Positions 1-44,470 of a stretch of DNA of 44,470 nucleotides are shown here, in pieces (position 1 is the stretch's first letter; each line of letters begins with the position of its first letter). Position numbers and translations under genes: made by a program. Below the pieces are notes generated by a model. That model saw nothing but the letters and a program-made list of their open reading frames with translations, did no database searches and had not been told where the DNA came from. The DNA is from a virus: IMG/VR virus record IMGVR_UViG_3300036781_000133, positions 1-44,470 of that record; one strand, 5' to 3'.

Positions 1-192
1 CCGTGACCGTGGCGGAGCCGTAGGCCGTGACCGTGGCGGAGCCGGAGGCCGTGACCGTGGCGGAGCCGTAGGCCCTGACCGTGGCGGAGCCGTAGGCCGT
101 GACCGTGGCGGAGTCGGAGGCCGTGACCGTGGCGGAGCCGGAGGCCGTGACCGTGGCGGAGCCGGAGGCCCTGACCGTGGCGGAGCCGGAGG
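1..192. repeat. 24-bp tandem repeat, left part (8 units)
   Basis: Eight perfect-length 24-bp units fill positions 1-192; the next unit is interrupted by unique sequence at about 200. Units differ at only three bases: g/c at unit position 3, c/t at 18 and t/g at 21. Read on the minus strand each unit is eight codons, [Y/S][G/D]SATV[T/R]A. In plus-strand order the units are TGY, TGS, TGY, RGY, TDS, TGS, TGS, RGS, where the letters give the T/R, G/D and Y/S choices. The array runs off the left edge and continues at 43918-44470. Confidence 0.97.
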
Positions 193-325
193 CCCTGACG
201 TACTTCCCTTTGTCATCCCAGATCTCGAGCCACACCCCGCGCGGCGAGATGATGTCGATGTCGCTGACCTTGGGGTCTGCTAGGGCCTTGTCCAGTTCAG
301 CTTGCGTGGTGACTTTGGTGCTCAT
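1..325 (-). CDS. Octapeptide-repeat phage protein, N-terminal part (gene continues at the right end of the window)
   Basis: The ATG is at 325-323 with GGAG about six bases upstream. A head of roughly 45 residues (MSTKVTTQAELDKAL..., then SPRGVWLEIWDDKGKYV) leads straight into [Y/S][G/D]SATV[T/R]A repeats, which stay open to position 1. The same frame resumes at 44470 and ends at 43475, so this is one gene cut by the window ends. The head, repeat and tail arrangement matches a family common in actinobacteriophages, whose C-terminal part I recall as DUF7666. The regular alternation of small and beta-branched residues suggests a beta-helix or beta-roll. Its function is unknown; surface binding or a host interaction would be guesses. 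A promoter-like word at 369-380 lies 44 bases upstream. Confidence 0.85.
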   Translation of the reverse strand, partial: MSTKVTTQAELDKALADPKVSDIDIISPRGVWLEIWDDKGKYVRASGSATVRASGSATVTASGSATVTASDSATVTAYGSATVRAYGSATVTASGSATVTAYGSATVT

Positions 326-368
326 GAGAATCTCCAAATCTGTTTGGTTGGTAGCAGTAGAAGTGTAG

Positions 369-380
369 TTAGTATGTCAC
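369..380 (-). promoter_or_regulatory. Extended -10 promoter word before the repeat-protein gene
   Basis: The minus strand reads TGACATACTAA: TG, one base, then CATACT, a fit to an extended -10 element. The TGA is also the stop codon of the HTH gene 377-877. It would start transcription about 40 bases upstream of the ATG at 325. The same word recurs at 3755, 3947, 6282, 15177 and 40317. Confidence 0.5.
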
Positions 381-877
381 GAAATTGGGAAGATTTCGGG
401 AGCATTTCCGCCGATCATCTCGAAGCCACCGGGCTCATTCTGCACACCGGCCACGCGCTCCACGATGTTCGTCAGATAGATCAGCACCGGCCCGACAGCA
501 TCCACGAACTCCTTGAGATTGGTGTCCTGGTTCAGCGTGATGCTGGCGATACCGACTGCCAGGCGCTCATGGTCTTTGTTCCACTCGGCCACCGGCGACT
601 CGATCTGCACTCGAGGCAGCAGGATCTTGCCTTGCTCGAGCGCGCGCACGCCGACGTACTTGAGCGTGACGGGGATGTGCTCGACAGCCATGTCTGCCGG
701 CGCCGTGGCGGTGAAGCGAGCGGGGTAGTGCTCGTGCTGTGTGGCGCCCAACTCGTGCAGCGCAGCTTTGACGGTATGGTAGGCCAGCCCCGTTTTCTCC
801 TGGATGTCGGGGATGCTGAGCGGGCGCTTTGTGCCGGCGAGCGCGGCGCTGACCTTCTCGAGGCTGACTAACTTCAT
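377..877 (-). CDS. Winged-helix-like DNA-binding protein, hypothetical
   Basis: 166 residues. The first 50 residues (MKLVSLEKVSAAL..., LSIPDIQEKTGLAYHTVKAAL) look like a winged helix-turn-helix: a short helix, a second helix with DIQEKTGL and a recognition helix YHTVKAALHEL. The remainder is mixed alpha/beta with no motif I recognise. The ATG at 877 overlaps the stop of the upstream gene by four bases (ATGA), so it belongs to the leftward operon. It is a candidate regulator, possibly of the GCAA-N4-TTGC dyads in the control region; that link is inference only. An RNA- or protein-binding role would also fit such a domain. Confidence 0.75.
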   Translation of the reverse strand: MKLVSLEKVSAALAGTKRPLSIPDIQEKTGLAYHTVKAALHELGATQHEHYPARFTATAPADMAVEHIPVTLKYVGVRALEQGKILLPRVQIESPVAEWNKDHERLAVGIASITLNQDTNLKEFVDAVGPVLIYLTNIVERVAGVQNEPGGFEMIGGNAPEIFPIS

Positions 878-1110
878 GATTTCTCTCTCGTTTCTGCGTT
901 GTTGAAGCTGTGGCGCTTGCCGTATTCGAGGGACCGCTGGAGGTCACCAGGACTGCCGTTGCCTCGATTGGTGGGATTCCCTTTTCCAGCATTCACTGCG
1001 CGCTCAATGGTGCTGACCTTCCTGAAGGGGCTCATGTTGCAGTAACCACAGCCCCCCTCGAGGCATGTGCAATCGAAGCTGGGCCAGCAGATGCGCCGCT
1101 CTGTGCTCAT
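874..1110 (-). CDS. Small Cys-cluster phage protein
   Basis: 78 residues starting at the ATG at 1110. The upstream gene's TGA overlaps it by four bases, which decides this start; a longer open frame to 1665 exists but is a shadow of neighbouring genes. The N-terminus has Cys at 8, 14, 16, 21 and 24 (ICWPSFDC, CLEGGCGYC), suggesting metal or disulfide bonding. The rest is polar, with KVSTIERAV and a basic, Asn-rich tail. Small proteins with this SFDxxC...GCGYC pattern occur in many actinophages and have no assigned function. Confidence 0.75.
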   Translation of the reverse strand: MSTERRICWPSFDCTCLEGGCGYCNMSPFRKVSTIERAVNAGKGNPTNRGNGSPGDLQRSLEYGKRHSFNNAETREKS

Positions 1111-1385
1111 CCGAATGCCGCCCAGAGCAGAATGAGCATCCAACGGATGATCAGGATGCAGCCGAAGGCAACAGCACCATATGCCAGGCCTTGCAGCCAG
1201 GGCTGAAGGGCCTTGAGCACCCGCCGGCGGATCTGGGCACGGCGCTTCTGTCGGATGTTGCGCAGGATGCGCGCCACGCTGATTCCGCCAGTAATGGCGC
1301 GCACGCGGTGGCAGTAGCAAGAGCACGTCTCGCAGCCAGCGTGAATGCCATCCCGACAGTCGAGCGTGATGTACTCGGCGCTCAT
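1107..1385 (-). CDS. Small Cys-rich membrane protein
   Basis: 92 residues. Cys at 10, 18, 21, 23 and 25 (CRDGIHAGC, CSCYC) form a probable metal-binding or disulfide head. A basic stretch (RNIRQKRRAQIRRR) comes next, then one hydrophobic segment near the C-terminus (residues about 68-91, LAYGAVAFGCILIIRW...). The basic flank before the segment suggests the head stays in the cytoplasm. Both ends overlap neighbours by four bases in ATGA form. No function can be assigned. Confidence 0.7.
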   Translation of the reverse strand: MSAEYITLDCRDGIHAGCETCSCYCHRVRAITGGISVARILRNIRQKRRAQIRRRVLKALQPWLQGLAYGAVAFGCILIIRWMLILLWAAFG

Positions 1386-1729
1386 CGCACGATCCTGCCA
1401 GTTCGCTCGAGGATCTGGAGCGTGACTTCTGCCAGGTCAGCCTCAAGCGGCGACTCATCCAGCACGTACTGTGCCAGGTTGTCGAGTGCATCCTTGTCAG
1501 GAAGCACGTCCGGCGTTGATCCACTTGCCAGCTTGGGGCGAGGGCTACGCGCGTAGGAGGGGATTGCTTTGCCTGCCGAGATGAGGTCGCGCTCCCACAT
1601 CGCAAGGTCTCGACAAGGGGTGCCGCTTTGCCGGCGCATCCTGCCGTGAGCCTGGCAGTAGACATAGCCCTTGTTGTCGAGCATCGTGATCGGCGCGCCG
1701 CATCCGCGCAACCCCTCGCACGTCGCCAT
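1382..1729 (-). CDS. Zinc-knuckle-like hypothetical protein
   Basis: 115 residues. The N-terminal 40 residues contain Cys4, Cys10, Cys25, His28 and Cys38 (CEGLRGC, VYCQAHGR, PCRDL), a likely small zinc site. The C-terminal half (DALDNLAQYVLDES..., VTLQILERTGRIV) is predicted helical. It overlaps the upstream gene by one base (TGATG) and the downstream gene by four. Similar knuckle-plus-helix proteins are common in actinophage early regions and are uncharacterised. Confidence 0.75.
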   Translation of the reverse strand: MATCEGLRGCGAPITMLDNKGYVYCQAHGRMRRQSGTPCRDLAMWERDLISAGKAIPSYARSPRPKLASGSTPDVLPDKDALDNLAQYVLDESPLEADLAEVTLQILERTGRIVR

Positions 1730-2304
1730 CAGAAGGTCTCGCCGGCAACGAATGCGCGGTAGTCGGCGGCGTTGCGAGGCAGCACCTTACCGGGCCAGTA
1801 AGACGGCTGCGAGTCCACACGGCTGGCACCGTGGCGCCCAACGAAGTAGCCGCGCTTCGTGCGCGCAGCGTTGCCGACCACGATGGGGTAGGGGTCCTCG
1901 CCGCGCTCGAGCATGGGCGCGAGGATCTCCGGCGCGTAGGTCAGGGCCGTGCGATGGTTGAAGGATTCGACATCCGCGTACACCGGGCTCTTGGGCGTGC
2001 CGACGATCATCTTCGGATCGAGTCGGAACAGCGCGGCCAGCAGCCAGCCCCATTCGTCGTAGGTCGCGGCGTAGCCGTCGATCTCCGGGCGCATGGCGCC
2101 GTAGGATCCGCTGTTGCCGGCGCGCCTGCCGTGATCACGGCGCCCAGCCTCAAGCTGGATCTCGGATGCGTACTCCGTTGCCCTCGAGCCATGCTCTTGC
2201 AGGCTCTTGAACATGACGTGCTCCGGGATTCGCCCGGCCTTCTTCTCCGCATCGAGTGCATCGCGGACGGCGCTTGCGCGCAGGATGTTCGAGTGAATGC
2301 GCAT
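1729..2304 (-). CDS. Conserved phage hypothetical protein (WDEWG-type)
   Basis: 191 residues from the ATG at 2304, which has GGAG six bases upstream. The frame is open to 2496, but that extension overlaps a separate small gene and lacks a ribosome site. The protein begins MRIHSNIL and carries YAATYDEWGWLLAALFRLDP near residue 95, then DVESFNHRT. A start of this MKIH type and a (T/Y)xDEWGxFLAxLF core are familiar to me from many actinophage early proteins of unknown function. It ends one base into the next gene. Confidence 0.8.
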   Translation of the reverse strand: MRIHSNILRASAVRDALDAEKKAGRIPEHVMFKSLQEHGSRATEYASEIQLEAGRRDHGRRAGNSGSYGAMRPEIDGYAATYDEWGWLLAALFRLDPKMIVGTPKSPVYADVESFNHRTALTYAPEILAPMLERGEDPYPIVVGNAARTKRGYFVGRHGASRVDSQPSYWPGKVLPRNAADYRAFVAGETF

Positions 2305-2321
2305 TGCAGTCTCCAGTTCTG

Positions 2322-2438
2322 CTAGTGGTTCAGGGTCGGGAAGGTGCCCCATGCTGCAAGCAGCACGACGAGCGTAATCAGCAGCCAGGGGCGAACGCTC
2401 ACGCGCTGCATGGTTTTGTCCACTTGCCGGCGGTTCAC
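2322..2438 (-). CDS. Tiny single-pass membrane protein
   Basis: 38 residues from a GTG whose GTGA overlaps the upstream stop codon. An internal ATG would give 29 residues. It has a basic N-terminus (MNRRQVDK), then one hydrophobic helix (WLLITLVVLLAAWG, residues 18-31) and a short tail. The four-base overlap on one side and the 17-base gap to the next gene match the operon style. No function is known. Confidence 0.6.
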   Translation of the reverse strand: MNRRQVDKTMQRVSVRPWLLITLVVLLAAWGTFPTLNH

Positions 2439-2614
2439 GGCGCCGCGACCGCTTGAGCCTGCATCCATTCGTAGTGCTTGCCGGTCCACCGGCCAACGCT
2501 CGAGATGCGTAGCGCTTCGATCACGAAGTAGGCCGGCGACTCACCCGCAAAGCGATGTAGTGTGCGGCGCGGGCGCATGTCGGATCGCACGCGGCGAGGC
2601 TGAACCGTGGCCAT
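2435..2614 (-). CDS. Small hypothetical protein
   Basis: 59 residues from the ATG at 2614, which overlaps the upstream stop by one base (TGATG). Basic N-terminus (VQPRRVRSDMRPRR), then FVIEALRISSVGRW and GKHYEWMQAQ. The last part resembles small actinophage proteins with a W-x-G-K-x-Y-E core, but I cannot name a family. Second gene of the leftward operon. Confidence 0.6.
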   Translation of the reverse strand: MATVQPRRVRSDMRPRRTLHRFAGESPAYFVIEALRISSVGRWTGKHYEWMQAQAVAAP

Positions 2615-2697
2615 CAACGGGCACCCTGAGATGAAGCGATGCGGCGCATCTCATTGAGTGGGCCGACGTACATGTGCTGATAGGGGCGAAGAGTCAC
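2614..2697 (-). CDS. Very small leader protein
   Basis: 27 residues (MTLRPYQHMYVGPL..., RRIASSQGAR) from a GTG at 2697 with GGAG nine bases upstream. It is the first frame after the TATAAT promoter at 2753-2758. Its stop is coupled to the next gene (TGATG). An upstream start near 2805 is ruled out because it lies beyond the promoter. It could be a real micro-protein or simply a translational leader. Confidence 0.5.
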   Translation of the reverse strand: MTLRPYQHMYVGPLNEMRRIASSQGAR

Positions 2698-2752
2698 GGT
2701 GTCAGTCTCCAAACTTGACAACTTGGGCCGGACGGTTGCCCGGCCACACTCC

Positions 2753-2782
2753 ATTATAGACACACTTTGCAGGTGATTGCAA
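2753..2782 (-). promoter_or_regulatory. Sigma70-like promoter of the left operon, with an overlapping dyad
   Basis: On the minus strand TTGCAA (2782-2777), an 18-base spacer and a perfect TATAAT (2758-2753) point at the leftward operon; transcription would start near 2746. The -35 box overlaps a GCAAGAGATTGC dyad at 2779-2790, so a protein bound there would block the promoter. Confidence 0.7.
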
Positions 2783-3023
2783 GAGATTGCTAAAACGATT
2801 TGCAAACTACACAGCTGGATTCTTGCAAAGTACGGGTGTCAAGTCACGACGTTGTGTTTCCCGGATTCGCAGGGGAGTGCAAGAGATTGCAGCGGAGGCA
2901 TTTGCAATGTCATTTGCAGAGTGCATTTCACTTTGCTGCAAAGTGCATGCAATGTGCGAAAATCCCATATTCCGACAGGGGAGAGATTGCAAGACAGATT
3001 GCAGAAGATTGCACTTGATTTTG
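2763..3023. promoter_or_regulatory. TTGC-word cluster and dyads: candidate control region or origin
   Basis: About 260 bases visibly richer in A/T than the surroundings hold more than a dozen TTGC or GCAA words. GCAAGAGATTGC (GCAA-N4-TTGC, an inverted repeat) occurs at 2779-2790 and, exactly 100 bases on, at 2879-2890. A 6-base-spacer variant lies at 2989-3002 and a looser copy at 3001-3012. A further copy is at 3670-3681. Open frames here are overlapping on both strands, have no ribosome sites and look spurious. The arrangement fits an operator cluster or an iteron-type origin. Confidence 0.6.
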
Positions 3024-3030
3024 CCTTCTA

Positions 3031-3068
3031 ATCCCCCCTACGCTAGTGCAGCAGCGTATTGGGGGGAT
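3031..3068. other. Hairpin with a C6/G6 stem
   Basis: Left arm 3031-3044 (ATCCCCCCTACGCT) pairs with 3053-3068 over 14 base pairs with a two-base bulge (TT at 3059-3060). The loop is 8 bases (AGTGCAGC). There is no T-tract on either side, so a simple terminator is unlikely. It directly follows the TTGC cluster. Confidence 0.65.
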
Positions 3069-3112
3069 GGGATTGAGATACTCTCCCGGCCCCCTACGCA
3101 GACACCGGGGCA

Positions 3113-3149
3113 CGGCAAGCGCTCACCCCGCTGCGCGGGGCGCTTGCCG
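3113..3149. other. Strong GC hairpin in the non-coding region
   Basis: A 10-bp perfect stem (CGGCAAGCGC at 3113-3122 with 3140-3149) encloses a second CCCGC/GCGGG stem (3127-3131 with 3135-3139). No T-run follows. From 3150 to 3338 I see no gene, only scattered TTGACA-like words (3191, 3318). Confidence 0.65.
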
Positions 3150-3338
3150 GCCCGCGTATGGCGTTGCTACGGTGCCCGGATCTCGGCATGGTCACATTGA
3201 CATGATGATGGCGGAGGCTGGATTGATGGGCGCAGCCTGCTGAGTAGGGGTCTCAACGGCCCGCGTTACTGCATCCTTCGTTTGCGCATGCCGCAATAAA
3301 TCCACTTGTTTCCATGGCTTGACATCTGGGCATGGGAA

Positions 3339-3369
3339 AGCCCCTCGAGCTGGTTGCTCTCGAGGGGCT
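3339..3369 (-). terminator. Terminator of the small leftward unit
   Basis: 11-bp perfect stem AGCCCCTCGAG / CTCGAGGGGCT (3339-3349 with 3359-3369) and a 9-base loop. It lies four bases after the stop of the gene ending at 3374. On the minus strand the stem is followed by TTTCCC, a weak T-tract. It would keep leftward transcription out of the control region. Confidence 0.75.
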
Positions 3370-3373
3370 GAGG

Positions 3374-3505
3374 TCAGTCCTCTACGTACTCGTCCTCTTC
3401 CAGGACAGCAGCACCGTCAAAGGTGACTGAAGTGAAGCCGGCGAAGTTCTCGGCAAGGTAGTCGCGGATGCGAGCCTCATACTCTTCACGAGTGACGATC
3501 CTCAC
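3374..3505 (-). CDS. Small acidic hypothetical protein
   Basis: 43 residues from a GTG at 3505 whose GTGA overlaps the upstream stop. N-terminus RIVTREEYEARIRDYL is helical; the tail (AVLEEDEYVED) is strongly acidic. It is second in a two-gene leftward unit ended by a hairpin. An acidic small protein in a phage early region could mimic DNA or bind a host protein, but nothing in the sequence shows this. Confidence 0.65.
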   Translation of the reverse strand: MRIVTREEYEARIRDYLAENFAGFTSVTFDGAAVLEEDEYVED

Positions 3506-3615
3506 AGCGCGCCGCCAATGCGGTAGTCCGTGATCTGCGCGTCAGTGGGGTGGGGCTGATACGTCTTGAGAGCGCGTGCCTCACGGCGAGTCCGGGTGTA
3601 CGGGTGATTGCTCAT
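3502..3615 (-). CDS. Small basic hypothetical protein
   Basis: 37 residues from the ATG at 3615, preceded by GGAGA at about nine bases. The frame is open to 3837, but that extension crosses the promoter region and another gene's start. The protein is basic at the N-terminus (MSNHPYTRTRREARALKTY). Coupled to the downstream gene by a four-base overlap. Confidence 0.6.
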   Translation of the reverse strand: MSNHPYTRTRREARALKTYQPHPTDAQITDYRIGGAL

Positions 3616-3661
3616 GGTGATCGTCTCCAGTGATCTGATGGGGTGCTGCTTGATACCCCCT

Positions 3662-3690
3662 AGTCTACTGCAATCTCTTGCAAAGTCATC
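3662..3690 (-). promoter_or_regulatory. Probable leftward promoter with an internal dyad
   Basis: The minus strand has TAGACT (3667-3662) as a possible -10, and the dyad GCAAGAGATTGC at 3681-3670 sits two bases upstream, in the spacer. No clear -35 is visible. A dyad inside this promoter and another over the -35 at 2777 suggest shared repression. Confidence 0.4.
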
Positions 3691-3732
3691 TTGTCCAGGC
3701 CAGGAGAAAGTCTTGTTTCCAAACTCATTCAC

Positions 3733-3763
3733 TTGACACGTTGACAAAAAGGCCTGACATACT
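3733..3763 (+). promoter_or_regulatory. Rightward promoter region: TTGACA boxes and extended -10
   Basis: TTGACA at 3733-3738 and again at 3741-3746, then TGACATACT at 3755-3763. The -10 (CATACT, 3758-3763) ends six bases before the GTG at 3770, so the first transcript should be leaderless. The first TTGACA is 19 bases from the -10. Confidence 0.55.
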
Positions 3764-3769
3764 AAGTTC

Positions 3770-3949
3770 GTGAACGATTCGCTCAACAAGATCCTCCGCA
3801 CCATGATCTTCACCATCCCACCCTGGATCCATGGCACGGTGAACGGCTACCGCAACTACGACTGCCGCTGCTTCTCGTGCTGCCTGGCAGCGAGCAAGTA
3901 CGACTGCGCCTACAGAGCCCGGCAGAGGATGTTGCGCAAGTCTGCTTGA
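3770..3949 (+). CDS. Small Cys-rich phage protein, probably leaderless
   Basis: 59 residues from a GTG with no ribosome site; the promoter word ends six bases upstream. Core HGTVNGYRNYDCRC followed by CxxC and a second Tyr-Asp-Cys. An HGTxxGYxNYGCRCxxC motif is widespread in small actinophage proteins, sometimes fused to other domains, and probably binds zinc. A basic C-terminus (RARQRMLRK) suggests nucleic acid contact. First gene of the rightward region. Its TGA stop doubles as part of the next promoter word. Confidence 0.7.
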   Translation: MNDSLNKILRTMIFTIPPWIHGTVNGYRNYDCRCFSCCLAASKYDCAYRARQRMLRKSA

Positions 3950-3957
3950 CATACTAA
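3947..3957 (+). promoter_or_regulatory. Extended -10 promoter word
   Basis: TGACATACTAA, with TGA being the stop of the preceding gene. The predicted start near 3962 leaves a leader of about 48 bases before the ATG at 4010. Confidence 0.5.
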
Positions 3958-4009
3958 GAACGAACTGCAAGCATGTAGTCGTACATCACCCACCGAGCAT
4001 TGGAGATCC

Positions 4010-4354
4010 ATGAACGACGCAGCACCGCAGACCCAGCCCATCGAAGAGCAGCCCGACCTCTCGGAAGCGAACATCGGGGAGGACCCGCGAGCCACTCCGA
4101 AGGATGCCGGCGACCCGCTGAACGAGGCTCCCACTCGCCGTGAGGTCATCGACTGGCTCAACTCCCTGCGCGGCGCCGAGTACCAGAAGGCGCTCCGGGA
4201 TCAGGACCGTCTCGACAAGATCCGCTCCGAGGCGCTCACCTTCGCGCTCAACGCCAACGCTGGCGGCACGGCAGGTGTCGGCAACACCGAGGTCATCGAG
4301 CACGCCGAGAAGTACTTCGCCTTCCTGTCGGGCTCCGCCGAGGCAGTGTCCTGA
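4010..4354 (+). CDS. Hypothetical early protein
   Basis: 114 residues; ATG preceded by GGAG at six bases. The first 40 residues are Pro/Glu/Asp-rich and probably disordered. Residues 43-75 (RREVIDWLNSLRG..., LDKIRSEALTFALN) are predicted helical and may form a coiled coil. A Gly-rich hinge then leads to a final helix (TEVIEHAEKYFAFL). I recognise no family. Coupled to the next gene by TGATG. Confidence 0.7.
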   Translation: MNDAAPQTQPIEEQPDLSEANIGEDPRATPKDAGDPLNEAPTRREVIDWLNSLRGAEYQKALRDQDRLDKIRSEALTFALNANAGGTAGVGNTEVIEHAEKYFAFLSGSAEAVS

Positions 4355-4485
4355 TGAAGTGGCGAACCCGGCTGGCCATCGTGATCTGCGTGGTCTTGCT
4401 GCTCGCCGGTGCGGCCCTCGCGCTCTGGGGGCTGTGGCAACTCCAGCAGCCGATCCCGCGCTGGCACATGTACCGGGGCTCATGA
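4354..4485 (+). CDS. Tiny single-pass membrane protein
   Basis: 43 residues. MKWRTR is followed by a hydrophobic helix (LAIVICVVLLLAGAALALWG) and a short periplasm-side tail. Starts one base inside the upstream stop and overlaps the next gene by four bases. The basic N-terminus followed by the hydrophobic helix would suit a signal anchor. No function assigned. Confidence 0.65.
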   Translation: MKWRTRLAIVICVVLLLAGAALALWGLWQLQQPIPRWHMYRGS

Positions 4486-4817
4486 TGGCCACCGACACTC
4501 TGATCACCGGAGCCCAGTACGTCGCCATCCGCGATGAGGTCAGTCGGGTTGGTCAGACAGTGAGCACGAGCGAGGCTGACCGTCTGATGGCGGCTGGCTT
4601 GATCGACGTGACCTGGGCCGTCAGCAAACTGAATATCGGGCCAGGCACTCTCTATGACCCGGAGCGCCGGCCTCGCTCGAGGTACACGGCTCGGGAGTGG
4701 AACGAGTACAACAAGTGCGCCTACCGCAACCCGGTCTGCAAGCAGTACCACGGCCCGGATGAGCCTCACACTGCACAGGACGGCACGCGCTTCATCGTGG
4801 TGGATCCAGCCTCATGA
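4482..4817 (+). CDS. Hypothetical protein
   Basis: 111 residues (108-110 if the second ATG at 4485 is used). The ATGA overlap favours 4482. Features: VSTSEADRLMAAGLIDVTW, a possible small helical DNA- or protein-binding segment, then TAREWNEYNKCAYRNPVCKQYHGPDEPH with two Cys and two His that could bind metal. No family recognised. The next gene begins four bases before its end. Confidence 0.65.
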   Translation: MMATDTLITGAQYVAIRDEVSRVGQTVSTSEADRLMAAGLIDVTWAVSKLNIGPGTLYDPERRPRSRYTAREWNEYNKCAYRNPVCKQYHGPDEPHTAQDGTRFIVVDPAS

Positions 4818-5059
4818 CCGGCTTGATCTGGTCCGTAGCGCTCGCGGCCATCGGCATCCTCGGAATCCTGCTCGCCGGCTCGAAGTACAAGGTCGGCTGG
4901 CTCATCGGGTTCGGAGTCCAGGGTCTCTGGATCGTGTTCGCCCTGGTGACCGCTCAGTACGGCTTCATCCTCAGTGCTGTCGCCTATGGCATTGTGTACG
5001 GGCGGAACTGGTTGCGGTGGCGCCGAGATGAGAAGGCGGCGAAGAATGCCCCGGCGTGA
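4814..5059 (+). CDS. Two-pass membrane protein
   Basis: 81 residues with hydrophobic segments at about 3-22 and 27-62 (GLIWSVALAAIGILGILLAG; LIGFGVQGLWIVFALVTAQY) and a basic C-terminal tail (RNWLRWRRDEKAAK). This arrangement, with the YGIVYGRNWLRWR ending, is typical of small early membrane proteins in actinophages. It is far from the lysis genes, so a holin role is less likely. Confidence 0.7.
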   Translation: MTGLIWSVALAAIGILGILLAGSKYKVGWLIGFGVQGLWIVFALVTAQYGFILSAVAYGIVYGRNWLRWRRDEKAAKNAPA

Positions 5060-5351
5060 CCCTACCGTGGAGCGTGAGCGGATCACAGAGACGTGGGCCA
5101 GCCTCAATCCGGAAGCTGCTGCGGTGGATTATGTCAACCATCCTCCGCACTACACCGCCGATCCGTCCGGAGTCGAGTGAATCACGATCACTCGCCACCG
5201 CAACTTCAACATCGGAAACGCGATCAAGTACCTGTGGCGCGCCGGCCTCGGGCGTGTTGGGGAAGGGCAGGATTCTCAGGCCAAGCAGATCGAAGATCTC
5301 GAGAAGGCGATCTTCTACATCCGAGACGAGATCGAGAGGATCCGCGGATGA
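5046..5351 (+). pseudogene. DUF3310 protein split by one in-frame TGA
   Basis: From the ATG at 5046 the frame reads a typical DUF3310 start (DYVNHPPHYTADPSGVE), hits TGA at 5178-5180, then continues in the same frame with ITITRHRNFNIGNAIKYLWR and a C-terminal helix to TGA at 5349-5351. The two halves together give 100 residues plus the stop and have the normal domain length. In relatives I remember, Cys or another residue sits where the TGA is (GVECI). The second half has no in-frame ATG, GTG or TTG, so it cannot be made alone. It may be a nonsense mutation, a sequencing error (TGC to TGA) or a recoded stop. Confidence 0.8.
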
Positions 5352-5632
5352 CGACAGCAGAAGCATGCAAGGCATCCGGCGCCACCTACCGCCAACTCGA
5401 CTACTGGATCAAGTTGGGCTACCTCAAGCCCGACAACGCCAAAGACGGAAGCGGGAGTCAGCGCACTTGGAACGGCACCGAGGTCGCGGTGGCTCACCTG
5501 ATGATCCGGCTCCTGCGTGTCGGCTTCATCCCGAAGAAGGCTTCGGAGATCGCGCGTAGCGTAGTCAACGGCGAGCCTTCAACCCAACTCGATATTGGGA
5601 TGTATCTCGACATCAATCTCGACAAGGAGTAG
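5348..5632 (+). CDS. MerR-like HTH DNA-binding protein
   Basis: 94 residues; the ATG overlaps the end of the DUF3310 frame by four bases. MTTAEACKASGATYRQLDYWIKLG is a clear MerR-type helix-turn-helix with the wing residues YLKP. A second helical part (VAVAHLMIRLLRVGFIPKKA) may dimerise. There is no effector domain or Cys cluster, as is usual for phage excisionase/MerR-like minimal proteins. It could act on early or late promoters; the target is unknown. Confidence 0.75.
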   Translation: MTTAEACKASGATYRQLDYWIKLGYLKPDNAKDGSGSQRTWNGTEVAVAHLMIRLLRVGFIPKKASEIARSVVNGEPSTQLDIGMYLDINLDKE

Positions 5633-5675
5633 TCGAGCAGTACCCTGATCTTGCTCGAGCGAAAGGAGCATCGTC

Positions 5676-6134
5676 ATGACCGACGACAAGAACAGCGGTG
5701 GCACCCCGCCGCCCAGTGCCAAAGACCAGAGCCAGCAGACGCCGCCCGCGGCCAACCAGGCTCCGGCTCAGAACCCTTCGACCCCGCCCTTCGCGGACAC
5801 GCCGGAGGCGCACGAGTCCAACGTGCCTGATGCAAGCGCTGAGGCTGCGGCCACCAGCGCTGACACCAACGCGGATGCGGCCAAGGCCGAACTCAACGCG
5901 AAGGGCGCCGACGAAGCCGGCGTGACCTCGACGGATCTCGACAACGGCGACGTGCTGTTCGAGTCGCTGGACTTCTCGGTGCTCGTCAAGAGCAGCAACT
6001 CGGCGCCGGTCGTGGTCATCCGCAAGGTCGGCACGGTGGGTGAGGAACTCACTCTCGGTGCCGCGACCCTGAAGGGTCTGCTGTCCGTGCTGAACCAGGC
6101 CAACCGCCGCGCCAAGTCGGACAAGCTGGTCTGA
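5676..6134 (+). CDS. Hypothetical protein with disordered N-terminus
   Basis: 152 residues; ATG preceded by AAAGGAG. Residues 1-80 are rich in Pro, Ala, Gln, Asp and Thr with no hydrophobic core, so disordered. Residues about 88-150 (DVLFESLDFSVLVKSS, VVVIRKVGTVGEELTLG, ATLKGLLSVLNQANRR) form a small beta/alpha domain. No family recognised. Confidence 0.7.
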   Translation: MTDDKNSGGTPPPSAKDQSQQTPPAANQAPAQNPSTPPFADTPEAHESNVPDASAEAAATSADTNADAAKAELNAKGADEAGVTSTDLDNGDVLFESLDFSVLVKSSNSAPVVVIRKVGTVGEELTLGAATLKGLLSVLNQANRRAKSDKLV

Positions 6135-6174
6135 TCACCAGCCCGGTCCAGTGCCCCGGCCCCAAGCGCACCAA

Positions 6175-6269
6175 TCCCCTAGTTCGGCTGACCGGTTCGA
6201 ATCCGGACCTGATTACGCAAGCGCACTGATCAGGCACAGGCAATCGAGGTTCGAATCCTCATAGGGGAA
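6175..6269 (+). other. tRNA-like cloverleaf element, not a canonical tRNA
   Basis: A 7-bp perfect acceptor-like stem (TCCCCTA 6175-6181 with TAGGGGA 6262-6268) encloses three hairpins. They are CCGG-TTCGAAT-CCGG (6192-6206), CCTGAT/ATCAGG (6208-6213 with 6229-6234, extendable by G-U) and a T-arm GAGG-TTCGAAT-CCTC (6246-6260). Two hairpins carry the tRNA T-loop sequence TTCGAAT. No 7-base anticodon loop with U33 can be formed, position 8 is G and no CCA follows. It could be a decayed tRNA, an attP-type fragment of a host tRNA, or a structured RNA in the leader of the next gene. Confidence 0.5.
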
Positions 6270-6281
6270 CATCAGTGGGTA

Positions 6282-6290
6282 TGGCATACT
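6282..6290 (+). promoter_or_regulatory. Extended -10 promoter of the two-HTH gene
   Basis: TGGCATACT ends seven bases before the ATG at 6298, so the transcript would begin at the start codon. No ribosome site precedes this ATG. The -35 region is occupied by the tRNA-like element. Confidence 0.5.
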
Positions 6291-6297
6291 AACTGTC

Positions 6298-6825
6298 ATG
6301 AGCCGCAACCCATACGCGCACCTTCGTCGCATGTGCAGCCTCAGTCAGCGCGAGTTCGCAGCTAAGCACGGCTTCAGCTTGCCGGCCATCGCCAACCTCG
6401 AGTCCGGGCTCTACACCCAGGTCAGCGATGCTCAGATCCTTGCCATGGGCAAGGAGTGCTACGAGCGCGGAGTGGACGCGGCTTCCGAACTGTCGGCCAA
6501 CTACGGGGTGTCGAAACTTCAAGACGCCTATCTCAACTGGCAGAAGAGCGAGCGTCTCGGGAACGCTGATCGAATCAACCAGGTGCAGCCGCTTCACTGG
6601 AGCAAGGAGGCCGGCCCATTCAAGACCTGGCGCGAGCAGATCTCTCCCAGCCTCAGCGGATTCGCCAAGCTGCTCAAGGTGCCGGGGATCACCGTCGAGC
6701 GCTACGAGACGGGCTCGACGCGCAGCATGCCAGCAGCCATCGAAACAGCGCTGCGCGAGATCCAGTTTCCCTGGGTGCGCGAGATGATCGAGACTCAGAC
6801 CGCATGGGCAGATGAGCATGCCTGA
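6298..6825 (+). CDS. Two-HTH DNA-binding protein (XRE-like)
   Basis: 175 residues. Residues about 14-40 (LSQREFAAKHGFSLPAIANLE) and about 120-147 (SLSGFAKLLKVPGITVERYE) both match the XRE helix-turn-helix pattern, so this is probably a tandem HTH regulator. The middle part is helical. It is the only gene here with two clear XRE folds. It precedes the small terminase, so it may control late genes or act as a repressor. Translation from a leaderless mRNA is predicted. Confidence 0.75.
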   Translation: MSRNPYAHLRRMCSLSQREFAAKHGFSLPAIANLESGLYTQVSDAQILAMGKECYERGVDAASELSANYGVSKLQDAYLNWQKSERLGNADRINQVQPLHWSKEAGPFKTWREQISPSLSGFAKLLKVPGITVERYETGSTRSMPAAIETALREIQFPWVREMIETQTAWADEHA

Positions 6826-6922
6826 TCCCTACGTCCAAGCCACCTTCGGCGGTCCCCTCCTGCTGATCATCGTGGTGGTCGTCGCGGTCATCCTGATCTA
6901 TCGACGGCTGAAGCACCGATGA
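6812..6922 (+). CDS. Tiny membrane protein
   Basis: 36 residues from the ATG at 6812, or 34 from 6818. PDPYVQATFGG precedes one hydrophobic helix (PLLLIIVVVVAVILIY) and a basic end (RRLKHR). Overlaps the upstream gene by 14 bases and the small terminase gene by four. Function unknown. Confidence 0.6.
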   Translation: MSMPDPYVQATFGGPLLLIIVVVVAVILIYRRLKHR

Positions 6923-7650
6923 CAGACCCGCAGATCGATTTCGTGCTCGAGGACGGCGTGCTCATGGTCAAGGATGACAGCCGAGGCTTCCAGCCTGTCC
7001 CGATCCCAGCAGGTTTCACCGACCTCGTGTTCCGCAACGCGGTCGCTGCCACCTACACGGCCTATCGCCGGCACGGCAAAATCCCAACCGTGCGCCAGGT
7101 GCATGCGATCTGGGACCGAATCCCGACCACCACCTACTCCGCGCTCTTCATGACGCCGGAGTTCCACGACGCGCTTGCCTACCGAGGTATCGAATGGAAC
7201 GCTTCGGACGGTCTCTCCTACGAGCAGTCCATGGCGATCCTCAAGCTGTCCAACCCGATGGATCGGCGCAGCGATGCCGTCAAGTTGAAGGAACTCGGCA
7301 TCCCCGTTCCGCGCTACCAGGCCTGGCTGAAACAGCCACTCTTCATGGCCGAGATGAACGCGCAGACCAAGGCGGGCTTCACCGAGCACCTGCCGGCCAT
7401 CCGCAATGCCCTCGTGGGCAACGCGATGGGTGGCGACATGAAGGCCATCGAGATGATCTTCGCCATCACCGGCGAATACGACCCGAACCAGCGCCAAGTG
7501 GACGACATCCGAGTGCTCGCCCAGAAGTTGATCGAATCCGTGGCGGCTCGGGTGTCGGATCCCAAGGAGCGCGAGGCCATTGCTGCGGACATGCGCTTGG
7601 CCAGTGCTAGTCTTTCAGCGATCAATCCGGCTCAAGCGATAGGCGGCTAA
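6919..7650 (+). CDS. terS: Small terminase subunit (probable)
   Basis: 243 residues. The N-terminal part (TAYRRHGKIPTVRQVHAIW) suggests a DNA-binding HTH. The middle carries VKLKELGIPVPRYQAWLKQPLF and the C-terminal helices ALVGNAMGGDMKAIEMIF and ITGEYDP are of a kind seen in phage small terminases, where they form the ring. Small terminase binds the packaging site and regulates the large subunit. Called from this pattern and from a large terminase further downstream; five genes lie between, which is unusual. Confidence 0.6.
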   Translation: MTDPQIDFVLEDGVLMVKDDSRGFQPVPIPAGFTDLVFRNAVAATYTAYRRHGKIPTVRQVHAIWDRIPTTTYSALFMTPEFHDALAYRGIEWNASDGLSYEQSMAILKLSNPMDRRSDAVKLKELGIPVPRYQAWLKQPLFMAEMNAQTKAGFTEHLPAIRNALVGNAMGGDMKAIEMIFAITGEYDPNQRQVDDIRVLAQKLIESVAARVSDPKEREAIAADMRLASASLSAINPAQAIGG

Positions 7651-7652
7651 CC

Positions 7653-8828
7653 GTGGGTGCATTCACGTCCCGCTTCAGCCTGTACAAGCCGGGCGGAGGC
7701 TCGACCGGGTTGATCGTTCCCGACGAGATCCTCGACATCGACAAGTTGAACTCCAACTTCGACATCATCGACGCGAACCTCGGCGCTTTCATCACCACCA
7801 GCACCACGCTGCCTGGGGTGCCCAAGGTCGGACAACTCGTTTTCGAGACCGACACCAAGAGGCTTCGGGTCTACTCCGGAGGCTCCTTCGTGGCGCCGGC
7901 CACCGAGCGCGGCTCGCTCACGATGTACACCGGAACCAACCTCGCCGCCCTCGATGCGCTCACGGATGGGGTGATCGGGGACACGTTCTACATGACGGAC
8001 CCTGGACTCGGAAACGCCGGCACCGGCACCATCGACCCGATGACCTGGGAGGCCATCGGAGACTCAGGCGTCAACCTCAACTGGCGTGTCCGCGACCAGA
8101 TCGTTGCTGACACCAAAGCCCATCTCGACACGTTCATCGCTGCGGTCGCTGCAATCGCCGGAACCGACGAGCAGTTCCGTATCGGCAACCGAGCCCTGGT
8201 CAGCACCACCCGACAGTCATACATCTTCCGCAGCACAGCGGGCGCCTATCTGATTGACGCGACCCCGATTCGGATGTTCCCAGCGGGCTCAGCCGGAATC
8301 ACAGTGGACCCCGTAACCGGCATCGCCACCAGTACTCAGCAAGCGACTCTGACCTTCGGCACTGTCGGTAACCCTGCTTTCGCGGACCCCTTCACGGACT
8401 ACAACGTTGTCTATGATCTGGTCGGCAATGGGACTGCGACCGGCCTGATTTTGCAGTTCCTCGATGCAGCCGGTGCTCCGATTGCAGCCGGCACTCTCTA
8501 TGACGTGTACCGCACTGCTGTAGCGAACTCCATCGTGACCAGTGCTCCGCTGATGGTTCAGAACAACCTCCCCCTCAGCGCCGGCATCGGCGGTGCCAGC
8601 TTCCGGCACAAGGGCCGATTCAGCATCCGTGCTGCCCGCGACGTAGCCGTAAAGTTGTTCGAGTCGCACGAAGAAGTCACTGCTGTCCCCGGTGTCGCAG
8701 CGACAGGTGGGCAGATCAGTCTTGACGGGGTGTTGAACTCGACTGCCTTGCTCACTGGATTTGTCCTGGCCGCGGTTGCCGGAACCTTCGCAGTCAATGA
8801 GTTGTACATCGAGGCGGTTCCGAAGTGA
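7653..8828 (+). CDS. Tail fibre or baseplate-like structural protein
   Basis: 391 residues from a GTG two bases after the terminase gene. The start (FTSRFSLYKPGGGSTGLIVPDEILDIDKLNSNFDIID) is a pattern I know from phage tail-fibre heads, where a similar segment attaches the fibre. A segment VPKVGQLVFETDTKRL is common in fibre or collar proteins. The remainder is Gly/Ala/Thr-rich and beta-type, with a jelly-roll-like C-terminal part. It probably contacts the host surface. It sits before the lysin. Confidence 0.65.
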   Translation: MGAFTSRFSLYKPGGGSTGLIVPDEILDIDKLNSNFDIIDANLGAFITTSTTLPGVPKVGQLVFETDTKRLRVYSGGSFVAPATERGSLTMYTGTNLAALDALTDGVIGDTFYMTDPGLGNAGTGTIDPMTWEAIGDSGVNLNWRVRDQIVADTKAHLDTFIAAVAAIAGTDEQFRIGNRALVSTTRQSYIFRSTAGAYLIDATPIRMFPAGSAGITVDPVTGIATSTQQATLTFGTVGNPAFADPFTDYNVVYDLVGNGTATGLILQFLDAAGAPIAAGTLYDVYRTAVANSIVTSAPLMVQNNLPLSAGIGGASFRHKGRFSIRAARDVAVKLFESHEEVTAVPGVAATGGQISLDGVLNSTALLTGFVLAAVAGTFAVNELYIEAVPK

Positions 8829-9709
8829 GCGCTCCGGCGAACGTCGTTTCGTTTTACGCGCAGGCTCACTGGGGCTCCCGATACGGAGTCACTGATGCTT
8901 TCCATGCGACTCCGCACAAGGGTCTCGACTGCGGCCTATTTCACGGCACTGTCGATGTGCCTGCACTTCACGACGGCCTCGTTGTAGCCGCAGCAGCAAG
9001 CTCGAGCGTAGGTCACTATGTGACAGTGGAACGCGCTGACGGCCTGTTTGACACCTACTGTCACATCGTGTTCGGGGTCGGTGTCGGTCAGCGTGTTACT
9101 CAAGGCCAGCGCCTCGGTCGGCAGGCGCTCACGGAAGCAGAGGGTGGCACGCAGTGGAGGGGTCAGCACACGCACCTATGCTTGTCTCGAACTCGAGACG
9201 GATGGTCTGTCTGGGGCTACGTCAACCTTGATCCGACGCCAGGCGTGATCGCTGTACTGACAAGCACAGCAGGTAGTAGCGGCGAACCTATTGACAACAC
9301 CACCCAGGAGGAACCCCCGATGACCAATGACACTCGTGTCCTTCAAATGATCGACGCCAATGGCGGTGACATCTCCGACTGGTCCCGCATCGGGGGTGAC
9401 GTGCTTCCAGTGGGCACGCCCGGTCAGCCCGGCTATTTCCCAGGCGGGTACGAAGCAACCGCCGATGTGAACGTCGCCCGTATCTGGGTCACCCAGTACG
9501 GGCTGGATGCTGCGGGGCCGATCAAACGGCAGCGTGATGCCTACGTCGCGCAACAGCAGTTCGGGGTGAAGGAGTACGTCGCCCGTCAGGCGGCCTTGGT
9601 CAAGCTGATTGCCGACAACTCGGGCGGTGGCGGCGTGGCTCCGGTGATTCCCACCAAGGAGGACATCGCCACCGAAGTCATCCGGCAGATGAAGCTGCCG
9701 GGGAACTGA
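8825..9709 (+). CDS. Endolysin with M23 peptidase domain
   Basis: 294 residues from a GTG that overlaps the previous stop by four bases. Residues 1-140 look like an M23 metallopeptidase: H31 and D35 (HKGLDCG) and the HxH pair at 115 and 117 (GQHTHL) would bind zinc, with Gly-rich strands between. It would cut peptide cross-bridges of peptidoglycan. Residues 150-165 are a Gly/Thr linker. Residues 166-294 form a separate domain (TRVLQMIDANGGDIS..., GYEATADVN) that may bind the wall. A strong internal start is present at 9320. A holin follows. Confidence 0.75.
   Translation: MSAPANVVSFYAQAHWGSRYGVTDAFHATPHKGLDCGLFHGTVDVPALHDGLVVAAAASSSVGHYVTVERADGLFDTYCHIVFGVGVGQRVTQGQRLGRQALTEAEGGTQWRGQHTHLCLSRTRDGWSVWGYVNLDPTPGVIAVLTSTAGSSGEPIDNTTQEEPPMTNDTRVLQMIDANGGDISDWSRIGGDVLPVGTPGQPGYFPGGYEATADVNVARIWVTQYGLDAAGPIKRQRDAYVAQQQFGVKEYVARQAALVKLIADNSGGGGVAPVIPTKEDIATEVIRQMKLPGN
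9306..9322 (+). promoter_or_regulatory. In-frame internal ribosome site inside the lysin gene
   Basis: AGGAGGA (9306-9312) followed seven bases later by ATG at 9320, in frame with the lysin. It is the strongest ribosome site in the cassette and lies exactly at the linker between domains. It would give a separate C-terminal product of 129 residues. Confidence 0.6.
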
Positions 9710-9722
9710 GAAGGAGAGCATC

Positions 9723-10076
9723 ATGAGCATCATCAAGCAGTACTTGGCGGCGCTTCTGTCGCTGGCGATCACCGTCCTCACGGCGTTGGTTGCGATCCCG
9801 CACATCGACCTGACCAGCGGCATTCAGTTGGCCATCCTCGGGGTGTCCACGCTGACGACGCTGTGGCTCCCTCTGCTGAAGAACGCGAAGTGGCAGGCAG
9901 CCCTCAAGACGCTCTCGGTCCTGGTACTCGCAGCCCTGTCGGGTCTGACGCCGTTGATCACCGGAGGCACCTACGATCACTTGACCATCGGCCTGTTCGT
10001 GCTGAACATCCTCTCTGCTCTCGCTCCTGAGATCGGTGTGCAGATCCGCAAGGCGGATCTGAGCCTCGCTGCCTGA
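9723..10076 (+). CDS. Holin (probable)
   Basis: 117 residues; ATG preceded by AAGGAGAG. Hydrophobic segments at about 6-27, 34-50 and 63-95 (YLAALLSLAITVLTALVAI; LAILGVSTLTTLWLPLL; LSVLVLAALSGLTPLI) suggest three or four membrane passes and a short basic C-terminus (QIRKADLSLAA). Its place directly after the lysin supports a holin, which forms the membrane lesion that triggers lysis. A generic membrane protein remains possible. Confidence 0.7.
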   Translation: MSIIKQYLAALLSLAITVLTALVAIPHIDLTSGIQLAILGVSTLTTLWLPLLKNAKWQAALKTLSVLVLAALSGLTPLITGGTYDHLTIGLFVLNILSALAPEIGVQIRKADLSLAA

Positions 10077-10084
10077 TTGCTGCT

Positions 10085-10402
10085 ATGGCTCAGCCCACTC
10101 ACTACGGCTCGACCGACCAAGCCCCGGCTCTCGGAGGGGAGCCAGGGAAGCCGGACGCGCAGGTCGTGGAGGACTTCCACACCAACGCCGAAGTCGATGT
10201 GCGAAACGAGTCGATCCACCACACCACCGGGCCTGGACCGAACCAGGCCGCGACGGGTGACCACAATCATGATGGCGGTGCCGGCGGTACGCAGTTGCTT
10301 GCTGGCACCACCATCAGTGGTTCTCGAGCAGCAGATGCCTGGCGTCTCAGCGTCAACGCCGCTCTCGTGAAACTCGGCGCCATCGACGCGAGCACTCCGT
10401 GA
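10085..10402 (+). CDS. Hypothetical structural-type protein
   Basis: 105 residues. Contains IHHTTGPGPNQAATGDHNHDGG, a His/Gly/Pro-rich segment familiar from phage virion proteins that display or attach other proteins; it may bind metal. The C-terminal helix (ADAWRLSVNAALVKLGA) is amphipathic. Ends four bases into the large terminase gene. Probably a minor head or tail part, not proven. Confidence 0.55.
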   Translation: MAQPTHYGSTDQAPALGGEPGKPDAQVVEDFHTNAEVDVRNESIHHTTGPGPNQAATGDHNHDGGAGGTQLLAGTTISGSRAADAWRLSVNAALVKLGAIDASTP

Positions 10403-11976
10403 GCCCTGCTCGGCCTCATCAGATTCCCCTGAAGGACCTCTTCGCTGAAGTTGGCGAAGGGGTCCTCCAGTCTGTCCGGCGCCCCAACATCCTCAACTAC
10501 CAGCCGTACCCGAAGCAGGAACTCTTCCACCGTTCCAAGTACTGGGGCCGACTGCTGCTTGGCGGAAACCGCGCCGGCAAGACCGACAGCAACGTGGCCG
10601 AGTGCATCTTCCGGGCTCGCGGCATCCACCCCTACCAGGACGGCCCCCTCAAGCCCGTCACGCAAGGTCGATTCTTCACCACCGATCTCGAGAAGGGCCT
10701 GAAGCAGATCGCTCTGCCGAAGTTCCAGCGCTGGGTCCCGCCGAGCATGCTCATCGACGGCAACTGGGACAAGTCTTGGGACGAGCGAGGTCGAGTTCTC
10801 ACCTTCGAGAACGGCTCCACCATCGACTTCCTGACCTACATGATGGATCTCCAGCCGATGGGCGGTGTGCCCCGCGACTGGGCCTCCTTCGATGAAGAGC
10901 CCCCGCAGCACATCTTCAACGAGACCATGCAGCGCCTTGTGGACTACGACGGCATCTGGTGGGCCTCGATGACCCCGCTCGACGGAATGACCTGGACCTA
11001 CGAGTACCTCTTCGAGCCGGCCAGCGAGGATCCCGACAGCATCCAGGTTGAGGCCTTCCAACTCTTCCAGAGCGACAACCCCTACCTCGAGGCGAAGGAC
11101 CCTGACAAGTTCACCGTGGCCATGAGCGAAGGCGAGAAAGAGGCTCGACAGCAAGGCAACTTCGTCGCAGTGTCGGGCAAGATCTTCCCCAAGTTCGACC
11201 CTGCTACGCACGTCATCGACCCGATGGTGCCGCCCAAGTCGTGGGAGTGGTACATGAGCATCGACCATGGCTGGAACAACCCCACCGCGATCCTCTGGCA
11301 CGCGGTCAGCCCCGAGGGGATCATCGTCACCTTCGCAGAGCACTACCAGTCCCACATGATCATCGACCAGCACGTCAAGGCCATCCACGCCAAGGAGAGC
11401 CAGGACGGGTGGAAGCAGCCTGATCTGCGCACAGGGGATCCGGCGATGAAGCAGACCTCCGGTATCACCGGCACCAGCATCATCCAGGAGTACTCAGACC
11501 GAGACATCGACCTCGCCGTAGACAACGTGCCTCATGATGTCGAAATCGGCATCGCCAAGATGCAGCAGTACTTCGCCCTGCGACAGGGCGCTGATGGCGT
11601 TGCTCGACCCACATGGTTCATCACGAGCGACTGCGTGAACTTCATCAAGGAGTTGAAGAAGCTGCGCTGGGCCTCGTACTCGAGCCGAAAGATGCAGTTC
11701 GAGCTGAACAAGCAGGAAAAGGTCCACAAGAAGGACGACCACGCCTTCGACTCCGCGCGCTATTTCGCCACATTCTTGCCGGATCTCTCACCGGATAAGC
11801 CTCCTGTCGAGATCAAAGAAGTGCTCAAGGGCAAGGGTTACGTTCGCTACGACGACGTGCTCGCGCGTATGTCCGCGGATCCCGAGATCGAAGTCCTGGA
11901 TGACTTCGATCCGGAAAAAAGTGACAATAGCGTTTTAGTATGGGATACAGTGAGGTCCTACGACGAGTTCTACTGA
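10399..11976 (+). CDS. terL: Large terminase subunit
   Basis: 525 residues from a GTG overlapping the previous stop. The ATPase half has a Walker A (GGNRAGKT, residues 55-62) and a Walker B-like site (ASFDEEPP, about 165). The C-terminal half is an RNase H-like nuclease: D in MSIDHGWNNPTAI (about 290), DPAMKQTSG and the final DHAFDSARYFATF. It pumps DNA into the prohead and cuts it. Good agreement with the usual length of 450-600 residues. Confidence 0.93.
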   Translation: MSPARPHQIPLKDLFAEVGEGVLQSVRRPNILNYQPYPKQELFHRSKYWGRLLLGGNRAGKTDSNVAECIFRARGIHPYQDGPLKPVTQGRFFTTDLEKGLKQIALPKFQRWVPPSMLIDGNWDKSWDERGRVLTFENGSTIDFLTYMMDLQPMGGVPRDWASFDEEPPQHIFNETMQRLVDYDGIWWASMTPLDGMTWTYEYLFEPASEDPDSIQVEAFQLFQSDNPYLEAKDPDKFTVAMSEGEKEARQQGNFVAVSGKIFPKFDPATHVIDPMVPPKSWEWYMSIDHGWNNPTAILWHAVSPEGIIVTFAEHYQSHMIIDQHVKAIHAKESQDGWKQPDLRTGDPAMKQTSGITGTSIIQEYSDRDIDLAVDNVPHDVEIGIAKMQQYFALRQGADGVARPTWFITSDCVNFIKELKKLRWASYSSRKMQFELNKQEKVHKKDDHAFDSARYFATFLPDLSPDKPPVEIKEVLKGKGYVRYDDVLARMSADPEIEVLDDFDPEKSDNSVLVWDTVRSYDEFY

Positions 11977-11986
11977 TCGGAGCACC

Positions 11987-12592
11987 TTGGACGAGGCAGT
12001 CATCAACACCGGACCCTCGAAGTTCACCAGGTTCCCCTATGCGCCCCAGGCGCCCGGCTCCTGCATCGCATGCAACTCGAGCACCAAGCCGGTAGTCGAT
12101 CTCGGGATCTCGGTCAGGTTCTACGGGCGGGCCTACCTCTGTGAGGACTGCCTTCATGAGATCATGGCTTTGGTTGGCCTGGCCGGCGACACTGCCACTG
12201 CCCAGCAGCAGCGCAACGAATGGGTGGCCGAGGGCTACCAGAAAGCACTCAACGAAAGGTGGGGCGAGAGCCTTGGAGATCTGGTTCGTACTCTCAGTGG
12301 CCTTGCTGATCGTCTTGATCGTGCTCGCGCTGGTCACAGTCCTGCTCTGGAAGATGTTCCGAGTGGTTCAGACGAGCCAGATCCGGCTCGCTCGGAGTCA
12401 GGCTTCTATGCAGAGGGAGTACTCCCGCAACTCCGAGATGCTGGGCAAGAACCTGGTGACGCTCGGCAAGCAGTACGGGGAGATCGTGGCGGGGCAGAAC
12501 CGTCTGGTGTCGAAAGCCATGTCGGTCTCGGCGTCCGGGGATCCGATGACGTTCCAGATGATCGAGGCGATGACGCCCGATTCCGGATATAG
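11987..12592 (+). CDS. Small zinc-finger protein, C-terminal extent uncertain
   Basis: The frame starts at a TTG (GGAG four bases upstream) and its first 95 residues look real: SCIACNS and LCEDCLHEI give two CxxC pairs around residues 26-55, a zinc ribbon common in actinophages, followed by a helix with QQQRNEWVAEGYQ. Beyond about residue 100 the frame is Arg/Gly/Asp-rich and overlaps the membrane gene that starts at 12273, and looks like a shadow. Either the tail is not conserved or there is a frame change near 12270. Confidence 0.55.
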   Translation: MDEAVINTGPSKFTRFPYAPQAPGSCIACNSSTKPVVDLGISVRFYGRAYLCEDCLHEIMALVGLAGDTATAQQQRNEWVAEGYQKALNERWGESLGDLVRTLSGLADRLDRARAGHSPALEDVPSGSDEPDPARSESGFYAEGVLPQLRDAGQEPGDARQAVRGDRGGAEPSGVESHVGLGVRGSDDVPDDRGDDARFRI

Positions 12593-12746
12593 TGACCCCG
12601 TTGAGCAGTTCGACCCTTCCGACGCGGGTGAAGTCGAGCGGATCGCAGCCCGAAAGCCGGACGAGAGGGAAGATCTGAATGGCCTCGAAGCCGACATCCT
12701 CGCCAGCCTCCCGGAGTTCGGAATCGACCCCGCCCAGTTCCAGTAA
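12273..12746 (+). CDS. Single-pass membrane protein with coiled-coil tail
   Basis: 157 residues from a TTG with AAGGTGGGG eight bases upstream. Residues 2-28 (WFVLSVALLIVLIVLALVTV) form a membrane segment; residues 33-75 are helical and charged (RLARSQASMQREYSRNSEML), likely coiled coil; the tail is acidic. The frame is open upstream to 12141, but that part is a shadow of the zinc-finger gene. Ends inside the portal gene. Its place between terminase and portal is unusual for a membrane protein. Confidence 0.65.
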   Translation: MEIWFVLSVALLIVLIVLALVTVLLWKMFRVVQTSQIRLARSQASMQREYSRNSEMLGKNLVTLGKQYGEIVAGQNRLVSKAMSVSASGDPMTFQMIEAMTPDSGYSDPVEQFDPSDAGEVERIAARKPDEREDLNGLEADILASLPEFGIDPAQFQ

Positions 12747-14943
12747 CTCCGGAGCGGACTCGTCCCTCACCGGGCTCCCAGATCAGCGAGTTCAGGATCT
12801 TCGCAAAATCCGATCTTCAGATCAGGGTCGAAAACTGGTCTCCTGGATTCAGAACGGGTACACCCAGTCCAAGAACGCTCGCCAGCGGACCCAACTTCAG
12901 TGGGTCGAGAACATGGCGTTCTTCTTCAAGCGCCAATGGTACGAGACCACCGGGACTGGGCTTCCGCAGGGCTACGCCAACAAGCTGGTCATGCCGCAGC
13001 GCCCGTACTACCACCAGCGCCTCGTCATCAACCGCACTCGCTCCCTCGTGCGCACCGAGATCTCCAAGTTCCTCAGCCAGACCCCCTCTGCCATCGTGGT
13101 GCCGAGCACTGCCGAAGATGAGGACATCCGCTCCGCCTATGCGGCCGAGCAGGCATGGGAGAGTATTTCCGCTCGTCGCAAGCTGAAGTACCACTTCAGT
13201 CGGGCAGCCTGGTGGATCTCCGTCACAGGAAACGGCTTCATCAAGACCTGGTGGGACCAGGCCTCGACCGATCAGACCAACGCGGAGCAGCCGGGCGACA
13301 TCCGATTCGGCGCCATCACGCCGTTCCACCTGTTCATTCCGGACCTGCGCGAGCAGGACATCGAGGATCAGCCCTACGTCATCAACGCCTACACGAAGCC
13401 GCTCGAGTGGTGCAAGAACTACTTCTCGACCGAACTCGACGGCTACGACCTCAAGCCCACCGTGGTCTCCGCCAACCAGATCGTGGACGAGAGCGTGCTC
13501 AACCTCTCAACCGCCGGCAACACGCCAGACTCCTGCATCGTCATGGAGGCCTGGATTAAGGCCGGCGCCACCAATCTGCTCCCGAACGGCGGAGTCGTCA
13601 TCATGATTGACGACTGCATCGTGGGCTACTTCGACCAGGGGTTGCCGTACAACCACGACCAGTACCCCTTCGCCAAGTTCGAGCAGATCCCCACGAGCAC
13701 CTTCTACGCCTCGAGCGTTCTGGAGGACACCAACTCCCTCCAGCGCGAATACAACGTGCTCCGTTCCGAGATCAGCGAGGCCGGCAAGCGCATGGCCAAG
13801 CCTCAGTTGCTCGCTGCGCGCAACTCGATCATCGCTTCCTCGATGACCAACGAGCCCGGCCAGATCATCCTCTACAAGCAGGGCTACAACCCGCCCACCC
13901 CGATCCCGCTCGCTCCGCTGCCGGAGTACTACGTCAGTCAGCAGGATCGGGTGCTTTCCGACATCGAGGACCTGTCGGGTCAGCATGAAGTCAGCAAGGG
14001 CTCGGCCCCTCCTGGAGTCACTGCCGGCACGGCCATCAACTACCTCCAGGAGAAGGACGACGCCTATCTGACGCCGGCCTACCAGAGCATCGAGCAGGCC
14101 TACGAGAAGATCGCCGGTCAGACCATCGCGCTCTTCGTTCAGTTCGTGGACATCAAGCGCAAGATCAAGACCATCGGTTCGGACGGCACCTTCGACACTC
14201 TGCTGCTCAGCGGCGACGACCTCAAGAGCGGCACGGACATCCGGATCGAGCCCGGATCCTCTGTCGGGCAGTCTCGTGCTGCCAAGCAGGCCTACCTCAT
14301 GGACCTCTTCAGCATCGGCGCCATCGACGCGCCCACTCTGCTGAAGTTGCTCGAGATCGGCGGAGCCCAGAAGGTTCTCGACTCGATGAGCGTGGCTGAG
14401 AAGAAGGCTCAGCGCGAGAACATCAAGATGAAGATGCTCGACCCGGCCATAGTCGAGCAGGCCAACCAGCAGTGGGCCACAGAGGCCCTCCAGGCCGGTC
14501 ACATCACTCAAGACCCGAACACCGGTGAGATGGTGGACACCACGAACGGGCTGCCGGCCTCGCCGCCCCCTGTCGTGCCGGTTGATGATTTCGATGATCA
14601 CCAGGTCCACATTCGCACTCACAACATGTATCGGATGTCGCAGGAGTACGAAGTGCTCGCGGATCCGATCAAGAAGGTGTTCGAGACTCACGTTGAATGG
14701 CATCAGAAGATGCTTCAGCAGAGCCAGTTGCAGACGTTGCTCGGCCAGATTCCCGGCGATGGCACAGAGGGCCAAGCGGGAGCACTTGGGGAGCCTGGTC
14801 AGATGCCGGGTGACAGTTCTGGCCAAGGGGGCGCGCCGGCACCCGCGGATCCTGCCCAAGCGAAGCAGGCGGATGCTATTCTCGCCGGTAACGGGGTCGC
14901 ACCGACACCGCCCACTTCGCAAGATGCTGCTCCGGCAGCCTGA
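12679..14943 (+). CDS. Portal protein
   Basis: 754 residues; ATG with AGGGAAG upstream. It is the only start codon in this frame before 12830. A Ser/Pro-rich disordered head of 30 residues precedes the portal core (WVENMAFFFKRQWYETTG, then LVINRTRSLVRTEISKFL, and AAWWISVTGNGFIKTWWD). The C-terminal part includes DSNQ-rich linkers and a Gly/Pro/Ala tail. Portals form the dodecameric ring through which DNA enters and leaves the head. Length and order next to terminase fit. Confidence 0.85.
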   Translation: MASKPTSSPASRSSESTPPSSSNSGADSSLTGLPDQRVQDLRKIRSSDQGRKLVSWIQNGYTQSKNARQRTQLQWVENMAFFFKRQWYETTGTGLPQGYANKLVMPQRPYYHQRLVINRTRSLVRTEISKFLSQTPSAIVVPSTAEDEDIRSAYAAEQAWESISARRKLKYHFSRAAWWISVTGNGFIKTWWDQASTDQTNAEQPGDIRFGAITPFHLFIPDLREQDIEDQPYVINAYTKPLEWCKNYFSTELDGYDLKPTVVSANQIVDESVLNLSTAGNTPDSCIVMEAWIKAGATNLLPNGGVVIMIDDCIVGYFDQGLPYNHDQYPFAKFEQIPTSTFYASSVLEDTNSLQREYNVLRSEISEAGKRMAKPQLLAARNSIIASSMTNEPGQIILYKQGYNPPTPIPLAPLPEYYVSQQDRVLSDIEDLSGQHEVSKGSAPPGVTAGTAINYLQEKDDAYLTPAYQSIEQAYEKIAGQTIALFVQFVDIKRKIKTIGSDGTFDTLLLSGDDLKSGTDIRIEPGSSVGQSRAAKQAYLMDLFSIGAIDAPTLLKLLEIGGAQKVLDSMSVAEKKAQRENIKMKMLDPAIVEQANQQWATEALQAGHITQDPNTGEMVDTTNGLPASPPPVVPVDDFDDHQVHIRTHNMYRMSQEYEVLADPIKKVFETHVEWHQKMLQQSQLQTLLGQIPGDGTEGQAGALGEPGQMPGDSSGQGGAPAPADPAQAKQADAILAGNGVAPTPPTSQDAAPAA

Positions 14944-14957
14944 GCAGGGAGAACCCC

Positions 14958-15161
14958 ATGGCTGACTTCTTCATCACCGGTGACACCCTGCCCAAGCAGG
15001 TGTTCAACGACGTGGACACGGCGCCCACCATCGCCAACCTCAAGGCGGCGCTCACGACCTTCCAGGCCGGCACCTACACGGCTGCGCGGCTCGCCACGAT
15101 GACGTACAACGACCTGATCTACGCCTGCCGAGTCAACTCGCTCACGGTCGCCGGTCTGTAG
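14958..15161 (+). CDS. Small hypothetical protein
   Basis: 67 residues; ATG after GGGAGAA. MADFFITGDTLPKQVFNDV, then a helix (NLKAALTTFQAGTYTAARLATMTYNDLIYA). Lies between portal and scaffold. It may be a minor head part, with no family recognised. Confidence 0.6.
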   Translation: MADFFITGDTLPKQVFNDVDTAPTIANLKAALTTFQAGTYTAARLATMTYNDLIYACRVNSLTVAGL

Positions 15162-15176
15162 GTGCGCCGGCTTGAG

Positions 15177-15186
15177 TTGACATACT
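15177..15186 (+). promoter_or_regulatory. Candidate late promoter before scaffold and capsid
   Basis: TTGACATACT in a 128-base gap, with TG at 15178-15179 and CATACT at 15181-15186. Transcription would start near 15193 and give a leader of almost 100 bases holding the direct repeat at 15219-15275. Confidence 0.45.
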
Positions 15187-15218
15187 CAGGCTGCACCCCG
15201 ATAATCAGACCATCAGCC

Positions 15219-15275
15219 AGGGCCGGAAACGGTACAGCAGATCCAAGACCCAGCTAGGGCCGGCAACGGTACGGC
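15219..15275 (+). repeat. Direct repeat in the scaffold leader
   Basis: AGGGCCGGAAACGGTACAGC (15219-15238) recurs with two changes at 15256-15275, 37 bases apart. It lies between a promoter word and the scaffold start. It could be a binding site for a regulator or a structured leader. Confidence 0.65.
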
Positions 15276-15289
15276 GGAACAGGTGAACA

Positions 15290-16213
15290 GTGGCCGACTT
15301 CGACAGCAACTCAACCATCGAGGACTCGCTCGTCTCAGCAATGGACGCGCAGGACTCGGGGGTGACGCCGGAGCCGACAGCCACGCAGGAGCCCTATACG
15401 GCACCCGCCCAGCAGGAGTCCGCTCCCGCCCCGGTCGAGTCCGCGCCAGCCAAGGGCAACCCCGCATGGGAACCGCTGCGAACCAAACTTGCCCCGGAAG
15501 CGTTCTCTCAGATCGAGCCCGATCTGCTCGAGATGGACCGACTCGTCCAGCAGCGTCTCACGACCCTCAGCCAGCAGCAGTCTGCGCTCAAGGGTTTCGA
15601 GCGCCTCGCCGGCCAGGCCAGTCCTGAGCAGATCGAACAGCAGTTGCAGGCTCTCGCCTGGATGAACGCCAATCCCAAGCAGCTTCACGAGCAACTGACC
15701 GCCTACCTCCAGCAGGCCGGCGAGTTGGAGGCCTCGGGTGAGCCGGCGCCGGTCGGTCCTGATGGACAGCCGGAGCAGTTCGACATCACCCAGCACCCCC
15801 GATTCCAGGAACTCGCGCAGCAGCAGGCCCAACTGACCCAGTTCTTCCAGCAGCAGCAGGTTGCTGAGCAAGAGCGGCAGGCGGACTCCGCGCTTGAGAC
15901 CGAGATCGGGCAGTTGAAGTCCGCCCACCCCGACCTGACCGACGCAGACGTGCAGGAAGTGATGGGACGCGCGTACATGCGTGCATCCCAGTCTGGCAAG
16001 GCCCCCTCGCTCGAGGAAGCCTTCGCGGACTATGACGCACTCCGAACGCGCTTCATGACCACCCCTCGTCCGGGTGACTCAGCGCCTCGTCTCGTTCCCA
16101 CTTCCGGTGGAAACCCGCCGGCGGCTCCTGGTCAGCAGCGGACTGTCGGACAACTCTCCAACCGTGAGGTCGAGGATGTCCTGGCAGACGTGCTAGGCAG
16201 GACCCTCGGATAG
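15290..16213 (+). CDS. Scaffolding protein
   Basis: 307 residues from a GTG with GGTGAAC upstream. Almost entirely hydrophilic and helical: a Pro/Glu/Ala head, a Gln-rich middle (QQLQALAWMNANPKQLHEQL; AQLTQFFQQQQVAEQERQ) and a basic, Pro/Gly tail with a final helix (NREVEDVLADVLGRTLG). This composition and the position directly before the capsid are typical of scaffolds, which shape the prohead and are lost on maturation. No protease domain is visible. Confidence 0.85.
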   Translation: MADFDSNSTIEDSLVSAMDAQDSGVTPEPTATQEPYTAPAQQESAPAPVESAPAKGNPAWEPLRTKLAPEAFSQIEPDLLEMDRLVQQRLTTLSQQQSALKGFERLAGQASPEQIEQQLQALAWMNANPKQLHEQLTAYLQQAGELEASGEPAPVGPDGQPEQFDITQHPRFQELAQQQAQLTQFFQQQQVAEQERQADSALETEIGQLKSAHPDLTDADVQEVMGRAYMRASQSGKAPSLEEAFADYDALRTRFMTTPRPGDSAPRLVPTSGGNPPAAPGQQRTVGQLSNREVEDVLADVLGRTLG

Positions 16214-16219
16214 TCAAGG

Positions 16220-16244
16220 TCTCTGGGTTACCAACCCCCAGAGA
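16220..16244 (+). other. Hairpin directly before the capsid gene
   Basis: TCTCTGGG (16220-16227) pairs with CCCAGAGA (16237-16244), 8 bp with a 9-base loop. It ends twelve bases before the capsid ATG, just upstream of AAAGG. There is no T-run. It may stabilise the capsid transcript or end a share of upstream transcripts. Confidence 0.55.
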
Positions 16245-16255
16245 AAGGCCCTCCC

Positions 16256-17461
16256 ATGGGCGCCACCCTGACCACCATTTCCCCGATCCTCAAAGAGGTC
16301 TACGAGCCCCGCATCCGTGAGCAGTTGAACACGGAGATCGTGGCCCTCAAGCGCATCGAGCGCTCCAAGACCGGCGTGACCAACGAAGTCGGCGGCAAGT
16401 ACGTCACCTTCCCGGTCCACACCCGCCGCAACGCCGGCATCGGCTCCCGAAACGAGGGTGAGGCGCTCCCCACCCCCGGCAACCAGGGAACTGCCGCCGC
16501 TCGCGTGGGCCTCAAGTACGGCTACGGCCTCGGAGACCTCACCGGCCAGTCCATCAGCCTGTCGGACACCGACCGCAAGGCCTTCGCCAAGGCCATCACG
16601 CTCGAGATGAGCGGCCTCAAGGACGACCTCCGCAAGGACATCAACCGCCAGGTCTACGGCACCGGTGACGGCACCATCGGGGTGGTCAAGAGCGTCGTGA
16701 CCTCGAACACCATTCCGGTGTTCGATGCGCGGCTGTTCCAGATCGGTGCGAACCTCGACCTCATCACCGGCCCCAGCACCGTCGCCGCGGCGGCTCGAAC
16801 CGTCACGGCGATCTCGCTCGCCTCCGGTGCGAACACCGTCACGATCTCCGGCGCCGCAGTCACCACCATCGTCGGTCAGTTCTTCGTCCGACAGGGCTCG
16901 GTGAACCGCGAACTCACCGGGTTCAAGGCGATCACGGCTGCGGCCAACACGATCTACAACATCGACCCGACCGTGGAGCCGGTCTGGACCGGCAACGTGG
17001 ACTCGAACGGTGGCGTGAACCGTGCCCTCTCCGAGGGCCTGATGATCAACATGGTGGACACCATCCGCACGCGCGGTGGCAAGACCACGTTGATCCTCCA
17101 GAGCCTCGGCGTGCGCCGTGCGTACTTCAACCTCCTGTCGCAGCAGCGGCAGGTCGTGAACACGCAGGAGTTCAAGGGCGGCTTCAGCGGTCTCGCGTTC
17201 ACGACGGACACCGGGGAGATCCCGGTCATCGCGGACCCGGATGCCCCGCTGAACACCCAGTACTACCTCAACGAGGAAGCGCTGACGTTCTACCGGGACG
17301 AGGAATGGCACTTCATGGACTCGGACGGCTCGATCTGGCAGCGCAAGATCGACGCCTCGGGTGTCTACGACGGCTACTTCTGCACCATGGTCGAGTACCA
17401 CGAACTCGGCACGGACCAGCGGAACAGCCACGGAACCATCCAGGACATCACCGAAGGCTAG
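16256..17461 (+). CDS. Major capsid protein (HK97-type)
   Basis: 401 residues. The N-terminal arm (LKEVYEPRIREQLNTEIVALKRIERSK), a conserved KYVTFPVHTRRNAGIGSRNEG strand region and an A-domain part near the C-terminus (GLAFTTDTGEIPVIADPDAP) fit the HK97 fold. It is preceded by a scaffold and followed by a strong terminator, as usual for the most highly made protein. The size suits a full-length capsid without an N-terminal delta domain. Confidence 0.9.
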   Translation: MGATLTTISPILKEVYEPRIREQLNTEIVALKRIERSKTGVTNEVGGKYVTFPVHTRRNAGIGSRNEGEALPTPGNQGTAAARVGLKYGYGLGDLTGQSISLSDTDRKAFAKAITLEMSGLKDDLRKDINRQVYGTGDGTIGVVKSVVTSNTIPVFDARLFQIGANLDLITGPSTVAAAARTVTAISLASGANTVTISGAAVTTIVGQFFVRQGSVNRELTGFKAITAAANTIYNIDPTVEPVWTGNVDSNGGVNRALSEGLMINMVDTIRTRGGKTTLILQSLGVRRAYFNLLSQQRQVVNTQEFKGGFSGLAFTTDTGEIPVIADPDAPLNTQYYLNEEALTFYRDEEWHFMDSDGSIWQRKIDASGVYDGYFCTMVEYHELGTDQRNSHGTIQDITEG

Positions 17462-17485
17462 TCCTTCGGGAATCGTCACCCGACA

Positions 17486-17520
17486 GAAGGGGCGGGGTCT
17501 CAGACCTCGCCCCTTCGTCT
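17486..17520 (+). terminator. Terminator after the capsid gene
   Basis: A long stem (about 15 bp with one G-U) between AGAAGGGGCGGGGTCT and AGACCTCGCCCCTTCG, starting 25 bases after the capsid stop. The T-tract is short (TTCGTCTT). Probably a partial terminator that lowers expression of downstream genes. Confidence 0.75.
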
Positions 17521-17536
17521 TGATCAAGGAGTCCAG

Positions 17537-18310
17537 ATGCCCACCCGTTCCCTCGTTGACCTGGCCAAGGCGTTCTTCGAGAACGTCACCGGGTACAACC
17601 CCACGACCGACACGTTCTCCCCGAGCACGAGTGCGGACGTTGCCGGAGTCGCCACCACCATCAACGTGGGCAACGCCAACCAGGCGAGCGGAGTCCCGAC
17701 CCCTTCGTCTTTCGTCGCCATCAGTGGCAACGGCAAGGCAACCGCTTCCATCCAGATCGCAGCCGGCGCCAACACGCTCAACGTCGCTCTCATCCCGCAG
17801 GCCTCGCTCGATGGTCAGAACTGGGTCAACCTCGGCCCTGTCGCGCTGCTCAACCAGAACACCGGTGTCTACTCCAGCAGCATCGCTGCCGGCGCTTCCG
17901 GCGCTTGGACCGTCTCCATCGCAGACTTCCCCTACTTCCGGCTCTCCACCCCCAGCGGTGCGCTCACCGGCTCTGCCGTGGTCCTTCTGAACGCGAGCAC
18001 CACCCAGGCGATCCTTGCCGTCGAGCCCCCTCGCTACAGTGTGCAGCGAGTGACCGCAGACGGCCTGGTCAAGACCGGAACGGGCATCCTGCACACGGTA
18101 ACGATTGCCCCCAACGCGGCTGCCGTCACCGCAGGGCTTCTTACGATCTACGACAACACGGCAGAGAGCGGAACGGTGATCTACTCAGAGTGGATCCCTG
18201 TCGGAGTGAGCGGACATACGCTCGTGCTGGACGAGCCCTTCACCACAGGGCTCTTCATCGGCTTCGATGCGACCCTGGCCGCAGTGCAGGTCAACGCCTC
18301 CTACCTCTAG
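17537..18310 (+). CDS. Head decoration or minor structural protein
   Basis: 257 residues; ATG preceded by CAAGGAG. Rich in Thr, Ala, Ser, Gly and Val, with alternating hydrophobic pattern throughout (ATASIQIAAGANTLNVAL; AAVTAGLLTIYDNTAESG). The first 30 residues carry a helix (RSLVDLAKAFFENVTGY). All-beta proteins of this type follow the capsid in many phages, as decoration or fibre proteins. There are no catalytic motifs. Confidence 0.6.
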   Translation: MPTRSLVDLAKAFFENVTGYNPTTDTFSPSTSADVAGVATTINVGNANQASGVPTPSSFVAISGNGKATASIQIAAGANTLNVALIPQASLDGQNWVNLGPVALLNQNTGVYSSSIAAGASGAWTVSIADFPYFRLSTPSGALTGSAVVLLNASTTQAILAVEPPRYSVQRVTADGLVKTGTGILHTVTIAPNAAAVTAGLLTIYDNTAESGTVIYSEWIPVGVSGHTLVLDEPFTTGLFIGFDATLAAVQVNASYL

Positions 18311-18313
18311 GAT

Positions 18314-18769
18314 GTGGCCATGACCGGCACGCTTCTCAACAAGTCAGCAGGGACGTGGGACTCCGAGGTCGGAGCCTTTATTTCCGAGAGTCATCGGCAT
18401 GTTGCCGAGATCCTTCACGACTACAACCGGGGCTTCAGCCTGGTCTGGGTGCCGCCCAAAGACCGCACACGCGAGACCACCGACCCGTTCGCAATCATTC
18501 ACCGGATGCCGGATGGCTCTGAGTACGTCGCCATGTGGCTCACCGAGCGCGAGATGGACAATCCGCAGGAGGTCTTGCGCCGCGTGTTCATGGCCGATAC
18601 CAGCCGCACCGACGTTCTTGCCAACCTCGAGGCTGCCGAAAATGCGCGGCAACTCTTGGCCATGAAGGCCGAAGAGAACCGGATCGAGGAACAGCTCGAG
18701 CTGATCGAGTTCATGGTCAAGACCCCGCTCCACCAGGTGCAGCACAACGGGCGTAAGTTCGACCTGTGA
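18314..18769 (+). CDS. Conserved phage protein of unknown role
   Basis: 151 residues from a GTG; an ATG two codons on is equally possible. Contains HRHVAEILHDYNRGFSLVWVPP and RETTDPFAIIHRMPDGSEYV, then long charged helices (LEAAENARQLLAMKAEENRI). It is of a type often found between capsid and connector genes in short-tailed actinophages. Possibly an assembly chaperone. Coupled to the next gene by GTGA. Confidence 0.65.
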   Translation: MAMTGTLLNKSAGTWDSEVGAFISESHRHVAEILHDYNRGFSLVWVPPKDRTRETTDPFAIIHRMPDGSEYVAMWLTEREMDNPQEVLRRVFMADTSRTDVLANLEAAENARQLLAMKAEENRIEEQLELIEFMVKTPLHQVQHNGRKFDL

Positions 18770-18972
18770 CTCCCGGAGAGAAAGACCGGATCGCCGCCAT
18801 CGAGAAGCGGCTCGGACCTGTTGGCAAGGGACACCACAACTCTCATCGCACCGCAGCCCTGCTCAAGTGGCTCAAGAAGAAGGAATCCGGCAAGAAGGAT
18901 TCTGAGAAGAACGACACCCCTCAGCATGAGACCGCTGAGTCGAAGTCGGAGAAGAAGCAGGAGGGCGACTGA
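18766..18972 (+). CDS. Small basic hypothetical protein
   Basis: 68 residues from a GTG. EKDRIAAIEKRL and RTAALLKWLKKK form charged helices; the C-terminal half is a Lys/Glu/Ser-rich disordered tail. Overlaps both neighbours by 1-4 bases. The composition suggests binding to nucleic acid or to the head; this is inference only. Confidence 0.6.
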   Translation: MTPGEKDRIAAIEKRLGPVGKGHHNSHRTAALLKWLKKKESGKKDSEKNDTPQHETAESKSEKKQEGD

Positions 18973-19637
18973 TGGGCTACTCCCCTCCCACCAAGACCGG
19001 TGCTGACGTGAAACGGCAGGTTCAGCGTCAGTTCGGTGATGAGTCCGGCGTCCAACTCGAGGACGCCGACATCATCATGTGGGTCAACGACGCCCAGGAT
19101 GCCATCGTTGCCGCGAACCACCCGCTGAAGTCCAAGACCTCGAGCGCGAGCATTGTCGGGCAGTACGAGTACACCTATCCAGCGGTGGGCATCGACCAGA
19201 TCGAATCCATCCACTACGATGGTTCCTTCCTGCCCAACAAGGTGTTCAGCCAGGCGGAGATCGACATTTTCAGCGCCGATCCTCAGCGCGTGATCTCCGG
19301 CGCTCCGCAGTACTGGTACGAGTGGGGCGGCACCTTCGGCTTCTGGCCGACACCGGACATCGCCAAGCCCATCGCCATCTACTTCAGCGCCCAGGCCACC
19401 AAGATCACAGCGCTCACCGCGACCGGAGTGGCCGGCGTTGACCTTCTCAGCACCCCTGACGAGTACTTCCGCGCCATCGTCCAGTACGTCCTTCAGCAGG
19501 CCTACGAGATGGACGAGGATGCCAACATGAGCGGGCTGAAGGCCAGCCAGTTCAGCGAAGGCATCGCCGCGATGAGCGACGACGAGCGTATGGCTCAGAA
19601 CATGACCTATCCGGTCATCGGCATCCGGGAGTTGTAA
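18972..19637 (+). CDS. Head-to-tail adaptor protein
   Basis: 221 residues. ADVKRQVQRQFGDESGVQLEDADIIMWVNDAQDAIV is the pattern of the helical adaptor family (gp6/T7 gp11-like in function) and the middle WYEWGGTFGFWPTPD is a typical conserved turn in the same class. The C-terminal helix (FRAIVQYVLQQAYEM) packs on the portal in relatives. It would sit under the portal and hold the nozzle. Order after capsid and before the nozzle-like gene supports this. Confidence 0.75.
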   Translation: MGYSPPTKTGADVKRQVQRQFGDESGVQLEDADIIMWVNDAQDAIVAANHPLKSKTSSASIVGQYEYTYPAVGIDQIESIHYDGSFLPNKVFSQAEIDIFSADPQRVISGAPQYWYEWGGTFGFWPTPDIAKPIAIYFSAQATKITALTATGVAGVDLLSTPDEYFRAIVQYVLQQAYEMDEDANMSGLKASQFSEGIAAMSDDERMAQNMTYPVIGIREL

Positions 19638-19639
19638 CT

Positions 19640-21160
19640 GTGCCCGGCCAGGCTATTCAGATCGGCCCGTTCGTTGGCGGACTCAACTCCTTCAGCGACC
19701 CCACCGCCGTAGCCGACAACGAACTCGTGCAGTGTCTCAACTTCGAGTTGGACCTCGACGGATCTCTTATCTCGCGCCCGCCTATCGTGGATCAGCACAT
19801 CACCATGCCTGCTGGCGCCACCGGCAACCTTGCCCTGCTCGGCTACTACTACGGCTCTGCCGGCGCGGCCTTCCTTATCGGTTCGGACGGCCTCAACTCG
19901 ACCTACTACTTCAACGGCGTCACCTGGATCCTGATTACGAACACGATCTCGGCCACCGCCATGACCCAGTACAACGACCTCGCCTGGCTTCTCGCCCCTG
20001 TCGGAAGCGCAAACCCCGGAGGCTCCTGGAGCCCCGGCGCCGGCTTCACTCCCGTCCCGGCTCTTCCGCAGGGCGAAGTCATCGTCGCGCACAAAGAGCG
20101 CCTCTGGGTCGCCATTGGCAAGAACGCCACGGTCAACGGCACCCGGCTCTACGTCTCCAACGTCGCTGCACCCACCGTCTGGCCCGGCAACTTCATCTCC
20201 ATCGGCTCCGGTGACGGCCAGAACATCGTCCAAGTCATCGTCTACTTCAACGATCTCCTGATCTTCCGAACCAACTCCATCTACCGCTTCGCCTTCTCAA
20301 GCGACCCGGCTACCGGAGAGTCCTCTCGGATCGTGGCCGACATCGGGTTGGCCGACAAGCAGTGCGTGGCAAGTCTCGACTCGAGCGTCTACTTCATGTA
20401 TGACGACAAGGCCTACGAGATGGTCAACTACCGAGTGAACCGGATCAACGAAAAAGCGCCGCTCCGCGCCACCACCATGGCTGGGATCTATCTGTCCTAC
20501 GCGGTGTCGATCTTCAATCAGCGGGTCATCTTCTCCTACTTCGACACCATGTTCGTGTTCAGCCTCAAGACCCGGACATGGACGACCTGGATCAGCCAGG
20601 CAAACGGACCAATCGGGAAGATCTACGCTGTTCAGACCAACTCGGTGATCGAAGAGGCCATCGCGCATTCCTCGAGCAACCGGTCCTTCAAGATCTTCCA
20701 CATCGCGGACACGATCACCACCGATGCCGAGACCATGCTCTGCATCGTTCAGACCAAGAACTACAACTACGAGGCCTCGAGCGTGTTCAAGAGGCTCTTC
20801 TGGTGGGGCGCAGATGCGGTGTTCCGAGGTCAGGTCACCGCGGTCGCGCACCCGGTGGTGTTCAACTACGCCGTGACCTGGGGGCAACTCCGACTAGCCG
20901 GCGTGACCTGGGGCCAGGCCCTTGCTTACACATGGGGTCAGCCGATCTCAGGCACTCTCGAGGTCCAGACCATCCGCGACACCACCGGATCCGGCTCGCT
21001 GCGCAAGTTCGTCAAGTTCCTCAAGAGCCTCCGATTCCGCCAGATCTACTTCAAGCTGGTGTTCAACTCGGACGGCTCGATCTCGACCGCTCCGGTGCGT
21101 CTCTTCGCCCTCATGACCTACGTGAACACCCACCAGCGGGTGTCGAAAACCGTCTCCTAG
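19640..21160 (+). CDS. Tail nozzle-like structural protein (beta-propeller)
   Basis: 506 residues from a GTG, with GGAG eight bases upstream. It starts GPFVGGLNSFSDPTAVADNEL and includes NFELDLDGSLISRP, a head sequence I associate with tubular nozzle proteins of short-tailed phages (T7 gp12 function). Repeated Trp/Tyr/Gly-rich blocks (KERLWVAIGKNATVNG; VSIFNQRVIFSYFD) suit propeller blades. It would form the lower tail tube. No collagen- or peptidase-type motif is seen. Confidence 0.7.
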   Translation: MPGQAIQIGPFVGGLNSFSDPTAVADNELVQCLNFELDLDGSLISRPPIVDQHITMPAGATGNLALLGYYYGSAGAAFLIGSDGLNSTYYFNGVTWILITNTISATAMTQYNDLAWLLAPVGSANPGGSWSPGAGFTPVPALPQGEVIVAHKERLWVAIGKNATVNGTRLYVSNVAAPTVWPGNFISIGSGDGQNIVQVIVYFNDLLIFRTNSIYRFAFSSDPATGESSRIVADIGLADKQCVASLDSSVYFMYDDKAYEMVNYRVNRINEKAPLRATTMAGIYLSYAVSIFNQRVIFSYFDTMFVFSLKTRTWTTWISQANGPIGKIYAVQTNSVIEEAIAHSSSNRSFKIFHIADTITTDAETMLCIVQTKNYNYEASSVFKRLFWWGADAVFRGQVTAVAHPVVFNYAVTWGQLRLAGVTWGQALAYTWGQPISGTLEVQTIRDTTGSGSLRKFVKFLKSLRFRQIYFKLVFNSDGSISTAPVRLFALMTYVNTHQRVSKTVS

Positions 21161-21176
21161 CAGGTAGGATGCCCTC

Positions 21177-21383
21177 GTGTCGATGATCAATCCGATTCGC
21201 AAGGAGATCTACTCCGCGGGTTCCGGATTCAACCCCTATGCTGCTGGCGCAAAGCGGTACGGGGCCGGTCGGCTGGCACCGAACGTGGGGATGACCACCG
21301 ACAAGGCAGGTTACGCTCAACGAGACGCTCAGAACGCCGCTCGCAAGAATGCACTGCTTCGCAGGATGAAGGGATCCCTCTAA
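21177..21383 (+). CDS. Small virion-associated hypothetical protein
   Basis: 68 residues from a GTG (ATG two codons later). Basic, Gly/Ala/Asn-rich: GSGFNPYAAGAKRYGAGRLAPNVG, then a basic helix (NAARKNALLRRMKGSL). A similar C-terminal motif (TAALLRRLKG) ends the 84-residue protein encoded at 27919, so the two may share a partner. Confidence 0.6.
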   Translation: MSMINPIRKEIYSAGSGFNPYAAGAKRYGAGRLAPNVGMTTDKAGYAQRDAQNAARKNALLRRMKGSL

Positions 21384-22108
21384 TGGCTGTTGGACGCAGG
21401 GTATACACCGGGGATGTGCCCAACCCTTCGCCGGCCCCGTCACCTTCTCCCGCTGGCAAGAACATCGGATCGGTGCCGAAGGTTGTCGGCAAGAACATCG
21501 CTACAGTTCCGAAAGCTGCTGTTGCTCCGGTCACCGGCTACTCCGGTGGCGGCGGTGGGGGTGGCGGCGGTGGAGGTCTCGACCTCAGCACGCTCGCTCC
21601 GTCTCCCGAGGACTACCTGGCCGGCGATTCGACCTATCAGGCTCAGCAGGCTGCGCTCCAGCGCGCGCTCGAGGCCTATCAGGCCGACAACACCCGCCAG
21701 TCCACGTCGTACAACACGGACTACCAGAACGGGCTTGCTCAGTTGGGCTACCGGCCTGGCGCTGCCCAGGACGACCCCAGCACGCCGAACGTGGATGAAA
21801 GCCAGGGCCAGTGGGCTCAGGGCGACCAGACCACGGCTTACGGGCGCTCCTACCAGAACCAACTCAACGACTTCGCGGGTCGCGGCTTGCTGCGGAGTAC
21901 CTTCTACAACAACGCCCTGGACGACACCAACCGTCAGTTCAACGATCAGTTGGCCTCCGTCAACAAGGGCAAGACCGACTTCATGGACCAGTTGGCCCAG
22001 AGTCTCGCGTCCTACCAGAACGAGAACCAGTTGAGTCAGCAGCAGGCCCGCGCTGACGCCATCGCACGTCGTGCCGCCGGCTACTCGAGCGCACCCGCTG
22101 CGGTCTAG
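21383..22108 (+). CDS. Probable internal virion protein with a Gly tract
   Basis: 241 residues. A Pro/Ser head is followed by an 11-Gly run (residues about 55-65) and long Gln/Ala/Asn-rich helices (YQAQQAALQRALEAYQADN; LAQSLASYQNENQLSQQQ). High Ala and Gln, no Cys and no catalytic motif are the usual traits of ejection or core proteins of short-tailed phages. The Gly run is encoded by a near-perfect GGC/GGT repeat at about 21547-21576. Confidence 0.65.
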   Translation: MAVGRRVYTGDVPNPSPAPSPSPAGKNIGSVPKVVGKNIATVPKAAVAPVTGYSGGGGGGGGGGGLDLSTLAPSPEDYLAGDSTYQAQQAALQRALEAYQADNTRQSTSYNTDYQNGLAQLGYRPGAAQDDPSTPNVDESQGQWAQGDQTTAYGRSYQNQLNDFAGRGLLRSTFYNNALDDTNRQFNDQLASVNKGKTDFMDQLAQSLASYQNENQLSQQQARADAIARRAAGYSSAPAAV

Positions 22109-22117
22109 GAGAACCTC

Positions 22118-23170
22118 ATGGCCGTCAGGGTGAAGAGCAAAGATCCAGTCCCGAAGAAGCCGGACTCCTACGACTTCTTCAACTGGAACGCGCCCACTGG
22201 GTCTCCGAAGAAGCCTGTTCCGCCCGGACCTTACCGAACCCCTGATGACCCGGCCTACGTCCCGCTGAACTTCAGCGATTTCAACAACGTCGGGTTGCAG
22301 CAGATCCCGCCGCGAGGTCACGCTCAGTCGGGCCTGGCCAAGAACCCGAGCGCATCCGCGGATCCCAGCCTGCTGGACTACCTGAGTCAGGCGCTTGGCA
22401 TCACCGGCAGCATGAACGACTCCACTGGAGGAACCGACTACACCGGCCTGGAGTCCGTGCTTCGACAGAACGCTTCCGATGCGGACAGTCGAATCGGGGC
22501 CATGTACCGGCAGTTGCAGGGCTCCTACGTCAACGACGCCGCTCCCATCGCAGCCGGCTATGACCAGGCCCATCAGGCCCTCGCCGGCAACGCAGACCAG
22601 GCCACTCAGCAGGTCAACGCCGGCTACGGTGCTGCTCGAGATGCCCAGACCAAGATGCTCCAGAACCTCGGCATCGGTGATGCCGCCCTTGTTCAGGCCA
22701 ACCAGGGAAATCCCGGAGGCGCTGATCAGGCTCGCGCACTGTCGGGTATCGCGCAGAACTCTCTGGCCAACCTCAATGCGAACGACGCCAACAAGCAGAG
22801 CGCGGCCTCCTACAACACCAAGATCGGCGGTGCAGCAGGGCTCGAGGGCAATCTTCAGCGCGCTTCCGTGCAACAGAACCTCCAGAAGGCTCTCGCACAG
22901 CTCGAGGCGCAGAAGAGCCAGTCCGCAAGCACCGCCAAGTCGAACAACTTCAGCCAGGCTCTCGGTCTCGCTGAAGCGCTCTCGAGCGACCAGCAGAATC
23001 GTCAGCACTACACCGACGCTCAGCAGGCTGCCGCTGCGAAAGCCGCTGGTGGGTCCACGATTCAGGACTATATTGACCAGTACGCTGCACTGCTCGCGCA
23101 GAACGGCGGCGACTCGGATGCTGCACTCAAGCAACTCCAGGCGTTGAAGGTAGTCAAAGGCCTGAACTAG
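22118..23170 (+). CDS. Probable internal (ejection) protein
   Basis: 350 residues. A basic Pro-rich head (PKKPDSYDFFNW...) is followed by Ala/Gln/Asn helices (AYDQAHQALAGNADQATQQ; NLQKALAQLEAQKSQS). It shares its low complexity and composition with the genes on both sides, so it is likely ejected with the genome or part of the inner core. No family recognised. Confidence 0.65.
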   Translation: MAVRVKSKDPVPKKPDSYDFFNWNAPTGSPKKPVPPGPYRTPDDPAYVPLNFSDFNNVGLQQIPPRGHAQSGLAKNPSASADPSLLDYLSQALGITGSMNDSTGGTDYTGLESVLRQNASDADSRIGAMYRQLQGSYVNDAAPIAAGYDQAHQALAGNADQATQQVNAGYGAARDAQTKMLQNLGIGDAALVQANQGNPGGADQARALSGIAQNSLANLNANDANKQSAASYNTKIGGAAGLEGNLQRASVQQNLQKALAQLEAQKSQSASTAKSNNFSQALGLAEALSSDQQNRQHYTDAQQAAAAKAAGGSTIQDYIDQYAALLAQNGGDSDAALKQLQALKVVKGLN

Positions 23171-23182
23171 GAGGCGAGCACG

Positions 23183-26100
23183 TTGGTCGATTTCAACGAC
23201 CGCCTCAAGGCCGCTCAAGCATCTCGGCCCGTTTCGGCCAAGACCAGCATTCCCGACTTCAGCACGATCAATCCGACAGCCGGGCAGTCAACGCAGGCCA
23301 AGGCCTCAAAGAATCCCCAGGACTTCGCATCCTGGCTCATGGACATTCTCACGCGCCCCCTGTCGGGCGTTACGAACGCGCTCAGCGACAACATCAGCCA
23401 CACCGTAGATGTTCAGAAGGCGGAGCAAGGGAAGGGCGATTTTCTCGGAGCCCTTGCTGGCCAGGTTGCCGGAGAGCAGCCTCTCGGTGTGATTGGATCC
23501 TTCCTTACCGGATTGACTTCCACAGATCCAAATACACATCGCAGCACCAGCGATTTGATCGAGCAGAGCACTGACAAGATTGCTCCACTCGCTGACCCCA
23601 ACTACCGGGACGTGCAGGACAATGTGAATCCGGTGCTCAAGGGAGTCGCAGGCTTTGCCGGCGACGTGCTGCTCGACCCACTGACCTACATCCCCGGCGC
23701 CCAGATCGCCAAGGTCGGGAAACTGGGTCTGGAGGGCCTGAAAGCAGCCGGAACGGTCGGGAAGGCCGCAGTGGAGGGGGCTTCGGCGGCGCTGAAGGCT
23801 GCCAAGGCCGTCCCGGAGATCGCTGCTACCGGCGAGGCTGCTGCGAATGCAGCGATCAAGGCAGAGACCAAAGTGAAGCCGGCCACTCCGCAGACCTTCA
23901 CGGATTCCGTCATCGCGCGCATGGCGAAAGACCCGGAAACGGCCCCTGCTGTCCCGCTCGAGGGCGCTCCTGTCTCGAAATCGCTGGCAGATGTCCCACT
24001 TCCGAAGGTGAGCGAGCAGATCGCTGCGCACCCGCAGGCGGCTTCCGCAGCCAAGTTCCTGTCGGGTCTGACTCCGGATGCCGCCAAGGTGGCCGCGAAG
24101 GCTGTCACGGACGTTCGTGCTGCCAAGCCGCTCGAGTTCAACAACTGGCTCGAGGAAGTCAGCAAGGTCGAGAATATGGGCCTCAAGGACATGCCCAGCG
24201 TGAAGGTAGGCAAGCAGTACCTCCAGCTTCACAACGCCATCGGCAAGTTGGGCCGCACTGCCGAGACCGGAATCGCCAATCAGGGCGCTGCGAACTCCGA
24301 AGTCGCTCGAGCGCTGCGGTCCTACTACGACGAGATCTACGTCCCTGACTTCACCAGCGCCAAGGCAGCCGGGCATGTCATCGACAGTGTGGGGCGCAAG
24401 GTCACTCCGAAGTCGCCGGCTACCGTAGCCGACACGGTGGTCACCCAGATGCAGCAGTTCAAGGATCGAGTCGCAGCAGACCACGCTTCAGTGTCAACGC
24501 AACTCGGCACTGGGCTCACCCAGGCTCTCTTGAACGGTCGAGTGAAGCCGGAGAACTTCGACAAGACCGTCACCCAGTTGAAGGGTGTCTTGGACGGCTC
24601 CATCAACGTGGACTCGCTGACCAAGCTGTCCACCCCGCTCGAGCGAATGCTGGGCGACATGGGCATCATGCATCCCGCGTCCAAGGCAGCCCAGCGGGCC
24701 AAGGTGGCCAACCCAGATGTCCCTGTCAACGGGACCAAGATCGCGCCCACGGTGGCCGATTTCGCGGCAGCAGACGGCGCTGTTCACCCGGTGATCGTGC
24801 GTGACGTGCAGGAGGTCGTCAACCACTCGATCTTGCGCGACATCCTGCACCCGCAGAACCCGGAGAAATACCCCTACGTCACCGCCGGCGGCGCCAAGCG
24901 CACAGCCGAGATCTACGGAGAGGGCAACGCTCGAAACCTCCGCGAGGCCAACACCTACTTTCAGTGGAGTGCTGCGACCGACTTCATGAACCAGGTCATC
25001 AAGATGGCCGAGAAGCAGGGACTCCGTGGCATTCAGATGGCCGAGTTCAAGCAGGCCGAGTTCATGCAACGCATGCGACTCTTCGAGCGCTACCTCGACA
25101 ACGAGGGCGTACCGCTCACCGTGGGAGTAGATACCAGCAGGATTCCCCTCGGCTACAGCCAGGTCTGGGACACCCTCAACCAGGTGTCGCATGCTCGCAC
25201 CCTTTGGTACGGCTTCAACGGCGGGACTTCCATCCCGCCCACGAACCTGCTCGAGGCCGTCAACGCTGCGGTCAAGGGTGCGGAGCCCGGCGAGATCGAG
25301 GCCCTGCTGCGTCAGACGGCCACGAAGTACACGAAGAGCGGCCAGGAGATCACCTACCGGAACCGCCTCGCGGAGGGCGGCACCCTGGGCCGGCAGACCC
25401 TCAAGGGTGACCGGCTCATCGGCAACCTGGTGTCGGACATTCAGACGGCCACGCCGGCGCTCAAGCGAGTCGTGGAGGCCAACGCGGCCGAGTTGGCCGT
25501 GCGCCGCTCTGCCGAGACTCTCGACATCAGCGATGACGTTCTCAAGTCGCTCGAGCAGGCGTACACCGACACGGTGGGCCAGCGTGCGGCTCTCGAAGCG
25601 ATCAACAACGTGGGGAGCCGGGTCACGCAGAAGGCCGAGTCCATCAACGCCACCCAGAGCGCTACTGCCGCAGCAGACTCCGTGGTCGAGGGCAGCATCC
25701 CCAAGATCGACTCGAAGAACGCCCGCAGCACTCAACGAATCGTGGACGCTCAAACCAAGGTGAAGGAGAGGAATCCGGATGCCATCACGGACGCCGGCAA
25801 CAAGGCTTCCCAGACCAAGAGCGACGACATGGCTCGGGAGACGACTGAACTCCTGGGCTCCACGATGGACTTCGGGGAAACCGCCGAGCGCGGCATCGCC
25901 GGCACGATCCTAGGCCGAATGTCCCCTGTCGTGTCCAAGTTCGTCGGCTCCTTCGGGAACGAGACCTACCACTCGCTGCTCGTCTCAGCCTCGAACCTGC
26001 GACGCTCCCTGATTGGCAACGTGAACAAGGACCTCACCGCGCTCAACCGCTCCTACAGCGGCCTCGTGGAGGGCACGACGACCACTGTGCTCCAGCAGGC

Positions 26101-27922
26101 CATGCGCGACATTCAAAGCGGAGTGGTCAGCGCCAACCCGCAGATCCAGGCCGCTGCTGACGGACTCTCCAAGACGCTGGGAGAGATGTTCGATCTCACC
26201 GACAAGCCGAGCCTGCTGGGCAACGCCTTCTTCCGCGAGAACATCAACATCCACCACTTGAACGATGCTCTCGATGCTGCCGGCATGGAGCATCTCTTCG
26301 ACGTGGAGAAGGCAGCAACGGACGCCACGGCCAACGGCACGGAGTTCCTGGACGAGATCTCGCAGCAGTGGAAGGGCTGGGACATCAAAGACCCGGTGGA
26401 CTTCTCGATGAAGATGTACTCCGCGCTCACTCGCGTCAACGGAGACGCCTCTATCGGGCAGACCTTCACGCGCATGGCCACGGACCTCGGCAAGGCCTCG
26501 AGCGTTCCCAAGCCTGGCTACTCCCGCGTGATCAACAGCGGTGGCTCAGTGCTGGCCAAGTACATGCCCAAAGACACCTACTTCGAGGATGTCACGCTCC
26601 ACGAGATGAACGTTCTCGACAACATCATGCGGGAGTCGTACAGCCTCAGCAGCCCCTTCGGGCGTTTCGTGCAGAACAACGTCGATCCCATCCAGAACTG
26701 GTGGAAGGCCGGCATGACGATCTGGCGCCCCGGCCACCATGTCCGCAACCTGGTGGGCGACATGAGCCTGTCCTTCCTCGACGGCGTGAGCGGCTTCACG
26801 CCGTATCGCAAGGCGCTCAAGGCCATGGCCACCCACAACTCCTACGACAACGTGGACATCATCCAATCGCTCCAGAGCGCAGGGATCCACGAACTGCCTC
26901 ACAACGGCACCGTGATCTCGAGCGGGTTGCTCAAGGGCAAGAAAGAGGTCGAGGTCACAGCGGAGGACTTCTACAAGGCCGCAGGCGACAGGGGGCTCCT
27001 GCCCAACTTCCACGTCCTGGAGAACCTCGATGGTGAGGCCCTGCCCAGTTGGGCGCAGTCGGTCTCGAAGGCCGTCTCCATCACCGGAGGCCGCGCCAAG
27101 AACTTCGTTGGTGGTGTCTCTGAGTACCGCGACCACTACGTCCGCCTCGCGCATCTCATCGACATCGTGGACAAAGACCTGAAGGCCGGCAAGCACGGCA
27201 GCCTGGACGAGATCTTCGATGCCGCGGCAGCTCGAGTGAAGAAATGGCACCCGGATGGGTCTGACCTGACTTCCTTCGAGAACAAGTACATGCGCCGGCT
27301 GATCCCGTTCTACTCCTGGCAGCGCAAGGCCATTCCGCTCGTGGTCGAGGCCATGCTGATGCACCCGGCGCGCTTCACCGCGTTCCCCAAGGCGCAGTAC
27401 AACGCTGCTGTGGCGCAAGGCATTGACCCCGCATCCCTGTCGGATCCGTTCCCGACTGACCAGTTGTTCCCGTCCTTCCTGACCGACCAGGTGACCGGCC
27501 CGGCCTTCAAACTGGGCGACAAGTACTACGGCATCAACCCTGGAATCGCGCAGTTGGACGTTGTGAACCAGTATGGCGGCGACCCCATTCGCGGCATTGC
27601 AAGCGGGATCACTCCCCTCATCAAGGTCCCCGGAGAACTGCTCGGTGGCACCAACTGGGGCACCGGCTCCAAGATCAACAGCATTCCCGACTACATCGAC
27701 AGCCAGGTGCCCTTCGTCAGTACACTGGCCAACGTGAGCGGAACCTCTGTTTCCGGCCTTGGGCAGCCTCAGTTCCAGGTCGCCAAGGGCAACAAGCAGC
27801 CGTTCGCTCCCGAAGGCTTCATCAACTACCTCACCGGCCTCGGCCTCCAGGACATGAGCCGACCGAACTACATCAACCTGGCCGAGATCCAAGCACGAAA
27901 CCGAGCAGGGAGTAAGCCATGA
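23183..27922 (+). CDS. Large internal virion (ejection) protein
   Basis: 1579 residues from a TTG with AGGAGG eleven bases upstream; the largest gene here. An Ala-rich head (KVGKLGLEGLKAAGTVGKAAV) could be a membrane-active helix. Residues 240-700 are long helices. Around 1170-1210 a block with WWKAGMTIWRPGHHVRNLVG and SLSFLDGVSG is conserved in large actinophage virion proteins I remember; near 1350, RRLIPFYSWQRKAIPLVV. No peptidase or transglycosylase site is evident. By size and place it plays the T7 gp16 part, perhaps a trans-envelope channel. Confidence 0.65.
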   Translation: MVDFNDRLKAAQASRPVSAKTSIPDFSTINPTAGQSTQAKASKNPQDFASWLMDILTRPLSGVTNALSDNISHTVDVQKAEQGKGDFLGALAGQVAGEQPLGVIGSFLTGLTSTDPNTHRSTSDLIEQSTDKIAPLADPNYRDVQDNVNPVLKGVAGFAGDVLLDPLTYIPGAQIAKVGKLGLEGLKAAGTVGKAAVEGASAALKAAKAVPEIAATGEAAANAAIKAETKVKPATPQTFTDSVIARMAKDPETAPAVPLEGAPVSKSLADVPLPKVSEQIAAHPQAASAAKFLSGLTPDAAKVAAKAVTDVRAAKPLEFNNWLEEVSKVENMGLKDMPSVKVGKQYLQLHNAIGKLGRTAETGIANQGAANSEVARALRSYYDEIYVPDFTSAKAAGHVIDSVGRKVTPKSPATVADTVVTQMQQFKDRVAADHASVSTQLGTGLTQALLNGRVKPENFDKTVTQLKGVLDGSINVDSLTKLSTPLERMLGDMGIMHPASKAAQRAKVANPDVPVNGTKIAPTVADFAAADGAVHPVIVRDVQEVVNHSILRDILHPQNPEKYPYVTAGGAKRTAEIYGEGNARNLREANTYFQWSAATDFMNQVIKMAEKQGLRGIQMAEFKQAEFMQRMRLFERYLDNEGVPLTVGVDTSRIPLGYSQVWDTLNQVSHARTLWYGFNGGTSIPPTNLLEAVNAAVKGAEPGEIEALLRQTATKYTKSGQEITYRNRLAEGGTLGRQTLKGDRLIGNLVSDIQTATPALKRVVEANAAELAVRRSAETLDISDDVLKSLEQAYTDTVGQRAALEAINNVGSRVTQKAESINATQSATAAADSVVEGSIPKIDSKNARSTQRIVDAQTKVKERNPDAITDAGNKASQTKSDDMARETTELLGSTMDFGETAERGIAGTILGRMSPVVSKFVGSFGNETYHSLLVSASNLRRSLIGNVNKDLTALNRSYSGLVEGTTTTVLQQAMRDIQSGVVSANPQIQAAADGLSKTLGEMFDLTDKPSLLGNAFFRENINIHHLNDALDAAGMEHLFDVEKAATDATANGTEFLDEISQQWKGWDIKDPVDFSMKMYSALTRVNGDASIGQTFTRMATDLGKASSVPKPGYSRVINSGGSVLAKYMPKDTYFEDVTLHEMNVLDNIMRESYSLSSPFGRFVQNNVDPIQNWWKAGMTIWRPGHHVRNLVGDMSLSFLDGVSGFTPYRKALKAMATHNSYDNVDIIQSLQSAGIHELPHNGTVISSGLLKGKKEVEVTAEDFYKAAGDRGLLPNFHVLENLDGEALPSWAQSVSKAVSITGGRAKNFVGGVSEYRDHYVRLAHLIDIVDKDLKAGKHGSLDEIFDAAAARVKKWHPDGSDLTSFENKYMRRLIPFYSWQRKAIPLVVEAMLMHPARFTAFPKAQYNAAVAQGIDPASLSDPFPTDQLFPSFLTDQVTGPAFKLGDKYYGINPGIAQLDVVNQYGGDPIRGIASGITPLIKVPGELLGGTNWGTGSKINSIPDYIDSQVPFVSTLANVSGTSVSGLGQPQFQVAKGNKQPFAPEGFINYLTGLGLQDMSRPNYINLAEIQARNRAGSKP

Positions 27923-28173
27923 CCGAGCCCACTCCCCCGAACCCCGGCAAGGGTAAGCAGTACCCAGACGTGTTCAATCCGAAGGCCGACATTCGCGGAG
28001 GCCGGGTCGTGTTCCCCGGTGGCATTGTGTCGGAAGGAGTGGGACGCGCGCCTGCTGATGCCCCTCCGCAGCAGCCAGGTCCGCAGAACCACTACATGGG
28101 CAAGAAGGCCAAGGCCGATGACCCCAAGACTGCTGCACTGCTGCGCCGACTGAAGGGCAAGGACTCCAAGTGA
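27919..28173 (+). CDS. Small Pro-rich hypothetical protein
   Basis: 84 residues; ATG overlaps the large protein by four bases. A Pro/Gly head, IRGGRVVFPGGIV in the middle and a basic C-terminal KTAALLRRLKGK like the tail of the 68-residue protein at 21177. Overlaps the next gene by four bases. Probably virion-associated. Confidence 0.6.
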   Translation: MTEPTPPNPGKGKQYPDVFNPKADIRGGRVVFPGGIVSEGVGRAPADAPPQQPGPQNHYMGKKAKADDPKTAALLRRLKGKDSK

Positions 28174-28922
28174 GCATTCCGGCCTTCGCGCTGCCCGCGA
28201 CTCCCACCCCTCCGGGCGCCAAGCCGGCGACTGCCGGGGTCAATCCGCTGAGTTCTGTCGGATCCTTCCGAAACACCGCTCTGTCGGGTCTCCTGAACCA
28301 GCAGGGAAGCGCTGTGGCGCCGGCTGGGACGCCACAGGGCCTCTTGGCCGGGCAATCACCCGCCGCAGTCGCCGTAAACCCGCAGAGCGCCGTCCAGAAG
28401 AGCGCCGTGAGCGTCCTGGATCAGATCAAGGCCGGCTCTCAGCGACAGGCGGCACTCTACAAGCAGGCAGCGGCCAATCGAGTCCGCTCGCAGGGCGCGG
28501 GCAACGTAGGGAACGTGGGCGGGAGCGGCACCATCAACTACACGCCGAACGGGGCTCTCGGCGCCGGTCGAAACCGGGTTCTGGCGCTCGCTTCCAGCTA
28601 CGTTGGCCGGACTCCCTACGTGTTCGGTGGAACGTCCTACAGCGGAATCGACTGTTCCGGCCTCGTCAAGGCGGTCTACGCATCCGCCGGCTACAACCTC
28701 CCCCACAGCGCCGCTGCTGAAGGTCGAATCATGGGGCAAAAGACCAGCATCGCCAACTTGCGCCCCGGAGACATCGTGGCCTGGAATGACGGAAGCCATA
28801 TCGCCATCTATGCCGGCAACGGCCAGATCATCGAAGCCGCTCACCCAGGATCCAACGTCCGAGTCCATAACATCTGGAGCAACGCGGTCTACGGCATCCG
28901 AGTCTCACTTCCAGGGGATTAG
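28170..28922 (+). CDS. NlpC/P60 peptidoglycan hydrolase, virion-type
   Basis: 250 residues from a GTG. The first 130 residues are Ala/Pro/Gln-rich and disordered. The C-terminal part is an NlpC/P60 cysteine peptidase: Cys in GIDCSGLVKAVY (about residue 163), His in GSHIAIYAGN (about 210) and the following HPG as polar third group. It would cut wall peptides. Its place at the end of the virion genes, far from the lysin, suggests it digests the wall during DNA entry. Confidence 0.85.
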   Translation: MSIPAFALPATPTPPGAKPATAGVNPLSSVGSFRNTALSGLLNQQGSAVAPAGTPQGLLAGQSPAAVAVNPQSAVQKSAVSVLDQIKAGSQRQAALYKQAAANRVRSQGAGNVGNVGGSGTINYTPNGALGAGRNRVLALASSYVGRTPYVFGGTSYSGIDCSGLVKAVYASAGYNLPHSAAAEGRIMGQKTSIANLRPGDIVAWNDGSHIAIYAGNGQIIEAAHPGSNVRVHNIWSNAVYGIRVSLPGD

Positions 28923-28923
28923 C

Positions 28924-29214
28924 ATGGATCAACTCTTCGGAATCCCCATCGGTCAACTCACTGTCAATGGGCTCGCACTCGTTGCCATTGGCCTGGTCGT
29001 CACTGGGTTTATCACCGGTCGAATCATTCCCCTGCGAACTCACAACCGAGAGTTGGCTGCCGCCAATGAGCGCACCGCAGACTTCAGGGAACTGTGGCAG
29101 GTAGCCGACAAGCGAGGCGATGTGATCGAGTCCGTTGCAGAGGACTTGGTGATCGTCGGAGAGAACATGAACAAGGTGCTGAAGGCCCTGCCGACACCGC
29201 ACCAGGAGGCATGA
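28924..29214 (+). CDS. Single-pass membrane protein, second holin candidate
   Basis: 96 residues from the ATG at 28924, right after the NlpC gene stop. MDQLFGIPIGQLTVNG leads to a membrane helix (LALVAIGLVVTGFITG, residues 18-35) and a charged helix (ELAAANERTADFRELW..., EDLVIVGENMNKVL). Actinophages often have a protein of this shape (one segment plus a coil) in the lysis or tail region, variously called holin. A spanin role is also possible. Confidence 0.6.
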   Translation: MDQLFGIPIGQLTVNGLALVAIGLVVTGFITGRIIPLRTHNRELAAANERTADFRELWQVADKRGDVIESVAEDLVIVGENMNKVLKALPTPHQEA

Positions 29215-29215
29215 G

Positions 29216-29434
29216 ATGTTCGGTCGCAAGAAAGCGCCCACTTCCCCTGACGAATCCACTCTGGATCGTAAGAGGCTGCTCGCCGTCCAGCAGGGGAAGC
29301 TGGCGAGGGCTCAGAGGTTGAAGCAACGCTCATCTGCTGTCGCTGATAGCCTGACCCAGGAAAGCAACGTGAATCACTACATCCAGCGCTTGAAACTGGC
29401 CTATGCGACCGGAGGCCCCCATGCTGAGCAATAG
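29216..29434 (+). CDS. Small basic hypothetical protein
   Basis: 72 residues two bases after the previous stop. MFGRKKAPTSPDES opens; the middle (LAVQQGKLARAQRLKQ) is a basic helix. Proteins starting MFGR(K/R)(K/R) are common near holins in actinophages and have no assigned role. Overlaps the next start by 14 bases. Confidence 0.6.
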   Translation: MFGRKKAPTSPDESTLDRKRLLAVQQGKLARAQRLKQRSSAVADSLTQESNVNHYIQRLKLAYATGGPHAEQ

Positions 29435-29762
29435 CCTGCATGAGATCGGGGACTTCATCGCTGTTGCGATGCTCGTCCCGCTTCTGCTGTTCGTCGGCTA
29501 CTACCGCAGGTCCCCCTGGCGAAGCACAGAACTGGGCATCGCTGTCATGGTGCAAAAGAGCGCCATCGCGCTGCTCGTCATCAACGTGGTGATTGCGAAC
29601 TACTTGCCCGAGTCGTGGAAGTTCATCTTCGTATTCGTTCGCCTGGTCATCTTCATCATCGTGCTGGCACTTCTGGTGATCGACTTCATCAACTTGCGCC
29701 GCATCCAGGTGGACCCGAAGAAGCGGCTCATCTTTCACTGGCTCCTGAAGCCCAGAAAGTGA
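29421..29762 (+). CDS. Multi-pass membrane protein
   Basis: 113 residues from the ATG at 29421 with GGAGG five bases upstream. Hydrophobic segments at about 13-28, 50-66 and 78-92 (IAVAMLVPLLLFVGYY; SAIALLVINVVIAN; LVIFIIVLALLVIDF) suggest three passes. It ends basic (KKRLIFHWLLKPRK). It is the last gene of the rightward unit and may be part of lysis or exclusion. Confidence 0.7.
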   Translation: MLSNSLHEIGDFIAVAMLVPLLLFVGYYRRSPWRSTELGIAVMVQKSAIALLVINVVIANYLPESWKFIFVFVRLVIFIIVLALLVIDFINLRRIQVDPKKRLIFHWLLKPRK

Positions 29763-29766
29763 GAAC

Positions 29767-29802
29767 GGGGGCCGGAGACGCGCTGCGTCAGATCCGGCCC
29801 CC
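29767..29802. terminator. Convergent terminator between the two arms
   Basis: GGGGGCCGGA (29767-29776) pairs with TCCGGCCCCC (29793-29802), and an inner GACGC/GCGTC stem makes 15 bp in all with a 3-base loop. It lies between the last rightward and last leftward genes and can end transcription from both sides. No long T-run. Confidence 0.8.
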
Positions 29803-29837
29803 ATCCACCCGCACAGTTTGGAGACTGTTCTCGCATC

Positions 29838-30281
29838 CTACCGGATGTGATTCCGGGTGTCCAAGCCCTGCTGAGCAGCCGGCTTGATGATGTGCTGGGC
29901 CACCAGGTAGTAGTAGCCGTGGTTGAAGGCATCGATGTCGTGCGACTTCCTGTGATCGCTGGGCTTCTTGACTCCCGACAGTTGCTCCGCAATGGTCAGG
30001 ATCCCGCTCGGCTGGATGACCACCTTGGCTTTCTGTCGGCGCGCGAACAGCTTCGCGGCGCCGATCACCTGAGAAGCCTTGAATCGGGAGCCTACCTGCG
30101 ACTGCGCGCGCTTGCGGAAGAGGATGAAGTCCTCGATGACGATGACCGAGATCGTGTCCGTGCAGTCCTCGAGGTACTCGAGCGTGTGGTCCAGATCTGC
30201 GATCCAGCGCCGCTCGAGCCGGCCATCGTCGTGGAACAGCGCCAAGCCGGTGAGATCTCCGGGGTCAAGAGCCAGCAGCAT
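29838..30281 (-). CDS. RuvC-like Holliday junction resolvase
   Basis: 147 residues. RNase H fold with acidic residues in the right order: D6 in LALDPGDLTG, E in VIVIEDFIL (about 50), D in SHDIDAFNHGY (about 115-118). RuvC-like resolvases cut four-way junctions before packaging or in recombination. Starts one base inside the methyltransferase stop (TGATG). Last gene of the replication block. Confidence 0.8.
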   Translation of the reverse strand: MLLALDPGDLTGLALFHDDGRLERRWIADLDHTLEYLEDCTDTISVIVIEDFILFRKRAQSQVGSRFKASQVIGAAKLFARRQKAKVVIQPSGILTIAEQLSGVKKPSDHRKSHDIDAFNHGYYYLVAQHIIKPAAQQGLDTRNHIR

Positions 30282-31588
30282 CAGAGCCTCCCCTTGAAGC
30301 GCGTCTCGAGCGAGAGATCCAAGTACTCAGTATTCAACTCGATGCCGATGTAGCGCCGGCCTTCCTCGAGCGCCACCATGCCAGTGGTCCCTGAGCCGCT
30401 GAACGGGTCCAGCACGATGTCACTGGGCTCGACAGGGTGCTCACACGGCTCGATGCCCAGTGACAGCCATCCACGGCCCAACCAGGTGTCCAGGAGGTCC
30501 TGCGGAAGCGGCCTCGCACCCACCTTGTCGGTTCGGATGTAGTGCGTGAACGCGGAACCGGCCTCCAGAGCCATCTCAGCCCGGTACGGCGACTCTTTCA
30601 TCTGCTCCGCGTAGCCGCGCTGCTCACGTCGCGTCATGGGCCGTCCGCCCTCTCCAGCGCGTCGAGGCCGTGCCATGCCGGCGCGTCCGATCAGACTCGT
30701 GGGATCCGCGGCCCTCTTGCCTCTTCCGGTGGGAGTGCGGATGATCTCGTCGCAGTCGCAGCGCTTGCCGGCGACCCGCGAACTCATGACCACGCAGGGC
30801 CGGATCAACTCCGGAGGGTAGGTGGCGAAGTGCGCGCCGGGGAAGGGTGTCGTTCCCACCGTCCACACGTCACGCCGGTTGCGCGTCTCCTTGACCGTCA
30901 TACCGCCCTTCGGCGCCGTGCGCATCCGGTCATCCTTGGAGTCTCGCTTCGCACCGCTCGAGTAGGGCTTGACGACCGTGCCGGCGGTTAGAGCAGGCTC
31001 GGCGCCGGCCTCGGCGTCGTAGAAATACTTCGGCCCCTTGCTGAGCATGAAGATGTACTCGTGCGCCTTCGTGGGTCGATCTCGGATGCTCTCCGGCATC
31101 GGGTTCGGCTTGTGCCAGATGATGTCCGAGCGCAGCAGCCAGCCATCCGCCTGGAGCGCCAGGGCGACCCGCCAAGGCACGCCGATGAGCGTCTTGGCGG
31201 GGAGGGTAGTTTCGCTCAGCCCGTAGCCTGTCGGAAGCGCAGGGAGCGCCTCGCGGTTGTTCTTGCCGGCACGGAATCCGTCGCCTCGATTGCCGTTGTA
31301 GGCGTTGTAGGTGTCCCCGAGATTCAGCCATACTAACCCGTCATCTGCGAGCACTCGGCGCAACTCTCGGAAGAGTGTCACCAAGGTTTCGACGTACTCA
31401 TCTACGGTTCGTTCGGCACCTACTTGACCGTCCTCTCCGTAGTCGCGCAGGCCGAAGTAGGGCGGAGAGGTCACGATGGTCTGCACCAGGCCGCTGGCAA
31501 GCCCCTGAGCGACCTGGAGGGCGTCTCCGGCGTAGAGAGCGACCTCGGGGTCCGAGTAGTACAACCCGCTCAATGCTTGTCCGACCAT
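30281..31588 (-). CDS. DNA methyltransferase, beta class
   Basis: 435 residues. TSPPY at residues 40-44 is the catalytic motif IV and DPFSGSGTTG near the C-terminus is the AdoMet site; this order defines the beta class (N4-cytosine or N6-adenine). Around residues 270-330 there is an insertion with CDCDEIIRTP, a possible metal or specificity region. No restriction enzyme is adjacent, so it likely protects phage DNA. Starts 19 bases inside the polymerase end; a TTG at 31573 could also serve. Confidence 0.88.
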   Translation of the reverse strand: MVGQALSGLYYSDPEVALYAGDALQVAQGLASGLVQTIVTSPPYFGLRDYGEDGQVGAERTVDEYVETLVTLFRELRRVLADDGLVWLNLGDTYNAYNGNRGDGFRAGKNNREALPALPTGYGLSETTLPAKTLIGVPWRVALALQADGWLLRSDIIWHKPNPMPESIRDRPTKAHEYIFMLSKGPKYFYDAEAGAEPALTAGTVVKPYSSGAKRDSKDDRMRTAPKGGMTVKETRNRRDVWTVGTTPFPGAHFATYPPELIRPCVVMSSRVAGKRCDCDEIIRTPTGRGKRAADPTSLIGRAGMARPRRAGEGGRPMTRREQRGYAEQMKESPYRAEMALEAGSAFTHYIRTDKVGARPLPQDLLDTWLGRGWLSLGIEPCEHPVEPSDIVLDPFSGSGTTGMVALEEGRRYIGIELNTEYLDLSLETRFKGRL

Positions 31589-33327
31589 AGTTCGACCTCA
31601 ACAGCGAAACGAACCTCGAAATCAGGCTGCACGTCCTCCATGATCGTCTTGATGCGCTCGCTGTATTCCTCCACTCGATCCTCACGGACCTCGAACACGA
31701 CAGCATCGTGGACCTGGAGCAGCATGAGGCAGTCCGGGCCATCGACCTCTTCATAGAGCCGGATCATCGTGCGCTCCATGATGTCGGCGGCGCCGCCCTG
31801 GATCACCGAGTTCATGGCCTTGAAGGACTCGGACTTGGGGTACTTGAAGTGGCGCTTGCGACCGGTCCACAACTTGACCTCGCCCGCGCTCTTGGCCGCG
31901 TACTCGATCTTGTCGGCCAGGGCCTTGAAGCGAGGGTAGGTCTGGAAGTAGTTCTGCCGGATCTCGCGCGCTCGCTGCTGGCTGACTCCGAACACGGTCA
32001 TGATCCGGTTCTCGCCGGCCCCGTACTGCATCGAGTACACCAGGGTCTTGGTGTCGTTTCGGCTCATGCCCAGTTGCAGGCTCATCTCGTTGAAGATGTC
32101 ACGGCCTTCCTCGAACACTGCCTTCAACTTCTCTTCGTTGGCGTAGGCCGTGCCGAGTCGCAACTCGAGCTGTGAGTAGTCGGCGTTGAGTAGCACGAAG
32201 CCCGGCTTGGCTACGAAGCAGTCCTTGACGTGGCCGCTCCACGCCTTGTCGGACCCCTTCGGGATCTGCTGGAGATTGGGCTCGTTGCTGCTGAAGCGCC
32301 CGGTCACGGTGCGGTCGATCCGGTAGTTGGTGCGGATGCGCCCGTCAGGGCTCACCAGATCGACATAGGGCCGGTAGCAGAGACCGACACTGGTGACCCA
32401 GCCTCGGTACTCCTTGATCGTCTTGGCGACAGGGGACTCGATTCGCTCGAGCAGGATGTCGTATTGGGCCATCACGTCCTTGGCGAACGAAGGCGCTCCG
32501 GTCTTGACTGAGGCCTTCAGCACTGGCAGGCCGAGTTGCTCGATGAGCAACTTCTGGAGGTCCTTGTTGCTGCTGGGGTTGAGGCCGAGTTCCTGGCGGA
32601 TCTCTTCTTTGCGAGCCTCCCCGATGCCGGCCATCTTCTCGGCCAGCACGGTGTCTACCAGGACTCCCCGGCCCTCCATCTCGATCAGGATGCGGATGAG
32701 GTACTGCTTGTAGTTCCAGTACTCATCGAGGCCCTCTTCGTGCAGGCTCTTGCAGAGGATGGTGGCCAGGCGGAAGGTCGTGATGGTGTCCACGGTGGCG
32801 TACTCGAACATCATGTCGCCGGTCGTGTTGGGCCAGCCAGTGACCTTCTCCTTCTTCAGGTCGGGCCAGCCCTCCGGCCACGCTGCGACCTTTCCGGGTA
32901 CGCTGAGGTAGAACTCGCCCATGCTGTCGAGATCCTTGCGAATCGGGTCGTTCTCGTTCAGCAGATGTCCGATGATCAGGGTGTCGTAGAAGAAGCCCTG
33001 GTGCTGGATCCCGAGCGTGCTGAGCGCCACGATGTCGAACTTGGCGTTGTGGTAGACCGCGATGGGCACGTTCTCAATGACCTCTTTGAGGCGTGCGAGC
33101 ACTCCGGGGCCGTAGTTCTCTCCGACCACATGCCGGAACGGGAAGTAGTGCGTGACGCCTTTGCCGTTCTCGTCGGTGAAAGCGATGCTCACGCCGATGG
33201 CCCAGCCTTGGCCGTCGTTGACCTTGAGGCTCGTGGTCTCGGTGTCGATGGCGATGATCCTGGCGCCGGCTGCGAGGTCCAGAACGCGAAGCGCTTCAGC
33301 CTCACTGCACTGAACAGGGACGTTCAC
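31570..33327 (-). CDS. DNA polymerase, family A
   Basis: 585 residues from a GTG. The 3'-5' exonuclease is intact (D28 and E30 in AIDTETTSL; YHNAKFDI near 105). The polymerase carries motif A (NADYSQLELR, about 380), motif B (TKTLVYSMQYGAGENR) and motif C (QVHDAVVFEV, about 537). There is no 5'-3' exonuclease domain. Motif A has Leu after Gln where Ile is more usual. It replicates the phage genome with the primase-helicase and SSB. Confidence 0.95.
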   Translation of the reverse strand: MNVPVQCSEAEALRVLDLAAGARIIAIDTETTSLKVNDGQGWAIGVSIAFTDENGKGVTHYFPFRHVVGENYGPGVLARLKEVIENVPIAVYHNAKFDIVALSTLGIQHQGFFYDTLIIGHLLNENDPIRKDLDSMGEFYLSVPGKVAAWPEGWPDLKKEKVTGWPNTTGDMMFEYATVDTITTFRLATILCKSLHEEGLDEYWNYKQYLIRILIEMEGRGVLVDTVLAEKMAGIGEARKEEIRQELGLNPSSNKDLQKLLIEQLGLPVLKASVKTGAPSFAKDVMAQYDILLERIESPVAKTIKEYRGWVTSVGLCYRPYVDLVSPDGRIRTNYRIDRTVTGRFSSNEPNLQQIPKGSDKAWSGHVKDCFVAKPGFVLLNADYSQLELRLGTAYANEEKLKAVFEEGRDIFNEMSLQLGMSRNDTKTLVYSMQYGAGENRIMTVFGVSQQRAREIRQNYFQTYPRFKALADKIEYAAKSAGEVKLWTGRKRHFKYPKSESFKAMNSVIQGGAADIMERTMIRLYEEVDGPDCLMLLQVHDAVVFEVREDRVEEYSERIKTIMEDVQPDFEVRFAVEVELWSDKH

Positions 33328-33818
33328 AGGGCTACCCGCTTTCCGTCGATGTCAGAATCCCAGAGGATTTTGGCATCCTCTCGTCCGTAAGCAATCAAGA
33401 CCGAAGGTGCTCCTGCATTCGCCTTGGCAGGAACACCTTGAGCGTCCAAGAAGTAGATCCTTCCGTAGAAAAACAGCAACGCAGTGGCTCGATCCCAGAC
33501 TTGCTCGAAGAACACCCGAGTCTCAGTTCGAGCAAAAATGAGTGCAGTTCCTTGATCGTGATCAGCCAGTTTCCGAAGCCAGTCCTCATGCTCACGTCCG
33601 TAAGGTGGATTCAGCCATACTCGGCCTTCCCAGGGGTCACGAAGCCCATCATCACCGTTCTCGAGCAGATAGGTGTACTCTGCAATCTCATGCCCTGGTG
33701 CTCCGCAAGGGTCCAAATCGAAGTGTCCTAACGGGTCCGTAATCCAACGGGGTGTGAGCCACCGTGTCGTCTCTGCTGCGGCGCTTTGGTGACCTCCCAT
33801 TCCTATTCCGCTAGTCAT
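33324..33818 (-). CDS. Phage N6-adenine methyltransferase (Dam-like)
   Basis: 164 residues from the ATG at 33818, whose ATGA overlaps another frame; an in-frame extension to 33911 overlaps the zinc-ribbon gene. Core signature: WLTPRWITDPLGHFDLDPC, then WLNPPYG, the catalytic (N/D)PPY form. This is the small phage adenine methyltransferase type that lacks a target-recognition domain. With the beta-class enzyme it would modify phage DNA against restriction. GTGA-coupled to the polymerase. Confidence 0.85.
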   Translation of the reverse strand: MTSGIGMGGHQSAAAETTRWLTPRWITDPLGHFDLDPCGAPGHEIAEYTYLLENGDDGLRDPWEGRVWLNPPYGREHEDWLRKLADHDQGTALIFARTETRVFFEQVWDRATALLFFYGRIYFLDAQGVPAKANAGAPSVLIAYGREDAKILWDSDIDGKRVAL

Positions 33819-33948
33819 GGTCGATTCCCGTTCCCCAGCAGGCTGGACAATATGGCATTCCTGGCCAACTTCCTGAGCCGTGGCACATGATGCACGGCCT
33901 TGACGATCCACAGAATGAGCATTTAGACGCCGAAGAGGGGGTTGTCAT
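33811..33948 (-). CDS. Small zinc-ribbon protein overlapping its neighbours
   Basis: 45 residues from an ATG at 33948 with AAGGAG about nine bases upstream. It reads MTTPSSASKCSFCGSSR, CIMCHGSGSW and YCPACWGTGIDHD: three CxxC pairs (10/13, 19/22, 34/37) and two GxG turns like a DnaJ zinc module. It overlaps the primase-helicase end by 26 bases and the methyltransferase start by 8, in a third frame. The Cys spacing argues that it is real. Confidence 0.7.
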   Translation of the reverse strand: MTTPSSASKCSFCGSSRPCIMCHGSGSWPGMPYCPACWGTGIDHD

Positions 33949-35725
33949 TGCCCTGCGCTCCTTCTCTGCGGAACCTGTCAACCAGGTCCCCCATGTCGAT
34001 GTGATAGGTCAACTTGTCGTCGCGGAAGAGTTCGATGGCGTCGGTTGTCGGGCCGAGTCGGTTCTTCAGCATGTCCACGACAACGATGTTGTGCGTGGTC
34101 GCGCGGAGGCTCAGTACGAAGTCCACGTCAGTCGTGATGTAGGTGCTCCCGTAGACATCCGAGAGTTCGACTCCCTTGCTCTGCGAGTCGTTGGCCTTCT
34201 TGCGGTTGTGGTGGATCAGATACATCGAGCAGCCATGCTTGGCCCGCACGCCGGCCAAGTAGTGGACGAGATCCTTGACGGCCTGCTCGTCGGTCATCTC
34301 CTTGCTCATGATCTTCTGGAGCGAGTCGATGAAGATGACATCCGGCATGTACTCCCCGAGCAGGTTGTTGAGGAAGGCCTGCCCCTCGGGTTTGTCGAGC
34401 GGGAGTGACTCTCCGATGGGCGAGATCAGAAGGTTGCGCTGGAGGATCTCGGGGTCCACGTCTGCCGGCTGCATGACCTCCATGAAGTGGTGCAGCGGCG
34501 CGTGACTCATCTCGAGGCTGAGCACCAGGACCTTCTTCGGCCCGCCGAGGTTCTTCCAACCCAGGAAGTCGATGCCGAGCGCGAGCGCCTTCGCCAGCCC
34601 TAGGCCGAACTGGGTCTTGCCGACACCTGGGTAGCCTGTCACCAGGCCGAGCCCGCGCACCGCGAAGAGGTTCTCCAGATGCCACTCGATGTGGATTTCG
34701 TGGGCCAGGAAGTCCTGGTAGCCGTAGACCAGACGGTTCTCGCCGGTGACCACAGGGCTCGAGGCGGCTCCGCTGATGCCGGCGAAGGAGAGGTCCTCCG
34801 GCTTGGTGTAGCCATGCTTCTGTCGGGCACGGTTGATGTGGTCGATCAGCCGGCGGTCGCGGTCGCGGCGCCCTTCGTACTTGCCCCAGCGCCCAGCCAT
34901 GTCCGACAGTGCGGCGAAGATCTGCTCGTCGGTCCAGCCGTGCTCGGCGCCGAAGTAGGCGAAGCGCTGGAGGGCCATTGAGCGGTCATCGGGCTGGCTC
35001 TCGTCGTACAACTTGAGCATGTCCGAGTCCCACTTGGCGAGGGTCTTGACCTGCTCGATGTCCGGGATGTCGCCCTCGAGGATGAGGTTGGCGACAAGCT
35101 GCTTGGCGCTCGTGAGGTTGCCGAAGTCATCGAGCGAGACCGCGTTGGTGGTCCAGGCGAGTTCTTCTACTCGATGCGCCCGGCCACGGACTTCCGGGTG
35201 CCTCTGGACCTTGCGGTCATCCCAGTAGTTCGTGGTGAAGAGCGGTCGGAGGATCTGGTCGGCATCCCAACCGGACGTGTCGGCTTTGAAGGCGTAGGCG
35301 ACCGAACGATTGCGTTCCTCGAGAACGCCCTTGTCCGCGAGGAACTCGTCCAGCTTCCAATAGACGTGCTCGTTGCCGGGCACGCTCGACTGGATTCGCA
35401 GCGTGGGGTCAGGAACGAGGTCGATCTCATCCCACGACTCCGGCGCGTTGCCGTCGAAGTCCACCCAGAGAACCCACGATCCGAGAACTGAATCCTTGTC
35501 GGGGTTCGCTGCCTTGAAGATTGCCGGCGAGTAGAACGCATTCGCACCCTGGGCGGTCCACTTGAGGACGTGGCGCACGACAGCATTTCGCTGCCGGGGC
35601 CAGGAGAACATGAACTTGGTCCATGTAGCGTCTTTCTCGACGGGGAGATAGACGAAGCCTCGTGTGTCTTGCCAGATGTAGTCGAAGAAGCGTCCCAGTT
35701 CGTCGGTCACGTCATCCTGGGACAT
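33923..35725 (-). CDS. Primase-helicase fusion
   Basis: 600 residues from the ATG at 35725 with GGAAGGAAG upstream. The N-terminal part resembles an archaeo-eukaryotic primase: WVLWVDFDG (metal site, about 100), GNEHVYWKL and RPLFTTNYWDD. The C-terminal part is a RecA-fold ATPase of the RepA/DnaB type: Walker A GYPGVGKT at about 363-370, Walker B DVIFIDSLQ and YLIHHNRKK. It would unwind and prime DNA at the fork. A PrimPol-type reading is equally plausible. It ends one frame above the zinc-ribbon gene. Confidence 0.85.
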   Translation of the reverse strand: MSQDDVTDELGRFFDYIWQDTRGFVYLPVEKDATWTKFMFSWPRQRNAVVRHVLKWTAQGANAFYSPAIFKAANPDKDSVLGSWVLWVDFDGNAPESWDEIDLVPDPTLRIQSSVPGNEHVYWKLDEFLADKGVLEERNRSVAYAFKADTSGWDADQILRPLFTTNYWDDRKVQRHPEVRGRAHRVEELAWTTNAVSLDDFGNLTSAKQLVANLILEGDIPDIEQVKTLAKWDSDMLKLYDESQPDDRSMALQRFAYFGAEHGWTDEQIFAALSDMAGRWGKYEGRRDRDRRLIDHINRARQKHGYTKPEDLSFAGISGAASSPVVTGENRLVYGYQDFLAHEIHIEWHLENLFAVRGLGLVTGYPGVGKTQFGLGLAKALALGIDFLGWKNLGGPKKVLVLSLEMSHAPLHHFMEVMQPADVDPEILQRNLLISPIGESLPLDKPEGQAFLNNLLGEYMPDVIFIDSLQKIMSKEMTDEQAVKDLVHYLAGVRAKHGCSMYLIHHNRKKANDSQSKGVELSDVYGSTYITTDVDFVLSLRATTHNIVVVDMLKNRLGPTTDAIELFRDDKLTYHIDMGDLVDRFRREGAQGNDNPLFGV

Positions 35726-36050
35726 CACTTCCTTCCGGGATCCACATGTGAACGGGCAATGTGAGGATACCAAGAGCGTGCGCTACATCAAGTTCAAGAT
35801 GAGCACCCCGCGATCCCTCGAAACCGGGAAGCAACGCAAGCCCATCACTCTGCACCACCATGGCCAGGTCGCGCCGCAGATACCAGTCGAAGCTCTGCGG
35901 CGTGCCGGGGCTCGGGTTGCTGTCCTCGTTGTCGGTCGGGCACAGCACTGTGAAGCCGGCCAGCTCGAGTTGTTTACGCGCAGCGAAGAAGGCGGGGAAG
36001 TTGGCCTCGGGGTAGCCAGCCATCGGGCCAGCGATGTAGAGCGTGGTCAT
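35712..36050 (-). CDS. DUF4406 nucleoside deoxyribosyltransferase-like protein
   Basis: 112 residues from the ATG at 36050 (ATGA overlap with the upstream stop). TLYIAGPMAGYPEANFPAFF is the diagnostic start of this Rossmann-like family, and GLALLPGFEGSRGAHLELDVAHALG is its second motif with the catalytic Glu. Members are related to nucleoside 2-deoxyribosyltransferases and probably process nucleotides or nucleosides. It overlaps the primase-helicase start by 14 bases. Confidence 0.88.
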   Translation of the reverse strand: MTTLYIAGPMAGYPEANFPAFFAARKQLELAGFTVLCPTDNEDSNPSPGTPQSFDWYLRRDLAMVVQSDGLALLPGFEGSRGAHLELDVAHALGILTLPVHMWIPEGSDVPG

Positions 36051-36376
36051 TCGGGTTCTCCATCTCGGACGTGCTCGATTGCTTTGTCGGTGTCCTGTGT
36101 TCGCCAGTCTGGCCAGAGTCGGCTCTCGTTCTTGGTCTGCTTCGCTTCGATGGCATTGAGGATGTCTTGCGGTGAGAAATCTTGCCGCAGAGCGCCATCC
36201 AGCGCGAGGATCACCAAGTCGGCCCATTCGCTTAGGTCATTGGGTTCGGCCTCGACTTCGGCCAACTCCTTGCGAATGTGATCAAGCACGCCGGCAACAC
36301 GAGAGCCGGGGCCGAATGTGGTCTGGCTGAAGTTGTGCTGCCGTCTGAGATGCGCGGCGTCAATGCTGAATGTCAT
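36047..36376 (-). CDS. dATP/dGTP pyrophosphohydrolase (DUF550, MazG-like)
   Basis: 109 residues. FGPGSRVAGVLDHIRKELAEVE, then EWADLVILALDGALR and SRLWPDWR...KAIEHVRD are the exact landmarks of DUF550; the ExxE and ExxD acidic residues bind Mg. Enzymes of this type turn dATP or dGTP into monophosphates. Next to DUF4406, it may shape the nucleotide pool or act on a nucleotide signal. No purZ-like gene is present, so an aminoadenine genome is not indicated. Confidence 0.88.
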   Translation of the reverse strand: MTFSIDAAHLRRQHNFSQTTFGPGSRVAGVLDHIRKELAEVEAEPNDLSEWADLVILALDGALRQDFSPQDILNAIEAKQTKNESRLWPDWRTQDTDKAIEHVRDGEPE

Positions 36377-36801
36377 GACTCGAGCGGCGTGATCTTCAGG
36401 TAGGGCACGCTGGCGAAGTAGGCGCTCGCGTCAGCGATGCGTTCGTCAGCCGGTTCCTTGAACATGGCCTCCTTCACGGCGCCCACGTCGGGCTTGAGCG
36501 TGTAGAGATCCGGGTGTTCCGCCGGCGGCATGGCCGCGACCAGGGCAGCGACATCCGGCACCGGCGAGTAGAGGTCGTCGTGCTCTTCGACAGGGAAGTC
36601 TTGGGTGAACTTGTCGCCGTCGAGGGCGCCGATCTGGTTCCAGCGGTGGACCTGGAAGCCGTTCGCGGTAGGGAACTTGCCCGGCTGGATCTCGTCCTTG
36701 AAGCGGCGCTGGAGCGCAGTGAACTCGGTGGTCAGGTCCTTGATGGTGCTCTCGAGTTCGGCGTAGCGAGCCACATCTGCGGCTCCGAGTTTCTCGGTCA
36801 T
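36373..36801 (-). CDS. Hypothetical replication-block protein
   Basis: 142 residues; ATG with AAGGAG upstream. The first 45 residues form a helical coil (YAELESTIKDLTTEFTALQRRF), followed by a Trp-containing strand region (FQVHRWNQIGAL) and Pro-rich loops. Its place between SSB and nucleotide enzymes suggests a replication accessory. It overlaps the next gene by four bases. A terminator-like hairpin lies just upstream. Confidence 0.65.
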   Translation of the reverse strand: MTEKLGAADVARYAELESTIKDLTTEFTALQRRFKDEIQPGKFPTANGFQVHRWNQIGALDGDKFTQDFPVEEHDDLYSPVPDVAALVAAMPPAEHPDLYTLKPDVGAVKEAMFKEPADERIADASAYFASVPYLKITPLES

Positions 36802-36839
36802 GAGGTCTCCTTCAGTGCTGGGATTCAGTATGGGGGATA

Positions 36840-36870
36840 GAGAGGCGGGCCGGGGGACGACCCGCCTCTC
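36840..36870 (-). terminator. Hairpin after the SSB-like gene
   Basis: 10-bp perfect stem GAGAGGCGGG / CCCGCCTCTC (36840-36849 with 36861-36870), loop of 11 bases, eight bases after the stop at 36879 in the leftward sense. No T-run follows, so it may only lower read-through or protect the mRNA end. Confidence 0.6.
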
Positions 36871-36878
36871 CAGGTGAA

Positions 36879-37466
36879 TCAGGCGAACGGGTTGTCCACC
36901 GCCGTTGCAGGCTTCGCGCGGGGGGTGCGCGGTGCTGCGACGGGCTCGGCGGCAGGCTCGGCCTGTTCGTCGGACTCACCTTCGGCAGCAGCCGGCTGAG
37001 CGGTTGCTGCCGGCGCGCGGGGGGTGCGCGCCTTCTTGACGACCGGTGCAGCGGGGGCTGCCTCCTGCACCTTCACGTTGAAGATGTTCTGGTACTGGCC
37101 GGTCTTGTCGTTGCGGATCTCGAGGGTGCCGGTGAGGCCGATGAGGTCATCCGGCTCGACCGAGTTGAGCATGTCGTCGGGGACGCCGAGACCGAGCAAG
37201 CGCAACTTCAGCCAGCCCAGCTTCTTCTTCTCGTCCTCGGTGACGTTGCTCGCGTCGTCGGGAAGCCGGAACCATTCCGACTTCTTCTTGCCCTCGTCAC
37301 CGATGAGGTACTCGATGACGAAGTTGATGGCGTCGGGATCCTTCTTGGTGCCCTCGATGACGCTCGCGTCACCGATCTCGAACTCGTAGATGCCGGGGTC
37401 GATTTCGTAGCTGGGGACTTCGATGTCGTCCTTCATGTCCACTGCGTATTCGTCCAACAGTCCCAT
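36879..37466 (-). CDS. SSB-like DNA-binding protein
   Basis: 195 residues; ATG preceded by AAAGGAA. Residues 1-125 are a beta-rich fold (YEIDPGIYEFEIGDASVIEG; INFVIEYLIG; LTGTLEIRNDKTGQYQNIFNV) like the DUF669/OB-type phage single-strand binding proteins. A basic Ala/Pro linker follows, ending in DNPFA, an aromatic tip of the sort SSBs use to bind partners. It probably coats single-stranded DNA for the Sak4-like annealing and the polymerase. The linker is long at about 65 residues. Confidence 0.72.
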   Translation of the reverse strand: MGLLDEYAVDMKDDIEVPSYEIDPGIYEFEIGDASVIEGTKKDPDAINFVIEYLIGDEGKKKSEWFRLPDDASNVTEDEKKKLGWLKLRLLGLGVPDDMLNSVEPDDLIGLTGTLEIRNDKTGQYQNIFNVKVQEAAPAAPVVKKARTPRAPAATAQPAAAEGESDEQAEPAAEPVAAPRTPRAKPATAVDNPFA

Positions 37467-37580
37467 TTGGGGTTCCTTTCGTTGGTGTTCGGGGTTGGGA
37501 TATGCCCGTTTTCTTGCCGGGATGGGCTTCCCGCCGAAATGCGCCTGAGAAGCCTTTACGACTCAGCCCGCCGCAAGTCT

Positions 37581-38522
37581 CTAGTCCTGGCTCACGAAGG
37601 CCGGGGCATCGTCGTCCACGTCGTAGGCGTCGTCTGCCGGCTGGATGCCATCCTCAGCAGGAAGTTCATCATCGGCGCCTTCGCCCTCGAACTCGGCTGC
37701 GGCCAGGTCAGCCGCCTGTCGGTCCTCGTCGTAAAGCCAGTCGGTGACCTCGTTGACGAACTCGACCATGCCCATCTTGATCGGGAGCCCGCCGACTCGA
37801 CACTTGGCCTCGACCAACTTGGTCGGGTGGACCTGGATCTCGCGGACATAGGTGGCAGCGTCCGAGCCGATCTCCTTCTTGGTCTCAGCGGTGACGTAGC
37901 CGGTGACCTGCATGATCTTCTCGATGCCGCCACGCAACTTGGGGCTGAAGGCCGGGCGAGTGATGACGACCTTGCGGTGGTCAGCCTTCTGCTCGGCGTG
38001 CGCGACCACGATGACGTGGAGACCGTCGATGTCCTCGAGGTCGAAGAGCGCCTTCTTGATCAGTTCGCCCATGGGCCGGTAGTCGGTCCAGTCCGGCACG
38101 ACCTCCGGGATCTCTCCGACAGGGGTGCCGAGCCGCTCGCGCAGCAGCGTGTCGAGGACGGACTCCGCGATGCTGGAGAGTTCGTCAATCACAATGGCGC
38201 CCACGTTGTCGAACGGCGCCTTGCCGTCGCGGATGGCCTGGGCGAGGGTCGGAAGATCCTGGTATTGCCCGTACTTGAAGTGGATCAGATCCTTCTTCAG
38301 GCCGGGGTGGTTGTCGAGGGAGACGATGCCCTTGTTGCTGTCGAGGAACACGACCTTCTGACCGGGCTCTACGATCTTGCGCGCGAGGCCCACTGCGAGC
38401 ACGGTCTTGCCGACTCCGGGGTCCCCGTAGATCATGAACATGCCGTCCTTCTGCACGTCTCCGAGGTTGAGGTCCGTCATGCGGCCCATCAGCTTGTCGA
38501 GGTTGCTGCTGCGAGCCACCAT
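37581..38522 (-). CDS. Sak4-like RecA-family ATPase
   Basis: 313 residues from the ATG at 38522 (TGATG with the upstream stop). Walker A is GDPGVGKT (33-40) and Walker B is GAIVIDELSS (about 110); HVIVVAHAEQK is the sensor strand. This RecA-core ATPase with a short N-terminus and a long acidic C-terminus is typical of Sak4-type recombinases, which act with SSB in strand annealing. The acidic tail (residues 260-313) may mimic DNA or bind SSB. A 114-base gap of no clear structure follows. Confidence 0.82.
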   Translation of the reverse strand: MVARSSNLDKLMGRMTDLNLGDVQKDGMFMIYGDPGVGKTVLAVGLARKIVEPGQKVVFLDSNKGIVSLDNHPGLKKDLIHFKYGQYQDLPTLAQAIRDGKAPFDNVGAIVIDELSSIAESVLDTLLRERLGTPVGEIPEVVPDWTDYRPMGELIKKALFDLEDIDGLHVIVVAHAEQKADHRKVVITRPAFSPKLRGGIEKIMQVTGYVTAETKKEIGSDAATYVREIQVHPTKLVEAKCRVGGLPIKMGMVEFVNEVTDWLYDEDRQAADLAAAEFEGEGADDELPAEDGIQPADDAYDVDDDAPAFVSQD

Positions 38523-38731
38523 CAGTTGCTCTCCTTCATCTTCTGAACGGTCTCGAAGAGGCCGGCGAGGGCCTCGTGGAACTTGTCGTGAGCCACTCGG
38601 CTCTCGGCGCCGCCCTCGATGAGAGAGCGGCAGCCTGCGCATTTGACGACGTACCGGGTGTCGCCTTCTTTGATCAGACCCTCTGTGGTGCTGACCACGA
38701 GAGCGCCGGCATCGGTGTATTTCTGCGGCAT
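38522..38731 (-). CDS. Small zinc-ribbon-like hypothetical protein
   Basis: 69 residues from the ATG at 38731, coupled by TGATG. Contains a single CAGC pair (VVKCAGCRSLIEGG, residues 30-33) followed by two His (VAHDKFHEAL), which could complete a C2H2-like site. The rest is helical. Between nuclease and recombinase genes, so perhaps a recombination accessory. Confidence 0.6.
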   Translation of the reverse strand: MPQKYTDAGALVVSTTEGLIKEGDTRYVVKCAGCRSLIEGGAESRVAHDKFHEALAGLFETVQKMKESN

Positions 38732-39678
38732 CAGGCGACCTCCGCCCGCTCTTCGGACACGTCGAACGACCGGCGCTCGCGGACCTTGTACTCGGTCTTG
38801 ATCATCAGCGCGGTGTTGCCGCCCGACAGTTCGGTCTTGCAGATGTCCTGGAAGGAGCACGAGTTGCAGACCATCTTGTTGGCCGTGCGGTAGGCGGTCT
38901 CGCCTTGAACCTCGATGGGCAGCAGCTTGCGCTCCATGAGTTCGTCGGCCACGCCGATCTGCTCGCTGAAGGTCGTCTGCACGCGCACCGGGTTGGGCTT
39001 CAGCACGAGTTGCTGCACGACCTTCTCGAGCGCCAACTCTTTCTGGTTGCGGTAGCGGATCATGTTGTACATGCCATAATCCACTCGGTAGTTCAGCGCG
39101 CGCAGGGCGCCGATGTACTTCGGGATCTGCGGCTGAAGATCTGCCACGTCGGGGTAGTAGAAGTCGTAGACGAACTTGTGATCCACGACGATGATCTTGC
39201 CTTCGGGGGAGCGAACGATGAGGTCCACGACGAAGGGGTAGCGCTTGCCATCCTCGCCCTCGATCTGTGACGGCTCGTACTCGAGAGCGAACTTCTTCTC
39301 GACCGCCCAGATGGTGTAGCCCTGGAGCACGAAGGGCTCGTTGGCGAAGTACCAGTCGAAGAGCATCTGGCGCAGCGGCAGGCTCTTGGGTGTGCCACCG
39401 GGGTTGAGCGTGTCCCCGACACCGTGAGGCTCGAGTTCGTTGAAGAAGTCGAGCGCGGCCTGGAGAGCCTTGCCGAAGGCCGCGCGCTGGGCCTTGGGGT
39501 CGCTGCCGCCCAGTTCGATGATCTTCTTGTAGAAGGTCTCGAGAACGGCATGGCCGCTGGTGCCACGGTTGAGGGAGTCGGACTCGCTCACGCGCTGGAG
39601 GCTGAGGCCGTAGCCGTAGTAGTGCTTGCGCCGGCAGAGCAGGTACGAATCGACCTCGGAGTGGCTGACGCTGGGCAT
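38731..39678 (-). CDS. Cas4/RecB-like exonuclease
   Basis: 315 residues from the ATG at 39678. SVSHSEVDSYLLCRRKHYYGY starts the fold with the first Cys (about 15); then VVDLIVRSPEGKIIVVDHK is the PD-(D/E)xK active site (D, D, K), and CNSCSFQDIC near residue 280 gives the last three Cys of an iron-sulfur cluster. It would degrade DNA ends to single strands for the Sak4/SSB pair. There are no CRISPR genes around. Well matched in length to phage Cas4-like proteins. Confidence 0.85.
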   Translation of the reverse strand: MPSVSHSEVDSYLLCRRKHYYGYGLSLQRVSESDSLNRGTSGHAVLETFYKKIIELGGSDPKAQRAAFGKALQAALDFFNELEPHGVGDTLNPGGTPKSLPLRQMLFDWYFANEPFVLQGYTIWAVEKKFALEYEPSQIEGEDGKRYPFVVDLIVRSPEGKIIVVDHKFVYDFYYPDVADLQPQIPKYIGALRALNYRVDYGMYNMIRYRNQKELALEKVVQQLVLKPNPVRVQTTFSEQIGVADELMERKLLPIEVQGETAYRTANKMVCNSCSFQDICKTELSGGNTALMIKTEYKVRERRSFDVSEERAEVA

Positions 39679-40268
39679 CAGTCGCTCAACTTCGGCATGG
39701 CTGCGGTCACGAGGGACTTGAATGCGCGGTTGGCCCATTCGTCGTAGGCGCGAGCGACCGCGAGAACCTCGACCACATCGTTGGCCGCGCGGTGCTGACC
39801 GGTGTTGACCACGCCGTGGCTGACCGGAGTACGCAGGGCCTCGAAGAAGGCCTTCAGGGTGCTGGTGTCGTAGACCCGGTGGCTCAGCCGGGCAGCGAGG
39901 CGCGGCATCCACACGCGCAGGAAGGCCAGGTCGAAGTGGACGCTGGCGCCGGCCAGGAACCATGTGTCGCCGTTCGAGTTGGCATCGAGCGTGGCGAGGA
40001 TCTCGTTCTCAACGTCCGACACGCGAAGCCCCCCCAGCAGTTCATCCGAGAGGCCGGAGTTGGCGTGCATTGCGGTGACGAAGGTGTTGGCGTCGAGGCG
40101 CTTCTTGCCTCGAGCGGAGGGGTGAACCACTCGACTGCTGATCTGCTCGTCACGCAGCGAGGGACCGTGCGAGTGAAGGTGGCCGTCTGTGACGGTCCAC
40201 GCGACCTCGAGGATCTCGTCCTTCGTGGGCTCGAGGCCCGTTGTCTCCAAATCCAGCCATAGCAACAT
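39678..40268 (-). CDS. DnaQ-like 3'-5' exonuclease (DEDDh)
   Basis: 196 residues; ATG preceded by GGAG. ExoI motif LWLDLETTGLEP (D6, E8), ExoII HFDLAFLRVWMP (D about 103) and ExoIII HRAANDVVEV (H and D about 167-172). This is the oligoribonuclease/DnaQ family, 20-30 residues longer than typical oligoribonuclease. It may recycle short nucleotides or trim DNA ends. It is the first gene after the promoter word at 40317. Confidence 0.85.
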   Translation of the reverse strand: MLLWLDLETTGLEPTKDEILEVAWTVTDGHLHSHGPSLRDEQISSRVVHPSARGKKRLDANTFVTAMHANSGLSDELLGGLRVSDVENEILATLDANSNGDTWFLAGASVHFDLAFLRVWMPRLAARLSHRVYDTSTLKAFFEALRTPVSHGVVNTGQHRAANDVVEVLAVARAYDEWANRAFKSLVTAAMPKLSD

Positions 40269-40316
40269 GCGCGTCAGTCTCCAATCTGATCGGGGTTGAG
40301 TCTAGTTAGTAGTTAT

Positions 40317-40328
40317 TTAGTATGTCAA
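40317..40328 (-). promoter_or_regulatory. Extended -10 promoter word in the replication block
   Basis: The minus strand reads TTGACATACTAA. The TGA is the stop codon of the gene 40325-40564. It would start transcription near 40312 and yield a leader of about 45 bases before the exonuclease ATG. Confidence 0.5.
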
Positions 40329-40564
40329 GCACCGTTGAGAATGTAGTCCTCGTAGTCCTTGGCTCGTTCGATCAGCGTACTCCCATCGGGATCCGCGGCA
40401 AGTGCAGCCTTCAGCGCGTCCCGGCGAATGTCTTGAGCGCGCGCCGGGTCCATCGGACTGGGCTCGTCGGGCGCCGGCGTGGCCAACTCGGCCGCAGAGG
40501 CCCTCTGGGCTTCGAGGTCTGCCTGGTGGTTGGCCATCAGGTCTCCGGGGTCGATGTCAGTCAT
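40325..40564 (-). CDS. Small acidic hypothetical protein
   Basis: 79 residues. MTDIDPGDLMANHQADLEAQRA is helical; a Pro-rich linker leads to a second helix (QDIRRDALKAALAADP). Overlaps the HNH gene end by 8 bases. No family recognised; its TGA is part of the next promoter word. Confidence 0.6.
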   Translation of the reverse strand: MTDIDPGDLMANHQADLEAQRASAAELATPAPDEPSPMDPARAQDIRRDALKAALAADPDGSTLIERAKDYEDYILNGA

Positions 40565-41153
40565 CGTCGTGCGTCCTCTCGATCTTGCGCAGCTTCCACC
40601 GCGCCTCGTTCTCTTCGATCTCTTCCTCGGTGGCCATCGTCTCGCTGTTGTGCTTCAGCAGCGTGCCGGTGATCGGGAGGAAGGGCTGGCCTTCGGCGGG
40701 CCGGATGCCATAGAACTCGTTGTTCTCAGCGTGCCACCGATTGTGGCAGAACGGGCAGATGCGGTGGACGTTGCCCGGCCCGTTCTCGAGCACGTTCTTG
40801 TCGGGGCCGTGGTGCCGCGCGTACTTACCGCGCTCGGCGTAGAGCAAGTTGCCGGGGCACCCGATGATCGGCTTGATACCTCCACCCGCGAACTTGAGGC
40901 CGGCCCACTCGCAGACCATGCCGTCGTAGATCGGGTACATCATTGCGGCGCGCTTGCGCCCTGTCGTGAGCACATCGGCCATGTCCGCCGGCTCGCTGAG
41001 CGGTCGGCCCACCAGACCTTTGACCTGCGGCTCCTTGGTGAAATCAGGCAGCACACCGCACGGTCGATAGTTGCCGGTCTCTCCGATGGGCTGCGGGTTG
41101 AGGCACTCCTGGAAGAGTCCGACAGAGCACGGCAGGCAGGCCTCGAACTCCAT
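40557..41153 (-). CDS. HNH endonuclease-like protein
   Basis: 198 residues. Cys pairs at the N-terminus (EACLPCSVGLFQEC) and, near residue 140, RHHGPDKNVLENGPGNVHRICPFCHNRWHAEN, which holds an HNH-like His-His-Gly and CPFC zinc knuckle. The final 40 residues are charged helices. HNH proteins nick or cut DNA and often help packaging or homing; this one lies in the replication block, so the role is open. A plain zinc protein with a decayed nuclease site is possible. Confidence 0.7.
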   Translation of the reverse strand: MEFEACLPCSVGLFQECLNPQPIGETGNYRPCGVLPDFTKEPQVKGLVGRPLSEPADMADVLTTGRKRAAMMYPIYDGMVCEWAGLKFAGGGIKPIIGCPGNLLYAERGKYARHHGPDKNVLENGPGNVHRICPFCHNRWHAENNEFYGIRPAEGQPFLPITGTLLKHNSETMATEEEIEENEARWKLRKIERTHDDD

Positions 41154-41422
41154 CAGTTGTCTCCGTAGAACTCGCCAGTGGCGAACTCGACTGCGCCGAC
41201 CGGCGTACCTCGCCAGCCTTCTCGACTGACTGGGCGGTGATGCGGGGTTCCGATGAAGCGGAAGTCCACGCCCGCGATTTTGGACGGGACCGGCGTTGCT
41301 GCTCTCGTAGCCGCCTTGAGGATCTCAGCCAATGCCGCGCGGTCGGAGTCATCCAAGTTGCCATCTACCTGAACGCGCATTTTCACGCCGTCGATCTCCA
41401 CGATCTCGCAGTGCCGAGCCAT
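41153..41422 (-). CDS. Hypothetical protein
   Basis: 89 residues from the ATG at 41422, coupled to the helicase stop by TGATG. IVEIDGVKMRVQVDG and a helix AALAEILKAATRAA are followed by FRFIGTPHHRPVSREGWRGTPVG. Its His/Arg motif is not one I know. It lies one base from its neighbours, so it is probably co-expressed with the helicase. Confidence 0.65.
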   Translation of the reverse strand: MARHCEIVEIDGVKMRVQVDGNLDDSDRAALAEILKAATRAATPVPSKIAGVDFRFIGTPHHRPVSREGWRGTPVGAVEFATGEFYGDN

Positions 41423-43347
41423 CAGATCTCTCCGTTCTGGATCGCGTTCTTTAGTTCGTCCTTGAGGTTGACGACCTCGTTGAAGCCTTCGATCATCTGC
41501 TCTTTGCGCTTGATCGTATTGGCCATCCAAGTGTCGATGCTGGCCGGGATGCGAAGCACCACGACCTCACTCTCTTCGGTCTGCCCGATCCGGCGCGTCC
41601 GAGCATAGGCCTGGTTGCGCTTGCCAGGGTTCCACTCTTCATCGAGGATGATCGTCTTGGTCGCGGAGGTCAGGTTGAGCCCGACACCCCCGGTCTTGTA
41701 GTTGGCCAGCACCACATCCCACTTGGCATCCTCGCCGCGCGCCCGGTAAAAGTTGGACTTGATCTCGTTGCGCTTGACCTTGGCCGTGGAGCCGTCGTAG
41801 CGGACGGATCGGATCTGCTCACCCTCGAGGCGCAACTGCATCTCGGCCAGGGCTGTCGTGAACTGGCTGAACACGGTGATTCGGTGGCCGGCCTCGAGCC
41901 ACGGCTTGATGTAGTTCTCGAGCGCGATGTCCATTTTGATGGACTCACGGACCTCATCGCCCACCCGGAAGATGATGTCGCCCTCGGCATCCTTCAGTTC
42001 GATGCCGCCCGGCCAGACGTTGGCCTGCCGCTTGCGGGTGATGAGCGCGATCAAGTGCATGATCGTCATGGCCTCGCCGCTCTCGAGGATGATCTGGGCT
42101 GCCTTGTTGAGTTGCTGGATCGTGCGGTACTGAAGCGGGTAGGCAGCCTTGTCGAAGTCGATGGCGTGAACGGTGACCTTCTGCGGGGGAATGTCGATGC
42201 CGACCTGCTCGAGGGTGCGAGCGATCATGCGTCCGCCGATGAGCGGCTTCAACTTCTCGAGCCCACCTGGTCGGAACTCGTACTTGCTGGTGTGGTAGTT
42301 GTTCACGCAGAACGTCTCGAGGTAGGACTTCTTGCGCTTGAAGAGGATGGGGTCAGCCAGAGTCAGGAGGCTGAAGAGGTCGCCCGGATCGTTGAGGATC
42401 GGCGTGCCGGTGGTCATGATCACGTTCTTCACGCTCTTGGTGCTGAGGTACTGATCGAGCGGGTTCGTGTAGCGCCGACCTGTCGGCTCTCCGTACATCC
42501 ACCCGCACGAGGGGCAGGGTGTCGGATCAGCGCGCTTGCTGCCTTCGCGCATCTTGGTGAGTCCGAAGATCAGACCCTTGCACTTCGGGCATGTGTTGTT
42601 GGCCAGGATGAGCGTGCTCACGCTGCGGAAGTTCGCGCTCGCGGTGTCCTTCATGTTGTGCGCTTCGTCCACGATCACGGTGTCCGGGCGCATCTCGACC
42701 AGCTTGCGCAGGGTGTCCACGTCTCGGCGCCAGATCTCGAAGTTGACCACGATGACGAACTCGCTCAACTTGGTGGCGAGATCGAGCAGTTCGTGCCGGC
42801 GAGCCTTGGTCATCTTGCCCTCGTTGTAGAGGTTGATCACGGTGCGGTGCGGTGCGAACTCGAGGAACTCGCCGGCAAAGCCGTCAGCGACCTCGGGGAT
42901 GGCGACCACGATGACGCGCTTGGCGCCCATCAGATCGAGGGCAGCGATGGATTGGATGGTCTTGCCCATGCCCATCTCGTCGCCCATGATGCTGCGCTCA
43001 GCAGCGGCGAGGAAGCATGCGCCGATGAACTGGAAGGCGTACTTGCCCTGCGTGTACTCGAACCACACCTTGTCGGCTGCGATGGCTCGATACTTTGCCT
43101 CGAGCTGGCCGCGGCGCGTAGTGACATCGAGTGCTTGGTCAGTCGAGGATTCGACAGCCTGGGCTTGCTCGAGCAGCCGGCGAGACTGCGCGATGTCAGC
43201 GCGCCGGGTCGCGGTGGCCTTGTCACGCTGCTCGATCTCACGGACGAGTTTCTCCACTTGAGATCGAGCAGCGGCCAAAGCCTCGAGGTCGTCTTGCTGA
43301 ACGGTCTCGAGTTCGATCAGCCGAGCGCGCTCATCCTCAGCGCTCAC
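41422..43347 (-). CDS. SNF2-family helicase/ATPase
   Basis: 641 residues from a GTG. Residues 1-70 are a coiled coil. Walker A is MGDEMGMGKT (121-130) and DEAH is at 227-230, then TGTPILND (motif III-type). The second RecA domain follows, with SATKTIILDEEWNPGKRNQAYAR and RRIGQT. An insertion with two CxxC pairs (253/256 and 278/281) between the two lobes would bind zinc. SNF2 enzymes move on DNA; in phages they serve replication or recombination. Confidence 0.92.
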   Translation of the reverse strand: MSAEDERARLIELETVQQDDLEALAAARSQVEKLVREIEQRDKATATRRADIAQSRRLLEQAQAVESSTDQALDVTTRRGQLEAKYRAIAADKVWFEYTQGKYAFQFIGACFLAAAERSIMGDEMGMGKTIQSIAALDLMGAKRVIVVAIPEVADGFAGEFLEFAPHRTVINLYNEGKMTKARRHELLDLATKLSEFVIVVNFEIWRRDVDTLRKLVEMRPDTVIVDEAHNMKDTASANFRSVSTLILANNTCPKCKGLIFGLTKMREGSKRADPTPCPSCGWMYGEPTGRRYTNPLDQYLSTKSVKNVIMTTGTPILNDPGDLFSLLTLADPILFKRKKSYLETFCVNNYHTSKYEFRPGGLEKLKPLIGGRMIARTLEQVGIDIPPQKVTVHAIDFDKAAYPLQYRTIQQLNKAAQIILESGEAMTIMHLIALITRKRQANVWPGGIELKDAEGDIIFRVGDEVRESIKMDIALENYIKPWLEAGHRITVFSQFTTALAEMQLRLEGEQIRSVRYDGSTAKVKRNEIKSNFYRARGEDAKWDVVLANYKTGGVGLNLTSATKTIILDEEWNPGKRNQAYARTRRIGQTEESEVVVLRIPASIDTWMANTIKRKEQMIEGFNEVVNLKDELKNAIQNGEI

Positions 43348-43475
43348 GACTCCGGGCGGTGATTCTCGAGGCTCATGTCCTCGTAGTAAGCGTCAGCCTT
43401 GGCTTGGATCTCGTCATCCACTTCAGCCTCGGTGAGAGGCTGAAGTGGACTGACCTGCCAGGGTGTGCAAAGCAT
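43344..43475 (-). CDS. Very small acidic protein
   Basis: 43 residues from an ATG at 43475, coupled on both sides: TGATG with the repeat-protein stop and GTGA with the helicase start. Reads MLCTPWQVSPLQPLTEAEVD, then an acidic helix (DEIQAKADAYYEDM). A perfect hairpin (43418-43448) lies inside its coding part. It could be a coupling leader or a micro-protein. Confidence 0.6.
   Translation of the reverse strand: MLCTPWQVSPLQPLTEAEVDDEIQAKADAYYEDMSLENHRPES
43418..43448 (-). other. Perfect 13-bp hairpin inside a tiny gene
   Basis: CCACTTCAGCCTC (43418-43430) pairs with GAGGCTGAAGTGG (43436-43448) with a 5-base loop. It sits about 30-60 bases after the small gene's ATG. No T-run follows. Possible role as an attenuator or as a translational brake before the helicase. 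Confidence 0.6.
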
Positions 43476-44470
43476 CAGATGTCCTTGGCGTCAATGGTGA
43501 CCTCGCCCAGCACTCGGCCACCCTTGGCTTTGATCTTCGGAGTACTACTCGAGTTGCCGTCGATCACGGACAACTCAGTGACCTTGACAGCCACTTTGAG
43601 GAACCGTGTTGCATCCGGGAAGTAGTCGAGCGCCTGATGCGGCCACGGCGAGAAGTGCAAGCCGTTACCGCAGAAGTCTCCCACCTTCCAGTCAAGGGCT
43701 TCGACACGCTCTCCAATGGGGTAGGGGAACTGTCGGCCTGACTTGAGATCGGCGTCCACTGCCTTGTACACGATGGCTTCGCCGTCGATGATCTCGACAC
43801 CGTGGTAATCCGCCCAGGTCTGGAAGTTGGTGCGATTCAGAGATGTCACGTCGATGACTACGCCGCCCGACAGGGTGACGCGCGCCGAGTGCAGATGAAC
43901 AGCAACGAACGCGCTCGCCCTGACCGTGGCGGAGCCGTAGGCCCTGACCGTGGCGGAGCCGTAGGCCGTGACCGTGGCGGAGTCGGAGGCCGTGACCGTG
44001 GCGGAGCCGGAGGCCCTGACCGTGGCGGAGCCGTAGGCCCTGACCGTGGCGGAGCCGTAGGCCGTGACCGTGGCGGAGCCGGAGGCCGTGACCGTGGCGG
44101 AGCCGTAGGCCGTGACCGTGGCGGAGTCGGAGGCCGTGACCGTGGCGGAGTCGGAGGCCGTGACCGTGGCGGAGCCGGAGGCCCTGACCGTGGCGGAGCC
44201 GGAGGCCCTGACCGTGGCGGAGCCGGAGGCCGTGACCGTGGCGGAGCCGGAGGCCGTGACCGTGGCGGAGCCGTAGGCCCTGACCGTGGCGGAGCCGTAG
44301 GCCGTGACCGTGGCGGAGTCGGAGGCCGTGACCGTGGCGGAGTCGGAGGCCGTGACCGTGGCGGAGCCGGAGGCCGTGACCGTGGCGGAGCCGTAGGCCC
44401 TGACCGTGGCGGAGCCGTAGGCCGTGACCGTGGCGGAGTCGGAGGCCGTGACCGTGGCGGAGCCGGAGGC
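43475..44470 (-). CDS. Octapeptide-repeat phage protein, C-terminal part
   Basis: The 3' half of the gene that begins at 325. From 44470 to 43918 it is 23 repeats of [Y/S][G/D]SATV[T/R]A, followed by a domain of about 145 residues: ASAFVAVHLHSARVTLSGG, then LNRTNFQTWADYHGVEIIDG, AIVYKAVDADLKSG and CGNGLHFSPWPHQALDYFPD. This C-terminal domain is the one I recall as DUF7666 in actinophages; its function is unknown, though GLHFSPxPxxA is highly conserved. Total length is at least about 45 + 31x8 + 145 residues if both repeat parts are counted in full. Confidence 0.85.
   Translation of the reverse strand, partial: ASGSATVTASDSATVTAYGSATVRAYGSATVTASGSATVTASDSATVTASDSATVTAYGSATVRAYGSATVTASGSATVTASGSATVRASGSATVRASGSATVTASDSATVTASDSATVTAYGSATVTASGSATVTAYGSATVRAYGSATVRASGSATVTASDSATVTAYGSATVRAYGSATVRASAFVAVHLHSARVTLSGGVVIDVTSLNRTNFQTWADYHGVEIIDGEAIVYKAVDADLKSGRQFPYPIGERVEALDWKVGDFCGNGLHFSPWPHQALDYFPDATRFLKVAVKVTELSVIDGNSSSTPKIKAKGGRVLGEVTIDAKDI
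43918..44470. repeat. 24-bp tandem repeat, right part (23 units and one base)
   Basis: 23 complete units from 43918 to 44469, then one base of a further unit. Types: RGY 6, TDS 6, TGS 6, TGY 3, RGS 2. Except for the three variable bases the units are identical. A five-unit block (TGY, RGY, TDS, TDS, TGS) at 44254-44373 restarts at 44374. The last 124 bases (44347-44470) equal 22-145 at the left end. Confidence 0.97.

Follow-up and report, generated by a model that had tools for sequence, protein, structure and literature searches.

A repeat at each end of a record

The record analysed here begins and ends inside a tandem repeat, which raises the question whether its two ends belong to one interrupted gene. 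The window, the whole stretch of 44,470 bases under analysis, is an entire IMG/VR record, so that its ends are the contig ends. On the left, a minus-strand frame starting at 325 leaves the record at base 2 with one base over; this frame (325-1) consists of a 42-residue head and 8 octapeptide units. On the right, a minus-strand frame comes in at 44470 and goes out at 43475, with a partial unit, 22 full units and a tail. The features of the junction region and its neighbours are as follows.

200..325, minus strand: start codon and N-terminal head of the presumed split gene, 42 aa, MSTKVTTQAELDKALADP... (translation; with the array, phrog_15773 positions 1-104; head found in 36 related loci)
1..199, minus strand: first part of the array, 8 full octapeptide units and 7 nt (TRF; unit list)
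43917..44470, minus strand: second part of the array, a partial unit and 22 full units (TRF; unit list; codon table)
43475..43916, minus strand: C-terminal tail domain DUF7666, homologous to the T4 rIIB C-terminus (Pfam match at 43511-43774; profile search; structure model)
41422..43347, minus strand: helicase, next gene downstream, in an early replication and recombination block (phrog_62; 48% identity to the Shocker helicase)
377..877, minus strand: next gene upstream, an ORF without a family match, on the strand of the presumed split gene (ORF call)

TRF detected a 24-bp period at both ends with scores far above the chance expectation: 8.3 copies at the left (1-199; score 349, 95% matches) and 23.1 copies at the right (43917-44470; score 947, 95% matches). 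The preliminary description had seen the same repeat at both ends, and this was confirmed, as was the reality of both minus-strand frames. A single family model covers the two halves. At the left end phrog_15773 is matched over positions 1-104 of 288 (E 6e-21) and at the right end over positions 37-262 of 288 (E 2e-67), so that the match extends over head, array and tail. It matches only these two ends, and no second copy of head or tail was found anywhere in the record. The gene is a member of PHROG 15773 and of DUF7666.

We consider it very probable that the two halves are one gene, which the assembly split artificially within a hypervariable minisatellite, and that the genome maps as a circle. 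The record would then comprise almost the whole of a circularly mapping actinobacterial phage genome, opened at this place since the assembler was unable to cross a 24-bp minisatellite inside one gene. In the predicted product, a head of about 42 residues would be followed by a beta-solenoid built from 25, 31 or more 8-residue units and then by the DUF7666 tail. The only break lies in the repeat and no fixed genome end is visible elsewhere, which would fit circular permutation. In addition, the upstream gene at 377..877 lies on the same strand, so the operon would be continuous across the junction.

Intact homologues

Head, array and tail occur together in mycobacteriophages of several genera, in Gordonia phage Spooky and in two uncultured phages, mostly as single frames; the intact homologues include Redi, Che8, SkinnyPete and Spooky. 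Alignments were needed to find these relatives, and the window tail used as a single-sequence query returned none. A DNA search of IMG/VR with this exact unit gave no match. Bacterial genome contigs scanned with the tail alignment yielded no relative, in a patterned scan that distant ones may escape. L097, which lies on a 44.4-kb contig, has an intact gene whose tail is 64% identical to the window tail. Its flanks do not match the window flanks, so L097 proves an intact gene and not the same locus. In Nitzel (gp52/gp53; L004) and EleanorGeorge (gp55; L011) a frameshift has split or truncated the gene, and loss of the gene therefore seems to be tolerated.

Recurrent breaks in the same gene

When IMG/VR was scanned with alignments, one scan found 21 loci and the other 80. 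Among the 64 metagenome contigs with this gene, 27 stop in the array, within the frame and on the upstream side of the tail domain, and 1 stops downstream of the tail at a distance of less than 600 nt. If both sides were equally likely, the chance of 27 versus 1 would be about 1e-7, a value that assumes independence, although a few contigs come from a shared sample. The opposite contig end was read for 25 of the 27. In nine of these (G007, G011, G014, G019, G023, G026, G028, G030 and G031; 40-120 kb) it holds head and array on the same strand, the array alone being counted where the stretch read was too short to reach the head. The other 16 had no head at the other end and are fragments. Three of the nine have exact end overlaps, of 126 nt (G014), 107 nt (G023) and 154 nt (G026), all of which keep the frame by arithmetic. 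Two more, G011 and G028, have exactly 126 nt in common with the array at the other end. The three independent values of 126 nt would fit an assembler k of 127.

The gene thus represents a systematic blind spot: about four in ten of the metagenomic contigs that carry it in this sample stop inside it. A break in the gene causes phage genomes that are circular and complete to be recorded as linear fragments, and the true gene length is lost. One contig is bounded by two different repeat genes (L094; start of contig 3300045120_000102), with the octapeptide gene at one end and a pentapeptide-repeat gene at the other.

The ends of the window could also lie in two different repeat genes of a linear genome fragment, with a coincidental match between them. 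The exact terminal overlap amounts to only 1 base and nothing within the record closes the circle, as this explanation would have it. However, one end has the head alone and the other the tail alone, both are of the same family and strand with the same unit alleles, nine sister contigs are split alike, and the gene is single-copy in relatives, all of which makes two genes very improbable. Even less credible are physical genome ends at a packaging site inside the repeat. The contig does stop in the repeat at both ends, but isolates whose linear genomes are complete have the gene internally, the contigs of widely differing phages break off at varied places in the array and not at one site, and G014, G023 and G026 have exact end overlaps. 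As far as can be judged from sequence, the circularity of the window genome is strongly supported. The preliminary description had taken head, repeat and conserved tail for one gene and the contig for a circular or permuted one broken in the repeat, and the shared family model, the intact homologues and the nine contigs split alike bear out both proposals.

Phase and copy number at the junction

A direct join of the window ends is out of frame by one base, exactly as had been calculated before. An in-frame join permits an overlap of 24n+1 bases or a gap of 24m-1 bases. The earlier suggestion that an overlap of 24n+1 restores the frame holds by arithmetic and agrees with the exact overlaps in three sister contigs, but it has no counterpart in the window ends beyond their single exact base. 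At lengths of 25, 49, 73 and 145 bases the overlap contains 1, 2, 3 and 2 mismatches, respectively. The two arrays have 124 exact bases in common, beginning 145 (= 6x24+1) bases before the contig end; in the 145-base candidate overlap two mismatches come after them, each at a unit position where other units of the array also differ. The simplest unit counts for the window gene are 25 or 31, and the real number may be higher, for in the window missing units (24m-1 bases) are as likely as an overlap.

Variation and predicted structure of the array

The 30 full units of the window differ at three codons only, ACG/AGG, TCC/TAC and GGC/GAC. All three variable bases change the amino acid (T/R, S/Y and G/D), and there is no synonymous change. 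Counted within arrays, 39 non-redundant examples (483 units) exhibited 214 non-synonymous and 37 synonymous changes, with an expected synonymous share of 28% (p = 2.7e-7). Of the 214 non-synonymous changes, 175 fall on unit positions 2, 4 and 5, and 0 and 2 on positions 1 and 3. Part of the scarcity of synonymous changes might come from codon constraint and homogenisation instead of selection. Codons at the fixed positions are mostly uniform within an array and differ between phages, which is expected from homogenisation.

In SkinnyPete and Frankie the 330-nt domain stretches are identical, and the arrays are of 12 and 14 counted units in a different order; L170 and L172, also with identical domain stretches, have arrays seven units apart. 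At the level of these sequence pairs, arrays turn over while the tail stays constant. Recombination, by slippage or unequal exchange, would gain, lose and shuffle the units. A diversity-generating retroelement would account for variation limited to few codons. Yet no reverse transcriptase was found in the record, the varying bases (C/G, C/A and G/A) are not adenine-specific, so that neither mark of a retroelement target was present, and gain or loss of whole units separates the arrays; we regard such an origin as highly improbable.

The beta-helix that had been proposed for the repeat agrees with an AlphaFold2 model of the array, which has one strand per 8 residues at a mean pLDDT of 92 (a monomer model; confidence for repeats can be too high). 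Strands fall on unit positions 8, 1, 2 and 3. From the alternation of residues along a strand, V1 and A3 would be expected on one side of the modelled fold and position 2 on the opposite one, with positions 4 and 5 in the turn. The variable residues would point outward and form a changeable binding surface. An acidic DNA mimic was considered for the array and dropped, its charge being balanced (8 basic and 6 acidic among 186 residues).

Two variants of the array were observed among the related loci. Record 2627853841_000003 (L132, also L073) has three copies of another 24-nt unit (VQHRTPSS) within a normal octapeptide array, with the frame kept. Six loci (L077, L095, L147, L164, L168 and L175) have a decapeptide array (SSQPHVEARG-like, with a 30-nt unit), which resembles the octapeptide arrays in the kind of positions that vary and breaks assemblies as they do.

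The tail domain and T4 rIIB

Pfam DUF7666 (PF24703) matches the tail with E 5e-11 and 43.3 bits, above the gathering cut-off of 27. We searched every T4 frame with A4, a profile of 50 tail relatives. The sole match was the C-terminus of rIIB (E 5.3e-8), in which residues 203-304 are the region homologous to the tail. Real rIIB scored 27.8 bits, compared with at most 7.7 bits in 5000 shuffles of rIIB. Pfam's own DUF7666 model misses T4 rIIB, and the 50-sequence alignment is needed. The structure model of the tail (pLDDT 92), compared with the BFVD viral structure models, retrieved several rIIB and DUF7666 proteins with E 1e-3 to 1e-7. The tail fold was also matched in giant-virus ankyrin-repeat and DUF4116 proteins, more weakly, and in a phage pentapeptide protein; judging by these models, fusions of the domain to many different repeat scaffolds may exist. 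Among the papers searched, none names DUF7666. Matches to a defence library were weak repeat matches and were set aside.

Could the tail instead be an enzyme akin to the ADP-ribosyltransferases, modifying host proteins in the manner of T4 Alt and Mod? Arr-2, PARP10/15 and C3-type folds are weakly matched among the top PDB results by probability, and the tail has a conserved CGxGLHF motif. Nevertheless, no PDB match reached E <= 0.001 (the ADP-ribosyltransferases all had E >= 0.2), the TM-scores were at most 0.38, and no sequence match of the tail to a solved structure, including a solved ADP-ribosyltransferase, was found. The enzyme is therefore unlikely. With the long model, the solenoid dominated the search of solved structures, and nothing was found at E <= 0.001.

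Gene neighbourhood and putative function

The major capsid protein is 57% identical to that of Microbacterium phage Shocker (45.4 kb), which also matches in genome size and gene order, and 44-46% identical to those of Arthrobacter and Cellulosimicrobium phages. A PF24703 search of Shocker and Jasmine found no DUF7666, a weak result as the control genomes gave no match either. The repeat gene looks accessory. Elsewhere in the window, a 120-base stretch of a DNA methyltransferase gene (31016-31136) is 85-87% identical at the DNA level to Pseudomonas and Shewanella phages, and the remainder of the 20 kb tested has no such match.

In the window the gene adjoins a helicase, with an exonuclease and a Sak4-like annealing protein close by. 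Around it in about 30 intact loci lie RecE/YqaJ exonucleases, the annealing proteins RecT and Erf, HNH endonucleases and antirepressors (Ant). These recombination and replication neighbours speak for a protein made early and acting inside the cell, and against a virion fibre. A virion part, with the array as a triple-stranded beta-helix like the T4 gp5 needle, would draw on the Pfam Gp5_trimer_C match (32.2, cut-off 30.9) and on baseplate PHROGs that match the array. However, low-complexity arrays match repeat models easily, the tail is common to rIIB and not to baseplate proteins, and the gene has early recombination and replication genes beside it in the window, outside a structural block, and in the roughly 30 loci, which leaves a virion part quite unlikely.

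An early protein acting inside the cell, by comparison, would most likely serve in counter-exclusion or host interaction, with the tail as its functional module. We tentatively propose a putative early counter-exclusion or host-interaction factor with a variable surface, a possible assignment and not yet a probable one. According to PMC11077077, lambda RexAB excludes T4 rII mutants. Orthologues of rIIA have been discussed as counter-defence, by authors who read rIIB as a transcription factor (PMC7824862). More speculative, and in our judgement rather doubtful, is that the array would serve an rIIB-type counter-exclusion protein as a hypervariable, modular surface for recognition, which phages would re-target by shuffling 8-residue units of a few kinds, each of positions 2, 4 and 5 having two or three alleles, while the tail stays constant. 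Array turnover beside a constant tail suggests a fast-evolving recognition surface, and through the rIIB link the unnamed domain DUF7666 gains a function that can be tested in a phage system studied as thoroughly as almost any other.

Comparison with known systems

Repeats are known to break the contigs of circular phage genomes and to leave maxK end sequences (COBRA, PMC10914622). The likeness lies in short-read assemblers that break at repeats and leave such ends; by contrast, one gene family is the recurrent hot spot here, and the window is without an exact maxK overlap.

Two further systems resemble the array as repeats. The tetrapeptide repeats of Tweety gp54 and Che8 gp57 occur in 48, 26 and 15 copies in three phages, and the variation in Tweety gp54, limited to certain codon positions, has been read as selection for variation (PMC2884959). 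They too expand in frame in the early region of a phage, but as AA-x-[SY] tetrapeptides, unlike the octapeptide array. Che8 (L003) has both kinds, gp57 lying two genes upstream of the octapeptide gene gp59, as two separate expanding repeat genes in one early block. In the Bordetella phage BMP-1, VR2 of bbp36 is described, as cited in PMC2884959, as a 24-bp element with 9-20 repeats by isolate in a non-essential gene, and in that description it resembles our 24-bp variable repeat.

T4 rIIB has a C-terminal domain homologous to the window tail. Its N-terminal region is HTH-like, seen as sub-cut-off matches, and it is without the octapeptide array; the window head differs, and Pfam found no HTH-like region in it. 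Because the N-terminal regions are unlike, the gene shares a domain with rIIB and is not filed as rIIB.

The examples of PHROG 15773, Mycobacterium phage Redi gp44 and Che8 gp59, are like the window gene in their head, V-x-A-x-[GD]-S-x-x array and DUF7666 tail, and they lie in the early region near RecE/RecT or WhiB genes. They differ in the alleles and in the length of the array, about 3-20 units versus 25-31 or more in the window, and their tails are about 44-46% identical to the window tail.
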